From contig BCIM01000002.1 of NCBI GenBank assembly GCA_039545315.1, forward strand, positions 275,369-339,368: a stretch of DNA of 64,000 nucleotides, written 5' to 3'. This DNA is from Kondoa malvinella. Taxonomy: Eukaryota > Basidiomycota > Agaricostilbomycetes > Agaricostilbales > Kondoaceae. The first letter of the stretch is position 1. Each line of letters begins with the position of its first letter. A model generated the notes under the pieces. The model was not told where the DNA came from. It did no database searches and was given only the letters and a program-made list of their open reading frames with translations. The position numbers and the translations under genes were made by a program. Positions 1 through 64,000 of the stretch are shown piece after piece.

Positions 1-548
1 TGAGGTGAATAGCCTTGGATCTGGTGCGATGCAAGCTGCGGAGAATTGCCATAGTGATGATGCTGAGATGCAAAAATTGGCGAGCTCGTTGAATATTGGT
101 CTTGTCTCGACGAGGCTAGACCATGGGTAGTGAGGTATTCGCGATTAGTGTAGTTTTGCCTGGAGGTTTGTGCATTTGTTGAAGTGAAAGTAGTGCTGCG
201 ATAGTCGTTATCTGCCTGAGGATGTGCAGATGTGAGACGGGAATCGTTATTGTTCGTAGTAGAAGAATTGAACCGAGAGGTGTTATCGTACTGCCTGTTC
301 GTGCTTGTCTGTTGTCGATTGATCCCTTGAGTCGGATGAGATGCACTGGTCCGAGGTGCATACGAAGGCGCTCTGTTGAGACCACTGCGTCCAGCACTCG
401 GCGATACCCTTCCCGAAGGTCGCTGCTGCACTTGTACAGAAGTGCGCGCTCTGGCTGGCTGTGCGGAAGCTCGCTTTTGGGTCGTGCTAGAAGTATGCTT
501 GGCCGGCGGTGCCGGTCTTTTGGCCGTGGAGCCTTTTCGAGCGGGCAT
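1..548 (-). CDS. S/T/Q-rich hypothetical protein, 5' part only (runs off left edge)
   Basis: Reading down from an ATG at 548-546 the minus strand stays open for 182 codons to the window edge without an int​ron or stop. The protein starts MPARKGSTAKRPAPPAK, then is dominated by Ser, Thr, Gln, Asn and Tyr with His-rich stretches (QHHHYGN near the edge). No domain is recognisable; the composition is that of a disordered protein, and any folded domain would lie beyond the edge. A diverged copy of a ~450 bp repeat (see 599-1053) sits about 50 bases upstream of the start, so it may carry the promoter. Other frames here are also long because the sequence is repeat-poor but GC-balanced; this frame is preferred because it has a good ATG and a coherent low-complexity composition. 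Function unknown. Confidence 0.6.
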   Translation of the reverse strand, partial: MPARKGSTAKRPAPPAKHTSSTTQKRASAQPARARTSVQVQQRPSGRVSPSAGRSGLNRAPSYAPRTSASHPTQGINRQQTSTNRQYDNTSRFNSSTTNNNDSRLTSAHPQADNDYRSTTFTSTNAQTSRQNYTNREYLTTHGLASSRQDQYSTSSPIFASQHHHYGNSPQLASHQIQGYSP

Positions 549-598
549 ATCGATATTGGTATCAACAGAGAAGAGAAGGATGGAAAAACGGAGTGCGA

Positions 599-1053
599 TC
601 TGTACAGCATAGCCAAGAAGTTTTTATGCAGAGCGGTGCACAAGCGGTGCATTGACACAAGAGCGGTTAGAAGAAGCCAACTTGGTATCCAACAGCACAG
701 AGCGTAGATACGCCAGGTAGAGCGGTCTAATAAGCCAGATGACTCGGAGGAGCCTTGTGCAAGCCTTTCATACAATCGGCAGAAGCGTTAGACTGTCATC
801 TTGCTGTTCGACCACCCGTTGTTCTGCAAATCCAGGCATAGTAGCCCCGAGTCATAGTCATCTATCAACGGTCTGAACGGATTCGTGCTTTGCTGAAAGG
901 AAGCCAGCAGGAATCCAAGACATGTTTGACAGGCCGAAAAGCGGCGCATCAAGTTGCTTCCTTCGCTTTCCTCTTGCTGTTCTGACCATGCCGTATTCAG
1001 GCTCTGGGCGACTGGGTCATCGGGCCCAAGTCGCTGTCGCAGCGGAGTGGTGA
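599..1053. repeat. Diverged dispersed repeat, left copy
   Basis: This stretch aligns on the same strand with 4545-4990. Shared blocks include GTACAGCATAGCCA, TCCAACAGCACAG, GCCAGGTAGAGC, CTTGCTGTTCGACC and AATCCAAGA-ATGTTTGAC, in the same order and at similar spacing, with many substitutions and small indels between them. Similarity stops near 1053. It lies just upstream of the left-edge gene and downstream of the sugar transporter stop. A short minus-strand reading (YLA-L-SVLLD...) is shared by both copies but is interrupted here, so it may once have been coding. Confidence 0.75.
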
Positions 1054-1217
1054 ACTTGGAAGAGAGCTAATGGCGCTTATGTGACGGCAACTTGTTGTAT
1101 TGAATACAACAATCTTGGAGCAGAGCAGTTCTGCTGTCATAAAGGCGTCTGTATGTAGAGTACATGTGGATGCATTTCCTTGCCAGGCTTCACTATATCT
1201 CCGTCAAAGATCGTATC

Positions 1218-4167
1218 TTACTCCGTTTCCTCGATATGTCTGCGACTCTTCAAGAAGCCCTTGCCAGACTTGCGGTCGACCTTGTCGGCTTCGAGCTCAT
1301 GCTGCTTGACATCAACGACCTCTTCGCCATCTGCACCATCTCTGGGCACAACATATTTCGACCATTGTCGTGCCGGGACCTAGCAGACTTAGTATGCGAG
1401 TAAAGTCAAGATGAAGAAGGGACATACCCGATGAGCGAACATATAGTTACACTCCTCCAGAGTACGTCCACGCTGCAGAGTGAGCGATTCAGTATGCGAA
1501 AGGATTCAGCTGGAGCAAATATACTGTTTCGCCAATGTAAAAGCTATTCGCTAAGGTGAGTGTAGCACAAAAAGAGTCTGAGAAGAGCTCACAAGACAAA
1601 TGCAGCCGCTAAAGCGCATCCGCCAGCGTAAATGTAGCCGCTGCAGAGCGAACACGGTCTTCAGCTTAATCGGTCGGAACGAGACTTGATGGCTTACATC
1701 TTTAAGCCAAGTCCAGCAGATTCAGGATTGTACTAGTCAGATCTAATTAGGACGCCAAGCGATATCTTTACGGAAAATCTACCAGGTATGGCAAAGTGAA
1801 TGTAACCTAAAGTCAGACTGATGAGCATCTGCCGCAACGCATTATATCTCAACTCACCGCCCATGCTACAATCCAGAACGCTGCTGTTCCTATTCCCATG
1901 ATCGTTGATCGGTTAGGTCCAGGGCACACTAGAGCGCGAAGAAAAAAGTCATCCGGTCAGGTAGCTGAAGTTGTGCTTGAGGGTGACAGAGCTTACTCTC
2001 CGTTGCGACACTCCATGCCAATGGTCCTTCGTAAAGGCATGAGCATGCAAAGAGGAAGTGTGGAGTCAATTGAACTGACCCCAGGAAACTGTCGCACAGA
2101 AAGATTAGAATTCCTTCTGCTCAAAAACCTCTTGCGATCCTCCATACCGTTAAAGAAGAACACATAAATGCAGATCATTGCGATCGCAGTCTTGCCGTAT
2201 GCCGGGGGAGGGACTGTGGGAGCAACTTCGGGTCCAGATGCCAACCCGCCGATAATCACTGGCAAACACGGATGTAGACATGAGCTAGGGCACAATCGCT
2301 GTATGATATTGTTGACTTACACATGCTGATGATCTCGATCAAACTACACCACAGTAGCAATGGCTTGCGTCCGACACGCTCGATCTGTGCCATAGGTAAA
2401 TATTTATCCAGCCAACCAGGAGATTAGCATCAAGAAGGAACGCACCACCAAGAAGCCCACGATGACCCCGAGAACTTCAATAACTGTACAGGATGTCAGT
2501 TTGGCGCTGATTTTGACACTTTTGGCCCACGTACTGTCGATAATCTGCACAGGGAGACACAGTGTGAGCAGTATGATCGGACGGGCGTCACATCTCAACT
2601 TGCGATCGTGATAATAAAAGGCTCAGCCAATTCTATGCGTTAAGTAGACATGAGCGAACCACAGTTGCAAATGAAGAGGCTGCAGACTTACGGAGATTGA
2701 CAGCGATGACAGTCGCATAACTATTGGCCCATGAGCACATTCACACGCATCCAATCCTGAAGCGCATACCTGAAGATGAACTGGACTCCACCGATTTGCT
2801 GTCCCGCTAAAATGCCAAAGGTAGAGATCAACTTGCGGCGCTCAACTGGATCTGTAAAGATCTCATGCCATCCACCACCAGCCGCGCGGATCTCCTGGGC
2901 TTTGATGTGGTCCTTCTTGATGAGATGAAACTCCGGCTCAGGCTCATAGTCTGGATTGCTGGCATTGATCTTCTTCAAGCTGCGGTATGCCTTCTCGTCG
3001 CGGCCTTTAGATACGAGCCATCTGGCCGATTCCGGTATAGCGGCGATGAATATAAAGACGATCAGGGGAATGAGAAAGTTGAGACCCTGCGATGCCTATG
3101 TCAGCGGCGAGACCAGCTGTATCAATAGAAGACCTGCGATGGGAATAGCATAAGATGCTTGCCCGTCAATGTGACGGGTGCCCTCGTCGACTGCCGCTCC
3201 GATGACTGAAAGAAGAGATGAGCAATAATGCCTTGGTGTGCAGTAAAACCTTACCTTGACCGATGGCCAGCATCAATTGCCATGAACCGACTATTACCGA
3301 TTGATCAGATTCGCTACGACATTCCAATTCAGGAGTGAACGTACCGATGATACCACGGATAGCTGCGGGAGAAGATTCTGACAAGTACAGAGGAACGGCG
3401 TTACTGAAGGTACTGAGATTTGTGCCATTCAAGTGATCGGAGTAAATACCTGATCATTCCCACGCCAGCACCCAGGACCAGTCTACCGACCGTCAAACCA
3501 GGAATACTTGCATCTGTTGCTAATTGAACGATCGTCCCCAAGCTGACCAAGATACACTAGCGCCGGATTAGTGGTCTGAATGTGAAGAATTTGTACCACT
3601 CACAGCAGCTACGAGACCTCCCTTCCTGCCCAGATACCCACCAACGATAGCAGCGGAGAGAGAGCCGACAAGCTCTCCCACCTGCACGATACTGGAGAGC
3701 AGACTGAGTGTACCAGACGTGACTTGAGGATTTCCATTTGCATCAGTGGTGTCGCCATATTGCCTCAAGAAAGTTGGCCTGCAAAGGTTTTAGAGGAAGG
3801 TCTGAACTGGCGCAACCGAAACTGCTTACATTGCCACAATGCCTGTAAAGTATGTCTAAAATCATGACACGAAGCATGAGCACCTGCTTGAACAAAGAGA
3901 CAGTCGGAGCGCTAGAAGACTGACCCCATCGTAACCCTTTTCACACAGACAGCTTGTGAGATAGACTCTGTCTGTCCAGCAAATGATCTTACGTATAAAA
4001 CAGCGCCTGGAAGAGAATAGACACGATCACGTAAGACAACTTTGGTCCATGCATGAATTCAAAAGGCCATACCGAGAACGAAGAATCCCTATGTCCGTTA
4101 CATTAGTCAGCCATTACAGGTGTAAAGTTCGGCCAAACACTCACACAATATAGAATGCCCTTGACAT
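1218..4167 (-). CDS. MFS sugar transporter, intron-dense
   Basis: This is a proton-coupled sugar porter of the fungal hexose/alpha-glucoside type, expected in the plasma membrane, roughly 500 residues. Spliced exons give the family signatures in order: GYDGTYFTGIVAM in the first helix, GGYLGRKGG after helix 2, GRLVLGAGVGM and PLYLSESSPAAIRG, PESARWLVSKGRDEKA at the end of helix 6, GQQIGGVQF in helix 7, IERVGRKPLL, then GPLAWSVATE, NRSTIMGIGTAAFW, FTLPYL, GYIYAGGCALAAAFVFFYIGE, TRGRTLEECNYMFAHR and the tail VPARQWSKYVV ending GFLKSRRHIEETE. At least 13 introns are needed. The start chosen, MSRAFYIGFFVLGAVLYGYDG, gives a very short N-terminus; an upstream ATG at 4303 opens a short ORF in another frame, so a missed first exon is possible. 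The middle exon near 2404-2600 has more than one plausible splice. No decay is needed to explain any frame change. Confidence 0.85.
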
Positions 4168-4544
4168 GGTGTCGGAACTAACAAGTAAGGTTCAGCAGGA
4201 TGATCGAAGCTCCGGCGGAATGATCGCCAGCGTCTCGCAATGATGGACGCACAATGAATGGTTCCGAAGGTTTCAAACTCGCTACTGGTCCTCCGCCTCC
4301 CATGGTGAAGCTGTTCTCTCGAGTGTTTGGTTGAAGGTGAACCTTTTCCGCTGGTTAGCGCGTCCACCTAAGGAACAGAGCTTTTAGCACGGCATAGGGA
4401 TAATCCAAATATGATTTGAGCGGGGAGCAAGTGACGCGTTGAAGCTATAATTGGCCATTGCAAATGACACGGATAAAGTGACCCTGTGCCTTTGGGAGCA
4501 GCCATGTTGACATGCGAACAGAAAAGAAGAAAAGAATATTAGGG
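4168..4544. other. 5' leader of the sugar transporter with a possible upstream ORF
   Basis: No gene of its own. On the minus strand an ATG at 4303 (MGGGGPVASLKPSEP) reads 41 codons to a TAG at 4178, just before the chosen transporter start at 4167. Neither this frame nor its neighbours joins to the transporter's second exon in phase, so I treat it as an upstream ORF. Confidence 0.35.
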
Positions 4545-4990
4545 ACTGTACAGCATAGCCATGAACTTATCCCTGAGTGGTGCAGAAGCTTGCCATGGTG
4601 AAGCGACATAAGAGCGGCAGAATGAGACACCATGGAGTCCAACAGCACAGAAAGTAAACGAGCCAGGTAGAGCATAATATAAGGAGACGCAAGTAGCCTT
4701 GTATAAGGCTTTCACACGTTGGACCTGTAAAAGCGCTATTTTGACGTCTTGCTGTTCGACCGCCAAGCGCTGTGCATGCCCATGCATAGAGACGGTCCAG
4801 TCATAGCGATTTATCAACGCTGCTAAGGACTCGCGCTTCGCCGGACAGAAGCTAGCCAGAATCCAAGAAATGTTTGACCTAAGCCGAAAAGCGCATCAAG
4901 TCGCCGCTTCATCTTGCTTTGTTCTGGCCATGTTTGTAGCTAGGCTCTGGACTACTGAGCGCAAGTTGCCGTCGCAGCATGAATTTGGCG
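4545..4990. repeat. Diverged dispersed repeat, right copy
   Basis: Second copy of the repeat at 599-1053, same orientation. It sits between the divergently transcribed sugar transporter (start 4167) and small secreted protein (start 5292). Matching blocks keep order and spacing, including GTACAGCATAGCCATGAA, AGTCCAACAGCACAGA, TCTTGCTGTTCGACC, GAATCCAAGAAATGTTTGAC and AAAAGCGCATCAAGT. The two copies flank the transporter as direct repeats about 3.5 kb apart. Confidence 0.75.
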
Positions 4991-5234
4991 GACTTAGGAC
5001 AAAGGGCAGTCATCGAGCCTCGCTGCTCTCTTCAACAAATCTATCTGCAAGCCGAGCACTATCTGTCTGTCACAAGGCATATCATCTGTTCGTGCGCCTG
5101 CTTGTCGACTCTGTATATTGGTCGCCTTGCGACCATCTGACATGCTCTGTACGTTCGTACCGGACGAAAGACATGCCACAAAGGATCAATGTACGCCTTC
5201 TAGACCGCCGCTGCTTCCTTATGCTCTGCGCGAG

Positions 5235-5266
5235 CTCTCTTTCTCTTCTCTTTCATCTCATCTCTA
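5235..5266 (+). promoter_or_regulatory. CT-rich leader tract before the secreted-protein gene
   Basis: A run made almost only of C and T ends 25 bases before the ATG at 5292. Pyrimidine-rich tracts at this place are common in basidiomycete core promoters and mark the transcription start region. Confidence 0.4.
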
Positions 5267-5291
5267 ACCAGTCCATCCAATCAAATTCGTA

Positions 5292-5880
5292 ATGAAGCTC
5301 TCCCTTTCCGCCATCGTCCTTGCCTCATTCTGCGGTCACGCTGCTGCATGGGTACGCCTACAGGCTTTCGAAGGTCCCAATTGCGACGAATCTACGAAAT
5401 TAGCCGAGAAGGAATACACGCTGTAAGCTACTTTGCATCAGATTCGGAACCAAGCAGACTCAACAAAACACATAGCTGGCAAGGCGATGATTTGCTGTTG
5501 GGTCAATTTGGTGGTGATGCGGTCGGAGCTCGTTCTTGGAGAATCGATTCGGACAACTGTATGTCAAGCTGTCTCTGCCTTCACGAATCGGGAATCTGAT
5601 GTTTGCCGAATGCTCAGATCACGGGCTGTACACTTACGCTGTTTCAATCGTACAACGTAATGATGATCCTGACGGTGTACCGGCGCCAAAGTGTAACTCT
5701 CCGCAACAGGGCTTGAAGTTTTACACAAACGGTGGAACGTGGATGTGCTTGAAAGGATTCCCTAACGGTCCAGGCATTCCCGAAGGGTATGGTCAACTCT
5801 ATACGCTATTACGCTTTCAATGCTGAACTGTTGACGTTAGATGTATGGCCAGAGCGGTCTACTACGGTCGTGATCCTTGA
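5292..5880 (+). CDS. Small secreted Cys-containing protein
   Basis: Starts MKLSLSAIVLASFCGHAAAW, a clear signal peptide with likely cleavage after HAAA. Four exons joined by GT-AG introns (donors GTAAGC, GTATGT, GTATGG) give about 140 residues: QGDDLLLGQFGGDAVGARSW, YHGLYTYAVSIVQRNDDPD, then KFYTNGGTWMCLKGFPNGPG and a C-terminus EGCMARAVYYGRDP. Four cysteines lie in the mature part (NC, KC, MC, GC), enough for two disulfides. If the last intron (5786-5840) is not removed, the reading ends 54 bases earlier with a different tail. No family is recognised; it has the look of a small secreted or effector-like protein. A CT-rich tract precedes the ATG. Confidence 0.65.
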
Positions 5881-6068
5881 TCGGACAATTATCCATGTCG
5901 TATCGGTTCTTGTATTAAATCACTATGCATCTTTATTTACAGGTTACTTTTGCCAGGTTATAGATTACATCGGTGCCTCTTCATCCTAGTCCTCGCACTC
6001 TGACTGGATGTTCTTCTTCTGTGCAAGTCCATAAGTCTCCGCTTCAAGACGATGCTCTATCATCTACC

Positions 6069-6364
6069 TCACGAAACTACACAGCACTCAGCCATAGGAT
6101 CCTCTTTCTTCTTCTCTACCAAAGGAACAGGTCCCGCAGGAGTCATAGCGACAGATGTCGTTTTCGCTTTAGGCGTGCTGTGCAGCTTTGTATAGACCTC
6201 GACTCGTGAGCAAGAGGACACGGCGTTTTCTGCGCTAATGCCACTGGCGGATGAAGTGCAGTAGAATGCATTGCTGGCATAGCCTGAGGCATGATCGATG
6301 GCATTGGCTGAGGTGCAATTGGCTGAGGCGCCATAGCAGGTTGGGCGGACATGATAGCTGCCAT
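6069..6364 (-). CDS. Small Pro/Met/Ala-rich protein with C-terminal CaaX box (CVVS), copy 1
   Basis: The first in-frame ATG (6364) starts MAAIMSAQPAMAPQPIAPQP. A 44-base GT-AG intron (donor GTGTCC, acceptor CTGCACAG) joins ...AQKTP to TPKAKTTSVAMT, and the protein ends after 83 residues with VEKKKEDPMAECCVVS. The last four residues are a farnesyl-type CaaX box (CVVS), and the Cys just before it could take palmitate, so membrane anchoring through lipid is predicted. The body is repeats of P, M, A and Q with no folded domain. The next gene has the same plan (MxxM start, QP-rich body, charged E/K stretch, CC-x3 end). Basidiomycete lipopeptide pheromone precursors are short CaaX proteins, but no pheromone repeat or receptor gene is seen nearby, so that role is not claimed. 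An upstream exon cannot be excluded. Confidence 0.6.
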
Positions 6365-6706
6365 CGGTGTATGGACGATGCACAGAGAGGAATCATCGGG
6401 AAGAGAAGAGGCTAGGCTTGCTGTACCGCTAAGGCGATACAAGCGGTGCAATGCACAATGTACGATAATGCTCTGGAATGACGGTCCGAAGTAGAATGTG
6501 CGCAAGCGATGCCCGACTATAGTTCAATGGCAAGTATACCTGTAGAATCAAACGAATAAGCTTTCGCTGACAAGTCGACAAGAGTACTTACGACCAGGTA
6601 GTCACTTGGCACGACAATTCGGGCATGTCCCCTCGATTTGGACGTCCGCTCTGATAAACAGGTGAGCAGACTCAAGCTGTTCATAGAAGATCATTCCTCC
6701 AGGAAT
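6365..6706. other. Spacer between the two CaaX-protein genes
   Basis: About 340 bases without a supportable gene. It should hold the leader of copy 1 and the 3' end of copy 2. No tRNA, repeat or conserved motif was noticed. Confidence 0.4.
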
Positions 6707-6952
6707 CTATGAGGCAACGCAGCACAGCGGCTTCTTTTCCTCTTCTTCTGTCTCCACCACCGGCTGGAGAGGGGTCGGGGTTGCAGCGACAGGAATCTGG
6801 ACAGGAACTGCAGGAATCGGTGCAACAGGTGCCAACGGAGCTGGAATGACAGCTGGCGCCATAACGAAAGCTGGTTGTGGCGGAAAGGCAGACACTACTG
6901 GCTGACTTTGCAGTACTGGTGCCATCGGTACTGTTGGAACCATCGTTTGCAT
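6707..6952 (-). CDS. Small Pro/Val/Ala-rich protein with C-terminal CaaX box (CVAS), copy 2
   Basis: First in-frame ATG at 6952 gives MQTMVPTVPMAPVLQSQP, then alternating Pro-Ala-Val-Ile repeats (VIPAPLAPVAPIPAVPVQIP) and an acidic-basic stretch TEEEEKKP before the end LCCVAS. Length is 81 residues from one exon. The CVAS end is a CaaX box of the farnesyl class with an extra Cys before it. It lies in tandem and on the same strand as the 83-residue CaaX protein at 6069-6364, with the same start and end plan, so the two look like diverged duplicates. Function is unknown; a lipid-anchored surface or signalling peptide precursor is one option. Confidence 0.6.
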   Translation of the reverse strand: MQTMVPTVPMAPVLQSQPVVSAFPPQPAFVMAPAVIPAPLAPVAPIPAVPVQIPVAATPTPLQPVVETEEEEKKPLCCVAS

Positions 6953-7641
6953 AATAGGCTGAGGAGCAAAAGCCGTTTTGAGAAGGACAAGGTACAAAGG
7001 AAGAGATCGTGCCGGAGAAGTCCAAAGGAAAAGATAGGCAGTGCAAATGTTGCTGCGGCAGTGTTTGCGAGAGCAGTGTAATTAGATGAGGTCACCAAGA
7101 CGGAGCAAGTGTGAAGCCAACATAGGATCTTACAATGCTGAGAGAGGAAGGTATTGACCCGAAGAGTAAAGACATGGACCAGAGGGATATCCAACCAGCA
7201 GAGCAGACAGCAGCCTACTTGCGTCTTACACAGCTACCGCTCTGAAGAGAGTCCGAGCCGTGCTGCGAGTGCGCTAGACATAGTCTTCATCTGCTAAAAG
7301 GAAAGAATATGGCATGAGCATACATACTGTATTTAGCGGAAAGAGGCGACCGGTAGCTCGGGCATGGTACTCGAAGAGAGTGGCTTATCCCAACCACAAT
7401 CTTGGAGCTTCCGGTAAGTTGTCCGCAACTTTGGCGTATCGAAAGTAGGCAGTCATGAAGTAGCAGGATCAGCCAGAAATCTGTCTTGTAAGAGTTCCGA
7501 GGTCGAAGGAGCGCAGGACAGAGGCGTGCGACAGGTCAGGATTGGGTACGAGTGGGCACACGAGAAGGATCTACCGGACAATGCAACGACAATGACAATA
7601 CATACTACCAGCGCATGTATACAGAGGACCAAACACAGAGA
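6953..7641. other. Intergenic region
   Basis: About 690 bases between the CaaX pair and the cytochrome b5 gene. Short open frames exist on both strands but none has an ATG, splice sites and composition that fit together. It must contain the promoter of the second CaaX gene. Confidence 0.4.
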
Positions 7642-8409
7642 TCAATTGACGAGTATGCCGACCATTGTGGAATCCAGCATGTTTTCCGCATTGATCCAAG
7701 CGTGCGTTTTCACTAGAAGCAGGTCAGTTTACATCCAATCTGAACCACCGCGAGCTCACTGAACAGCTCCGTCCCTATCTTCTGATCAGCTTAGTTCCAC
7801 TAAGGCAGTGATTAGACATACCGTCCTTGCCAGCTACGCGCATCAATTCAGGTACACCACCAGGATGAAATTTGAGATAGGGCGTAATGTTGTACACCTT
7901 GCCTTGGAAAGCAGACCAACAATCGTCCTTCTTCTTATGCTGCGCTAGTTCCTCCCTCGTGATTCGACTGAGCTGCGTTACTCCTCCCTGTTCTCTCCTG
8001 TATCAGCCGCTAAACACTTTTGAACTTGGATTGCATCAACACTGACCCTCAGATCTTTCCCTGAACTTTTGAGCTTTGCCCAATCCAATTGACTATAACC
8101 AGGTTCCAGCGCTACTTTTCTTCGAGGTTTCTTTGGCACAGCATTGGTCGAAGGAGGCAACCCAAGACCGTTTTGTCGTTGAGCGCTGTTCCTCGCAGGG
8201 AAAGAAGGTTCTTCATCAGATGGTATGGGATCATCTTCTTCGTCTTCGTCTGATGCGGGAGGTGTATCGTCTTGGAATTGAAAAGAAGGTGTTGCTGCTA
8301 TTTGCGCGTTCAAGTCTGCTGAAACTCTCTTGATTGGCTTGGAACTGCCAGACGCAACGGGTATAGGCTGCTGCCTCCAAGCAGACAAGGAGGTCAGGTA
8401 TGAAGTCAT
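7642..8409 (-). CDS. Cytochrome b5-domain protein
   Basis: The N-terminal half (MTSYLTSLSAWRQQPIPVAS...) is low-complexity with an acidic run DEDEEDDPIPSDEE, then KPRRKVALEPGYSQLDWAKL leads into the heme domain. After an intron (donor GTCAGT) the domain reads VTQLSRITREELAQHKKKDD, CWSAFQGKVYNITPYL, KFHPGGVPELMRVAGKDGTE and THAWINAENMLDSTMVGIL before the stop VN. HPGG carries one axial heme histidine; the second is in THAW. Gly-Tyr-Ser-x-Leu-Asp-Trp before the domain is seen in a conserved fungal family of soluble b5-domain proteins. Two more introns lie near 7700 and 7790. The frame is open up to an ATG at 8508, so a longer N-terminus is possible. No membrane anchor is visible. Confidence 0.85.
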
Positions 8410-8989
8410 TGTAGCGGAACAAGGAGGGTGTGGCAAGTCAAAACATGCAAAGCGGATACGGTAACAAGAAACGACGTTTTCCGCGTCGAGTATAGAATTC
8501 GTGGACATTGGTGTCAGACAGACAAGCGCAATCGGTACAGCATACTACGAGAGAGCCAGCGTTAGCGTCTCATTCGCCTACCTCCAAGGCGGCTCTCATT
8601 GCTTTGTCGCAAGAGAAGAGTACATCCTGGACAGCGGGGGAAATCGCTCTGCTTCAAGACTTGGCCAACGTCTTGTCGGAAAGTCAGACGGGTTACAGGT
8701 ATCCAGCCTTTACGTGAAATAGAGGATGAGAGGCTTTCGCAATCATGAAACTCAGGTTATCTTCGAACGGTCACAAGTATACCCTCAACTGTCACCGATA
8801 CCCAGCAGCACAGAGCTCAGATACCACCCTGCGCTGCATATACCCGCTTATTTGTTTCGATTACCACCGAGTCCTGACTGAATGCCAAACCTGGTTTGGT
8901 CGTCGCCATTCCTGTCTCTTCTATCGTTACCTTGTCACATCGCGCCCTTCGTCAGAGTCTCTACTATACCCAGATCTCCTTGGTCCATC
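8410..8989. other. Divergent upstream region
   Basis: Lies between the starts of the b5 gene (minus) and the unknown gene at 8990 (plus). A plus-strand frame at 8520-8717 (EKSTSWTAGEIALLQDLANV) looks protein-like but has no ATG and I found no splice that links it to the next gene, so it is only a possible upstream exon. Confidence 0.35.
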
Positions 8990-9789
8990 ATGTCTACCGC
9001 GATCAATCGCAAGTCTCAGCGCAAAGCAACCGAGTCTCCAGCAGCCTGGGCATCAGATCCTGCTCTAGACCGAGCATCAAACCCAGTCTTCAACGTGCAA
9101 GTAGCACGAACTAAGCGATTCGAAAATCGTCACTGGGCCTATTGGGTTGATATGAACAGAACATCTATCTGATAATCCTCTCAAATGTCAATTGGTACAG
9201 GTAGGTCAAGCTGTTGATGTTTTCCTGTGCCAAGTGACGGGTAGGTTTTGGACCATGAGTGATGTACTGGAAGATGAACCGTGGTTAAAAGTGTTGTTGA
9301 AAGAGGAGGAACGAGATCTTACAGAAGAGGAGAAGGACCGTCTAGGGCGACTCTTTGCGGACGTGTCATCGGTAGCCGAAAGGTTGAGCGGGGCTGCGAT
9401 GGAAGAATGGTTGGCTACAAACGACTTATCTACACCGGGCGGCAAGACTGTCAAAGCTCTACTGCAACGTGAGCTCCAACCCTGAAACTCTGCGCTCTGC
9501 TCTCACCCCGGATACAGTGTCTCTTCGCAATATCTGGAAGGTTCATGGTGTGTCTTTACTCTTGCACTGTCATTATGGAAGCTTACAAGCGGTCTCTGTC
9601 ATTACAGGAATCCTACACACAAGATTACAAGGCGATTGTTCGCACGGTGCAACAGCTGCAGAAGAGACAGAACCTTGTGAGCAGTTGGCTTCTCCTGCCT
9701 GCTGACGTTGGCTGATCGCCCCTTGATAGCGATTGGACACAAGTCATGAAATTCGACTGCATCTTCTACGACAGATCTCTTTGTTCTAG
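8990..9789 (+). CDS. Hypothetical protein
   Basis: Starts MSTAINRKSQRKATESPAAW and continues through introns as NPVFNVQVARTKRFENRHWA, GQAVDVFLCQVTGRFWTMSD, an acidic helical part (LKEEERDLTEEEKDRLGRLF), AAMEEWLATNDLSTPGGKTV, SLRNIWKESYTQDYKAIVRT and LQKRQNLRLDTSHEIRLHLL to a stop at 9787-9789. Four introns fit, one with a weak GTTGAT donor. No domain is recognised; helices with charged heptads dominate. A frame just downstream (about 9961-10055: EVKGRVAQLEELVERHAANL) reads like the end of a coiled coil, in the same phase, so the true 3' end may lie at 10055 through an intron I could not place. It converges on the giant helicase gene. Confidence 0.55.
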
Positions 9790-10286
9790 CAAGACTAGCA
9801 CCTTCAACTTCCCTGTAAACGAAAACACAAGAGCTATCACTGTACGGTTGTTGCACAAAATGGTTGTGCTGAAACGGTCATCGATGGACGTGGCTCTGTC
9901 CACTACTGTTGGCGGCAGCATATTACGAGAGATTCAGCGTAGCAATACTGCAATCGCTCATCTATCGATTCTCCAGCCGAGGTGAAAGGCCGTGTTGCTC
10001 AGCTGGAAGAGCTCGTCGAAAGGCACGCTGCGAACTTGCAACATAGTCCGACTTGAAGTAGGATTCGGTTTTCAGGTAGCACTTTAAAGGGCTATGATCT
10101 GCGACCCTCGTTACCATCCTTCTTTTCTGCTTCTGTTTGCATTCTAATAACTTGACATCTTCCTTGCCCTCCGTGACAATAAGAGATTGGCCTGAGGCGA
10201 CCAGCACCTTGCATGCACGAGGAAACCTATTGCACAAGAATCTGACGTTTTCCTTTTGCTTTTCATCGAACGACTTGAAGTAAAGT
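9790..10286. other. Convergent 3' region
   Basis: Between the stops of the plus-strand unknown gene and the minus-strand helicase. It may hold a last exon of the former (open coiled-coil-like frame to a stop at 10053-10055). Nothing else supportable. Confidence 0.35.
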
Positions 10287-13200
10287 CTAGTCGCTCGAGT
10301 CGACATCTGCAACACAAAGATTAGCTATTGGTACTGGTGTGAATGGGATAGCATACCTTCCAGATCGGGCATGTCGCTGCGAGACACCTATCAGCAGAAC
10401 GCTTATGACGGAATCACCGCAGCAACTTACTCTCCCTCGTTTGAACTGGCATCAGGCGACTTGAGGTTCGGGATGGAGGAACCTTCAGAAGTCCAATCTT
10501 CCTCTTGCTTGCCATTGCTGTGCAGTTGATTTCAGTACTATTCAAGTAAGAAAAATAGATCAGCGTACCGCGGCTTTTTGGGAGCTTTGCCATCTGCACT
10601 GTCAGAGTCCGATACCTCAATGAGAGGAGCTGCATTGTCCCATCGATCATGTATCAGAGACATCACAAAGCAGATTGAAGGACATACGCATATCTTCGGG
10701 ATCAATCGCAGTCGGTTTTTTAGACTTTGCCTTTTTAGTCGGTGCAGGAGCTGCTTTAGCTTTTGGAGCAGGAGCAGGCTTCTTGGCTGCAAGAGGAGGG
10801 GGAATAGGAGCTTTTGCAGGAGTCGGCGTGGGCGACTTGGGAGTGGAACTTCTGCCAAACATGCCTGATAGGTTTGCATTGAAGTTCTTGGTTGGTTTAC
10901 ATGCAGAAGGTGGAGGCGATTTGACTGGTATTGGAGCAGTCCTTGTTGCCTTGGGCAGAGGCAAGTCCTAGATAGGTGTTACTTAAGTAGGATCTTGTTG
11001 AATGAAGCTTACATCTGGGTCACTAGCCTCGTATTCATCCTCTGCATCTTCATCAGTCGAAGAGTAGGTCGTGCGCGTATTCAGAGCAGGCTTCTTGCCC
11101 TTCTTGGCGGTGGGCACAACTAGTCGGCTTTGTCTGACCGCAACATCGACAATGCCCTTGTGCGCAAGGAGAAGATGTTCTTTAATCGCTGCTGCCTCTG
11201 CTTTGACAAGGTCTACAGAGACGTTGTCCAGAATCCGAATAGCGCGGCAAGTTGAGCTTTGTAATTGCTCTTTGTCATAATATCGATGAAGTGCTGGGTT
11301 GTCAAACTCGTCGAGGAAGGAGATGATAGCCTTCTTCGCACGACTACAATGCGTATCAGTGATTGTTTATAGTGCAGCATGAATCAGACTTGCTTGACAC
11401 GAGTCAGGGCATTTTGTACATCCTTCAGCTTATCGTGAGTCTCAGATCGCAAGCGTGGTCGAAGCTTGACTTGACTCCTGAAGATGGCTTCCTTGAGCAT
11501 TCTGGAGCCGGCAAGCAAATTGGTCGCAGGACCAAAGAGTAGGCGTAAGTAGGCGCGCTTTGCTTCGGTGGACTTGTCAGGCTTAGGCATGATGACTTCG
11601 TGCATATGCTTGCAAGCTTGTCTTACTGCTGACTGGTTACCACGATTGTCAGAGTTGCGCTGACCGACAGGCTGCTTGGGCGGCTTGTGACGCTGATTGG
11701 ACCGACGGATCCACTGTTGCAGGCGGATAGCTGCTTTGGTTTCCTTCTTCTTTGGCTTGCTTGATCGAGGATTGACAATCGGCTGGGTGATGATCGGTTT
11801 GACAACAAGCGCGGTTGACAGCTTGAGCCTCTGAGGTAGTTGTTCCAATTTGCCGACAGCAAGAATCTTGTAACCAGTTCCCGCTTTGGTGCTTGTACCG
11901 ACGCGAACTTCCGTAAGCTCGTCTACAGGACCAAGGATTCCGCTGGTTTGAAGCGCTGCTTCGACTTTGTCCCAGGCGGTGACATTGTAAAAGCTATTTC
12001 CATCATCAAACAAACTACGATAGTCAATGCGGCAAGAACGTACCCTTTGAGCGTTTGCTGTTTCATGGTCGCTGCGAAGTTGTTTGTCAGATTTTTGAAA
12101 TGCTCAAGCATTGTAGATCTAAGCTCTGGCAGGTTTGTACCCACTGCAACGCGTTGTCAGATCAACACAAACCCTCAGATCAGTGACGCACCCAGAGCCA
12201 ATAGGCGACACCTAGTTACAGCTTGTTTTAGCGGAGACTTCTCATGACTGGAAAGCAGATACTACTCACAAGCGATGCACAAGAACAATTTGGTGAGACT
12301 TCGACAGCTTCTTTAAAGGTTGTCCGGCATACGCAAGGAACTCTTTGTGCGGACCGATGATCAGTCGAGTTCTCCTAGCTAGCAACGTAACAAACCTTCA
12401 GCACTGTGTGCTTGTCGAATCATCTTCATGATCAAAGTGGAAGCTACTTCATTCAAAATGCCATAAGCTGCGTCATCGTGTTGGATAGACTGGTGAAAGT
12501 GGTTCATGACGAGTGACTTGAGCATTTGGAGCGGTAGCTTCAGGCCGTTGAAACCGGTTGTCCTTGCTTCTGACAGCCACTTACGTCTCGCGCCGACGAT
12601 CAGGACAGAAACCTATGCCATTGTCAGGAAGGACAGTAGTGTTACCGCCTAGCTTACCAGATCTTCGATGTATGCGACAACCAGGTTGATGTCCACGCTT
12701 TCACCATTGGTGAGGATCCAGCTGATCGAGAAGAGATGAGTGCTGTCACGCGTGAGTAGTGAGTACGCACTGCGCAAATTGTCTGCCGCGACTGAGCGTC
12801 CTGGTCGACACGTTCGTAACCGCTCGACTGTTGGCGATATAGAAGGCGAGTTGCTCTGCGATTGGCAAGTCGTTATGCATGATGTCTGGATGTATAGTCC
12901 GAGCGGCTGTAGTGACGAAGATGAATGATGAAAGTTGTAGAGGATTCGTGTCGGCAGCGAGCATGGTGGACGCAAGCAGAGCGCGAAGGAAACTGCCTCG
13001 TTTGCCGTCGTAGGACAAGGCTGATAGTTGCGAGTTGGCGAACTGCGCTAGCGTCTGACGGATAGCGACACTGCTGTTGTCCAGTTCGTATATAGACCCG
13101 CCAGCCGGCATCATAGGATAAAGGGCGGCAAAGAGACGGTCGTTCCAGACAGAGCGCATATTCTTGCAAGCGGCAATTTGCTCTGGCGTGCATCTTGCGT

Positions 13201-16200
13201 GAGAAGGCTCAAGCGGAATTGTTGACATAGAAAGAAGGGTCCGGAGAGCGTCTGAGAGGGAAGACTTGAGCAAGGTTGACTCCCGCGTAAACTAAGCTTA
13301 CCTATTCTTAGTATATAATCCTTGCTTTCTGTGAGGGTGGCCAAGCTGACATGACTATTTAGGCAATTGTTCTTTTTGGCACACTGATATTGAAACCATA
13401 TCAGAAGTTGCTTCAAGAGTACTCCTTACTAAACGCACCGATATACCAGCAGTAGCAAAGTCGATGCAAGGACCCTTCAAGACTTTGGCGGTCAAGGCAG
13501 CCTCGTGATGTTGCCGTAAAGCTTGGTAGAAGCGCCCGCTGAGATAGCTGCGAACAGCGGCTGCTGCGACAGAGTAGTCTATGACGGCGGTATTCTCGAC
13601 ATCAAGCGTGTTGACTGCTTGTTGAGGAAGGTACTTGCGTAAGGGGGTAGTGACATGGAACCGGAAGTGAGAAGGCAAGGCTGCTTTTCTGTCAACAAGG
13701 AATTCGGTGCGATCATCAAAAGCCAGCATCAATTGAAGCACAGGTAGGTGTTGAAGGTTGCATGACATCATGGTCGTTGCAAGTGATGCATATTGAGACA
13801 TAGTCTTGATATAAAGGATAGTATCCTTGAGCGAAAGGGCTGCCCAGGACGTTCGAGCGATGTGATGAGTCGTTGCGAGAAAGTCTGTTGTAGCAAAGAC
13901 CCATGGCACCGTGGAAGGGCCTTCAGTGAGCAGCTTGTCTGAGCCTTTGCCTTTTCCTACACGATGTCGCAGTAGTTGCATCTGTTCCGCCGAATGAGCA
14001 TGCAAGCTGCAAATTCAGTCTATGACGTACCATGTTGACTTGCTGCGGCACTGCTGCGGAGAGTTGAGGAGTTAGAGCTTGTTCAGCCGCTAATATCTGC
14101 TCGATGACTTCATCCTTGACCGGGGAGCCGAGAGGCATAAGCTGCCATATCAGTGTGACTCGGCAATCCAGACTGCGTTTATGATCCGGCACTTTGGAGT
14201 ATGCGTCGGCAGCCTTCGCCCAAGCACCTTCTTGGTCTCGTAGCTCAGCGACTTTGCTATAGTTTCCCAATGATTCGTATAAATCAGCAGTGACTGCCAA
14301 GAGGTCGTTGCTCTCGACGTCTGGAAAGCAAATCAGCATCACTCCGAATCGAGATTACGAGGGAACGTACAGGACACCATTTCGGCAGGGTTGTTTGAGA
14401 AGAGCGTCAGCGCCACGGTATACTGATTGGTACGCAAGTATTCAAAGCGTGTGATGTCGAGCATGTCACGCAGCGTTGAAGTCAGTTGAGCTTCATGTTC
14501 TAGCAATAGGCGGGTGATGCTGTCGAAAGCTCCAGCAGATCGAAATGAAACCACGGCGTTGTCGAAATCGCGGATTGTCTCGTAGCAGCGAGCGGCGGAT
14601 TCGTGATCGCCAGCTTGTCTGAAGCACTCTCCTGCACGACGCCAAGCGATAGTCACGTTGTCCTCTATGAATTCGGTAGCGATGGACTCGAAGACATCTG
14701 CCAGTGTTAGCCAACGATCTTTGAAGCTGGATAAGAGCACAGGATCGCGATTGTTCCGTTCTGAAGTGTGAAGGCTGTTCTTGCGCGTCAAGGCTATACC
14801 TGCATCAGAAAAGCTCTCCAACACTAGCGCAATTCGCACCTTTACACAGAGCTTCCATGTAGAAGTTTCTGGCTTTCCGGAACGAACCTGCAGCCTCTGA
14901 GAATTGTTGTCGACTATCGCAAGAAAGCGTCAGATCAACGACTACAGCAGAGCTTTGAAGCCCTCACTTCCAGTATTCTTCAGCACGAGCAGCCCATTCT
15001 TCCAGCGTTGATTTCTGAGCAATTTGGGGAAGCGCTTCTTCCGTGGACGCAACATCGCACAGGCCCAAGGTCTGCATCATGAGCTTGAAGGGCTCCGCTT
15101 TGTCCACAGATCGATCAAAGATGTACACTTTGGCTCGAGCACGAGTGAGCGCGACATAGAGTGATTTAAGTTCCCTGTTGAGCGTAGAGTGCCGTAAAGG
15201 GTCGAATCGCGGAGCACTAGTACGCAGTCCACTCTCTTCTGAACATCGGTTAAGAAGAAGACGCCAATCTGTTGCTTGTGCTTGGCTGTCGTGGAAGAGG
15301 TCGAACATGATCACATCGTTGAATTCAAGACCTGGCTACCAATCAGAATTACCAGAAAGCACGTCCGAGATTCTACCTTTGCTCTCGTATATCGTCAACA
15401 CCTGAGCGAAAGTTTCGCCCATGACTTTGCGCAGCTCTGCCTTGCGCTCCTCTGTCCTCACGATGAACACTTGTTCTGCACCTACGCAGACTGTCAGGCA
15501 CTGAATTGGAACAGAGATCAGGGCATACCGAATTCGATCTCGCCGGACATTTCGCCGTTGTTCTCGCTCTGGCTTGTCATCTTGAGAATCTCTTGTATAG
15601 AACGCGGAAGGAAGATCTTTGGACGTGGACCAATAGATATGTTAGCTTTTTCGGCTCGTACTTTGTCTATTGACCGAGGCCACCAGAAGAAGATTGTCTC
15701 GACCAGACCTGCCCGTGGTCAATCGAAACAGAATCGACAGCTTAGCAATCACTCACTGTTTGCGGCTTTAATGATGCCAGAATGACTGTCACGCATCACG
15801 CATGTGAGCGAGTATGGATGCATCGATGGCTCTCATACCTTCGATAATTGGTAGAAAGCTGGTAGTCGCCAGGCTTCGCGTACTTTCGTCGGCGTTGCTC
15901 TACTGCCCATTCTGCTTGCTCTAGCTCCCAGTATTGTAAGCTTAAGTCTTGCCATCGGAAATTTGAGGAGGTGATTGTTTGCGCTACGCATTTGTCAGTT
16001 CTAGCCTATGCTATAAATATCAGCGTACCAGTGTCGCCTGCGAAGAAGAAACCGTGTGGATTTGAGGACAAAACTCTCAGCAAGCGGCAATCGATCAGGA
16101 GATTACTAAGTAGCCAGAGTCAGCTGACTGCCACTCTGAAATTCACGTTTGGCATACTCTTGTGCCTCGTCTACATAGATGAATTCAACTTGAGAAGGTG

Positions 16201-19200
16201 CCCGCTTTGACATGGCAGTCAAGAGATCGCGAGTTCTGCGGATGTCAGCCGGTCCAGCAAGGCTCAAAGGAGATGCGATACCTGTCTGCAGCATCTCGTC
16301 GCCGAACTTCCGCTTTCTTCTCCATATAAACTTTGAAAATGAGGTAGATCCGAGACCGAGCATCGGACAAAATGTCGTTTGCTCTGCGGCTGTCGTCAAG
16401 ATAGTCGATCTCTTCCACGTACCCCTGCTCCGACTTCCAGAGATAGCAACACATGATACGACAGACTGACCTTTTCTGATCTGAAGGCCAATTCTGAGCC
16501 TTGCAAAGTGCCAAGGATCTCGGAAAAGACAAGCTAGCAAGCATATAAGCCTTTGCTGCAGTCGAGCTGATCCGAAAGCTACCAAAGGGTCCAGACGTTT
16601 GGTAAGATGTGCTGGAAATGTAGGCCACCAAGAGAAGAAGTCCTCAGAAGTGATGATGTCTCTTTGCCATTTGCCCGCTGGAGCGGTTTCTATGTCAGTC
16701 CCTTTGGGAGCAAACGCACCTGGTATTTCCGCCTCGTAGTCCCCCTCCAAAAGCTCACATCTGAGTATATCACATTACGTATGCGTCACAAAGCTCGAAC
16801 AGATTGACTTACAGTTTGCCGTACGAAAGGAAAAGAGGGAAATGACTGTCGTTGAGTTCACTCCATCTCGGTGGCAGAGAAGCTTCGTTTTGCAAAGCAT
16901 CAACGTCAAGGTATTCCCGAGTATTCTGCGATAACGCATTTTCTTAAATCGAATACAGCAAGCACGTCAGAACACATGCCTCAGCTGTAGCTTTCTCTGT
17001 GTCCGCTGCTATCTTTTGCACAGCATCGTTCTCCATGTTTACCGTCAAAGATTTTGCAAGCCGTCTATAAGTACTCAGATACACAGAGGCATTTAGAGAT
17101 GCTAGAGGCGTACTTGTCATATTGCTCTTTGACCTTCTGGGCCAACACTCTTGACTGTGTGACGAACAGCTGTCTGGGCTTGTGCGTGAGAGCAGTTGCA
17201 GCAACATCTGTGCTTGATTTGAAGGCGATCTCCATGCCTTCGCGTATTAAGACGCATACTCCTGACCAAATTGATTGACTTACCGATCATACGGAACAGA
17301 CATGTCGTTGTTTTCTGTTTGGCAGTCTAGTATATCCTGACAGAGTATTTGTTGGAGCACGTACACCAGTACCTAAGCCGTCCGTTAATGTCTGTTAAAG
17401 CAGCACACACAAGACTTACCAGATCGGCCAATGACAAAAAGCGAGCCATGGTGGTTGATCACTTGCGCCTCCTCGAATCTTCATCGACAGATCAGAGCTA
17501 CTCGAATCAGCAGACGTGTTCACTTACGAAACATCGAACACATCCGCTTGGCCGGTGATGTTGTGTCTGATATTCAGCACAAGATGCTTCGTGACCGGCA
17601 CAAACTTTTGCAGACTGTTTCGTACTGTTAGCAAAGCAACGTCTTAGACGGCTGGCCTGAAATACACAAGAATATTGTGAAGCTGGATATCAATAGGTGA
17701 GCAGCGCTCCTTGTAGTCGGGACATCACTTACAGCTAGCATCTCTTCTTCGGTAGCATCATGCTGATCTTGCTGCGTGATGGCAGCTAGCTCAGACTCTT
17801 TGTATTCGCCAGCTTTCCAGATCTTTGGGTCTGTCACATCCGACATGCCTTTGCCTCTTCTTCTGGGCGTTTCTCGATGCGTGACACGCCTGATATGATC
17901 CCGATCGTAGCGAGCCGAATGTGCAGCTACGGCATCCCATACTGTGTGTAGCAAGTTCGAGAGTCAATGATAGGACAATGAAAGTAAGGCTGGCGTACGT
18001 CTGTGATCAATGGTGTTATGCTTTTCGATCTGGATGAGGTGTTAGACCAGAACACGATCCAGACAGTAGCTTACACCCCAAATACGGATGATCTGTCGTA
18101 TGCTTGTGTCTTCTGGATCATGCCCGATGTCGACAGACCACACGATGCGCAGATTTCCACCTACTTTCGCTTCGAAAATAGCGATCGAATCCTTCTTTCC
18201 GTGCTGCAGCGGCTTCATATTGTCCTACTTATATTTTCAGCAGATGAAGAATGTATGTTACAGAAAGACCTACGTTGCTGAAGTGACCTTTTGATAGATG
18301 ATGGACGAGCTTTTTCAGCACATTTTCCATCGAAGTCTCGTCCAGCTGCCTGATATCCCTCACTATCGCAAAGAATGAGCTCGAGCATGGTATGGCGAGA
18401 TACCACGGACAAGCTCGACCGCTAATGAAGAGCCGCCATCTTCCAAGCTGATCCGCATCTTGACCAAAGTACATTGCAGCCTTCAACGGCGAGATACTAG
18501 GGAAGAGTGCCTTGTGATATCTGTCTTCGTCCACATCCTGGAGTGTCTGAACGGCCGTGGCTTCTTCTTGCTTTTGAGCAGCGACTTCCTCGGCTCGTTC
18601 AACCGCCATTTGAGCTTGCAATTCGGCTGCTTCTTTGCGCCGTTTCAGGTCCGACTTGACTGCTGGAGTGCGCATAATGCTCAGTAGATCCTGTACGATA
18701 ATGCCTGTCCAGCGCGTGACACGAAGCAGCGAGCCACAAACGTACTTTCAGAAGGTTCTTTCGACGATCTTCGATGATCAACAAGGAATTTGTAGCTTCT
18801 TGTACAGTCGTCGATTCAGGTAATTCAGCCTCGCGGAAAAGATGCGCAAGGTTTTGGTGTTGATTAACATCGTGAGCTTCCGCTGTTCCAATCAGAGCAG
18901 CTCGAGCAGCTGCTTTGCGTGCTCTTTGTGTTCCAGCGCGATGCTGAATGGGTATAGAAGAGTCGTCTTCATCATCTTCGTCATCTTCTTCAATAATGCG
19001 GCTCTCGTCTTTGGGCACAAGGGATCTGAAAAAGTCTTCGACTGAAAGGATTTCCCGTTCTGGAGCATCAACGGAAGGTGAGGTGATATCTGTACTGGTT
19101 GAGCCGTTGACGGTATCGTTGAACGTGCTGTTGGTCTCAGCGGTAGATGACATGTCGTCTGCGGCTGATGCGGATTCAAAAGATGCTTGAGTAGCAGCAC

Positions 19201-19695
19201 GAGCTTGATCCGCCAATTGAGCAGCCCGACGTTCCTCTGCCTTGTTTTCCTCCAAGAAACGTTCACGTAGCATCTTGATCACATTGCCTACAGTCCCGCT
19301 CGCGAAGAACCAATTGAGCTCATCGCGAATCTCGTCTTGCTCAAGCACATCATAGTCCAGCTTGTTGATAAAATTGGCCAAGCGAGACAGAACGAGATTT
19401 GTAGGTTCCTGCTTAGCGAGATCAGCACTTCACCTTACACCACTTTACGCGGATGCTTGCCTGCGGATAGCTGTCTGTGCACAATTGCGAGAAAGCAGCA
19501 TAACTCGGCGTATTGTAGACTAATCCGCGTGCAACTCAGCCTCTTACTGTGCGTATCCTGTCTGGCGCTAGACGTACAAGCCAAAGTTCTTTCGAAATGC
19601 AAGTCCTGCGGCGAACCTACATGCAGCAGCTGGCGCAGAGCTCCCAAGTCGGCAACGGCTACTTCTGAGCTGGCTAGCTGAGCTGGAGTAGCCAT
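10287..19695 (-). CDS. Giant UvrD-like superfamily 1 helicase (TRANK1-like)
   Basis: One minus-strand gene of 9.4 kb, roughly 2,300-2,500 residues after removing some 40 short introns. It starts MATPAQLASSEVAVADLGAL. The N-terminal third has acidic linkers (RIIEEDDEDDEDD) and a helical region (KSDLKRRKEAAELQAQMAVE). Helicase motifs follow: Walker A GRSGTGKTTT at 17430-17305, Walker B YVDEAQEY near 16180, FAGDTGQ near 16040 and motif VI YVALTRARAKVYIFD near 15140. After that come TPR-like helical repeats (CYETIRDFDNAVVSF; DLYESLGNYSKVAELRDQEG), an IQ-like helix (KAAIRLQQWIRRS) and a disordered tail rich in Pro, Ala, Lys ending DMPDLEDVDSSD. The layout matches large fungal UvrD proteins related to animal TRANK1. 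Walker A is split by two introns around an 8-base exon (17365-17372), and the join at 11393-11344 needs a GC-AG intron. Confidence 0.85.
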
Positions 19696-20077
19696 TGCTG
19701 TTCTTCTAGCGTGCCTATCCTCCGACTTTGTTGATTTGTCCTGCAGATGACGCCGCAGTAGGCACGCGCGTCTCGCTGGCTGCGAGCAGGGCCAGTCGTT
19801 TGTAGCACAGCGTCCAAGCACAGATGATACGCGGTATAGGCACAGACAATCGCGGGTAGTATGGTAATATCCTTGATAGCAAGAAACTGGGGAATCCGAA
19901 AAAGTCGCAAACTTGTCAGCAGTGCATTTACATATACTAGCCTATACAGAAGTGTAATATAGTATGTCGCTACCACAGGTGATAGCGATGTTGTGTCCGG
20001 ACATGATTTTCCATGAAGCCAATTTTCCGACGATGCCAAAGACCAGACCAGACTGTTCCGCTTGGAAGCAAATGCGT
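19696..20077. other. Intergenic region
   Basis: About 380 bases between the helicase start and the stop of the truncated MFS copy. No coding or RNA feature could be supported. Confidence 0.4.
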
Positions 20078-20441
20078 CTAGTACGCCTGTCTTCCTCTGG
20101 TCTCGATTGGTCTAAGCGAGAAGCAACGCTCAGTGATCGAAGATTGAAAGATCAACTTGCACTCACAGACACAAAATGGCCAAGGCAGAGACAAAGGATG
20201 CTCCTCCTGCGAGGAAAAGGATACCGTTGCTGTCGGCATTATTCTAGATTATAGGCATGAGCGAAGTCGCTGCTGCAGAGCTGTAGACTTACGAAAGGAG
20301 CAGCCCTGCATTGTGAAAACATCAGTTTGCAGCTTGAAGCGATTAAATAGCTAGACGCACACAAAGGGCGCCACGATTCCAGAGATTCGGCCCAAGCAAG
20401 AGAGCGCTCCACCAGCTGAAGTACGGAAAGGTGCAGGGAAA
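20078..20441 (-). pseudogene. 5'-truncated copy of the SVOP-like MFS transporter
   Basis: The minus strand repeats the last four exons of the transporter at 23179-25499: FPAPFRTSAGGALSCLGRIS, a 13-base exon (AAPF), NNADSNGILFLAGGASFVSA and IETRGRQAY with stop. Splice sites and frame are kept in all four, including the tiny exon, and the third exon is nearly identical in protein to the intact gene. Similarity stops abruptly at about 20441, at the codons for the FPAP motif; upstream sequence is unrelated. With no start or the first ten helices it cannot make a transporter. Kept reading frames despite silent differences suggest either a rather recent copy or slow decay. Confidence 0.85.
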
Positions 20442-20455
20442 AGCTGCTCAAGAAC

Positions 20456-22226
20456 ATGAAAGCCAAAGGGTCTCGTGTTCTCATCTTTTCGCCAACATTC
20501 TCTCCTCAACAACAAGATACCAGAGTAGGTTCTGGCCACTGTCAGACGTTATGCTTTGACTGACTGGCTATGTAGAGGACTGATGTCAACCCAAGCAGAG
20601 TCGTGCAAGCAGCTACCAATCTCGAGAATCGCGCTTCTTCCCCTCTGACGCCTATTACATCTCCGCACCCGTCTTCGCCTGATCAATCTGCTATGGATGT
20701 AGACGAGTAAGTTCAATGTTGTAACTAGTAGCTTGTATTGATGCGAAGAGAGAAAGTTCTCAGGCTTACCTTGCTTACCTTGAGACGTCGACCAAAATAG
20801 CGGAGGATCGTCTACACCCCAAGCGAGCCTTCCGAAAACGATACTAAAGCTTCCGCTGCATTATACCCACCGCTGGAACAGATACCCAGCAAGACTACCT
20901 CACAAGACCAAGTTTGCCAAACTACTATGGATGAAGGTGCGCTCCATGATTGACGTTGCGTATAGAGCTTACACTTTCGCGACTCCAGCTTCAAGAGACA
21001 TTGCAGATCTGAATCAGCAGGGCCAATTGCTGGTGCAAGAGCTGCAATCTCTTGCCTTGCAAAATGTCGAAATTGCGAACGCACTGCCGGATATTTCTGA
21101 GGATCGCTTCACTGCTTGGGAGACTCGCAAAAGACCCGATACGTCTTTTGGCGACTGCAAAATGCGTAGGTCTGATTATTGCATGATATGAAAGACTTGT
21201 GGCTTATTGCTATGTCCAGCGAGCTTTCAAGAAGCTGACTTAGACGAAGAACAAGAGTTCTACAACCTCTGGGCGGAAAAGATTATAGAAGACTTCTCGA
21301 CCGATGTCGAGTGGGCCAAATCACTCGCAAAACCACAGCATGTGCTAAGGATGTTTGAAGCAAATCAAGCCATATTGTCAACTCCTCTGTCGTATCCTCA
21401 CGCGTTTCAACATGCGGCTGAGCCATCAACTCCGCAGTCATCAACTCCGCAGCCATCAACTCCAATCGCAGTCAAATCAGCAACGCAAGACATTGGCACC
21501 ACCCTGTTAAATGACTTCATTGCACCTACCGGATATGCCATTAACCCAGACCACGCTGCTATCTTGCCTAATCTCCTTTCTCCCAATCCTCACCTGTTGC
21601 TCGACCTACCCAATCAAACCTTATCGGGCCTCTTTGCCGCCTTAGACAACTTGAAGCACCCTGGTCTGCACCCTTACCTCGATCAAAATGTCGGCTATGC
21701 TAGGGCCTACGCTGTCCATGCTGGTCGTTGGCTTGCCGCGCTCAAAGCTTACGATCGACTACATCCTCAGCACCACTACCAAACTCAGATTTTGATCGAT
21801 GCATACTCGGCATACGACTACAATGATACAGTTCTGGTGTATTACGTTGGCACTACAATCTATTTTGCCTACCTGAGGGTTGTCCAAGATTTCTATGCGT
21901 CATCAGTCTATGTCACCGAACCAGAAAAGGCGCCCACCCTATGCCTGCTTGTGTGCGCTTTCTTCCTGGGCGAATGTTTGGACCAATTGCGCAGTCAAGC
22001 TGCAAATAGAAATGCAGAGCATGATGAAGAAGTGACCATCGCCAGTATTGAAGCATCAAAGAAAGTGAAGGTCCTGGTTCTGTTCAAGAATAGTAAGGAC
22101 GCATGGGTGGATGATATGATGGAGACATCATATGTACAGCTTGCGAGGAAGCTTATCACCAATCTGGACGATGGGGGCTTCGACAAGCTTGTTTGCAGAC
22201 AGTCTGTAAGCCGATGTCGAGCTTAA
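20456..22226 (+). CDS. Hypothetical protein starting at the MFS duplication breakpoint
   Basis: Starts MKAKGSRVLIFSPTFSPQQQ; introns with donors GTAGGT, GTAAGT and GTAGGT join it to TDVNPSRVVQAATNLENRAS, a P/S-rich part ending SAMDVD, then a basic segment (KTILKLPLHYTHRWNRYPAR) and a helical region AYTFATPASRDIADLNQQGQ. The last exon is long: EADLDEEQEFYNLWAEKIIE, three PSTPQ repeats, and a folded-looking C-terminal half (HPGLHPYLDQNVGYARAYAV; YNDTVLVYYVGTTIYFAYLR) ending KLVCRQSVSRCRA. Around 480 residues. No family is recognised. Its ATG lies 15 bases beyond the point where the truncated transporter copy on the other strand stops matching, so its promoter overlaps that pseudogene. Confidence 0.65.
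21426..21463 (+). repeat. 15-base tandem repeat inside a coding exon
   Basis: About 2.5 copies of TCAACTCCGCAG(T/C)CA encode repeated PSTPQ/SSTPQ units in the unknown protein. The unit length of 15 keeps the frame. Confidence 0.75.
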
Positions 22227-23178
22227 TCGAGGTCGGTGGAGTCGCTACAGCTCGTTGCGAGGTATATGCCTACTAAGCGGGTATCCGAACAGCCCTTGTC
22301 GGTGGTCTGCAAGCAAGAGAAATTCGAACAATCCGCACGCTCTTTGGCCCAAAGCGTGATGAGCATTTCTCTCTGGAATTGTCCCTCTGCAGGCTTAAGT
22401 ATCTCACTGCTAAGCGGGTCACTCTGGGCTCCTTCGAATTCTTTCTGCTTGAATCTCTCGCGTGTTGCAAGCTCCGCGTCAGACGTCGGCGCTTCACTAG
22501 CTTCACTCTCTTGCGCCGAGAGTTAAGCCAAAGCTTCCGAGCTAGCATATGAGCTCTAGACAGCCTTCCACGTACCTCTTTTCCTGTTTCCTTTGTCCCT
22601 TGTGCTTGCTCGCTCCCTTTTTGTGGGTTCCTCATAACACAGTAGTGGCATACATCGCATTGATAAATGCAATGATGTCTGGGCGCGGAAGAGACCTGCG
22701 GGTTCTGTCTAGGAAGGCTCTCTTCTCTGTTCTTACTCGTGCTGACGTTTCTAATCTGTTTCTCTTTTTGATCTCTCTCTGACTCTCTCTCCACCCTAGA
22801 CGACCATTGTGACACCCAGTCCGATGCAGCAGGCTATAATAAGCCTTGATAGCTTGTTATGGGCTATAAAAGAATACGGAAGTCCATTTGCTGCTTCAAG
22901 CGCATGAACGGAGTAGAAGTTGCCTTGAATCAGCTAGCGACGTAGCTTGGCAAGCTGTCTGTGGTGGTCATCAAAGATATTGGCGATGCTGTTGATCCCG
23001 TCCGTAACTGAGCATTTATCGCTGGCATCTTGGTTCGCGGACAAAGACTATGGTCTTGCCGGCTGCGCTTGGTTGGAAGCGAGCGTAGTTGCCTCTGGAT
23101 GAAATACAAGTACAACATTATCCCACGCGGAAATGTGCAATGGTTCTGGGCATGACCTATTGCAATGATGATACGTTT
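22227..23178. other. Long intergenic region
   Basis: About 950 bases between the unknown gene's stop and the stop of the intact MFS transporter. A 180-codon Arg/Lys-rich open frame exists on the minus strand (22273-22815) but starts at GTG, opposes pyrimidine-rich DNA and has no domain. A TATAAAAG motif occurs at about 22864. Nothing firm is seen. Confidence 0.4.
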
Positions 23179-25499
23179 TTAATATGCCTGTCTGCCTCTG
23201 GTTTCAACTGGTCTGGACGTAGACAAGCCTTAATATGAGACGGACGGAAGGTACTCGACACTTACAAGCACAGGATAGCCAGAGCAGAGACAAAGGATGC
23301 TCCTCCTGCGAGGAAGAGGATACCGTTGCTGTCCGCATTATTCTAGAATATAGACATGAGCCAAGTCGCTGCAGGAGAGCCGTGAACTTACGAAAGGAGC
23401 GGCTCTGCATCGTAAATCATCAGTTTGCAGCCTCAAGGCAAGAATAAGCCTGAAACGTACATGAATGGTGCAACGATTCCTGAAATGCGACCGAACATTG
23501 ACAACGAGCCACCCGCCGACGTGCGAAACGGGGCAGGGAAAATCTCGGGGGTATACGCGTACAGCACCGCAGTGTATGCCGTTTGCATGATGTACCTATA
23601 CATCATCTGTCAGGCCTACATCTTTTGAAGCGCCACGCCAGACTCACTCTAGTGCGTTGAATCCTACAGATCCGGCAATCGAGTCGACCTTGAAGTATAG
23701 GAACATGGACATTCCTTGAAGGCATGCGCCGATAACCATAGCGTATTTTCTTCCAATTTTTGGAAGCTCGACAGCGCCTAGTGTTTTAAAGTGAGCTATT
23801 GATGCCCAGAAGGTAAGAGCTGGCATGCCTACCTGTGGCCAATAGTGATCCAATGATGCCGGGAGAGTAGATGCTGTGAATATAGAAAATCAGTGCATGG
23901 TCAAAGAAAAGCGGAATGCTGAGCGTACATGCAGTACTGCTGGTACGTCTCAACGATAGACTGGTCGGCAGCAGCACCACGACGTTCCAATATCAAAGGC
24001 AAGAAACCACCAGCCAAGTTGAAAGCAAAGTATTGCGTGATGTAGGCCATGAACAATGCTCCGTAGGACCAAGCAGCCAACTTGTTCGTAAAGAGACCAC
24101 GTAGATGGGCGAATTTGCGAACAGAGCTCTTCAAGACGTTTGCGCTGCGTTCTGTAATCTTTTCTGGCTGTGTTCCAGCTACTGCAGCCTGCTCGGGATC
24201 AGATATGCTTGACATCTCTTGGTTGATTGCCATGAAGTCTGCCATGGTTAGGTCGGGAGTAGCGCATCTGTTGAACTTGGCAATAGATGCAAGCACATCC
24301 AAAGCCTCTTGTTCTCGTCCTTTGCTCAACAGATACTTGGGCGATTCTGGAAAGTACGATCAGAGTACATCTTTGGTGCGAGCAAAGGTGTTTACCTCTG
24401 AAGTTGAAGACAACGAAGCGCAAGAAGAAGATGCCCAAAGTCATGCAGCCAACGGTGATGATGAGGTAGCGCCAGCCCATGTTGGAAGCCTTGGTGCAGC
24501 AAGGTTCGATGCCACCGCCGCAAGCTGGGAGATCAAGAGCACATCTGTATGGTGGAATCAGACCCAAGGCGACAATCGTGCAGATAGTGACGCCGAGAGG
24601 CTGGAAGAGCGATAGAGCCGCGAGCAGGTATCTGTTTTTGGTTGGCAGAAATTCTAGGACGATTGCAGTGTCGATGGGGATGTTTCCTCCAAGACCAAAG
24701 CCCATAAAGCAAGCTAACACGTTGATGCCGACAAAGTTACTTGGAGCCGCAGTGAGGATTCCAAAGACACCCGTAATGAGACAGGTGAGGTTGAACGCCC
24801 ACTTCCGTCCAATGACATCGGCAGCGAGACCCTGAGCTCAAAGTAAGCTTACGTGATCAAATCGCAGCATTGATTTCTTACCCAGAACAATGCGCCAACG
24901 GTAAGACCAACGTTGATGGCGACGTAGATGTCACTATAGCAGACGTCAGTGTTGGCCTGCACCTCCAAACTAAAAAGCTAACCCTTGACGTTCGTTTGGT
25001 ACGCCAAGCTCTTGCGAAATGGGTGACAACACGAGACCAAACAGTTGCGCCCACATTAGATCGAGCCAGTATCCAAATCCGCACAGAACCCAAATGCACC
25101 TGTTCGACAAAATCAGCTCATGACGCTTATATCGATCTTCCCATCATGTACCATTGGTAACGACCTGTGAGCAAATTTCATCAGTTGACTTTCTAATGTG
25201 CGCCTTTCCAATGCATACCCATGCCGTATGAGCTGTGAAAATACTTTAGCTAGAAATTACCTTGGCGGGGTAATGGGACTTACTCTAGCGCTTTTTGGAC
25301 GAGCAGAGATTTTCGCTCGTACAAGGTGAGAGCGGCATAGGCATCTCCAGTAGGCATATTTTTGGGGTCTGCAAACACCTGCGTTGGATCTCATCAATAG
25401 CGCCCGAAAAGCATTGGCAGAGCATGCCTGCTTGTCATTTTCAGGAATGGCCTTCTCCTTGTTGGTTGCGCCCAGTCCATGCTTTTCGATGATTCCCAT
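23179..25499 (-). CDS. MFS transporter, SVOP/synaptic-vesicle-2-like
   Basis: A 12-helix major facilitator of the fungal SVOP-like group. It starts MGIIEKHGLGATNKEKAIPE, then VFADPKNMPTGDAYAALTLY, YERKSLLVQKALE, GLGGNIPIDTAIVLEFLPTK, RYLLAALSLFQPLGVTICTI, SPKYLLSKGREQEALDVL, LAAWSYGALFMAYITQYFAF, LPKIGRKYAMVIGACLQGMS, FPAPFRTSAGGSLSMFGRIS and the tail ETRGRQAY. The substrate is unknown; the family carries organic acids, sugars or aromatic compounds. About ten introns. The first join needs a GC-AG intron (25427-25379), because the start exon has no GT, and one internal exon is only 13 bases (AAPF). A truncated copy of the 3' end lies at 20078-20441. Confidence 0.9.
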
Positions 25500-26064
25500 C
25501 TTGCCGTTGTGAAAATTTCAGTGAAGCGAGAAAAGGAAATCCAACCCGCTTCCCGCCTTTCCCGTTTTAGGTTTCATCATCCCCATCATCGATTTACATA
25601 TGTGGCAAAGACATTTGGAGCGCATGTCGATGCGTCGCGCGTACTATTTGTACCTGTGCCGTCCACGCTGAAATCTCGCTTGGCGATTAAGGAACTTGTT
25701 ACGTCCACAGTACCATCCCTTGTAAACAAAGACAGACAGACAGACAGACCGAGGAATGAAAGCCAATTGCAAAGAAAGAGCGAGTGAAGAAAAGACTGTG
25801 GTCCCACTAACGCATCGCCAAATTGAGCAAGCAGACAGCACACCGCATGCCAGCACTGTATACGAGCATCCTAGATCAAGAGCAGCAGCACTCCAGGTAT
25901 ATGCAAATTGATGAATAGCTGCCAAAAAGTCTGGAGACGCTTTTTGCTTGCTTGCTGATGACAGCGACAACGACATCAAGCCGACAATTGAGATAGAGAA
26001 AAGGCCGAATATTCGTCCAACACCGCTTTTGAGAAGGCTCTTGACGGTCTGGCTGCCTCCAGAC
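25500..26064. other. Divergent promoter region
   Basis: About 565 bases between the MFS transporter (minus) and RNase H1 (plus). It contains a GACA microsatellite at 25731-25749. No further gene is seen. Confidence 0.5.
25731..25749. repeat. (GACA)n microsatellite
   Basis: Nearly five uninterrupted copies of GACA in the shared upstream region of two divergent genes. Confidence 0.8.
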
Positions 26065-27161
26065 ATGCCAAAAGCTAAGAACAAATTCTACGCGGTCGCA
26101 CAAGGTCATAAGCCAGGCAAGTCAAGGCGACTGAGCAAAGGATACAGAGCTGATCCCTGCGCATTCAGGGATATACAACTCCTGGGAAGAAGCGCAGCCT
26201 CAGATCAACGGGACGAAAGCGGTCCATAAGAGCTTCAAGACGTTCGCGGATGCTAAGGAATGGTATGAGGGGCATGTCAGTGGAGCTGGAGCGACAACCT
26301 CAGCCGGAGTAAGCACTTCACACTCGCCGTACGGCGCAGAGTCAAAAACGAAAGCCTTGAGCGCACCGGCACATAAGCAGGGTCAAGGCGCAGTCGCGAG
26401 TGGAGCCAGGCGAGCGTATACAGATGGAGCCTGTCCAGATAATGGCAAGGTCACAGCTCGAGCTGGATCAGGCGTGTACTGGAATCGCAGTGATGTACCG
26501 TGAGTGCCAAATCTCGCGAAAGTGACTTGGAGATCTGACAGAACCGTCCAGCAATGTGGCCGAAAGGCTGCCTGGGCTTTGTCAAACGAATCAGAAGTCG
26601 GAACTCTATGTAAGTCTCGTGCTGCAGTGTCATATCATCCGCTGATGCAGCCCAGGCCATTTGTCGCACTCTAGAAACCGATCCTGAGCCCGAAGAACCG
26701 CTCGATATATTCACGGATTCGGCCTATTCCATTTCATGTGAGTCTTAATTCTGCATACAGCCGAAAGCTGTTTTCTGAAACCAACGCTAGGCTTGATGGA
26801 ATGGCACCAGAAATGGGCTGAACGGGATTGGAAGAACGCCAAAGGCGATGCAGTACTCCACGGCGACCTCATCAGATACATATTGGCCCTGCTTGTTCGA
26901 CATCCTGGTCGCGTCACTTTCGTCAAGGTCAAAGGTCATTCAGGCGATGCGGGAAACGACATGGCCGATAGTCTGGCTGTTTCTGGCGCTGCTCTTCCAA
27001 ACGTCTTGAGGGATCGAGACTTTGCTGCGGATCTCAAGAAACTCGAACAATCAGCTCCAGCAGATGAAGCGCTTCCTGTTGACTTTGAACTGGATGATGA
27101 CTGGGAACCTACAGCTGAAGAGCTGGCGGAATTGGACGAATTGCACCAATCAGGCAGATGA
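26065..27161 (+). CDS. RNH1: Ribonuclease H1
   Basis: RNase H1 cuts the RNA strand of RNA:DNA hybrids (R-loops, primers) in nucleus and mitochondria. The N-terminal hybrid-binding domain reads MPKAKNKFYAVAQGHKPG then IYNSWEEAQPQINGTKAVHK and SFKTFADAKEWYEG. After a Ser/Ala-rich linker the catalytic domain shows its acidic residues in order: AYTDGACPDNGK (Asp), the Glu in QTNQKSELYAAQAICR, DIFTDSAYSIS (Asp), and VKGHSGDAGNDMADSLA with the His loop and last Asp. The C-terminal tail is acidic (DFELDDDWEPTAEELAEL). The intron inside the hybrid-binding domain is GC-AG (26117-26168, donor GCAAGT), and the join restores the conserved KPGIYNSW. Three or four further introns are GT-AG. Confidence 0.93.
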
Positions 27162-27471
27162 AGGGCCTGAAGATTGATAATGTGAGTACTTGTTCTGGAT
27201 GTACAGCGAGAGCTAACGATCTGCCAGGCATTTGCTCTCCGAAAGACCAGCTTATTCAACTGGTCACATACGTACTGTCATCTTGCATATTATACCACAC
27301 CCTACATGTATATAGCGCGCACTCCTGCATTATTTTGTTGCATTTGCCTTTCACCGACGGACGATAGACTTTCCAAAAATAGACGTGACGGACGAAGTGC
27401 CATGATTGCTGTTCGCCAACCTGCACAACGAGCTCTTGCGACCCTCTGAGCACAATAATACAGCAATAACG
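27162..27471. other. Intergenic region
   Basis: About 310 bases between RNase H1 and the aldo-keto reductase, same strand. Nothing recognised. Confidence 0.4.
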
Positions 27472-29100
27472 ATGAGCAAACCAGTCAAATACGTCAATTT
27501 GGGCAAGTTCCCCCTCCGGGCAGTCAGATTGCTCAGCTCATGCAATACACGAACAGGCAGATCTGGTCTGAAAGTCAGCCAGATCATTCTAGTGAGCCTA
27601 TATACTCTCGACTGATGATGTAAGACTCAGGACCGCTGTTCTAGGGATGCATGAGCTGTTCGTAATAGCCCCTCTATCAGTGGTAACAGCATCCTCACAC
27701 GGTGGACGCAGACGGATCTTCAGCTTGGCGAGCATGGGTATTGTCCGTACTTGAGCGTTAAGCTATGAGATAGCTCACTGTCTTGAAGAGATGAGGAAGA
27801 GTCTATCAAGCACATCGAAGAAGCGTTCCGTCTAGGCATCAACACCTTTGTACGTCTCCCTTACTTTTCTACCACATTACTGACGCATCAGTAGGACACT
27901 GCCGACGCGTACTCATCCGGACAGAGCGAAGTCGTCCTAGGCAAAGCTCTGAAACAGCTCAAGATCCCTCGACCTGAAGTAGTCATCTTGACAAAGTGCT
28001 ATTTCGCTGTGGGCAAGACTGTAGATGCTCAAGTCATGGGCAAGAATGTCGAGAATGAGGGCTATGTCAAGTGATTTCATTTCGGATCGTGTCTTGATTG
28101 CTCTGATTTGGTTACAGTATGCAAGGTCTTTCCCGCAAGGTGATTGTTCAATGTTACCAAGTATACCAAGAGCTGAATTGCTTTCCAGCATATATTCGAC
28201 AGCGTTCATGCATCTCTCGAACGCCTTCAAGTGGACTATATAGATGTCAGTCCAGATTCTCTTCAGCACCTCCTTCTTCTCGCTCATATTCATGCATTTC
28301 AAAGGTGCTCCAATGTCACAGATTTGACCCCAACGTACGCATGCTTCCCCAAGTCGGTCGCTAGCTGAGTGTTATTGCAGACACCGATCGAAGAAACCAT
28401 GCAAGCCCTGCACGATGTAGTCAAAGCAGGTTTCGTGAGGTATATCGGCATGTCATCGTGCTACGCATGGCAATTTCAAGTCCGTCTTTCTTTCATCTAT
28501 CTCATTTAATGCTTATCATTGGAACAGATCATGCAACAATATGCCATCCATAACAAGCTTACACCTTTCGTATCGATGCAGAATCTGTATAATGCCATTC
28601 ATCGAGAAGAAGAGAGGGAGATGATGCCTACTTTGCAACACTTTGGTGTAGCTTCCATTCCTTGTAAGTTCCTCTTTACTTCCAGAGATTCTCTAACGCT
28701 ATTTGCTAGGGTCTCCACTCGCTAGAGGCTACTTAACTCGACCGCACACGTCTCAACCAACGACCCGACAATCCTCGGACGCAATGATGAACCGTCTCTC
28801 CTCTCGTGAAAAGGACTCGAACGAAAAGACCAATGAAGCAATCTCTACCATTGCCTCAAAACGAGGCGTATCAATGGCTCAAATCGCTCTGGCTTATACT
28901 AGATCCAAAGACTTTATCACTGCTCCTATTATCGGAAGCACGAAATTGGAGAGCATTAAAGATTTGGTAGAGGGTTTAAAGATTACTTTGGATAAGGAAG
29001 AAATCAAGGTCTGTTCTATGTCTAGAAGTAGAGTGCGAGCTGATTGTTTGGGTAGGCTATTGAGGAGCATTATACGCCTAGAGCTGTGTTTGCTATCTGA
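27472..29100 (+). CDS. Aldo-keto reductase
   Basis: NAD(P)H-dependent oxidoreductase with a TIM barrel; substrate unknown. Exons read [42 protein letters not shown] (catalytic Asp and Tyr), [14 protein letters not shown] (catalytic Lys), [20 protein letters not shown] (catalytic His), [49 protein letters not shown], and [20 protein letters not shown] with [20 protein letters not shown] and the tail [12 protein letters not shown]. This is close to full length, about 340 residues, and matches the AKR group of YakC/aryl-alcohol dehydrogenase-like enzymes. The first intron is GC-AG (27503-27556, donor GCAAGT). About seven others are GT-AG. Confidence 0.92.
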
Positions 29101-29161
29101 ACCGATACGCGAGTCCGGGCAAGTCAATGTAAGATGCTTGTATACATGGCGACATTGCAAA

Positions 29162-30053
29162 TCATGCAGTAGTTGCAATCTGACCCTCATCTCCAGCCGT
29201 CTGCTGCACCATCCCCTCTATCACTTTGTGATCTGTCTTTGTCTCTATCCCTTGTACATCTTTCCCTGCCTGAGTCGGCCGTTTCGACAACCAAGCTTTC
29301 GGGAAATCTTTCAACGACACATGCCTGCTCTTTGGCTTCTTGCTCCGTTTCGCTTGGGTATGTCTGTCGTCTAGTGGGATATCGTCGAGCTTTAGTTCTG
29401 GGTTCTGTCGTTAGCAGCATCCATAATCAGACGAATCCGAACTCAGAGCTGTAAGGCCGACCTTTGATTCGCTTATCAATTTCCCCAAAGTCTCATCACA
29501 CCATTTCGCATTCTCCTCCCTTGTTTCAAACTTGTCACAAGCCAATTTGAACACATCGCTCTCTGAATCCCATCTCGGTCCAGCCAACAGACGAAACTTG
29601 TGTCCTTCCGCTTGCGAGAGGTGTAATGTTTGTATTGAGAGTGACAAGACGACTTTGTTATTCGCTGGATGAGGTTCACCAAAGTAATCTAGCACTCTTA
29701 GTTGCAGTGCGTCCTTAGGCGGAGGTTGGAATTTATTGCTGTACCCTAAAAAGACCCGCTGTCAACCAGAAGATCGAGTAGCCGATAGAGAACAAACGTT
29801 TAGCGAGTTCAGGTAATTGAAAAGCCACTAATCGAGCATAATGTCTACGTTCCCTCTCTTGTTCCAGCGCTAAATGATGAAAAGTGCCTCCGTCTTGAAT
29901 TTTGATAGAGTCTTTCATTATCGCAGTCAAGTCGAATAAAGGTTGCAAGGTTTCATTGTAAGATAGTCTGCGAGCCTTGTCTCGAGCGGTGGAAGGACCT
30001 GGGGCGCAGCGAGAGGTGGACGCTTGTAAGCTGCGAGCGAGTGTGCGCTGCAT
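29162..30053 (-). CDS. RSM24: Mitochondrial small-subunit ribosomal protein mS35 (Rsm24)
   Basis: Component of the mitochondrial 37S ribosomal subunit. The start MQRTLARSLQASTSRC is Arg/Ser-rich and lacks acids, as in a mitochondrial presequence. The body reads SYNETLQPLFDLTAIMKDSI, HLALEQERERRHYARLVAFQ, VLDYFGEPHPANNKVVLSLS and KFRLLAGPRWDSESDVFKLA, CDKFETREENAKWCDETLGK. The GERHP-like and LxGPRxxxxxDxxK-C-KFE blocks are typical of mS35. A third exon adds a Lys-rich C-terminal extension (LDDIPLDDRHTQAKRSKKPK) ending QIATTA. Two introns. It converges on the aldo-keto reductase with 61 bases between stops. Confidence 0.88.
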
Positions 30054-30219
30054 GATTGTAGCAGGTACGATGGACGTCGAGGTGAGAAAGTTGTTTGAGC
30101 GAATGTTGGAGCGAGACCGTCATCTGCAAGGTCGCTGTTCTAGTGTATACCGAGTAGATACATTCCTGCTACAAATCAGAGCCAGACGAGCTTATTCCCC
30201 CGTGTCTAGATATCCCGTC

Positions 30220-31070
30220 ATGCGTCCGTTATCTGCAACTTTCCATAATCACCTCTAATTCCCTTGTGCTGTCTACAGTCTGCACAGCCGATTGTACCTC
30301 CTCGTCCTCCTCTCATCTCTGTATTTTCTGCTGATTAGCGTGGTAGTCTGCTTGATCCCCTTTGGCAATTCGACTAGTTTCAGTCCATCAGTCGCGCCTT
30401 ACATCGCCGAGTGCCAGAAAGTACTGGAAGCAGCTGGGCTCACGTATAAGGTGTGTCTTTTCGCTCTTCTTTGCTTTCTCTGCTTCTCGATCATCTATAC
30501 GGACGAGAAAGCGGAAACTTTACGCGATGTGCCTCATGCGCAACCATCTTCGTCCGCAGAGCAGCTTAAGCCACCTCGCTGCAATGTGCAATAGCTGTGT
30601 TAAGAGCTCAGGCAAATAAGCATTGTCATCATCTCAATGCTCCAAACTTGTTCAGCCCCGAATCGATGCTAATCTATCTCACGCAACAGCTACATGGCTA
30701 CGGCACCAACGTCGAAGGTATGCTCTCTTTCATTCTCCCATCTACCCCTTTCACCGGCTGACCTAAGCGAAACAGGCGAATGGATGGACGTCTGTCGCGC
30801 GATCGAGCAATGTCATGCTGCGGTACATAAACTCGGTGCTGTTCGTATAGCTACAGATATCCGTATAGGCAGTATGTAATCCCCTTCACCCTTTTGCTTT
30901 GACTTATGCTATGGAAATAGCGAGGACTGATAAATCAGGCAGTCAGTCTTCTCCCTTCAACCATTTTACAGAGATTGACGCGTGTGCGGATAGCGAATGA
31001 CGAAAAGGTCAAATCAGTAGAGAAACTATTATCGAACAGCAGCGAATTAAGTCATAGCAAAATGTATTAG
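30220..31070 (+). CDS. YkoF/MTH1187-type thiamine-binding-fold protein (UPF0045)
   Basis: Small ferredoxin-like-fold protein of the UPF0045/YqgV group; bacterial and yeast relatives bind thiamine or are of unknown role. Exons give VVVCLIPFGNSTSFSPSVAP, YIAECQKVLEAAGLTYK, LHGYGTNVEG, EWMDVCRAIEQCHAAVHKLG and AVRIATDIRIGTRTDKS, all family signatures (HGYGTNxEG; RTDK). The ends are uncertain. The conserved frame has no ATG, so a first exon must be spliced in; an ATG at 30220 with a phase-2 donor fits but is weak. At the 3' end the frame stops at 31000, or, with a very short last intron, continues as RVRIANDEKVKSVEKLLSNS to 31070, which looks more like the family's helical end. Confidence 0.75.
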
Positions 31071-31152
31071 ACCGCCCTTTGCATCCCAGCACGTGTATAT
31101 ATGATACTGGTATTCGCTACTATTCATCAACGTCCTTTACTATCCCGCTTGA

Positions 31153-32111
31153 TTAAACGGTAGTGGTACGGTTCCTGTTGAAGAAATTGAATCGAGATGG
31201 TTTCTTTTCAGACATGTAAGCAGGTTGTGGTTCAACAGCTGTAGAACGACGACGGCGACGACGTTCAGATACTAACAAACCACATCAGCCTATGTAAGGT
31301 AAGAGTGTATGAAGGACATACGACCACCGCAGCAGATGGTGAATGATGCAATGAGCAAAGCGACGACGGATGCGGTGACGAGCCACATGGCGTTCGAGAG
31401 CTCAGCTGGTGAGCCTGGTAAGTTGCTGTTGATTTCGTTACGGGCTTGGATAAAGAGTGCCAAGTCGATGGCGAGGGCACTGTGAGACAGGCAGGAGATA
31501 ATCAGCGATCACTCGCACACATTCCAGCAGACTCACATGATGGTCAAAAGTAGAGCCAGGAAGGCGGTAATGCTGCCCAAGATGTGGGTCACGATTGACT
31601 GTGCGTTGGAACGTTTCAGGATAGCCCCTTAAGGGACTCATGAAAGCTAACGCACGTTACAAATACCAAATAGGAAAGCCAAGAGAGCCATAGCCGTCGC
31701 AATGGGATGCAAAACAAGCGCAAAAGTCAGACCTGTGAGTAATGGCATCGTTCATTGTGCTTTGACAATCTTCTGAGCGACAACTCACCATATCGTAAAG
31801 CGCCTCCGAGGTTAGAAGTATCGCCTCCGACAGAGTCGAGAATATCATCTAGGCGGAAACCGAGGTCTTTGCTGGTACAACTGCCTCCCAAGCAGGCTGT
31901 ATCCAAGTAGTCAAATCCCAGTTCGTAGATAGACAGGGACGCGACATACCTCCCCAGTTACCGATGCGAAGGGTCCGACCGAGGACCTGTGCTTTGAGGA
32001 AAGCAATGTTGTTGATGACTTTCGCGACAGGTCAGTATGCTTGTCTGAGTCTGGCATGCCAATGGACTCACTAGGCGTTCCGAGCGAGACGAGAAAGAGC
32101 ATCTGTGCCAT
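31153..32111 (-). CDS. SUR7/PalI-family membrane protein
   Basis: Four-helix plasma-membrane protein of the SUR7/Rim9-PalI family (eisosome or pH-sensing). Spliced exons: MAQMLFLVSLGTPIINNIAF, VLGRTLRIGNWGG, the extracellular Cys motif ACLGGSCTSKDLGF, LDDILDSVGGDTSNLGGALR, the second helix LTFALVLHPIATAMALLAFL, the third SIVTHILGSITAFLALLLTI, a loop ALAIDLALFIQARNEINSNL and the fourth WLVTASVVALLIASFTICCG. The cytosolic tail has a run of Arg (ERRRRRRS) and ends NFFNRNRTTTV. The family's W/G-x-C-x5-C style loop and LTxALVLHP-A-A are clear. About six introns. Confidence 0.85.
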
Positions 32112-32849
32112 TGTTGTCGTCTGTCAAGCTATGACTAGCCAGAACACGGGTTCAGACGCACAATGAAAGCCGCAAAGGCGAAGAAAGAGCCTGTTGAACA
32201 GGAATAAGAGCGCGTAACTCGCAAGAAAGGCAACACTTGCCTATTTTGCCCAGTCCAAGTACCATATTGAGCTGTTTGACGATTGTAGAAGTGAAAGAGG
32301 GTGGTGTCGCTCAAAGTCAAAAGAAGCAGGGCAAGGGCAAATTGAAAAGGTTCGAAACGTAAAAAGAAGCAAAACAAGAGAAGTTTGGAAACGTTAGAAA
32401 GACATCACAGCCTTCTTCTGTAGAGAAGGCGGTGAAAGATGCGAAGAAGTGACGTTGGTCAAACAGACGACACCGAGCCAAAGGGCAGCACACAGGCAAC
32501 ATATGTAGTGTTCAGGCATCCAGGCATCAGTAAAGAAGATCTCTTCGCTGTACAAGAGCAACAAAATGCACATTTCCAGATTCTGGAGGGTCAACAGCTC
32601 CAGCCAATATGCAACTGCCCTCGTCGCCTTGACCTGTCTTCCGCCTTGCTGAGCCACAGCGAGCTACGTCTGCTCTCTCGTATCATGCTACCGCAACGTG
32701 AGAGGCTTACATCCGTTATCGATGAATCCTTCTTGTCTTTCAGCTCGAATTTGTAACAGCCCTGAAGCGCCTCTTCGGTCTGCCTCTACCGTGTGCGCTG
32801 CTTGTCAGTCTTCGTTGGCACTGCTCGATTCTGTTCTTGTTCCTTCAAC
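32112..32849. other. Divergent promoter region
   Basis: About 740 bases between the SUR7/PalI-like gene (minus) and the MCT-like carrier (plus). Several short open frames lack ATG starts or splice partners. No feature is supported. Confidence 0.4.
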
Positions 32850-34773
32850 ATGTCTGCCGGGACTCAAGCTGTTGAGCTTCCATACGCTACACCTGCACCT
32901 TCACATAGCTTCTCTATAGAGAAGGAGCAAGCAGTAGATGAAGATAGGACTGCGTCTGGAGCTATTGCTGAAGAAAGCCGATTTCAAAAAGCTCTCTTCC
33001 TCTTTGCAGCCTTTCTTGCCTTTGTCGCCGGTAACTCTTTTCAAGTCTGTATCGGTAGCTGGATAGCAGGATACGGTACGACAATTATGCTCTCGATAAT
33101 GGCACTGCTCATACTTTACCACAGTCAAGGAATACCCTTCGTACTCTTACGCTGAACTTGTGCGCGAGTCCGCGAAGCGTCTGATACTTGAGGCTCATGG
33201 ACGTATAGTCGCTAATAGCAGGCGTCAATGTTGCCGTGGCAGATGTGTTCTGCGGACCTTCAGGCGCTCTCATTGAAGCATTCGGAACGAGATGGCATAT
33301 CCTCTTCGGTAGCTTCTGCATGGTTCTGTCTTTCATCACTCTGGCGCAAGCTACCGAAATATGGCAAATCTACATATGTCAAGGCGTAATTCAAGGCATT
33401 GGCGTCGGTAACGCATCCTTGAATTGCGAATCTTGGCTTTGCTCAATGAGTGTTCAGCTGCCCTTGTTCTTCCGGCCATCATCCTTGCTCAGCAGCATTT
33501 TCCTCGACACACCGGTCTGGTCGTAACATCTATAGCCTCAGGCGTAAACGCGGGTGCATTGATCTTCACGGTCGTCTACAACGAATTGGGCAAATCAGTC
33601 AACTCAGCATGGCGGAATCGCATTATTGGCTTTATACTCGTACCCATGCTCGCTTTCGTCTTTGTGTTTCTTCGATCACCGAAACATTTGCGGCCAGTAC
33701 AATCTGGAAAGAAAAAGATAAGGGTTGGCGATTTGGTACCCAAGATCAGTTGTTTGAAAGATCCGGCTCTTCGGTATTTGGCTATTAGCAAGTGCTTGGG
33801 GTTCTTTAGTGCATGGTAGGTCGCGTCTTCTGCTTTAGGGCCTTGCTAATACAATTTATGCAATCAGGGGATACACTGGTCAGTGGCCTAGACTACAACA
33901 TCAACCCTCGCTCATCTTTGCACAGTCTGGGCTGAGACGTTGTTCGATCAGGTTGTTGACTCGAGTGTGCGAGACTATGTGGGTCAAGCATTGAATCAGC
34001 TCTGCTCTAAACTGATATCAGCTAAAGTTATGGGTCATATCGCAAAGCTGTTCCATCGTATCGCGGTAAGCAAGTGGCAAAGCATTGGACCAGATCTGAT
34101 ACCGCAAACAGGATATTGATAGGCTGGTATTCTGACGGAGGTAGCAGATGCCCTGTCGACCTTGAGACACTGCTGATGGCGACGAATCAGGTGGAGTGCT
34201 GGATACTACTATCGCTGTGACCGCTTTTTGCGCGATAGTTGGCTGTGAGTCTTTCTCGCCGTTGGTGACGAAATCGCTGATTTATCGCAGGGGCTACATG
34301 GCTGGTATGTGACATTCGTCTCAAGCACCGTATTGCTAAATATACGTATAGCCAATCGATGATACGAAGACTGCCCTGGCCTTCGTCATTCTCTTCGGTC
34401 TGGCGTCTGGAGCAATGTCATCTCTTCCGTAAGGCCAGATCCCGACCGTGCATTCGACTCTTATGATCTTGTATACGAAAGGGACGCAGCCATTCTGAAA
34501 GTAGCCAAACCTGAACAGAGAGGGTATGTCTCCGCTTTGTCAACTCTTTCATCTGCTCAGGCTGTCCACAGATCCGCTCTCGGTCTTTCCATCCTAGCAT
34601 GCACTCCAGCACCTCTAGCTGGACCAGCACTTGGCGCTCTATTCATCCAAGATGGCGCACGCCGACCTTTTCTCCGACCTGGGATACTTTGGGGATCGTC
34701 TTTAGTCGCGGCTACAGCTTTTGCGGCGCTTGGTCGACACAAACACAACAGCGATTGGAAGAAGCGGATCTAG
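32850..34773 (+). CDS. MFS monocarboxylate transporter-like carrier
   Basis: Member of the monocarboxylate porter group of the MFS. Starts MSAGTQAVELPYATPAPSHS, then a charged cytosolic N-terminus and the first helix ALFLFAAFLAFVAG; GPSGALIEAFGTRWHILFGS and CQGVIQGIGVGNASL follow, then LAQQHFPRHTGLVVTSIASG, VNAGALIFTVVYNELGKSVN, FILVPMLAFVFVFLRSPKHL and RYLAISKCLGFFSAWGYT. The middle (33880-34330) is poorly conserved and I could place exons only tentatively (ISAKVMGHIAKLF; TTIAVTAFCAIVG). It then recovers with TKTALAFVILFGLASGAMSS and the last exon LGLSILACTPAPLAGPALGA ending HNSDWKKRI. Either a diverged carrier or one decaying in the middle. Confidence 0.72.
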
Positions 34774-35092
34774 GTTAGCATCGAAAGGCCATCAGGTGTC
34801 TAGAAGCTATGTAAATTATATCTCGCTGTTTTGCATTTGACTGCAAGCTGCTGTATTCTCTGCTTAAGCTCGAAGCATGAGTCCTTAAGTGGTTCGGATA
34901 TCAGTCGCGCATTGCATGCAGTTCCAGACCCTATCTTTGACTCAGAATCAGCCTTGTTTTGAAAGATCGAACGATGAGCAATGTCAGATTGATACGTGCA
35001 CCCAAAGTCCCAAATGCATTAAACGTGTAGAAAAGAAATGAATGTACTAGAGCTGCTACTACTATATCTGACCTCTAATATTGTCAACCAAA
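34774..35092. other. Convergent 3' region
   Basis: About 320 bases between two converging genes. Nothing recognised. Confidence 0.4.
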
Positions 35093-36878
35093 TCACGCAT
35101 CAGTCTTGGTGTCTACTGGCGCCGCTGCTGGTTCATCGACCTTGGTCTCGACTGGAGTTGGGGTTGATTCGACGACAGCGGGAGTTGAAACGACTGCTGG
35201 AAGTGATTCGGTCGCGGCGGGTTCGGATGAGGTGACGGGAGGTAGAACAACTTCTTCCGGCTTGTCAGCGGTGGAAGAGACATGTGGGTCAGTCAGTGGT
35301 ACAGAAGAGCTTTCCGGCTGTGAGCAAAAGCGCACGCGATGAGCAACAATCAAAAGATACATAAGGGAGAGCTCACCTCAGCAACAGTCGTAGCAGGCGC
35401 AACAGCAGCTTCTTCCTTGACCTCGTTCTTCTTCTCATCCTTCTCGGCAGCCTTCTCGAGCGGGTTCTCAGTCTTTTCCTTCTTTGGTCTGTCATGACAT
35501 CCGTAAGCATACATTATATGATGAAGTCGTAGAATAAACTAGCGAGATCAAGCCAAACATGCGAGCAGACAAACGACGACCGAGCTTGGCCTTCTTCTTG
35601 TCTTCAGCTTTAGCATCGACTTCGGTAGCCTTTACTTCAGGCTTGGTCTCCTCCGCGACTGGTACAGACTTGGGTGTAGCTTCAGTAGAGACGGGAGCCT
35701 GTACATTGTCGGAAGCGATGATCAGCTATGCCGAAATCTAGATCCTAAGTACGCACATCGACAACGGCTTGAGCGACTTCAGCATCAGTCTTGATATCGG
35801 AAGCAGGAGTTGACTCGGCAGTGGAAGTAGCGACCGGTGCAGCCTGTCAATCTCGTCAATCACAAACTCGAAGCTGAATTGATTCTGATAGACATACGAC
35901 TGGTTCTTCGACCTATAAAGAGATATCAGCCCCATTCGAATGAGCATGGCGACTCAAACATACCTTGGCAGCTTCTACTGGGACAGCGAAGGTACCCGCA
36001 GGCGATACTTCCTCACTTTGAGCGGGTATCGCGATAGCTTCAGGCTGAGCAGACTCAGTAGCAGGTGCAATAGGCTCTTCCGTGGCGGTCTCAGCAGGCT
36101 GTAAGGTGGCATTCGATGTCAGCTCTGAGCGAGTTGAACAGACAACCAGCTTACCTTGGCTTCTTCGCCAGACTTCTTGGGCGACTTTTCCTTCTTGTCT
36201 CCGAAGAAAGATTTGAGCCTGATTGAGCCGGTGAGATGGATTTTGTAAGCAGATAACAAAAGACGTACTTGTCAAAGACACCAGGAGACTTGACTTTAGG
36301 CGAAGATGGCTCGGTAACCTTCTCTTCCTCGACAGGAGCCTCAGTATCGGCGACTTGAGTCGCTGGAGCTTCAACTGGAGCAGTCTCGGTATCGGCAACG
36401 GTCGCAGTCTCGGGAAGGACTGGAGCGCTGTCTTCCTTTGCAACGACAGCTTCTTCCTTCTTGTCCTCTTTCTTCTCATTCTAGCCGTCACATATCAGAC
36501 AAGATACTAAATCGCGAATACAAGAGACAAACCTTCTTGGACTTTAGAACATTGCCCAGTTGAGCAAAAGGAGAGCGCTTGGACGAGTCTTTGGCCTGTT
36601 CGGTCTTGATGGTAGTAGTAGTCTTTGCTTCGACAGGAGGGGTGTTTTCAGCCTTGACAACAGATTCAGCTTAGAGGTCTGAGCTTATAGAAAGGGCCAA
36701 ACTGACCTCTAGGATAACGGGACCGGGAGTACCAGAGACCAAAGAGCCAGCAGCGACTTCTTCGACGGTAACGGGCTAGCATAGAATGTCAGACTTCTCG
36801 GGGCTAGAGTGTATGGCGGCTAACCTTGTCCTCGACGGGAAGAGTAGTAACGGGAGCTTGAGCAGTTTCGACAGACAT
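35093..36878 (-). CDS. Disordered Glu/Pro/Ala/Thr/Lys-rich protein
   Basis: Starts MSVETAQAPVTTLPVEDK and is built of about twelve short exons that nearly all encode low-complexity acidic repeats: TPPVEAKTTTTIKTEQAKDS, KRSPFAQLGNVLKSKK, EKKEDKKEEAVVAKEDSAPV, PSSPKVKSPGVFDKLKSFFG, DKKEKSPKKSGEEAK, APVSTEATPKSVPVAEETKP, KKKAKLGRRLSARMFGLISR and a long last exon ending DEPAAAPVDTKTDA. The short basic-hydrophobic pieces (RSPFAQLGNVLKSKK, VFDKLKSFFGDKK, RRLSARMF) recur at intervals and could be binding or membrane-contact motifs. No folded domain is recognised. The regular pattern of short exons each holding one repeat is typical of a fast-changing intrinsically disordered protein. Confidence 0.75.
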
Positions 36879-37534
36879 CTTGTTAATGTTTGGTATTCGT
36901 GAAAGGTATGAATGTACTGCAGAGATGCGACAATGAGCTCTCTGCTCTGGCGGCTGATGGAAAGCAAGCCAAGATAGAAGCGCAAAAAAACGAGAACGCG
37001 TCTAGCGGCGTCGGAGTCGGAAGTCACAAGGACAACATAGAGGGCACCTGACAGGCTTAAGTAGGGGACACTTACAACGAGAGTGGGCAAAGTTGTAGAG
37101 AAGCGAGAAAATTAAAGAGTGATGGGAAGAGAGCAAGAAGAGAATTCTGGATCAAGAGAAGCAGGCAAGGGGGTCCGAGGTGCACACTACCCCTTTCCGA
37201 CACATTCCAAACGCGGCTATGTTGTTTCTCTCACGCTTCTCGGTATGACTCTACGGAAAGCAGACAGGAGCAGCATATATAACTGCTGTAAAGCAGAGGC
37301 AGATCGTGGCTTAGAAGAAACTGCATTCGAGCGAATCCAATTTAAGGCTTACGTGATGGCAATTTCAGGCAAAGATAAGGCAGCAACATTCAACAAGGGA
37401 CACGATCATAGCGACTGATATGTCCGAGTCCTGACACTATTAGACCTGGCCAATTTCAAGCCCAAAGTCTGAACCCAAACTTCTTTTTTGACAATGCATT
37501 GACTTGACACATCCATGGAATTCCACCAGAAATA
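36879..37534. other. Intergenic region
   Basis: About 655 bases between the disordered-protein gene start and the stop of the FAD oxidoreductase, both minus. A 99-codon plus-strand frame (37119-37418) has no domain. A CATATATAAC motif lies near 37275. No gene supported. Confidence 0.4.
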
Positions 37535-39573
37535 TCAATTGACCATACCGTCTGTGCCGGGTATGACACCCTCGTGATCCTGCTCATCGTATCAGTACTG
37601 CACAATTGAGCGCTAGAATCACTTACGGCCCACATCTTCTGCACGGTAAAATCGTATCTCTGCATTCGCTCGGTGGTAGGCTGGAAGCATTCCGGCAATC
37701 CAGTAGCGGCGTAATTTTCTCCTTGGATAAGCTGAGCGATTCCACGCGAGCAAGACATTATTCGAGCCATCTGTACTCAATGAGCAATTGTCAAAAGATT
37801 GATGTGATAGACATACTCCGTGACCCGAATGACCTGCGATAATGTATTGACCTGGGCGTTGTTCCAGCTCGCCAACGTATGGAATAGCTTCGTGCGTATA
37901 GCCCATGATGCCCGCCCAAACACGAGTAAGACCTGACACACAATCAAACTCGGCGAAAACAGAACGCAGGGCATAGCTCACCTTCGCCGTGCTCCTCTTT
38001 GCCCCAATCTTTGCTAAAGTATTTTGGCATGCAATCGACAAAGTGTTCGCTCAGTTCAGGAATGAGCACGCTGTCGTCCGTTTGGTTGATGAGCTTCTTA
38101 ATGTCTGTCTTCCAGCGCCCACCGCCAATTATGATGCTGCCATCTGTATAGTCATGAGTGATAGGCCAATCTGCAGCAAATCGAACGAACCGGCTGGTCG
38201 CTGCATCATGTAGTCAAAATCGTTGCGAACGTCCTTCCAACGGAATGAATAGGCTGTCCATCCGATTCAGTCAAGTGCAACTAGATTTACAGAACACTCA
38301 CTGTGAGTAAGCATCTTTGAGCCAGAGTATGCTTTGGTCGGGGTAATTTGACTACATTGTCCACGGAAAGGCGAAATAAGGCCTTGAAACTCGGGCAAGA
38401 TATGTCCAGCATAAGCATTGGTCGCATGAACAATCTTCTTCGCCTTGATCTGACCACGAGGAATTTCGAGAATCCCTCCTTGACCATCTTCACTGGCTAG
38501 AACTTTGTTGACAGGCGTGTTGGTTTGAATGTTGAGACCTTTCTTGAGGCAAATGTCGAGGATTGCACAAACGAATTTGTATGGCCAGAAAGAAGCGGCT
38601 GGGAAGATGGCTGCTCCTCGAGCTTCTGGTGTTCTAGTCGCAATCTTGGCTTCCTCTGCATCGATCCATTCGACAATATCAATAGGGCCACCGTCCTTGC
38701 GGAACTCTTCGAGCGTGTCTTTGAAGTTCTTTGCGCAGCCCTCGTCCAGAGCAAGATCGTATGTGAGGCCTAAGGGAGGTTAGACCGTTACAGGAGCTAC
38801 AAGAAGAGAGCGCGTACCACACCAATAGTCACACTTGTCAGCGAGACCTTCCTTCTTGATGATCTCGGCAAGCAATTTGAAAGTGTCCATCTCGTTTGCC
38901 ATAATCTTGAGCGCTTGTTCTTTGCCTACAGCAGCGCGATAGCCAGTGTAGCCTCGGAAGCAGTCAGCTGACCGTGCGTCAGACTAGTTTCATGTAAGTC
39001 GAGCGGATGAGCTTACGTCGACAGTGCTATACAGGAGATTCTTGTCAGCGCATACAAGGTTCCAAGAAGGGGTCACATACACCTCCGTTTCTGTACAAGT
39101 TTCATTAGCCAGAATACAGAACTGAGAAGTGTCACTCACCTGCCGGTCGCGCCATGGCAGATCTCTCTGCTCTCGAGGAGCGTGACGCTCGCAGGAGGAT
39201 TGGGGCTAGTCAACAAGAAGTATGCCGTAGCTGCTCCGCTCAGTCCGCTGCCGACTAGACATGAATTGGATCAGCTCGCTTCAAAGGTTGGAAAGCGACG
39301 ATTGCTCACTGATAGCGACATCTGTCTGTTCTGGCACATCTGGCGTGGTCCTTAAACCAAGTAGCTTCGACTGGCGTTGCTGCCCAAGCCAAAACGACAA
39401 GCATGGCGAGTCGTGTGGAAGTCCTGTCAAAGTTCATGTCAAAATCTTTGCTTCCCTATCTCTGCACACGCACCTGGGTCCAATTGATCAATGGATCTGA
39501 GGCCTGCCATGTCTCCATTCGCAGAGTGTCCGTTTGTGCCATTAGTGTGACCGTTTGTCTTTGCCGTTACCAT
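37535..39573 (-). CDS. FAD-dependent oxidoreductase (DAO family)
   Basis: Flavin amine/amino-acid oxidase-type enzyme of the DAO fold; substrate unknown. It starts MVTAKTNGHTNGTNGHSANG. After introns the dinucleotide-binding motif reads GSGLSGAATAYFLL followed by SPNPPASVTLLESREICHGA TG-type sequence (the ADP-binding Glu). The C-terminal FAD-contact block is WAGIMGYTHEAIPYVGELEQ, then RPGQYIIAGHSGHG and MARIMSCSRGIAQLIQGENY, and the end is DHEGVIPGTDGMVN. In between are ILEIPRGQIKAKKIVHATNA-like strands and a substrate-domain exon near 38500-38780. About ten introns. The order GxGxxG, HATNA, GHSGHG is the standard DAO arrangement for this fungal group. Confidence 0.85.
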
Positions 39574-39867
39574 TGTTGAATGCTTCGTGGTATTACAATC
39601 TTGAGGTCTCAGGGTGTCTGTCTGCGCCTGATAGTCTTATCCGTCTTATCCGTCCTATCCGCCGATGCCCACTAATATGTCTCACATGTATGCTCTTTTT
39701 GGAACCGGTAGCATGCAATACCTTATCTTTCACCCGACTAGCCGCTGCCGAAGGAAGCCAACAGCGATAGCGCCCCGCGCTTCATATCCGAAGGCGGTAG
39801 ATTGTACTGCCTTCCTATCTGCCCATCTTTGACAATCATCCATTCCTAATTCGTCCAATAACCCATT

Positions 39868-42378
39868 ATGGACCCTAGCTTTGAGAAGAAAGATGTCGAG
39901 TCTCAGGCAGGTACTGAGGTGGAGCCTGTGCTCCTGCCTATGGATGCCCATCAGCAGCACACCAACACTTCATTCAAGCGAGGTTTGAAGAGCAGGCATA
40001 TTCAGCTGCTATCTATCGGAGGGTGAGTTTGCCATCAAATCCTGAAGGTTCCTGCTGATGCCAACACAGTGTTATCGGTACTGGTCCGTCTGAATCTCGG
40101 AAGTCAAAGGTTTCCCCTCAGATAAGCGCGCAGGTCTCTTTATCGGCAGTGGCAGAGCTATCACCAACGCTGGCCCTCTATCTTGTCTTCTGTCGTACTC
40201 ATGCTTTTGCGGAATCATTTTTCTCGTCAGCCAGGGAGCTGGAGAAATGGCTACTCTTGTAGGTTTCGAGAGTAGTTGCTGTCATTCCCAGACTGATGCG
40301 AAAAGTAGTTACCTGTACACGGAGCTTTTGTCCACTGGGCTAACAGATTCGTCGAACCTGCTGCTGGTTTCGCATGCGGATGGAATTACTACGTATGTGT
40401 CTCACTGCTTGCAACCGGTTTACTTGTGACCCAGTTTGATTTTTGTTAGTATACAACTCTCGCCTTCGGCGGCGCAGATATCGTCGCAGTGGTCGGCCTG
40501 TGTCACTATTGGCTACCGGAGACGAACGCAGCCATCTGGGTGACCGCATCTTTGCTCATCTTTGGACTCTTGAATTTTACACCCGTGCGAGTTTATGGCG
40601 CTACGTAAGCTGTGATTCCCTATACCAAGTGCTTGTCTAACGTGGTGTTAGCGAGTTCTATTTTGCTGTGTCCAAGGGCATGTGTTCACTGTCTCCCATT
40701 GTGTTCACAATGCTAATTCTATGTTTTTAGTGGTACTGATCGTAAGCGCTTTCTGAATATCTGTCGTTTTGCCGTCTTGATATCGATAACGCCAATAGAT
40801 CGGCCTCATCTTCATGACCTGTATGCTACACTGCTCACAGGATCAGTCCTTCTTTTCTAATTCTGGTTCAGTCGTACTTATGGTCGGAGGCAACCCGAAT
40901 CACGACGCTTTTGGTTTCAGATACTGGGCAAGCTAGTTCCGAGTCGTCTTGAATGTGTGTTAACGAGTTCGGCTGCAGAAAAACCCCGGTGTCATGAAAG
41001 AGTATGTTGTGGATGGTGCCACAGGGCGCTTCCTCGGATTCTGGTACTGCTTCAAGATAGCTGTGAGTGCGGCTCTTGGTGTTAGAACTCCTGCTAAAAC
41101 TTGCTGCAAGGCTTTCTCCATCGGTGGCCCAGAATTTGTGAGTTCAATCATAAGCTGGTCAGGTCTATTACTGAAACTTTCTGAAAGGTATCCATGGCAG
41201 CTTCGGAAGCGATCAACCCAAGACAGTCCATCCCCAAGGCAATTCGACGCGTCTTTTACCGTCTGGCATTCTTTTACGTGCTTGGTATCCTGTCTGTCGG
41301 CATTCTGGTTCCGTTCAACGACATGATCTTGATTGAAGCAATCAAAACCGAAACCGGCGTAGGCGCTAGTCCTTTTGTGCGAGGCATGGTCCGCGCTGGT
41401 CTAAACAATGGTCAGTCTATCATCGGTCCGATTTCATCAGCTGTCTGACCTATGTTCAAGTCCTGCCAAACATCATGAACGCCATCGTACTACTGTCAGC
41501 CTTGTCTTGCGGAAACTCGTTCTGCTGTGTGTCCTATTCCGTCTGACTTGGCTCCGCTAATAAGAGATCCAGATGTCAGCATTCGAAGCTTAAACGGTCT
41601 GGCCAAGGATGGTCGCGCACCAAAGTACGCCTGCTTCTCGCTCATGGTTAGCACTGGCTGATTTACCGTCTAGAATCTTTGCTCGAACTACAAAGCACGG
41701 TGTCCCATATGTCGCTGCTGGTCTTACTATTGCCATTCTCTGTCTTTCCTACATGACAGTCAGCAACACTACTGCTGCGGTGTTCACATGGTTCCTCGAT
41801 CTGGCTAGTATCGGAGCTCTAGCCAACTACACTTGGATGATGATTACCTACACTCGTGAGGGATTTCGTTGCTGGGTCCTCACCCGCGCTAAAGCAGTCT
41901 ACCAGGATTCCACAAAGCAACCAAAGCTCAAGGTCTCTACGACTCGCTCCCGTTCAAAGGTGTCTTCATGCCTTGGGGCGCATACATGGCTCTGTTCTTC
42001 TTGATCCTGATCATGTGAGTTTGCGCCTGTCTGGCTGTAGCTCATACTAAATTAATGTCCCAGGCTCACCAATGGCTTTGAAGTCTTCATCACCGGTCAC
42101 TGGAGCACGCAGACTTTCATCAGTGAGCCTTGCTTTATACCCTTCTACATGCCGCGCTGACCCAACATCCAGCGAGCTACTTTGCTATCCCCTTCAACCT
42201 TGCTTTATACCTGCTCGGCAAATTCCTCTACCGCAAAGAACCTGGTATCCCAAAACCAGAAGAAGCTGATCTGGTCACTGGCAAGCAAGAGATTGACGAA
42301 GATGAAGCCTACTGGCTCAAGCAGAAAGAAGGTCAAAACCTTACAAAGGCGCAGAAATTCTGGGACTGGTTGTTCTAG
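39868..42378 (+). CDS. Amino acid permease (YAT/AGP type)
   Basis: Plasma-membrane amino acid/proton symporter of the fungal YAT family. Start MDPSFEKKDVESQAGTEVEP, then FKRGLKSRHIQLLSIGG, VIGTGLFIGSGRAITNAGPL, VSQGAGEMATLLPVHGAFVH, WANRFVEPAAGFACGWNYYY, LAFGGADIVAVVGLCHYWLP, FTPVRVYGATEFYFAVSKVV, RYWKNPGVMKEYVVDGATGR, FSIGGPEFVSMAASEAINPR, FYRLAFFYVLGILSVGILVP, RSLNGLAKDGRAPKIFARTT, LDLASIGALANYTWMMITYT and RFHKATKAQGLYDSLPFKGV, ending KAQKFWDWLF. Full length, about 560 residues, with some fifteen introns. Two introns need GC donors: 40678-40730 (GCATGT) and 40928-40978 (GCAAGC); both restore strongly conserved sequence. The C-terminal tail is charged and faces the cytosol. Confidence 0.93.
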
Positions 42379-42479
42379 ATCTTGTACAATACATAGAATG
42401 TTACAATGCAAAATGAACGGATATAGTGTTACAACAGACGAAGTACAAGCGGTCGGTACAATTCACAAGTTAATACAGA

Positions 42480-44126
42480 TCAAACGCGCTTCCAAGCTGC
42501 TTGTCTTGACATGTACGCGCTGAGTAGGGCAGCGCAGGCGAGACTGACGGCGGAGATAATCATGATGTCGCGATAGCACTTTGAACCGGAGCAGACGAGG
42601 CTTTGCTGAGCATGACTTTCTCTGTCGGACAGATAAGCGTATAGCTCGTTGAAGCTATAAGATGTATCAGCTACTGCTTAGACGTATACATAATCGACTC
42701 ACAGCATGCTTGATATCCCAGCACAATTCGCTATGATGCCCCAATTGCGACCAAACTCCTTTGTGCTCCACTTGCGCGCCGTCATACTCGGTCTACCAAC
42801 CCATCAGCTATATCCCTCCAACCACTACGAAGAAACTCACACCAAAGTAGAAAACGCCCCATTCGCGATCCCCGCAACCAGACAAAGCACATATAAATGC
42901 CCAACCGCTTTCAAATCACTCGCACTACCCAAGACCACTGCGAAAATCACGCTCATCCCGCTAAAAAGGACCAACCTGCTAATTCCGCCTCTTGTCTCGC
43001 TTGGGCATATCAAATCGCTTATCCCACCAAGGAGTAATCGAGTAAGGGTATTACAAGCTGCCATGCCTTGTACTAAATTAGTCGATAATAACGCTCGATT
43101 GGTAGATGATGGGAAAGAATCGACTATGTTGCCTAGTGAAGCGCTGAGCATTTCAACTGGTCCGATGGAGAGGAAAAAGATTGAGCCGAGGGCCCAGGTA
43201 GCTGGTGAAGTGATGAATGACTTGAAGGAGGATTTCTCATCTGAAGGTAGGAGAGCAGTTTGTTCGTTCGTTTCTGGATCGAGCTTGATTACTTCTGGCG
43301 ATTGAGTAGGTAGGAGAAAGTGGAAAGATACAGCGCAAGCGAGGTTGGTGAGACCGGAAGCGATAGCAAAGAACCGGAGGTACGCGACTGCTTGTAATTC
43401 TCGTTCGACGCCGTATGAGGTGGTGAAGAATGCATATGCGATTTGCGACAGAAACAGCGGGGAGAGACCGAAAAGACTTGATGCGAAACCTATCGATAGG
43501 CCTGTGTTTGAGGAAAAAGTCTTGCAAGCTGTTGTCAAGGACGAAAAGTAGCTGAAAGCAGTCGCGGCTCTTTTTAAACAAGATCAGGTGTCATCTTAAC
43601 GAGAGCTGAGCCTAGCTCACCCAGCGAGGACATAGTACGAAGCTACGCAAACCCAATTGGACATGGCGTAATCCGTCACTCGAACAAAGATAGAAGAAGG
43701 AGGTAGCGGTGTTGCTCTTTGACCATGCGTCGAACGAGAGAGAGCCAAAGCCATCATAGAATAGCCAACGACGAAGAGGATAGCTGCAATGAGCGATAGT
43801 CTGTAGACACATCAGTCGCGCTATAGCGATATCTCGTACAACAACATACAAAGCTGGTCCTCGCCTATCCGCCAGTATACCGGCATAGCAAGCTGACGTA
43901 TATTGACCGATCGAGCCCATCACATAGATGGTGTTGAGCTGGACCATTACGACATTAGTGTCGGACTGCTTTGACCAGAAGACGGACAGACCTGGCTGAG
44001 ATTCAAGCCTAGCGCATCACGAAGGTTACTCGAAAACAAGGGAAAGCACATCAACGATCCAGCCATGCTCATCTGTGTGATGATGGAGATGATGATGGCC
44101 ACATTATGCAGTTGCGATTTGGCCAT
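42480..44126 (-). CDS. MCH1-like MFS carrier
   Basis: MFS carrier of the nodulin-like/MCH1 group. Start MAKSQLHNVAIIISIITQMS and the first helix AGSLMCFPLFSSNLRDALGL; then VQLNTIYVMGSIGQYTSACY, AGILADRRGPAL, ILFVVGYSMMALALSRSTHG, a long exon with TACKTFSSNTGLSIGFASSL, FGLSPLFLSQIAYAFF, LRFFAIASGLTNLACAVSFH, a soluble loop with NEQTALLPSDEKS, WALGSIFFLSIGPVEMLSAS, ATLTRLLLGGISD-like sequence, and a last exon FGRNWGIIANCAGISSMLFN ending SRQAAWKRV. The motif of Phe-Gly-Leu-Ser in the long exon and the FGRNWG motif late are typical of MCH1. Substrate unknown; yeast Mch1 does not carry monocarboxylates. Five introns. Confidence 0.82.
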
Positions 44127-44362
44127 CGCTTGACCGCCGATTAGGGGTGACAGGTGCGAGTGTATTACAGCACACGATATAGTAGAATCTCAGGTATCTC
44201 CAAGGCAGAGGCTCAGGTATACTCCAAGCTGGCTAATATCGCTTGACTCGACTGCATTCAGTTGACAATTCGGTCGTTCGTTGTCAACCATCTCTCTCTC
44301 CGCACCTCTTTCCTTGTACTAGCGAGAGCCCTGTGCTCTGACTCCTCACATACACACCAAGT

Positions 44363-45183
44363 ATGCCGCTTGAAGCTTCGACAAGTCATTTACCAGACGA
44401 TGTCACCACCAAAGAGCAATTCTGGGTTCATGCGAGGGAACAGACGTCTGCTCTGTTATCTGGATCGTCAAAACAGCACTTTGTCCGTTATTCGACTCTG
44501 AGATAGGGAAGGAACCTTACGAGCAGCAGATTACAGCATTAGCCAACGTCTCTGCCTTGCTCTATCATTTATGTTTGGACATGGAACTGTGCTTTGGTAC
44601 TGCCAGACAAGTCAACTGGCTCGGTGCGTCGTTTGCATGTCAAGTCAGATCAAAGGCTAAGAGGCTGTTCAAAGGCTTTTATCTCCTTCCTTCCTTCTTT
44701 GGCAGCGTCGAAATAGACAAGCTGGTACTCGGCCCATTCGCAGGTAAGGTTTGATCGGCTCTTGCGGTGACTCTTCTCATATCTTTCTTGCAGGTCGTCC
44801 TGCTTGTCAATCTCTAAAGCTCGTAGCCAATCACAGCGGGACAGTAGGAGTCTGCGCAGAAGCTTTCCTCACTGCCCAAACGTTTGTGCTTCCGATTCTG
44901 CTTTTAGTACAAACTGACTTCGGTCGCAGAGTGCTAGTTGAAGATGTGCATGCTAGGAAAGGTCATATAGCCTGTGATGGGAATACATCAGCAGAGATAG
45001 TCGTGCCTCTACTAGCGAATGGGAAGACTATCGGTGTCCTTGATCTAGATTCGATAGGTGAGTACATTATTGCATATTTGAATATGGCTGAATATCTGCA
45101 CAGCCAAAGGAGCTTTTGATGAAGCAGACAAGATTGGATTGGAAGCTATTGTCAAAGTACTGGAAGAGCGAGTCGCCTGGTGA
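44363..45183 (+). CDS. Free methionine-R-sulfoxide reductase (GAF domain)
   Basis: Reduces free Met-R-sulfoxide, part of oxidative-stress repair; soluble GAF fold. Exons: MPLEASTSHLPDDVTTKEQF, ANVSALLYHLCLDMEL, QVNWLGFYLLPSFFGSVEID, KLVLGPFAGRPACQ, GTVGVCAEAFLTAQT, VLVEDVHARKGHIACDGNTS, AEIVVPLLANGKTIGVLDLD and AFDEADKIGLEAIVKVLEER with the stop after VAW. The three conserved cysteines are present (RPAC, GVC, HIAC), as is the WxGFY substrate strand. The join between the second Cys and the HIAC strand is a GTTTGT...CGCAG intron that restores AQTVLVEDVHARK. The first intron (44460-44520) could not be placed exactly. Yeast counterpart is the YKL069W protein. Confidence 0.9.
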
Positions 45184-45491
45184 CCAGAAATATCGATTGT
45201 TTGGCAGATTGGGCTTCGCCATCTGCTTGGCCCGACGTGAGCTCAAGTAGGTCAACAGTACTGCTATCTCGTATTCTCTAACTTTGTAGCAGCTTCATTC
45301 GTGGATCTGGTCTGCTCTACTTCGCATGACAAGAATTTCCAACCTGGCCGTTCCAGCATAGACAGGGCCACCTAGCTTACAATAGACATGTATCCTACAT
45401 AGTAGCACTGCATCACCCTAGACATTCACTCAAGCGACTTTACGTTCTTCCCGCCCAATACGCGCTTGACCACGAACCGTCAACTCTCACA
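45184..45491. other. Intergenic region
   Basis: About 310 bases between fRMsr and NTF2, same strand. Nothing recognised beyond a possible NTF2 promoter. Confidence 0.4.
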
Positions 45492-46198
45492 ATGGCAGAT
45501 ATCCAACAAGTAGCCAAAGCTTTCGTCGACTTTTACTACCAGACCTTGTGCGTCGTCCTCGTTTGGGGCCATTCAGAGTAGCGCTTGACCTTGCAAATAA
45601 AATCAACAGCGATAGCGACAGAAATGGCTTGAATGGCCTTTACGTGAGTCTCTGACGCCTGCAAAAGGTCGCATAAAGGCTAAGAGGGATGGTAGCGCGA
45701 CCATTCGATGCTCACTTGGGAGACGAAGCAATTGCAAGGCTCTGCCGCAATTGTCCAACACATGACCGCAAGTCGTCTCGCACACGCTTCTTCAGCATTG
45801 TCTGATACGTCTGCAATGCTTGCAGGAACTACCATTCCAGAAGGTTCAGCATCAAGTAGCTACTTTGGACGCTCAACCTTCTTCACCTTCGAGCGCTTCC
45901 ATCATTGTGCTCGTCACTGGCGCGCTACTGGTACGTCTTAGCTAGATACCAGGGATAAAGGCTGATAGTATGCAGGTCGACGATGGACCAAACACGCTCA
46001 ATTACTCTCAGGCTTTCCATTTGATCCCTGAAGGAAGCTCGTACTATGTTTTGAACGATGTTTTCAGATTGGTAAGTCTGGTCTAGCTCTAATGCGGTAT
46101 GATGCTGATCTTTTGCTGCAGGTATACGTGCGTTGTGGAGATACCTTACTTACAAGTTTGGACTGACTTTTTGCTGATACAGGGTTAAAGGGGAGGAT
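45492..46198 (+). CDS. NTF2: Nuclear transport factor 2
   Basis: Imports Ran-GDP into the nucleus; small cone-shaped homodimer. Exons: [110 protein letters not shown] and VFRLVYG. All canonical NTF2 segments are present and length is near 125 residues. Two splicing oddities: the intron after QHMT is GC-AG (45768-45825, donor GCAAGT), and the last coding piece before the stop exon is a 6-base exon GTATAC (46122-46127, Val-Tyr) followed by a final exon giving only Gly and stop. If the micro-exon is not skipped or spliced onward, the frame instead ends with a 12-residue unrelated tail. Confidence 0.93.
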
Positions 46199-46538
46199 GA
46201 TTTGCAACGTCGCTGTCTTGGGATGAACCGTCGCGTATGAAAGACGACTGTTGCTTTGCCTTTCCGTCCCTCTCGTTGTCTCTGCTTGTCCATTCCCTTT
46301 TACATCTGACTTCAAACACTCTGGCTCATCAAATGCTCTGGTTCTTGTGGGTGCTGTGGACCAAGGCTCTCTGCGTTACGCAGTTCCACAGGATCTAGGC
46401 TCGGGAGCCAAGCGCGCGCTGATGGTATCTCGGTAGAGCTTCATACGATGCCAACGGGCATCCGGGTCATTTGAACAAACAGGTAAAAGTCGATGCATAT
46501 TCAAGGATAAAGGTACAAGCTCGTCAACGAGGAGAATA
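46199..46538. other. Convergent 3' region
   Basis: About 340 bases between the NTF2 stop and the next minus-strand gene's stop. Nothing recognised. Confidence 0.4.
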
Positions 46539-48160
46539 TCAATGGCCCTGCCCCAGCATGCGGACATGTTCAATAGTCCGGCGTTTGATTTGTAGCAAGA
46601 TCAATCCAAACCGGTGCCAATGATCCTGTCGCGAAGCAAGCAAAATGCCTGAGATACTCTTTGCAAATTGAGCCACGCGTTCGGGTGGTGCAGACGTATC
46701 ACGATTGGCCCAAAACGTCGCAATCTGGTCCTTGATCTGCGTGCGTACTTCAGAACAGTGTTGGAAAGACGTGAGAGTCCGCTTACAAGCTGAATAGACA
46801 TTCCAGCGGCCCCATCAAGGGCGTATCCTATAGCGGGACCTTTGCGCCCAGGATGCCAATATTGATGTTCAACCTCATCCAACAGACGCACGCCGCATTC
46901 TACCATGCCATGATACTCATTTCTTAAATCGCCGGATTGAGCTGGATCGACCACAAGTCCCACCTCTTCAAGTTCCTTGACCAGAGTAAGAGCATAATGG
47001 TGAATGTTGCTTTGTCTCGTATGCGTTTGAATGTCCGTCGGGTGACTGCTCTGAGCGGGCCAATACACAGAGATTACAGACTCGACCTGGTCATCCAATT
47101 CAGTAGAGACAACACAGCAGCGAAATCACTCACAATCGTCAACACCACAAGCTTTTCGTAGTATCTACCGACCCGACTCCAAGACCTCATCTCCTGTATC
47201 ACGTCTATTCCCATACCGATGCCGTTGATGAGCGTAAGGGCAACATTGTGAAGATCGCGTGTTCTAGTCCGAGGGATAATAATGTGGCTACCGTGACCGG
47301 CCCAGTGATTATGGACCAAAAGCTCAACCTTTGATTCCACAATCAGCTCGGCCCATCAAGAGAAAGATTACACACCTTCATCAGCAGTTCAAGCTCAGCA
47401 AAGGCCGCATTGATCGATTCGCCCGATCTGCAGCCGTTCGGCAACGATTGCGCGCGGGCGTAGAATGGGTCGTCGGCATGAAAGTTGCGCCAGAAGCGAT
47501 CACTGAAATGGAGACTCAAGCGAATCCCTCCTCTTTGCTCTTCTGACTTGACAGCAGACGCAAAATAGCGTTCGACAAGAGCGACTTCGAAAGAGCTAAG
47601 TTCCTTGTTGTGGTCATTATACATGAGGTACTGTACGTGCGCGGTGAACTGGCAGTTGCTCAGGTCAGGTTATCATAGTGCTAAGAAGGATGTTGCTCAC
47701 TAGCATCAGACTTAGACACGCGCGATCGCTGGCCAATTGATGTGATAGATCTGACTGCTGTTCATGTCGGCCGAGATTCAGGCAGTGAATGGCTCTATTG
47801 ACGTATTGTTGCCATACTTGTTCGGTTTTGTCGTGGTGAGTATCGTAACCTCGAAAGTAGCGCCAAACAACAGTTAGTTCTTGAGCCGCCAAACCGTCTC
47901 GTACGAGCAGTTTTTTGTCCCACGCAGGACGATGGTAGCCTGCCTTGACCTGGTCCATGAACCGTTGCCCGATTGAATGATCCATCGAAGGGGCTCGCTG
48001 CTTGATCTAATTGTTTCGCTGAAGCTTGCCAAAAGAGATGAGTCGTCGTTGTTGGGAGGAAAGCAGGGCGCGAAGAGGAAAGAGAAACGGTAATCTCAGA
48101 AGACAACTTCGCATAGGAATTCCCTTGGCTAGAAGCACAAAGGAAGCGTTGCGACACCAT
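46539..48160 (-). CDS. Hypothetical protein, possibly the body of a fungal-specific transcription regulator
   Basis: Starts MVSQRFLCASSQGNSYAKLS; an intron (donor GTTTCT, acceptor AATTAG) leads to IKQRAPSMDHSIGQRFMDQV, KKLLVRDGLAAQELTVVWRY, VWQQYVNRAIHCLNLGRHEQ, then LSSFEVALVERYFASAVKSE, SDRFWRNFHADDPFYARAQS, INAAFAELELLMKVCNLSLD, HNVALTLINGIGMGIDVIQE, MVECGVRLLDEVEHQYWHPG, IGYALDGAAGMSIQL and a last exon IKDQIATFWANRDTSAPPER ending EHVRMLGQGH. The all-helical layout with the RYF..A..A.....GRHEQ pattern and repeated L-x3-L helices resembles the regulatory middle domain of Zn2Cys6 factors, but no Cys6 DNA-binding domain is present, so the link is weak. No other family recognised. Five or six introns. 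Confidence 0.6.
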
Positions 48161-48483
48161 CCAAAAGCAAGATAGAAACGATATGAGAGACTAGCAAAGA
48201 GCGAGCTTAACGCATGAATCGCTCAGAGCCTTGCTAAGTATAAAAGATACTCTTTTGTCTGTTCAAGGAAAGCAGTCATCGAACGCGGATGACAGGTCTG
48301 GCGTTCTGGCATAGTACGAGACTACCGAAAAGACTGAGCTGCAAGGCACCCGACAGTGGGAAGGCAGGTATTCGTTGCTGTCCAACCTCTTTCGACATGC
48401 ATCATCTGGTGTCCTTCAGCAGAATACCACGGCTTTCTATTATACCTCTAAAACGATACCTACACTTGACCAGCGCTTTAAGA
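48161..48483. other. Divergent promoter region with a TATA-like box
   Basis: About 320 bases between divergent genes. A TATAAAAG octamer lies at about 48240, roughly 240 bases before the Fpg-type gene. Its use is not shown. Confidence 0.4.
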
Positions 48484-49937
48484 ATGCCTGAACTAGCAGG
48501 CAAGCTCTCCCGATTCTCTCGTCCAGAATACATCTTAACGCCCCATATTTCGTACGATAGAGGTTGAACGAGCTAGAGAATTGCTCTCAGAGTGAGTCGA
48601 GATGACAATGTACTAGCTGACAACACTGATTTGCTCAAGTAGCGCCTCCTTGGGCAAGACGATCACAAATGTCAGAGTGACGGAAGATACCATCGTATTC
48701 GTCAACGATCCTGAGGGCGTCAATGCTCAAACAGACTTTTGCTCTTCACTGCAAGGTAGACGAGTTAAAGAAGTATCGAGAAAAGGCAAGCAATTCTATG
48801 TAAGTCGCCGACAGCTGCAATCAGACAGGACCTGATTGCTCTGTAGATGATACTGGAAGGCCCTGGTGCTCAGCCGATCTTTCACCTAGGCATGTCTGGC
48901 AGCTGTGGAGTCAAAAGCGGCGAAGCAATGTACTATCGCAAAAAGCCTAAACAAAAGCTCAATTCCGATGGCGAAGAATGGCCACCTTGCTACTGGAAAG
49001 CCTGCCTCACCCTCGACGATGGCCAGGAATGGGCATACACGGATTCCAGACGTTTAGGTCGGATAAAGCTCATTCAAGCGGAGGACTTGACTACCGTCCC
49101 GCCTCTTTCCCTGCTCGGTGCAGATCCATACCTGGCGATGCCATCTACCGAATACGTGCAAGAAAAGCTAGCTGCTAGATCAGCACCGATCAAAGCTATC
49201 CTTCTCGATCAGAACGCGATCTTCTCTGGAATTGGCAACTGGTTTGTCATACTGTTTCTGCGGGCGAAGGAGAGCTCATCTCGCTTGTAGGCTGGTCGAT
49301 GAAATCCTATACCATTCTCGAATACACCCAGCCCAACCTTGTAACTCGCTCAGTCCAGAACAAGTCGCCGAAATATGCAAACAGATGCAATACGTCGTCA
49401 ATTTGGCAGTGGAAAGCAAAGCAGATTCATCAAAATTCCCTTCACATTGGTTATTCAAGCATCGATGGGGTAAAGGCAAAGGAAAGGACGCGTCGTTCAC
49501 CATGGTGAGCGAATCTTTAGCTTAAAACGAGGACAGCCGCTTAATGTGAGGCAGCTAACCGGCGAGACTACAAGCATCATCTTTGAGACTGTCGGTGGAC
49601 GAACATCAGCCATCACTAGCTGTCAGATACTGGACAAAAGCACAATACCGGTCAAATCGCCAGCAAAGAAGAGAGTCAAGAAGACTACTACAGTAGAAGT
49701 CAAGGAAAAAGGAAAAGTCGAAGAGGCTGAAGGGGCTGAAGTGAAGCCCAAACGGAAGCTTACTAAGAAGCGGAAAGTCGTCAAAGTAGAAGAAGCGGCT
49801 GCGTCGGATTCCGAGTTGACGCCCATTGAGGATGAGGTGAACGAGAAGGTGAGTTGTCTCTGATTTTGTCGCAGATCTGGTTCAGGTTTCTTGAGGTACC
49901 TGTGAAGAAGGCTCGTGGATCAGCAAGACAGTCTTGA
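48484..49937 (+). CDS. Formamidopyrimidine-DNA glycosylase (Fpg/MutM family)
   Basis: Base-excision repair enzyme with glycosylase and AP-lyase activity on oxidised purines. The start exon encodes MPELA and a GC-AG intron (48500-48560, donor GCAAGC) joins it to EVERARELLSE, so the mature N-terminal Pro and the next Glu, the catalytic pair, are kept; the usual MPELPEVE has Ala at the fifth place. Further blocks: GKTITNVRVTEDTIVFVNDP, GRRVKEVSRKGKQFYMILEG, PIFHLGMSGSCGVKSGEAMY, WAYTDSRRLGRIKLIQAEDL, PIKAILLDQNAIFSGIGNWL, VDEILYHSRIHPAQPCNSLS and IIFETVGGRTSAI. As in plant and fungal Fpg there is no C-terminal zinc finger; instead the tail is Lys/Glu-rich (PKRKLTKKRKVVKVEE) and ends VPVKKARGSARQS, a likely nuclear signal. 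About six introns. Confidence 0.92.
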
Positions 49938-50157
49938 GCGCAGTAAGCTCAGCAATTACAGTGATTTCCGAAATTAATGCTCTATACAGACAGTGATGCG
50001 ATGCGGTGCTCGGCAGAAAGACGCTGTACACATATTGCTACTTCTGTGCACTCTATGTCTTGAGCACGGGGTCGAGGCGCTTCGGATGCTTCAGGAAGAC
50101 TTCTTCTTACGAATTGTCTTTTGTCTTTCTCCTCTCCTATCTATGTCCTTGACGACC

Positions 50158-51125
50158 ATGAACCAGCTCACCGATCTTGTTGTTCGACCTGCCAGTAGCA
50201 ATGAAGAGGCTGTGGCTGCCGTTATGCCAACTGCAGACGCAGAGGAAGCTTGGGTGAGTGTATGGTTGCTGGCCAGTCGCCTGAAGTGATTCGCATCACA
50301 GTTTATAGACGAGAAGATCATCTCCGTTTATCGAAAGTTGGATTTCGAATGCGTCATCATTGCGCTGCTCAATGATAGACCGGTCGGCTGTGTCGTTGCT
50401 CCTGTTTGGGACAGCTCCATCGGTGGTATCGCCTTTCTGGGCGTGCACAAAGAGCATAGGAACAAAGGCATCGCAGCACGTCTCGGAGCTACCGCTATCG
50501 CCCGTCTCCGCTCGCGCAACACCTTGAGCATCTGCATCACTTCGCTCCCTGTCAATGTTCAAGAATATCGGAAACAAGGCTTTGAACAGGCTGGACCGGG
50601 CATTCGATTCTGGAGCTATCTCGGAACCCAGCCTTCCTTCAATCATAACCAGCAGACCGAAGAAATGCTCGAAGAACTGCCTTCAGCAGTTGAATTGGCA
50701 ACAATCGATACTCAATACACCGGCATCGATCGACCACGTCTCTGGCAATGCTTCATTGATCAAAGAGCTCGCTTTCTTCGCATCTACTGTGACTCAAAGC
50801 TCGTAGCATGGACCATTTTCCATTCTTTCGATCAGAAATGTACTTTGGCTCCACTCTATGCAGAGACACCGGAACAGGCAAGGGCACTGGTACAGAAAGC
50901 GATCAGCGACTTGGGCGAGAGGGAATTGGTGATTGAGGCGGATGCGACGCCAAATTCAGAACAGCTTTTCGCCGAGTCAGGATTCCGAAAGTCACCGATC
51001 ACTGCTGTTGTGAGTCTGTCTTCCGTCGTCTTACTTCACTACTAAGATACTAGCAGTACATGTGGAATGGGTCGCCAAGGCTCCCTGACAGAAAGACAGT
51101 GTATGTTGGTCTTCAAGGATTCTAG
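50158..51125 (+). CDS. GNAT-fold acetyltransferase-like protein, tandem copy 1
   Basis: Two-part protein of the GNAT superfamily: an N-terminal acetyltransferase domain (VGCVVAPVWDSSIGGIAFLG, VHKEHRNKGIAARLGATAIA with the RxxGxA/G acetyl-CoA loop, then SICITSLPVNVQEYRKQGFE) followed by a second, more degenerate unit (WQCFIDQRARFLRIYCDSKL, PLYAETPEQARALVQKAI, GERELVIEADATPNSEQLFA). Starts MNQLTDLVVRPASSNEEAVA. A last intron (GTGAGT to the TAG before CAGTACATG) adds YMWNGSPRLPDRKTVYVGLQ GF, a tail conserved with copy 2. An ATG 15 bases upstream is also in frame, but the chosen one aligns with copy 2. Length near 290 residues; substrate unknown. Confidence 0.85.
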
Positions 51126-51275
51126 AGTGCATCTGCCCGCGAAAGTCCTATCTCGAGATGCTATGAATCTCATCCATCTACTATCATTGGCGATGTGGCG
51201 CTTCTGCTTGGGCTCTTCGTGCAAGCATCGCCCGGACGTAACACCTCTGGAAAATTCACGAAGACGCCATCTGAA

Positions 51276-51310
51276 CTCTCTGCTCTTTTCTTTCTTTCTT
51301 GTCTTCCCCT
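51276..51310 (+). promoter_or_regulatory. CT-rich leader tract before GNAT copy 2
   Basis: A pyrimidine run of about 35 bases ends 14 bases before the ATG at 51325. A similar C/T-rich leader precedes copy 1 near 50100-50145, so the duplication may have included the promoter. Confidence 0.35.
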
Positions 51311-51324
51311 ATTCCCAATCAACC

Positions 51325-52281
51325 ATGTTCAAACTTGCTGGCCTCGTGCTTCGCGCTGCTCAAAGCGATGAAGAAGCCTGTGAAGCTATCCTTCCAATAG
51401 CTGAAGTGGAAGACTCTTGGGTTAGTTCCAAAGCCTGAATCAGTGCCGTGCTAATGGAAATGACAGCTCGTAGACAAGAATACTATCTCTGCCTATCGCG
51501 AGTTTGACCCAGAAGGCGTCATAGTCGCTCTAGTGGATAACAAACCGGTCGGCTGTGTCGTTGCTCCAGCGTGGGACAGCGAAACTGGCGGCATTCTACT
51601 ACTAGGTGTTCATGAAGAACACCGAAGCAAGGGTGTCGCTACCAAGCTCGGGGCTGCTGCTATTGCTGGCATTCGCGCTCGCAATGTTAAAAGCATCTGC
51701 ATCGTATCGCTCCCTGAAAGCGTTCCCACCTACGAGAAGCAAGGCTTTCAACAAATCGGTCCGAAGATCCAGTACTGGAGCTTTCGCGGCAGCCTTCCTT
51801 CCTTCGGACAACAACACGAAGTCACCGACAAACCTCCCACAGCCTCTGCATTAGCAAAGATCGACACTGAATATACCGGTCTTGATCGCCAACCTGTCTG
51901 GCAGTTCTTCATCGACAGGAAGACTCGATTTTTGTCGATTTATTCCGGGTCAAAGCTCGTTGCTTGGACTACAATGGAGTCTTTTGGCAAACAGTGTACT
52001 ATTGCTCCACTCTATGCAGAGACAAGGGAACAGGCGAGGGATCTGGTATTGGAAGCGATAAAGAGCATTGGGGAGAGGGAGTTGATTGTGGAGGCGGACG
52101 TGACAGCGAACTCGGACAGGTTGTTCGGCGAATTGGGCTTTGAGAAGACGTCAATCAAGGCTGTTGTGAGTTGTGACTCTATCTTCATGTTAAAAGCTAA
52201 GTAAGCCAACAGTACATGTGGCATGGAACGCCCAAGCTTCCAAACCCCCAGACGGTGTATGCAGGTTTGCAGGGTTTCTGA
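51325..52281 (+). CDS. GNAT-fold acetyltransferase-like protein, tandem copy 2
   Basis: Paralogue of the gene at 50158-51125, in direct tandem with 199 bases between. Starts MFKLAGLVLRAAQSDEEACE. Same intron positions after the Trp of EVEDSW and before the final exon. Domain blocks: VGCVVAPAWDSETGGILLLG, VHEEHRSKGVATKLGAAAIA (acetyl-CoA loop RSKGVA), SICIVSLPESVPTYEKQGFQ, WQFFIDRKTRFLSIYSGSKL, PLYAETREQARDLVLEAIKS and GERELIVEADVTANSDRLFG, tail YMWHGTPKLPNPQTVYAGLQ GF. The two copies share well over half of their residues, more in the acetyl-CoA loop and the second unit. Without the last intron the frame would end with a short unrelated tail, in both genes. Confidence 0.87.
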
Positions 52282-52525
52282 AATACTTCAAACGCGCTCT
52301 TTTTGGCTCGGATCCGTGTAAACGACAGCAGTAGATGCGCAGTAGACGATATACAGGCTATCAGCTCCATTGACCATCTGTGATTCGGAAGCGAGCACCG
52401 GAGCATTCTTGCTTATTCGACCTTGCTTGATGGTCAACGAAAGCAGCTCTTTGTGAGCGGCTGTCCCGTAACGACGCAGCTCAGCGTGTCGTCGTATACA
52501 CGCGAGATCGACAGCTAGGCGCAAG

Positions 52526-55500
52526 ATGGCCGCCCAACAGCAAGGTGGAAAGGCTAAACGCGGCGGATTCCAAGCTGGGCATTCCAAGTCAGTGCATCTC
52601 TTTGTGTGAGACAGCATCATTGAGTGCTGAGCTGTATCGTGAAGGCGAGGCTCAAAGACACCCAACACGCCAACGACTCAGGCTCCGTCTGCTGTGCCAA
52701 CACCTTCTGCGCAGAATGGTGTCAATACTGGTCGATCCACGCCCTCACAGGCATCTGGAACTGCCTCTCCCGCTTCACAGTCAAACAATGCTGCTCCGGT
52801 CGGTGCGGTACCCGCGTCTGCGGTCTCAACAACGCCAGAATCCACAAAACAGATGAAGGATCGCATGCTCTATCTACTCGTTGCTCTGGTCGGTCAAACC
52901 GTGGTTGTGACTCTGAAAGGCGGTGTCATTCACAGCGGCATACTAGCAGCAACAACTACGGATTCTGAACTCGGTCTAGCCTTGAAACGAGTGACCTGCG
53001 TTTCAAACCCGGACGAGTCTCCCAAGAAGACGCTCCTTATCCTCGCAAAGGATCTTTTGCAAGTAACTGCCGCAGCTGTGAACTTGGAAGCCAACACTTC
53101 AGCGCCAGCAACCGCCAACGGCAAAGATACATTCCGAACAGACGTTGATATTTCGCACAATGAAGAGAGTCCAGCGGCCAGTGGCAGACAGCTTCGACGA
53201 TGGGCAGACGAAGTAGAAGAGTCTGAAGCATTAGAATCGAGCGCGCGCACCTTCAGCAGACCTGCGCCTGTTTCCGCCTATGGAAATAAGAACGCGTGGG
53301 ATCAATTCGCTACTAACGAGAGGCTGTTCGGCGCAAAGACCAATTACGACGAAGAAATGTATACTACGAAGCTAGACCGGTCAGGCAAGGACTTTCGAGA
53401 GAGGGAAAGAAAGGCTGCTGCGCTGGCTCAACAGATCTTATCCGTTAGTGTAGCGAGCTCAGTATCAGGCGCACCTGATATGCTCTCGCTCTGTCACAGG
53501 GAAGCACGACAAATGTTCATTTGGCTGAAGAACGCGGACAGACGCCGACTGAGAGTCAAGGCCTGGACGAGGAAGACAAGTGAGCTTGACACATTCAATT
53601 TTACCAGTCATATTCATTGCGGTACAGATACTCTGGTGTGATACGCGCTCCCGGGGCATATGTCCCGCCTGGGGCTCGCAAATCGGTTGAGAACGGATCG
53701 GTCGTTTCTCCAGCTCCATCAGCTCCCGCCTCCCAACTTCCCACAGATCTTCCGGCCAAGCCAAGCGTGTGTTCGATATCTAAAATCGTCCTTCTGTGCT
53801 GATTGTTTTACAGGCCGAGACTTCTGCCGCTGCTCAAGCCAATCCAGAACAAGGCAAAGACTTCCTCGAGAGCTTCAAGCAATTCGTCACTGGCGAGAAG
53901 AAGAGGCTGCAGCCTAAGAAAGCAGCTGCGACTTCCAAAGCAAAAGATGATAAGCTGGCAGAGATGATCAAATTCAGTCAGACTTTCAAGGTTTGTCAGC
54001 AGATCATGCTTCGGCCTATACTGATCAGACGGTCTACTGCAAACAGCTCAAAACACCTGTGCCTACTGATCTGCTGCCATACTTGACCAAAGACGAGCAG
54101 AAGCAAAAAGATTTTCTGGCCGGCAAAAGTACCAATGCAGAAGCTTCAGCATCCAAGGTTTCCGTTGCAACATCTGGAGCTACCATTGCTGCTTCTACTA
54201 GCAATACGCCTCAGCTGAAAGAAGCTGCTCTTGCTTCTCGCGTCGCTAGTCCCATCCCTGGTAAAGTCACAGCAGGCGCATCTCCAGCTGCGAAGAAGAA
54301 CCTGCTACCTGAGATCCCGTCCTTCAGCGAATTGAAAGCACTCAAAGCGGCAAAAGCAGCCAATGCGGCCGTCGCCAGTAAGGTGGAAGACTGGCAAGCG
54401 AGAACAACTAGCCCTGCCAACCCGACCAAACTCGTCAACGCGAACGCAAAGGCTTTCAACCCGAATGCAATGGCTTTTAACCCTGGCGCGTCTCCTTCTC
54501 CTAAACCTGTTGCGGCTCCTGCTGCTCCCGTACCTTCTACTTCTCAACCAGTCCAGCAAGCTGCATCTCAGCCGCATCCTTTCTTTGGCACCAAGATTAT
54601 CAAGAAAGGTGCTCCATCAATGCATGTCAAGGAAGACTTTAGCCCCTTCAAGCGTTCGGACGTACCTGCTGCCTCGTCTGTTTGTGAGTGTATCGTCTCT
54701 CTTTCCGCGTCAAGTAGTGACCCCTTCACAGCTCCTTCCTGGTCATACACCGGCAAGCCATACAAGAATATCTTCATGCCTGCAGCAGCTCCCACTCCTA
54801 CCGAAGAGCAAGATATCCGCCGACCTCCTTCTTCCAACGCTTCCGCCCCTGGCATGCAGCTTACACCCAGTCAATCCGCTCAAATGCCGCCTCACCATCA
54901 ATTACCGCCCAATATGCAACCTCCTCATAATATGATGAACGCGCCTCAAGGTATGCCACCTCAAGGATATCAGATGTACTACCCGCCAGCGCCTTTCCGA
55001 TACAATGGAGTAAGTAGTCATGCTTTCAAGTGATAGCCAAGCTGATGATTGGTTACGAAGCCTCCTATGGCTGGTCAATATCCTCCGAACTCGCCTGGTC
55101 AGCCCCATATGTATCAGCCACCTCAGCAGCAGTACATGAATCAGATGAGTTTCCCTGGCGGTCCGCGTTAGTGAAGGTGCTCAACCTCTTTACTTTTGCT
55201 GATGGTGTTCGATCTACAGAAGGCATGTATAGTCCGCAGAATATGCCTCCGCCTCGTTAGTACAACTGGGAAGCTTCTGCGTATAGGCTGATACTTTTTA
55301 TGTGTTTGATAGAACCTGGTTTCATCAACCCAAACTATCGTCATCCCTCATATAGCGGCGGGCCGAACATGTACAATGGTCAGCAGGCCTCACCACAACC
55401 TCAGCACCGACAGTACGATAACACCCAGCAGCCGCACCAAAGCTTCTCCCGGCGATCATCAGGCGCACAAGGGCCGAACATGATGATGACGCAACAGCTG

Positions 55501-55557
55501 CCTGGCGCGCCCATGATACCACCGCCTCAGCAACAGCAACAGCCGCAACAGAAGTGA
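52526..55557 (+). CDS. PBP1: Ataxin-2 homologue / Pab1-binding protein 1
   Basis: RNA-granule and polyadenylation regulator that binds Pab1. Starts MAAQQQGGKAKRGGFQAGHS, then a Pro/Ser/Gln-rich linker, an Lsm domain (MLYLLVALVGQTVVVTLKGG; ATTTDSELGLALKRVT), and an LsmAD domain (LFGAKTNYDEEMYTTKLDRS; GKDFRERERKAAALAQQI). A PAM2-type Pab1-binding motif is seen at KAFNPNAMAFNPGASP near 54450-54490. The rest is disordered, with a P/Q/M-rich C-terminus (PPQGYQMYYPPAPFRYNG; GMYSPQNMPPP) ending in a Gln run. Around 880 residues and ten introns. Domain order Lsm, LsmAD, PAM2 is that of ataxin-2 and fungal Pbp1. Exon ends in the C-terminal low-complexity part (55020-55310) are less sure. Confidence 0.93.
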
Positions 55558-55992
55558 AGAGCACTAGGAAATGGCATAAAATGGCTAGAGCTCGCCTCGC
55601 CGCGAACTAGGTCAGGCGTGTGAAGGCAGGGACGGGCATCTGGGGAGAGGTGACGGTCTGCAGACGAATCCATCATGCAAAATGCGCCTTGATGCGCCTT
55701 GACCCAAATCCTGAAGACAGCCAGCTGCTTTCTTGCATTACTACTTTCGCCCTCTAGTGACACTATCGACTGTCCATCAATTTCCCTTGTTTTGGCTCTT
55801 GGCATCTATTTCACATCTCTACTACAATTGCACCGACCGCCTGCGGAGATGCGACTTGTCTGCCTTTTCCGAAATGTGCGAAGCTTCTTTTGCCATTGCG
55901 CATGCAACGTCCTTGGTATCTTCGCTGTACTCGTCTTCTAGATCTCTGCGCGCAGAAAAACTCGCCATCAGTACTACACTGGATAGAGGAAA

Positions 55993-57526
55993 TCAGACGC
56001 ACTCGCTATCTGACCGTACATCCTCTGCCGAACCACCGCGCAAAACCTTGACCACCACTCTGATGATCATGTAGAGCCACATGCACATCATGATTTGCAA
56101 CCCAACCAGGAGCGCCGAGAACCCAATCTGCACACCAGGCGAGTAGAACCAGCCCGCTTCTCTGTCCCATCTGTACGGCAAGACTTGGCCAACAGTCACC
56201 ATAACGCTGTATATGACCGTAGGGAAGAAGATGTGCCGGGTGATGACCCAGCATACAAGGAAGAGACCGAATAGGACGTCCGCTACATTCGGAAGGCCGA
56301 GGTATTTGACCATTTTTGCTGCCTGTGAGCCCATCGAAGTCTTTAGTAAGATACTACACAGAGTGGATGGACTGACAGGTAATAGAATATCGACCATGTC
56401 CATAATGCACAGAATCAAATTCCCTACTCTTGTCCAATTCGCAGCATAGGAAAGCGTGCACAGCAGGACGGTAATGACATGATGGGCAAACATTTGCCAA
56501 TAGTCTTTTCGCTTCTTTTCAATATTGAGCGCAATCATTGTTTGAACCCAAAATGCCATTTGGACGAGGTAGTAGAATTTCGTTAGAGGTGCTGCAATAC
56601 CGTCAGAGAGCGCTAGGTGCAGTGGGAAAGAACACACGAAGCGCAAAATGGGGGTAGCCGATCCAAAGGTTCTTTGAAGGTAGTAGTAAACCAGATGGAT
56701 GTGCGTAAGGTGATGTTTCGTAGATGTACTGTCAGTACATCAGATCCCCATTACCGGAATAGTAAGAAACGCAGGACTGACTGTTCCTAATGTCCAAAAC
56801 GATGCAGCGTACATCAAGCCCCACCTGTAGATCGGTCAGCGCTGCTCAATGGCAGAAGAGATGAGCTAGACCCTTGTTCTGCAAAACGTTTAATACTGCC
56901 TGTCCAACCCAACGCCTTTCAGACACTGATGTTAGAAATTGCAAAGCGACGGACCTTCGCTTTTAATACCTCCCCATCTACCTAACGGACCCCAAAACCA
57001 CCTCATGCTCGCTTCCCTCAACAAAGTCCACACAAAAACCCAAAACACGACAAGATAGAAATCATCAGGACCCTGAAAACTCATTCAATTCTATCCGTGT
57101 ATTTGACAAGAGCGGAATAATCGCTCGCCTTGAGACACAGACCGGTTTTTGGATCTACGTATGATAAGAATAGGAATTCTGTAAAACGCCCAAAGTTATC
57201 AGCTAACAAAAGCAGCACATGACAAGAGAGCCTGACTGGACGGTATTGACTCTAAATGCCAAGTAGGGTCCAGATTCGGTTTGTGCAGCGGATGCAAAGG
57301 ACGGAGCGAAAAGACAGGCGGGCCAGAGAAGCTGTTGGCTGATAGTATACAGGCGATAGGTACAGCTGAGAATTCAATTTGATGCGCTCTGTGTTCGTCC
57401 TATGTGTGAGCCAAGACAACAGCAGCTCTTGAGAATGGGAGAGACTGACGCAAACCAGCGCACGCATCTCGATAGCAAGGACCTCTTTTGCCGTTTGGGC
57501 GGATGTGAGTCGAGTGAGTAAACCAT
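55993..57526 (-). CDS. LAG1: Ceramide synthase (LAG1 family, TLC domain)
   Basis: Makes (dihydro)ceramide from sphingoid base and acyl-CoA in the ER. Spliced exons: MVYSLDSHPPKRQKRSLLSR, IEFSAVPIACILSANSFSGP, KFLFLSYVDPKTGLCLK, GPDDFYLVVFWVFVWTLLRE, MRWFWGPLGRWGG, SIKRFAEQGWGLMYAASFWT, YIYETSPYAHPSGLLLPSKN, LWIGYPHF, LTKFYYLVQMAFWVQTMIAL, then the Lag motif YWQMFAHHVITVLLCTLSYA (catalytic His pair) and NWTRVGNLILCIMDMVDILL, KMVKYLGLPNVADVLFGLFL and the tail VVKVLRGGSAEDVRSDSECV. About ten introns; the one before GPDDFY uses a GC donor (57128-57073, GCGAGC). Full length, around 390 residues. The first intron's donor (GTCTCT) is weak. Confidence 0.9.
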
Positions 57527-57876
57527 GCTGAATCTCCGACAGCAAGCTCAAGCAGCACAGAACAGGCAACGCAGATGGCTATCCCTGTCACTGACCAGCC
57601 TGTGGTACGCTAGGAAAGACTCAGGCAAACGAGAGAACGTGGTTCGAGTTGAGAAATCAGCGACTAGCTCTTGGGCTCGTACGGCTGTCTCTGAACGCGT
57701 AGTATGCTGCCCGAAAGCCAGCCAAAGTATTCCTGAACGTCGATAGCTCTATTACTTGCAGATCTACGTCGTGAAAATTCCTTTCGCTTCAAGCGCTTCT
57801 TGCTTGGCGCGACCCTAGCCTCTCTCCTTCCAGGCTTGTATCAACATGCACTGTCTGTGTTCGCCTGCGCGAAAGG
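57527..57876. other. Intergenic region
   Basis: About 350 bases between the ceramide synthase start and the lactonase stop, both minus. A 73-codon plus-strand frame has no domain. Nothing supported. Confidence 0.4.
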
Positions 57877-59583
57877 TCAAGCAGCATCTTCGCCATTGAG
57901 CACAGACCAAAGTCTGGCGCTCCCAGCATCAAAGCTTGTGCGACTTTTTAACAATGCATAACGAGCTGCCAAATCACCTGAGCCATTGTACAGTTGCCGG
58001 ACCCCCACGAGGTAGCTTGACTTTGGCAATTTCCATAAACTGCTCTTTGCGCCAAGCGATGATAGAAACACAACCAGACTCGGAGCAGGTTAAAGCTAGG
58101 TATTCGTCCTCTGAAGCGAAGGGAGCGGGTTCTATCGCGTTGGCCCATCCGCCAGACTACAACTCGTCAACGATATACCGCGAAAGCGGCGAGATGCTAA
58201 CTGTAGATGTCTGCCAAATATGCAGAGCCGTATCTGGATCGAGGAACAGGCCATCTGGACCCAACGCATAGGCCGCGAGGTAGCCTTTTGTGCTTTCCTT
58301 CAAGCCGCGTGTCGAAGCAAACAGTACAGTCGGCGTGTCGGATCGCAAGGACAAGCGCACTTCATCTGCCCAGAAATCTTTCGCGTCGCACTCTGCTGCT
58401 CGTCAGCTGTGTAGGAGTGCAATGCAGAGTCATTTACCCGCCGGAATGATCCTAACGCCCTGCCTCCACTGTAGACCTTCATTCGTGTGCTCAAACGCAT
58501 CGACATAGCTGCTGTGCTCTTGCAGACAATAGACGATCTTGCCATTAGAATGAGGCCAGACCTTTTATCGATTAGACACGTCGTAAGAGTGCCGAATGAT
58601 ACTTACATGACGAGGACCATCATTATGCCTTGTAGCTGGCACACGGGTCTGTGAATACGTTTTGCCTGATTTGTCTACGCCGAATGTCCAGATGCAATTT
58701 CGCCCGCTGAGCGTACACTTCAGCTTCTGCTTCAGTACGGGAAAGCCTTGCCTTACATGTCAGCTACATACAGCGTCTTGCCGTCAGGCGATAGATCTGC
58801 TGAATGCGCGCCGTGCCGTAATCCACCTATCTGGAATCTCAGCTACTACACAACAAGATAAATCGACCGACGCACCGAAATCCATCACGCTCCCAGAGTC
58901 TTGCTGCCCATTCTTATCGAGGAAGCCCAGCGACTGCACTAATTCTCCCAAAGACCCATCCTCTTTCAAAGCATAGACTTCACCCGAAGGACCGCCAGCC
59001 GAATATACACTCGTCTTAGATACAGCAACATAACCTGATCGAGCTGCGGTAGGTACGAAATTGAGGAATACCAACGCATGGCTTGACGGATCGACAATGT
59101 AGGAAGCGATGCCAGGCGGGTCAGACCAGCATGTAGCGTACAGTCTTGTTTGATTAGACTAGAAGCAGGTCAGTGACTTGTACAGAGCTGATAGAAGAGA
59201 CGTGCATTCAGAGCTAGCCATGAGTGAGAACCTTTTGCTGAATGTCGGCCAGCGATGGTCAAAGTTTCCGCTGAGGGGTCGAACGCGAGAACTGTATATC
59301 AGAGTCGAGTCAGTGTGTACCTTTAGACTTGCAGAAGAGCTAACCGTATAGATCTGGGCTGTCGAAGGTGCCAACTACGAAATTATGCGTTTTGGGCGTC
59401 GACGTATTGCCATTGGCCTGCTGACCATGTGAGCTAGGGGAGCGTCAGATACTCCCTTCTGCTGAGAGTATCAGCCTACCTTCGGATCTGTGACCCATTG
59501 CTCTGCAGAGATGTCGAGTCGTTGTGCGCAGACGAGCTGAAATGCGAAAACTCGCCATTACTGTGGGAAGTTGAAGGTATCAT
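57877..59583 (-). CDS. Muconate-lactonizing 7-bladed beta-propeller enzyme (3-carboxy-cis,cis-muconate cyclase type)
   Basis: Fungal lactonase of the beta-ketoadipate route, closing a muconate to a muconolactone; seven-bladed propeller, cytosolic. Starts MIPSTSHSNGEFSHFSSSAH, then HNFVVGTFDSPDLY, RLYATCWSDPPGIASYIVDP, GYVAVSKTSVYSAGGPSGEV, LRHGAHSADLSPDGKTLYVA, NDGPRHVWPHSNGKIVYCLQ, EHSSYVDAFEHTNEGLQWRQ, LFASTRGLKESTKGYLAAYA, ALHIWQTSTV and GGWANAIEPAPFASEDEYLA, ending VKLPRGGPATVQWL. The HGAHSADLSPDG and HVWPH blocks carry the conserved His residues of the family. The stop is at 57974 if the last GT is not a donor; splicing it (GTGATT) adds 19 residues and ends at 57877. About seven introns. 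It follows the dioxygenase gene on the same strand. Confidence 0.85.
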
Positions 59584-59757
59584 GACAACAAGCTGATGGT
59601 GTAAGGAGCGCCTTGCTCTTTCAATCGGTAATCACAGCAGTCCACCGTGCCCACTTCGACCGAATACCTATTGATCGCCAAGTGGGACTTCGGCAAAGCC
59701 GCGAACAATTGAAAGCAATCACGAATGCACTACACAATACTGATACAGAGCTGATAT

Positions 59758-60992
59758 TCAATGGCCGTTTACCATAGGCTCTCCGCCTACGGGTGCCTCG
59801 ATGACAGGCGCATCGCTCTTCGTATCTGCTGCCAAGTGGATGTCGTACTTGAGCGTGAATTGGCACTGCAGAACATCAGTCAGTCGTGTTGTACGTACAT
59901 CTACTCATGCTCACCTTTTCGCCATCGACGAGACCTTCTGGCAGCTTGGTATTGCCGATCGGCACGAAATCCACAACCAAGCTATCCTAGAATCCTTGTG
60001 AGCTTGACATGAGGGAGAAGATGAAGAATACTTACTTTCACAGCGAACACGGAATCGTCTGATAGGTACTTTGATTCCCGGTCAAAGATCTGGGTAATGA
60101 GTGTTCTGTGACCAGGCGCTTGAACCATGTACTGTCAAACGATCAGCTACAAGTTCGGCCTATTAGGAGTCCGATGTACGTGGATGTGAGCAGGTCGATA
60201 CTGAAACCAATTCAGTCAGATCTCAGGCATGTTACAAAAGCAATAACTCACAGGATGCCTATCCATAAGCTGTAACATTTCACCAGCTGGGCCATCGTAC
60301 GGGATAGGATAGGGGGTAGGCTTTCAGACAGTCAGGTAGGCTGATCATAGAAACGAGATATTCACCTTTAAGCAGACCAGCGAATACCTTCCATTCTCGT
60401 CAGACTTGAACCGACCTCGACAATGATGCTCCGGTTTCTCAGGAGATTGCGAGTCGTAAAGACCGTCTGGTGCATCATGCCAAACGTCCAAGATGGCTCC
60501 AGCAAGTGGTTTCCCATCCGAACCAAAGACTTGGCCAGACAAATAAGTATAAGGAGCGCCTTCTTCCGGTTGTCGAATGATACTGGTATTATTCTCCTGA
60601 TGTTTGACACCTTGTCGATAGAACGGACCGAGAATAGCAGAATGCGTCGCGGGATCAGTAGGGGAATTGAGATTTCTGACTTGAGCCATGGTATCAACTA
60701 GACTTTCGATGCCTAGAATGTCGGTGACGAGAACGCATTCGTTTCGAGCAGGTGTAGATATTTGGCCTGCTCTGACCATGAGCTCGCACGCTTGCATCCA
60801 TTCTTCAACAGTCACGTCAGCTTCAATGAGGAATTCATGTAATTTCCGGATGACTGTGAATGAGATTCAGCGCGATCTGGAGGTAAGGAAAGGATATTGA
60901 CGGATTGGAAGTGCTTGTTTGACCCGCGGCGAGGCGTCGGGTCCAATAGTAGAACAGACAGATTCAGTAAAGGCGCTATAGTCTTTGCTCAT
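59758..60992 (-). CDS. Intradiol ring-cleavage dioxygenase (catechol/hydroxyquinol 1,2-dioxygenase)
   Basis: Non-heme Fe(III) enzyme that opens catechol-type rings between the hydroxyls. Starts MSKDYSAFTESVCSTIGPDA. The N-terminal helical domain reads IRKLHEFLIEADVTVEEWMQ, STPARNECVLVTDILGIESL. The catalytic domain has HSAILGPFYRQG, YLSGQVFGSDGKPLAGAILD, VWHDAPDGLYDSQ (first Tyr ligand), HCRGRFKSDENGRYSLVCLK, PTPYPIPYDGPAGEM (second Tyr ligand) and HPYRPAHIHYMVQAPGH (two His ligands), followed by LITQIFDRESKYLSDDSVFA and the tail VIEAPVGGEPMVNGH. All four iron ligands are present and the length is normal. Five or six introns. It is divergent from the FAD monooxygenase (241-base shared promoter) and upstream of the lactonase, so a catabolic unit is likely. 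Confidence 0.93.
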
Positions 60993-61233
60993 GATGGGAG
61001 AGCTTGGTCGTGTGGTTGGTCTGCGTGGAACAGCTAAGAGTGCGAGGTCGTTCAAGGCAGCTCTGTACTGCCTGTTTCTTGCCGGTATAGTGGACGACCC
61101 ACTTTGCCTTGTTGCGGGGACTCTACCTTGTCCACATTTCGTCTGTTTGCCTTCGCCAGAATCTTTACAAGGCCACAATGGCGTAGAGGCGCAACTTGTT
61201 CCCTACTCTCCCATCAATAATTTGCGCATCGAC
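60993..61233. promoter_or_regulatory. Shared bidirectional promoter of the dioxygenase and FAD monooxygenase
   Basis: Only 241 bases separate two divergently read catabolic genes, so one regulatory region probably serves both. No binding site could be named from sequence alone. Confidence 0.5.
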
Positions 61234-63008
61234 ATGTCGAATTCTGGTGCTGAGGCTCCCCTTCGAGTTGCGATAGTCGGCGGAGGTCTAGGGTCTGTCT
61301 GTTCTCCCATGGCCATTCTCCAAAGGCTGAATGCTGTACCAGAGGGCTTTCACTGGCTTTAACAATTGGTCGAGCGCAAGAGACAGGCGCGAATGTTCAA
61401 TGCACAATTTATGAAGCGTAAGAACGCCTTCAGTACAAATCTGACACACAAAGCTGATGCTATTCATCACAGAGCTCCCAAGTTTGCAGAGATCGGAGCA
61501 GGCGTGTCTATAAGCGAAAATGCTGTGAGGCTGCTCGAAGATCTTGGCCTGACAGATCAGTACGCTGCTATTGCCGACTTCAGCGATGCAGCTGTTGGAG
61601 ATGCGAAGAACGTCTACTTTGATTGGAGACGGTACGACACTGGAGAAAGAATTGGCAGAGTGAGTCCTGTCAGATTGACGAAATATACTTCCAGCTGAAT
61701 ACTATTGCAGACTATAGAGAAGCATCATTCATATGTACATCGTGCTCGCTTTCTCGACACTATGCTCGAAGCTGTCCCAAAAAGCATACACCGTCAATTC
61801 AACAAGCGGTTGCTATCTCTGGAAACAAAAGATGGAAGCAGCACATTGTCCTTCGCAGATGGTTCTGCAGCAACTGCAGACTGTGTGATAGGCTGTGAGT
61901 CACCTTCGAGCGAGCGTAAGAGTATTCACTTATGCTGTCTGCAGGCGACGGGATCAAGAGCGCTCTTCGATCTATGCTTCATCCACCGAAAGATGGCTAC
62001 GGTGTCATCAGATACTCTGGCAGCTATTGCTATAGAGGATTGATCGATCGTAAAGCGCTAGAGGAAGCTGGTTACGAAGCACCGGATCTGCCTAGAATGT
62101 GTAAGTCACCGCTATCATCACCGATGCCGAAGACTGACAGACTGATAATCAGATCTCGGACCACAACAGCACATGTGTGTAATCTCCTGGTTGGATCAGA
62201 CCTATGCTGAGCCAATAACAGTCTGGCTTTCCCCGTCGATCATGGTAAGACGGTCAACGTGGTGGCTTTCTCAAGCGATCGCTCGCTTCCACTAAACGAA
62301 AGACAATGGACTGGCCACCCAAACCTCAAGACTACCGAATCACCTGCTCCTTGGGTCATACCGGTCGAACAGCAGCTTATGCTGGACGACTTTGGGAGTT
62401 TTTGCGATCAAGCTCAGATTCTGCTAAAGGTCAGCTCGACAGTAGCTTAGAAGGACTTGATGCTGAGCTCTATGATTAGCATATCGACAAACCGTCCTGT
62501 TGGGCCCTGCACGAGTTGACAGACCTAGAACGATGGACTTTCGGCTCATCCATCGCTCTTATGGGTGATGCTGCCTGCGCTACTACACCACATCAAGGTA
62601 CGCTTCTAGCTTTTTAGCCTACTCCCGAATACTGATAAGCGTCTTCTGCTTGTAGGCGCAGGAGCAGGTCAAGCACTAGAATCAGGCTATACTTTAGGAA
62701 GATTGCTATCGAGACTAGAGTGCACTCGCGAAACTCTAGGTCGTCATCTTCAGTTCTACGAAAAGATCAGAAAAGAGCGTCATGACAAGGTCAAGAATAG
62801 TTCGCGCGAGAATGGTGAAGTCATGGAATTGTGTGGCTATGGCACTGTTGCTGGTTTGGAAGGTAAACCTTTGGCTTGGGATCAAAGCGATCAGGGATGG
62901 AAGGACCTTGGAGCGGAGTGTGAACATAGGACGGATTGGATCTTTCATGAAGATGTCAAGGCGAATGTTGACAAGGTCATCAGAGAGCAAGAGGCTCAAG
63001 GGTTGTGA
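61234..63008 (+). CDS. Salicylate hydroxylase-like FAD monooxygenase
   Basis: Group A flavoprotein monooxygenase; in this setting it would hydroxylate an aromatic acid such as salicylate to catechol. Starts MSNSGAEAPLRVAIVGGGLG (dinucleotide-binding GGGLG), then LSLALTIGRAQETGANVQCT, KFAEIGAGVSISENAVRLLE, HSYVHRARFLDTMLEAVPKS (HRxxLxxxL motif region), LSFADGSAATADCVIGADGI (the DG motif), GYGVIRYSGSYCYRGLIDRK, AFPVDHGKTVNVVAFSSDRS, and the second FAD motif IALMGDAACATTPHQGAGAG QALES. The family motif is usually GDAAHATTPHQG; here the His is Cys (codon 62576-62578). The end is WIFHEDVKANVDKVIREQEA QGL. About seven introns. Length near 430 residues. Confidence 0.9.
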
Positions 63009-63233
63009 GTGGAATGCTGTGTGATATGTGCATAATGTGTGCATTGTCATTGTGTCGCGCAAGGATTTGGGCTCTTTATGTTCATGCAGATGGTTGACCC
63101 TGAACAGCCTGTATTCGAGGCGCCCCACCGGGAGAAAGGTCAATAACGAGGAGCTTTCATGATAAGCTGCCTATGGCCGTGGCCGGGCTAGAGGATGGTT
63201 CGTAATCGAGGACCTCGTTTTCTCTGCTGCCCG
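63009..63233 (-). ncRNA. Candidate location of a Fanzor guide RNA / transposon end
   Basis: These 225 bases lie directly 3' of the Fanzor-like stop and end at the stop of the FAD monooxygenase. In known Fanzor and TnpB loci the guide (omega) RNA comes from the DNA at and beyond the 3' end of the nuclease gene, so this is where it would sit. The part nearest the stop is GC-rich with GGCCGTGGCCGGGC. I could not see a clear hairpin or terminal repeat by eye, so this is a position-based inference only. Confidence 0.25.
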
Positions 63234-64000
63234 TCAGAAAGGACCCGTGCCCACCACAGCTTCTACACACCTTTGTGTTTTCCATGGGTGTCTACCGAAC
63301 ACCAACAAGTGCCAACCTGCATATATGATGTTCAAGCCTGCGGCCTTGTCCCGGTTGAAGATTCCGCAGCATGTCGTACATTGGCTGAGACGACCATTCT
63401 CGTGCTCACTGGCGCTGCGCTTCGGGTGGTAGACACTGTGTGGACTTGCTCAGCAATGAACCCTTTATGACAGTACACAACTCACGTCGACCTGATGACA
63501 TCTTCCGTACCCGGACGTTCCATTTCGCACTCTGGCTTCGGACACACCTGCGAAGTCCAGTCCTCATCCACAAGCCGGAAGATGACGGGAAGACCCAAAG
63601 CCTTGCACCGCTTCATCAATGCCCTGATGACAGATGACCTTTGGTCGAAGGTATGCGATTGACCCTTCGTCAAAGAGTCAACGCCATTGCCAATGAACAT
63701 CACAAACGTCGGAGAATCTGGCGCTGTCGTTACACCCATTTCTTCGATCATCGAGTCGACCAAAGAATCGACGAGCGACTTCTGGCGGTTCTTGTGCATG
63801 AAAGACGCTTGGCGGACGTCGTACGATGATCGATGCAAAGTGTCAAAGAAGGTGTGCGCCACTTTGATGCTAGCTTCGCATTGAGGATCCTTGGTTGCTG
63901 CTTTCAGTGCCTCGAGATCTATAGGGAACGCCATCTTCCCGATCTTCCGCTGATGCTCTCTCAAGATGTTCTGGGCCTTCTTTGCAGTATATAGCTGGAA
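63234..64000 (-). CDS. Fanzor (eukaryotic TnpB-like RNA-guided nuclease), 3' part; runs off right edge
   Basis: Two exons are visible: 64000-63486 and 63435-63234, joined by a 50-base GTGAGT-ACAG intron, about 235 residues in all. The first has a helical segment (YDVRQASFMHKNRQKSLVDS) like the helix before RuvC-II, then a strand FVMFIGNG, a Lys-Gly loop, KALGLPVIFRLVDEDWTSQV and CPKPEC. The second exon supplies the other half of the zinc ribbon (SQCTTCCGIF) and NRDKAAGLNI, the RuvC-III motif with its Asp near 63349. The order strand, VDE-x2-TS-x-C, C-x4-C, C-x2-C, NRD-x-A-x2-NI is that of Fanzor/TnpB (OrfB zinc-ribbon) proteins. The Glu in VDEDWTS (codon 63565-63563) is a candidate for the relocated catalytic Glu known in Fanzors. 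RuvC-I and the N-terminus lie outside the window, so activity cannot be judged. Confidence 0.8.

Follow-up and report, generated by a model that had tools for sequence, protein, structure and literature searches.

The gene that enters the right edge of the window (the 64,000-nucleotide stretch analyzed here, G000:C2:275369-339368, in an assembly of 19.09 Mb and 20 contigs) probably encodes one giant protein with two predicted nucleases, a C-terminal Fanzor RuvC nuclease and an N-terminal FEN1/XPG-like 5' nuclease, joined by a charged middle segment. Judging from sequence, we give this reading a probability of roughly 0.6. The gene, L001, has five exons on the minus strand and a product of 1,664 aa, and the window holds only its end. 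The original prediction had recognized the end of a Fanzor gene, which stands, while the size of the protein, its FEN1/XPG-like N-terminus and the genomic family to which it belongs were unforeseen.

L001 extends to window-equivalent position 68422, 4.4 kb beyond the right edge (Table 1), and its four GT-AG introns are 46-50 bp each. Introns this short, together with a thymidylate synthase in the same genome whose nearest PDB entry is 2aaz, from Cryptococcus neoformans, make a basidiomycete host probable. Read on the minus strand, exon 4 gives FIGNGVDS and then VDEDWTSQVCPKPEC ahead of the 50-bp intron, and the reading of exon 5 after intron 4 is CTTCCGIFNRDKAAGLNI, with no frameshift or stop between 63234 and 64000. 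Judged from its visible part, the copy had been thought possibly intact; the frame is open across all five exons, without stop or frameshift. The intron proposed inside the zinc ribbon is there, RuvC-III is kept with its NRD together with the other catalytic residues, and the RuvC-I aspartate that was to be looked for upstream, D1403, lies just outside the window.

Table 1. Coordinates of the window gene, its parts and related features (window positions unless a contig or locus is named; those above 64,000 are window-equivalent)
Feature	Position	Strand	Remarks
Whole gene L001	G000:C2:338602-343790	-	five-exon open model
Exon 5: second half of zinc ribbon (C1617, C1620), RuvC-III NRD, C-terminus, TGA stop	63234..63435	-	paralogue alignment
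RuvC-III Asp D1627	codon 63348-63350	-	exon 5
Intron 4, inside zinc ribbon	63436..63485	-	50 bp, phase 2, GTGAGT...CACAG
Exon 4, in-window part: RuvC core after RuvC-I	63486..64000	-	exon continues to 65092
Alternative Glu E1572	codon 63563-63565	-	exon 4
First zinc pair, C1579 and C1584	in-window exon 4	-	
RuvC-I DPG (D1403) and rest of Fanzor part	beyond right edge	-	
Exons 3, 2, 1	65143-67104, 67151-68262, 68311-68422	-	
Charged middle (aa 409-1062); predicted FEN1/XPG-like domain (aa 1-~408)	beyond right edge	-	
Convergent FAD-monooxygenase-like gene	about 61200-63008	+	PF01494 E 0.0038, under cut-off
Partial copies	L012 4262-5760; L013 4056-5550		recent duplicate of the 3' half of a clade B gene
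3' element copies	L012 4262-4334; L013 4057-4129; L011 4168-4216		
Solo 3' element	L129 2834-2907 = G000:C4:100833-100906		93% identity

The C-terminal ~600 residues of L001 are predicted to form a RuvC nuclease of the Fanzor lineage with a zinc ribbon (D1403, E1572 and D1627). This assignment, already made from the window end, is sustained by two family models, a profile comparison and both published fingerprints. Once the gene was completed and spliced, the OrfB_Zn_ribbon-type profile PF07282 matched its last 268 residues with E 4.9e-5 (23.8 bits, below the curated cut-off of 26.3). PF07282 and the NCBIfam model guided_TnpB both matched the four full-length paralogues described below at E <= 1 (best 5.2e-6 and 2.9e-4, respectively, with L001 under the curated cut-off of each). 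When the whole genome was searched in six frames with PF07282, these genes were all missed at E <= 0.001, probably because an intron splits the zinc-ribbon domain. Compared with six archaeal TnpBs, the profile of the C-terminal part gave P 2.6e-5, against P >= 0.23 for six controls and 0/150 shuffles.

The first fingerprint, D-X(125,275)-[TS][TS]-XX-C4-X-RD, is given for Fanzors in the consulted part of PMC3627910. It occurs in all four full-length copies with a spacing of 168-195 from the DxG Asp (D1403 of L001 sits 171 residues ahead of the TS pair), and its zinc and RD part never arose when the L001 protein was shuffled 2000 times. The second consists of a RuvC-I DPG, for which PMC10711439 uses the words "near exclusively", and an alternative Glu six residues ahead of the zinc ribbon. 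DPG is present in L001 and L014 and is replaced in L010 (DMG) and L011 (DAG), and E..[TS]SQ.C, with the alternative Glu, is found in 4/4 full-length copies and also in the fragments L012 and L013. The ~330 residues of exon 4 before RuvC-I, where the question of a WED/REC region arises, carry a conserved TxNGLP motif. Structure prediction, which had been proposed as a check, gave two AlphaFold models, both of low confidence (the model restricted to RuvC has pLDDT 58), and the SpuFz Fanzor appeared at Foldseek rank 7 with E 0.2. In a second look at the fold, 10 of the 50 rows among the matches listed were TnpB or Cas12, and one further was "Cas005"; the absence of a family from these fold tables does not count against it.

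Searching the genome with the spliced L001 protein revealed a full-length paralogue on contig C12 and more copies on C2 (two), C1 and C3. Three further full-length models were built, of 1689 aa (L010), 1743 aa (L014) and 1757 aa (L011+L015), with the same domain order as L001. They were assembled by eye on the pattern of L001, on the expectation that each protein begins with MG, and contain a few weak splice sites, such as the donor GTCCGT of intron 3 in L011. In the alignment of the four genes, introns 2, 3 and 4 (phases 0, 0 and 2 throughout) occupy the same columns. Each gene also has a phase 1 intron 1, placed 4 or 5 residues ahead of its first FEN-like Asp, and one extra phase 0 intron is found in L014 and L011. 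By identity alone, rather than by a tree, the genes form clade A (L001 and L010, 43%) and clade B (L014 and L011, 37%), with 21-22% between the two. Comparing the profiles of the two clades gave P 1.3e-10 for the N-terminal part, P 6.3e-9 for the middle (its second half only) and P 1.8e-34 for the C-terminal part, with 0/100 shuffles reaching the score in each case; the arrangement of domains therefore predates the duplications. Over a 1.5-kb stretch that takes in the last intron and ~390 bp of the 3' flank, the two partial copies L012 and L013 share 94% identity; the reading frame of L013 is broken. In this fungus the family is old, and its genes carry introns.

As the gene models rest on sequence and the paralogues were spliced by eye with a few weak sites, two neighboring genes, one XPG-like and one Fanzor, might have been wrongly merged. 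We regard this as very improbable, considering that the 654-codon middle exon of L001 is open throughout, that both of its flanking introns have the same phase and column in all four paralogues, and that the clades are also homologous in the latter half of the middle segment. In L001 this middle is charged and lysine-rich, with apparent nuclear localization signals by eye.

The first ~400 residues are predicted to form a FEN1/XPG-like 5' nuclease domain. The four-paralogue profile of this part matched a FEN1 profile with P 9.9e-5 (six controls P >= 0.09; 0/200 shuffles), clade B alone was also matched (0/150 shuffles), and in a search of the four sequences the FEN1 HMM hit L014 with E 1.4e-5. 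Clade A alone, to which the window gene belongs, was not significant against FEN1, as 15 of 150 shuffles reached its score. The XPG_N and XPG_I models of Pfam and NCBIfam found no match in the N-terminal part, which is why we call it FEN1/XPG-like and not a family member; five XPG_I matches exist in the host genome, all away from these genes. These negative results, with the poor, low-confidence AlphaFold model of the domain, would suit a non-nuclease PIN/XPG-like fold, as in Mkt1-type proteins, or an unrelated binding fold. We consider such an alternative unlikely. L001 carries all seven of what we take, from human FEN1, to be the acidic metal ligands, plus the Lys and Arg of the arch, namely D43, D113, K122 and R129 (placed by eye and via the alignment to clade B) and E298, E300, D324, D326 and D385 (aligned with FEN1 by profile), and the four paralogues keep one motif order in this domain. 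Likeness to FEN1/XPG/Rad2 thus lies in the MG start, the ordered acidic motifs, the K/R pair and an H3TH-like GxD..GGxG block, whereas the absence of a Pfam XPG match, the long inserts between motifs and the fusion to a Fanzor set the family apart.

In the most likely mechanism, if both domains are active in a single protein, the C-terminal part would bind RNA like other Fanzors, then open and cut the RNA-matching DNA with its single RuvC site, and the FEN1-like part would subsequently trim the strand that is displaced or left as a 5' flap, one molecule thus both making and processing the break. Resemblance to Fanzor1 and Fanzor2 is found in the RuvC DPG and alternative Glu, the C4 zinc ribbon, the NRD, the motif of PMC3627910 and the presence of SpuFz in the fold list. 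Most Fz1 proteins have 600-700 aa (PMC11423790, part consulted) and some reach about 800 aa (PMC10711439, likewise), whereas the proteins of this family have 1664-1757 aa, L001 being about twice the longest Fanzor1 reported in the sections consulted. They also differ from Fanzors by the FEN1/XPG-like domain, the charged middle, the introns inside a domain and the lack of any database relative in sequence searches. TIGR-Tas proteins, too, carry added nuclease domains. They constitute a modular RNA-guided DNA-targeting family (PMC12045711, consulted in part), whose guide-binding domain is unrelated and which occurs in prokaryotes and their viruses; in the family described here, by contrast, both parts look catalytic by themselves.

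No relative was found among 5.8 billion proteins with full L001, the C-terminal alignment A3 or full L014 (7984, 7997 and 6189 candidates scored, respectively), a result that makes no claim of absence from other fungi. Viral contigs searched with alignments A3 and A1 and prokaryotic genomes searched with A3 (the N-terminal alignment being left out) gave no confirmed match, and phages gave none with the C-terminal 253 residues. Against PDB sequences, exon 4 had no match and the RuvC piece, A3 and A1 had chance-level rows only. A Fanzor or TnpB joined to a FEN1/XPG domain was not found described among the open-licence papers that the searches listed, subscription papers lying outside the scope of this survey. 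The Fanzors described in the portions consulted are single-nuclease proteins of 600-800 residues. If the two-nuclease reading is true, the fusion would show that a single eukaryotic protein can unite RNA-guided cutting with the processing of ends, and would provide a nuclease able to shape the break it makes. We suggest that such genes escape surveys because introns halve the zinc ribbon and the sequences lie beyond ordinary similarity search.

A non-coding 3' element of 48-73 nt accompanies one gene (L011) and the two fragments L012 and L013, and stands once alone. The 3' flank common to the fragments ends at ...TTGTACATAGTGA, and its final 73 bp correspond to the solo copy on contig C4, while a diverged version (TGACATGATGTCCTTTTT, GGAC and TTGTACATAGTG) lies in the flank of L011; its local score is 38, and none of 1000 shuffles exceeded 26. 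Pattern searches of the genome located the element in these four places only, three with a 26-nt pattern (<= 3 mismatches) and L011 alone with a pattern derived from it; because each pattern finds its own version, other diverged copies could be missed. No such element was found at L001, L010 or L014. By its size, like that of Fanzor guide RNAs (75-150 nt; PMC11423790, part consulted), and by the Spizellomyces loci reported to have ends but no Fanzor frame (PMC10432273, part consulted), the element is a candidate guide-RNA scaffold or element end. Alternatively, the "solo end" may represent promoter sequence that these loci have in common; the copies at L012, L013 and C4 sit, by eye, shortly ahead of a start codon. 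The edge of the element is imperfectly sharp, as the match between L013 and the solo copy runs over 88 nt with 94% identity, slightly past it, and its 15-base tail, with 2 mismatches allowed, turns up 41 times compared with 22 times for the reversed control, so that the tail by itself carries little meaning. In seven single-sequence folds of the element, between 19 and 149 of 200 shuffles did as well, and Rfam recognized no family in L001, L010, L011, L014 or the window.

Presumably, clade B is, or recently was, tied to a short 3' end, maybe holding a guide-RNA scaffold, and mobility is likely for this clade alone. In a fuller picture, the small family would possess an RNA-scaffold element of ~70 nt at the 3' side, one copy of which survives alone as a "ghost", while one clade would have lost the element and become resident; we put this forward tentatively, the odds being somewhat against it. 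L001, with no 3' end found, may be a resident host gene. A search for inverted repeats at L001, L010 and L014 (L011 being left out) yielded imperfect pairs, all short, and none of these genes is flanked by one; the 3' flank of L001 showed no similarity to those of the paralogues; and the reverse of TTGTACATAGTG, sought as a left end, occurred in one place (L013 7503, 2 mismatches). The monooxygenase-like frame converges on L001, leaving 225 bp between the two stops. This oxygenase-like neighbor had been proposed as a possible mark of the insertion point, an idea that is not supported, as no boundary, flanking inverted repeat or shared 3' flank was found.

These features could also be explained by a domesticated host protein, in which a Fanzor part captured long ago was fused to a FEN1-like domain and, no longer RNA-guided, cuts without a guide RNA in DNA repair or chromatin. 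The lack of flanking repeats and of a 3' element at the window copy, the introns at conserved places in deep paralogues, and the loss of DPG in 2/4 full-length copies, in which the D-E-D residues stay, are in its favor. We nevertheless find it rather improbable, considering that clade B keeps the 3' element with a solo copy and that RuvC and the zinc ribbon are the best conserved segment (62% identity between L001 and L010, compared with 39-43% in the other parts). Third codon positions are the most variable and second the least in all four segments compared (0.36, 0.21 and 0.58 differences per codon position in RuvC for this pair), and no dN/dS ratio was obtained for L001 and L010 because synonymous change is saturated.

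Upstream of the window gene, the 71 bp just before the ATG (L001 8440-8510, window-equivalent 68440-68510) recur with 90% identity at G000:C3:1275489-1275559. The repeat may be promoter sequence common to both sites, or it may mark a left end.
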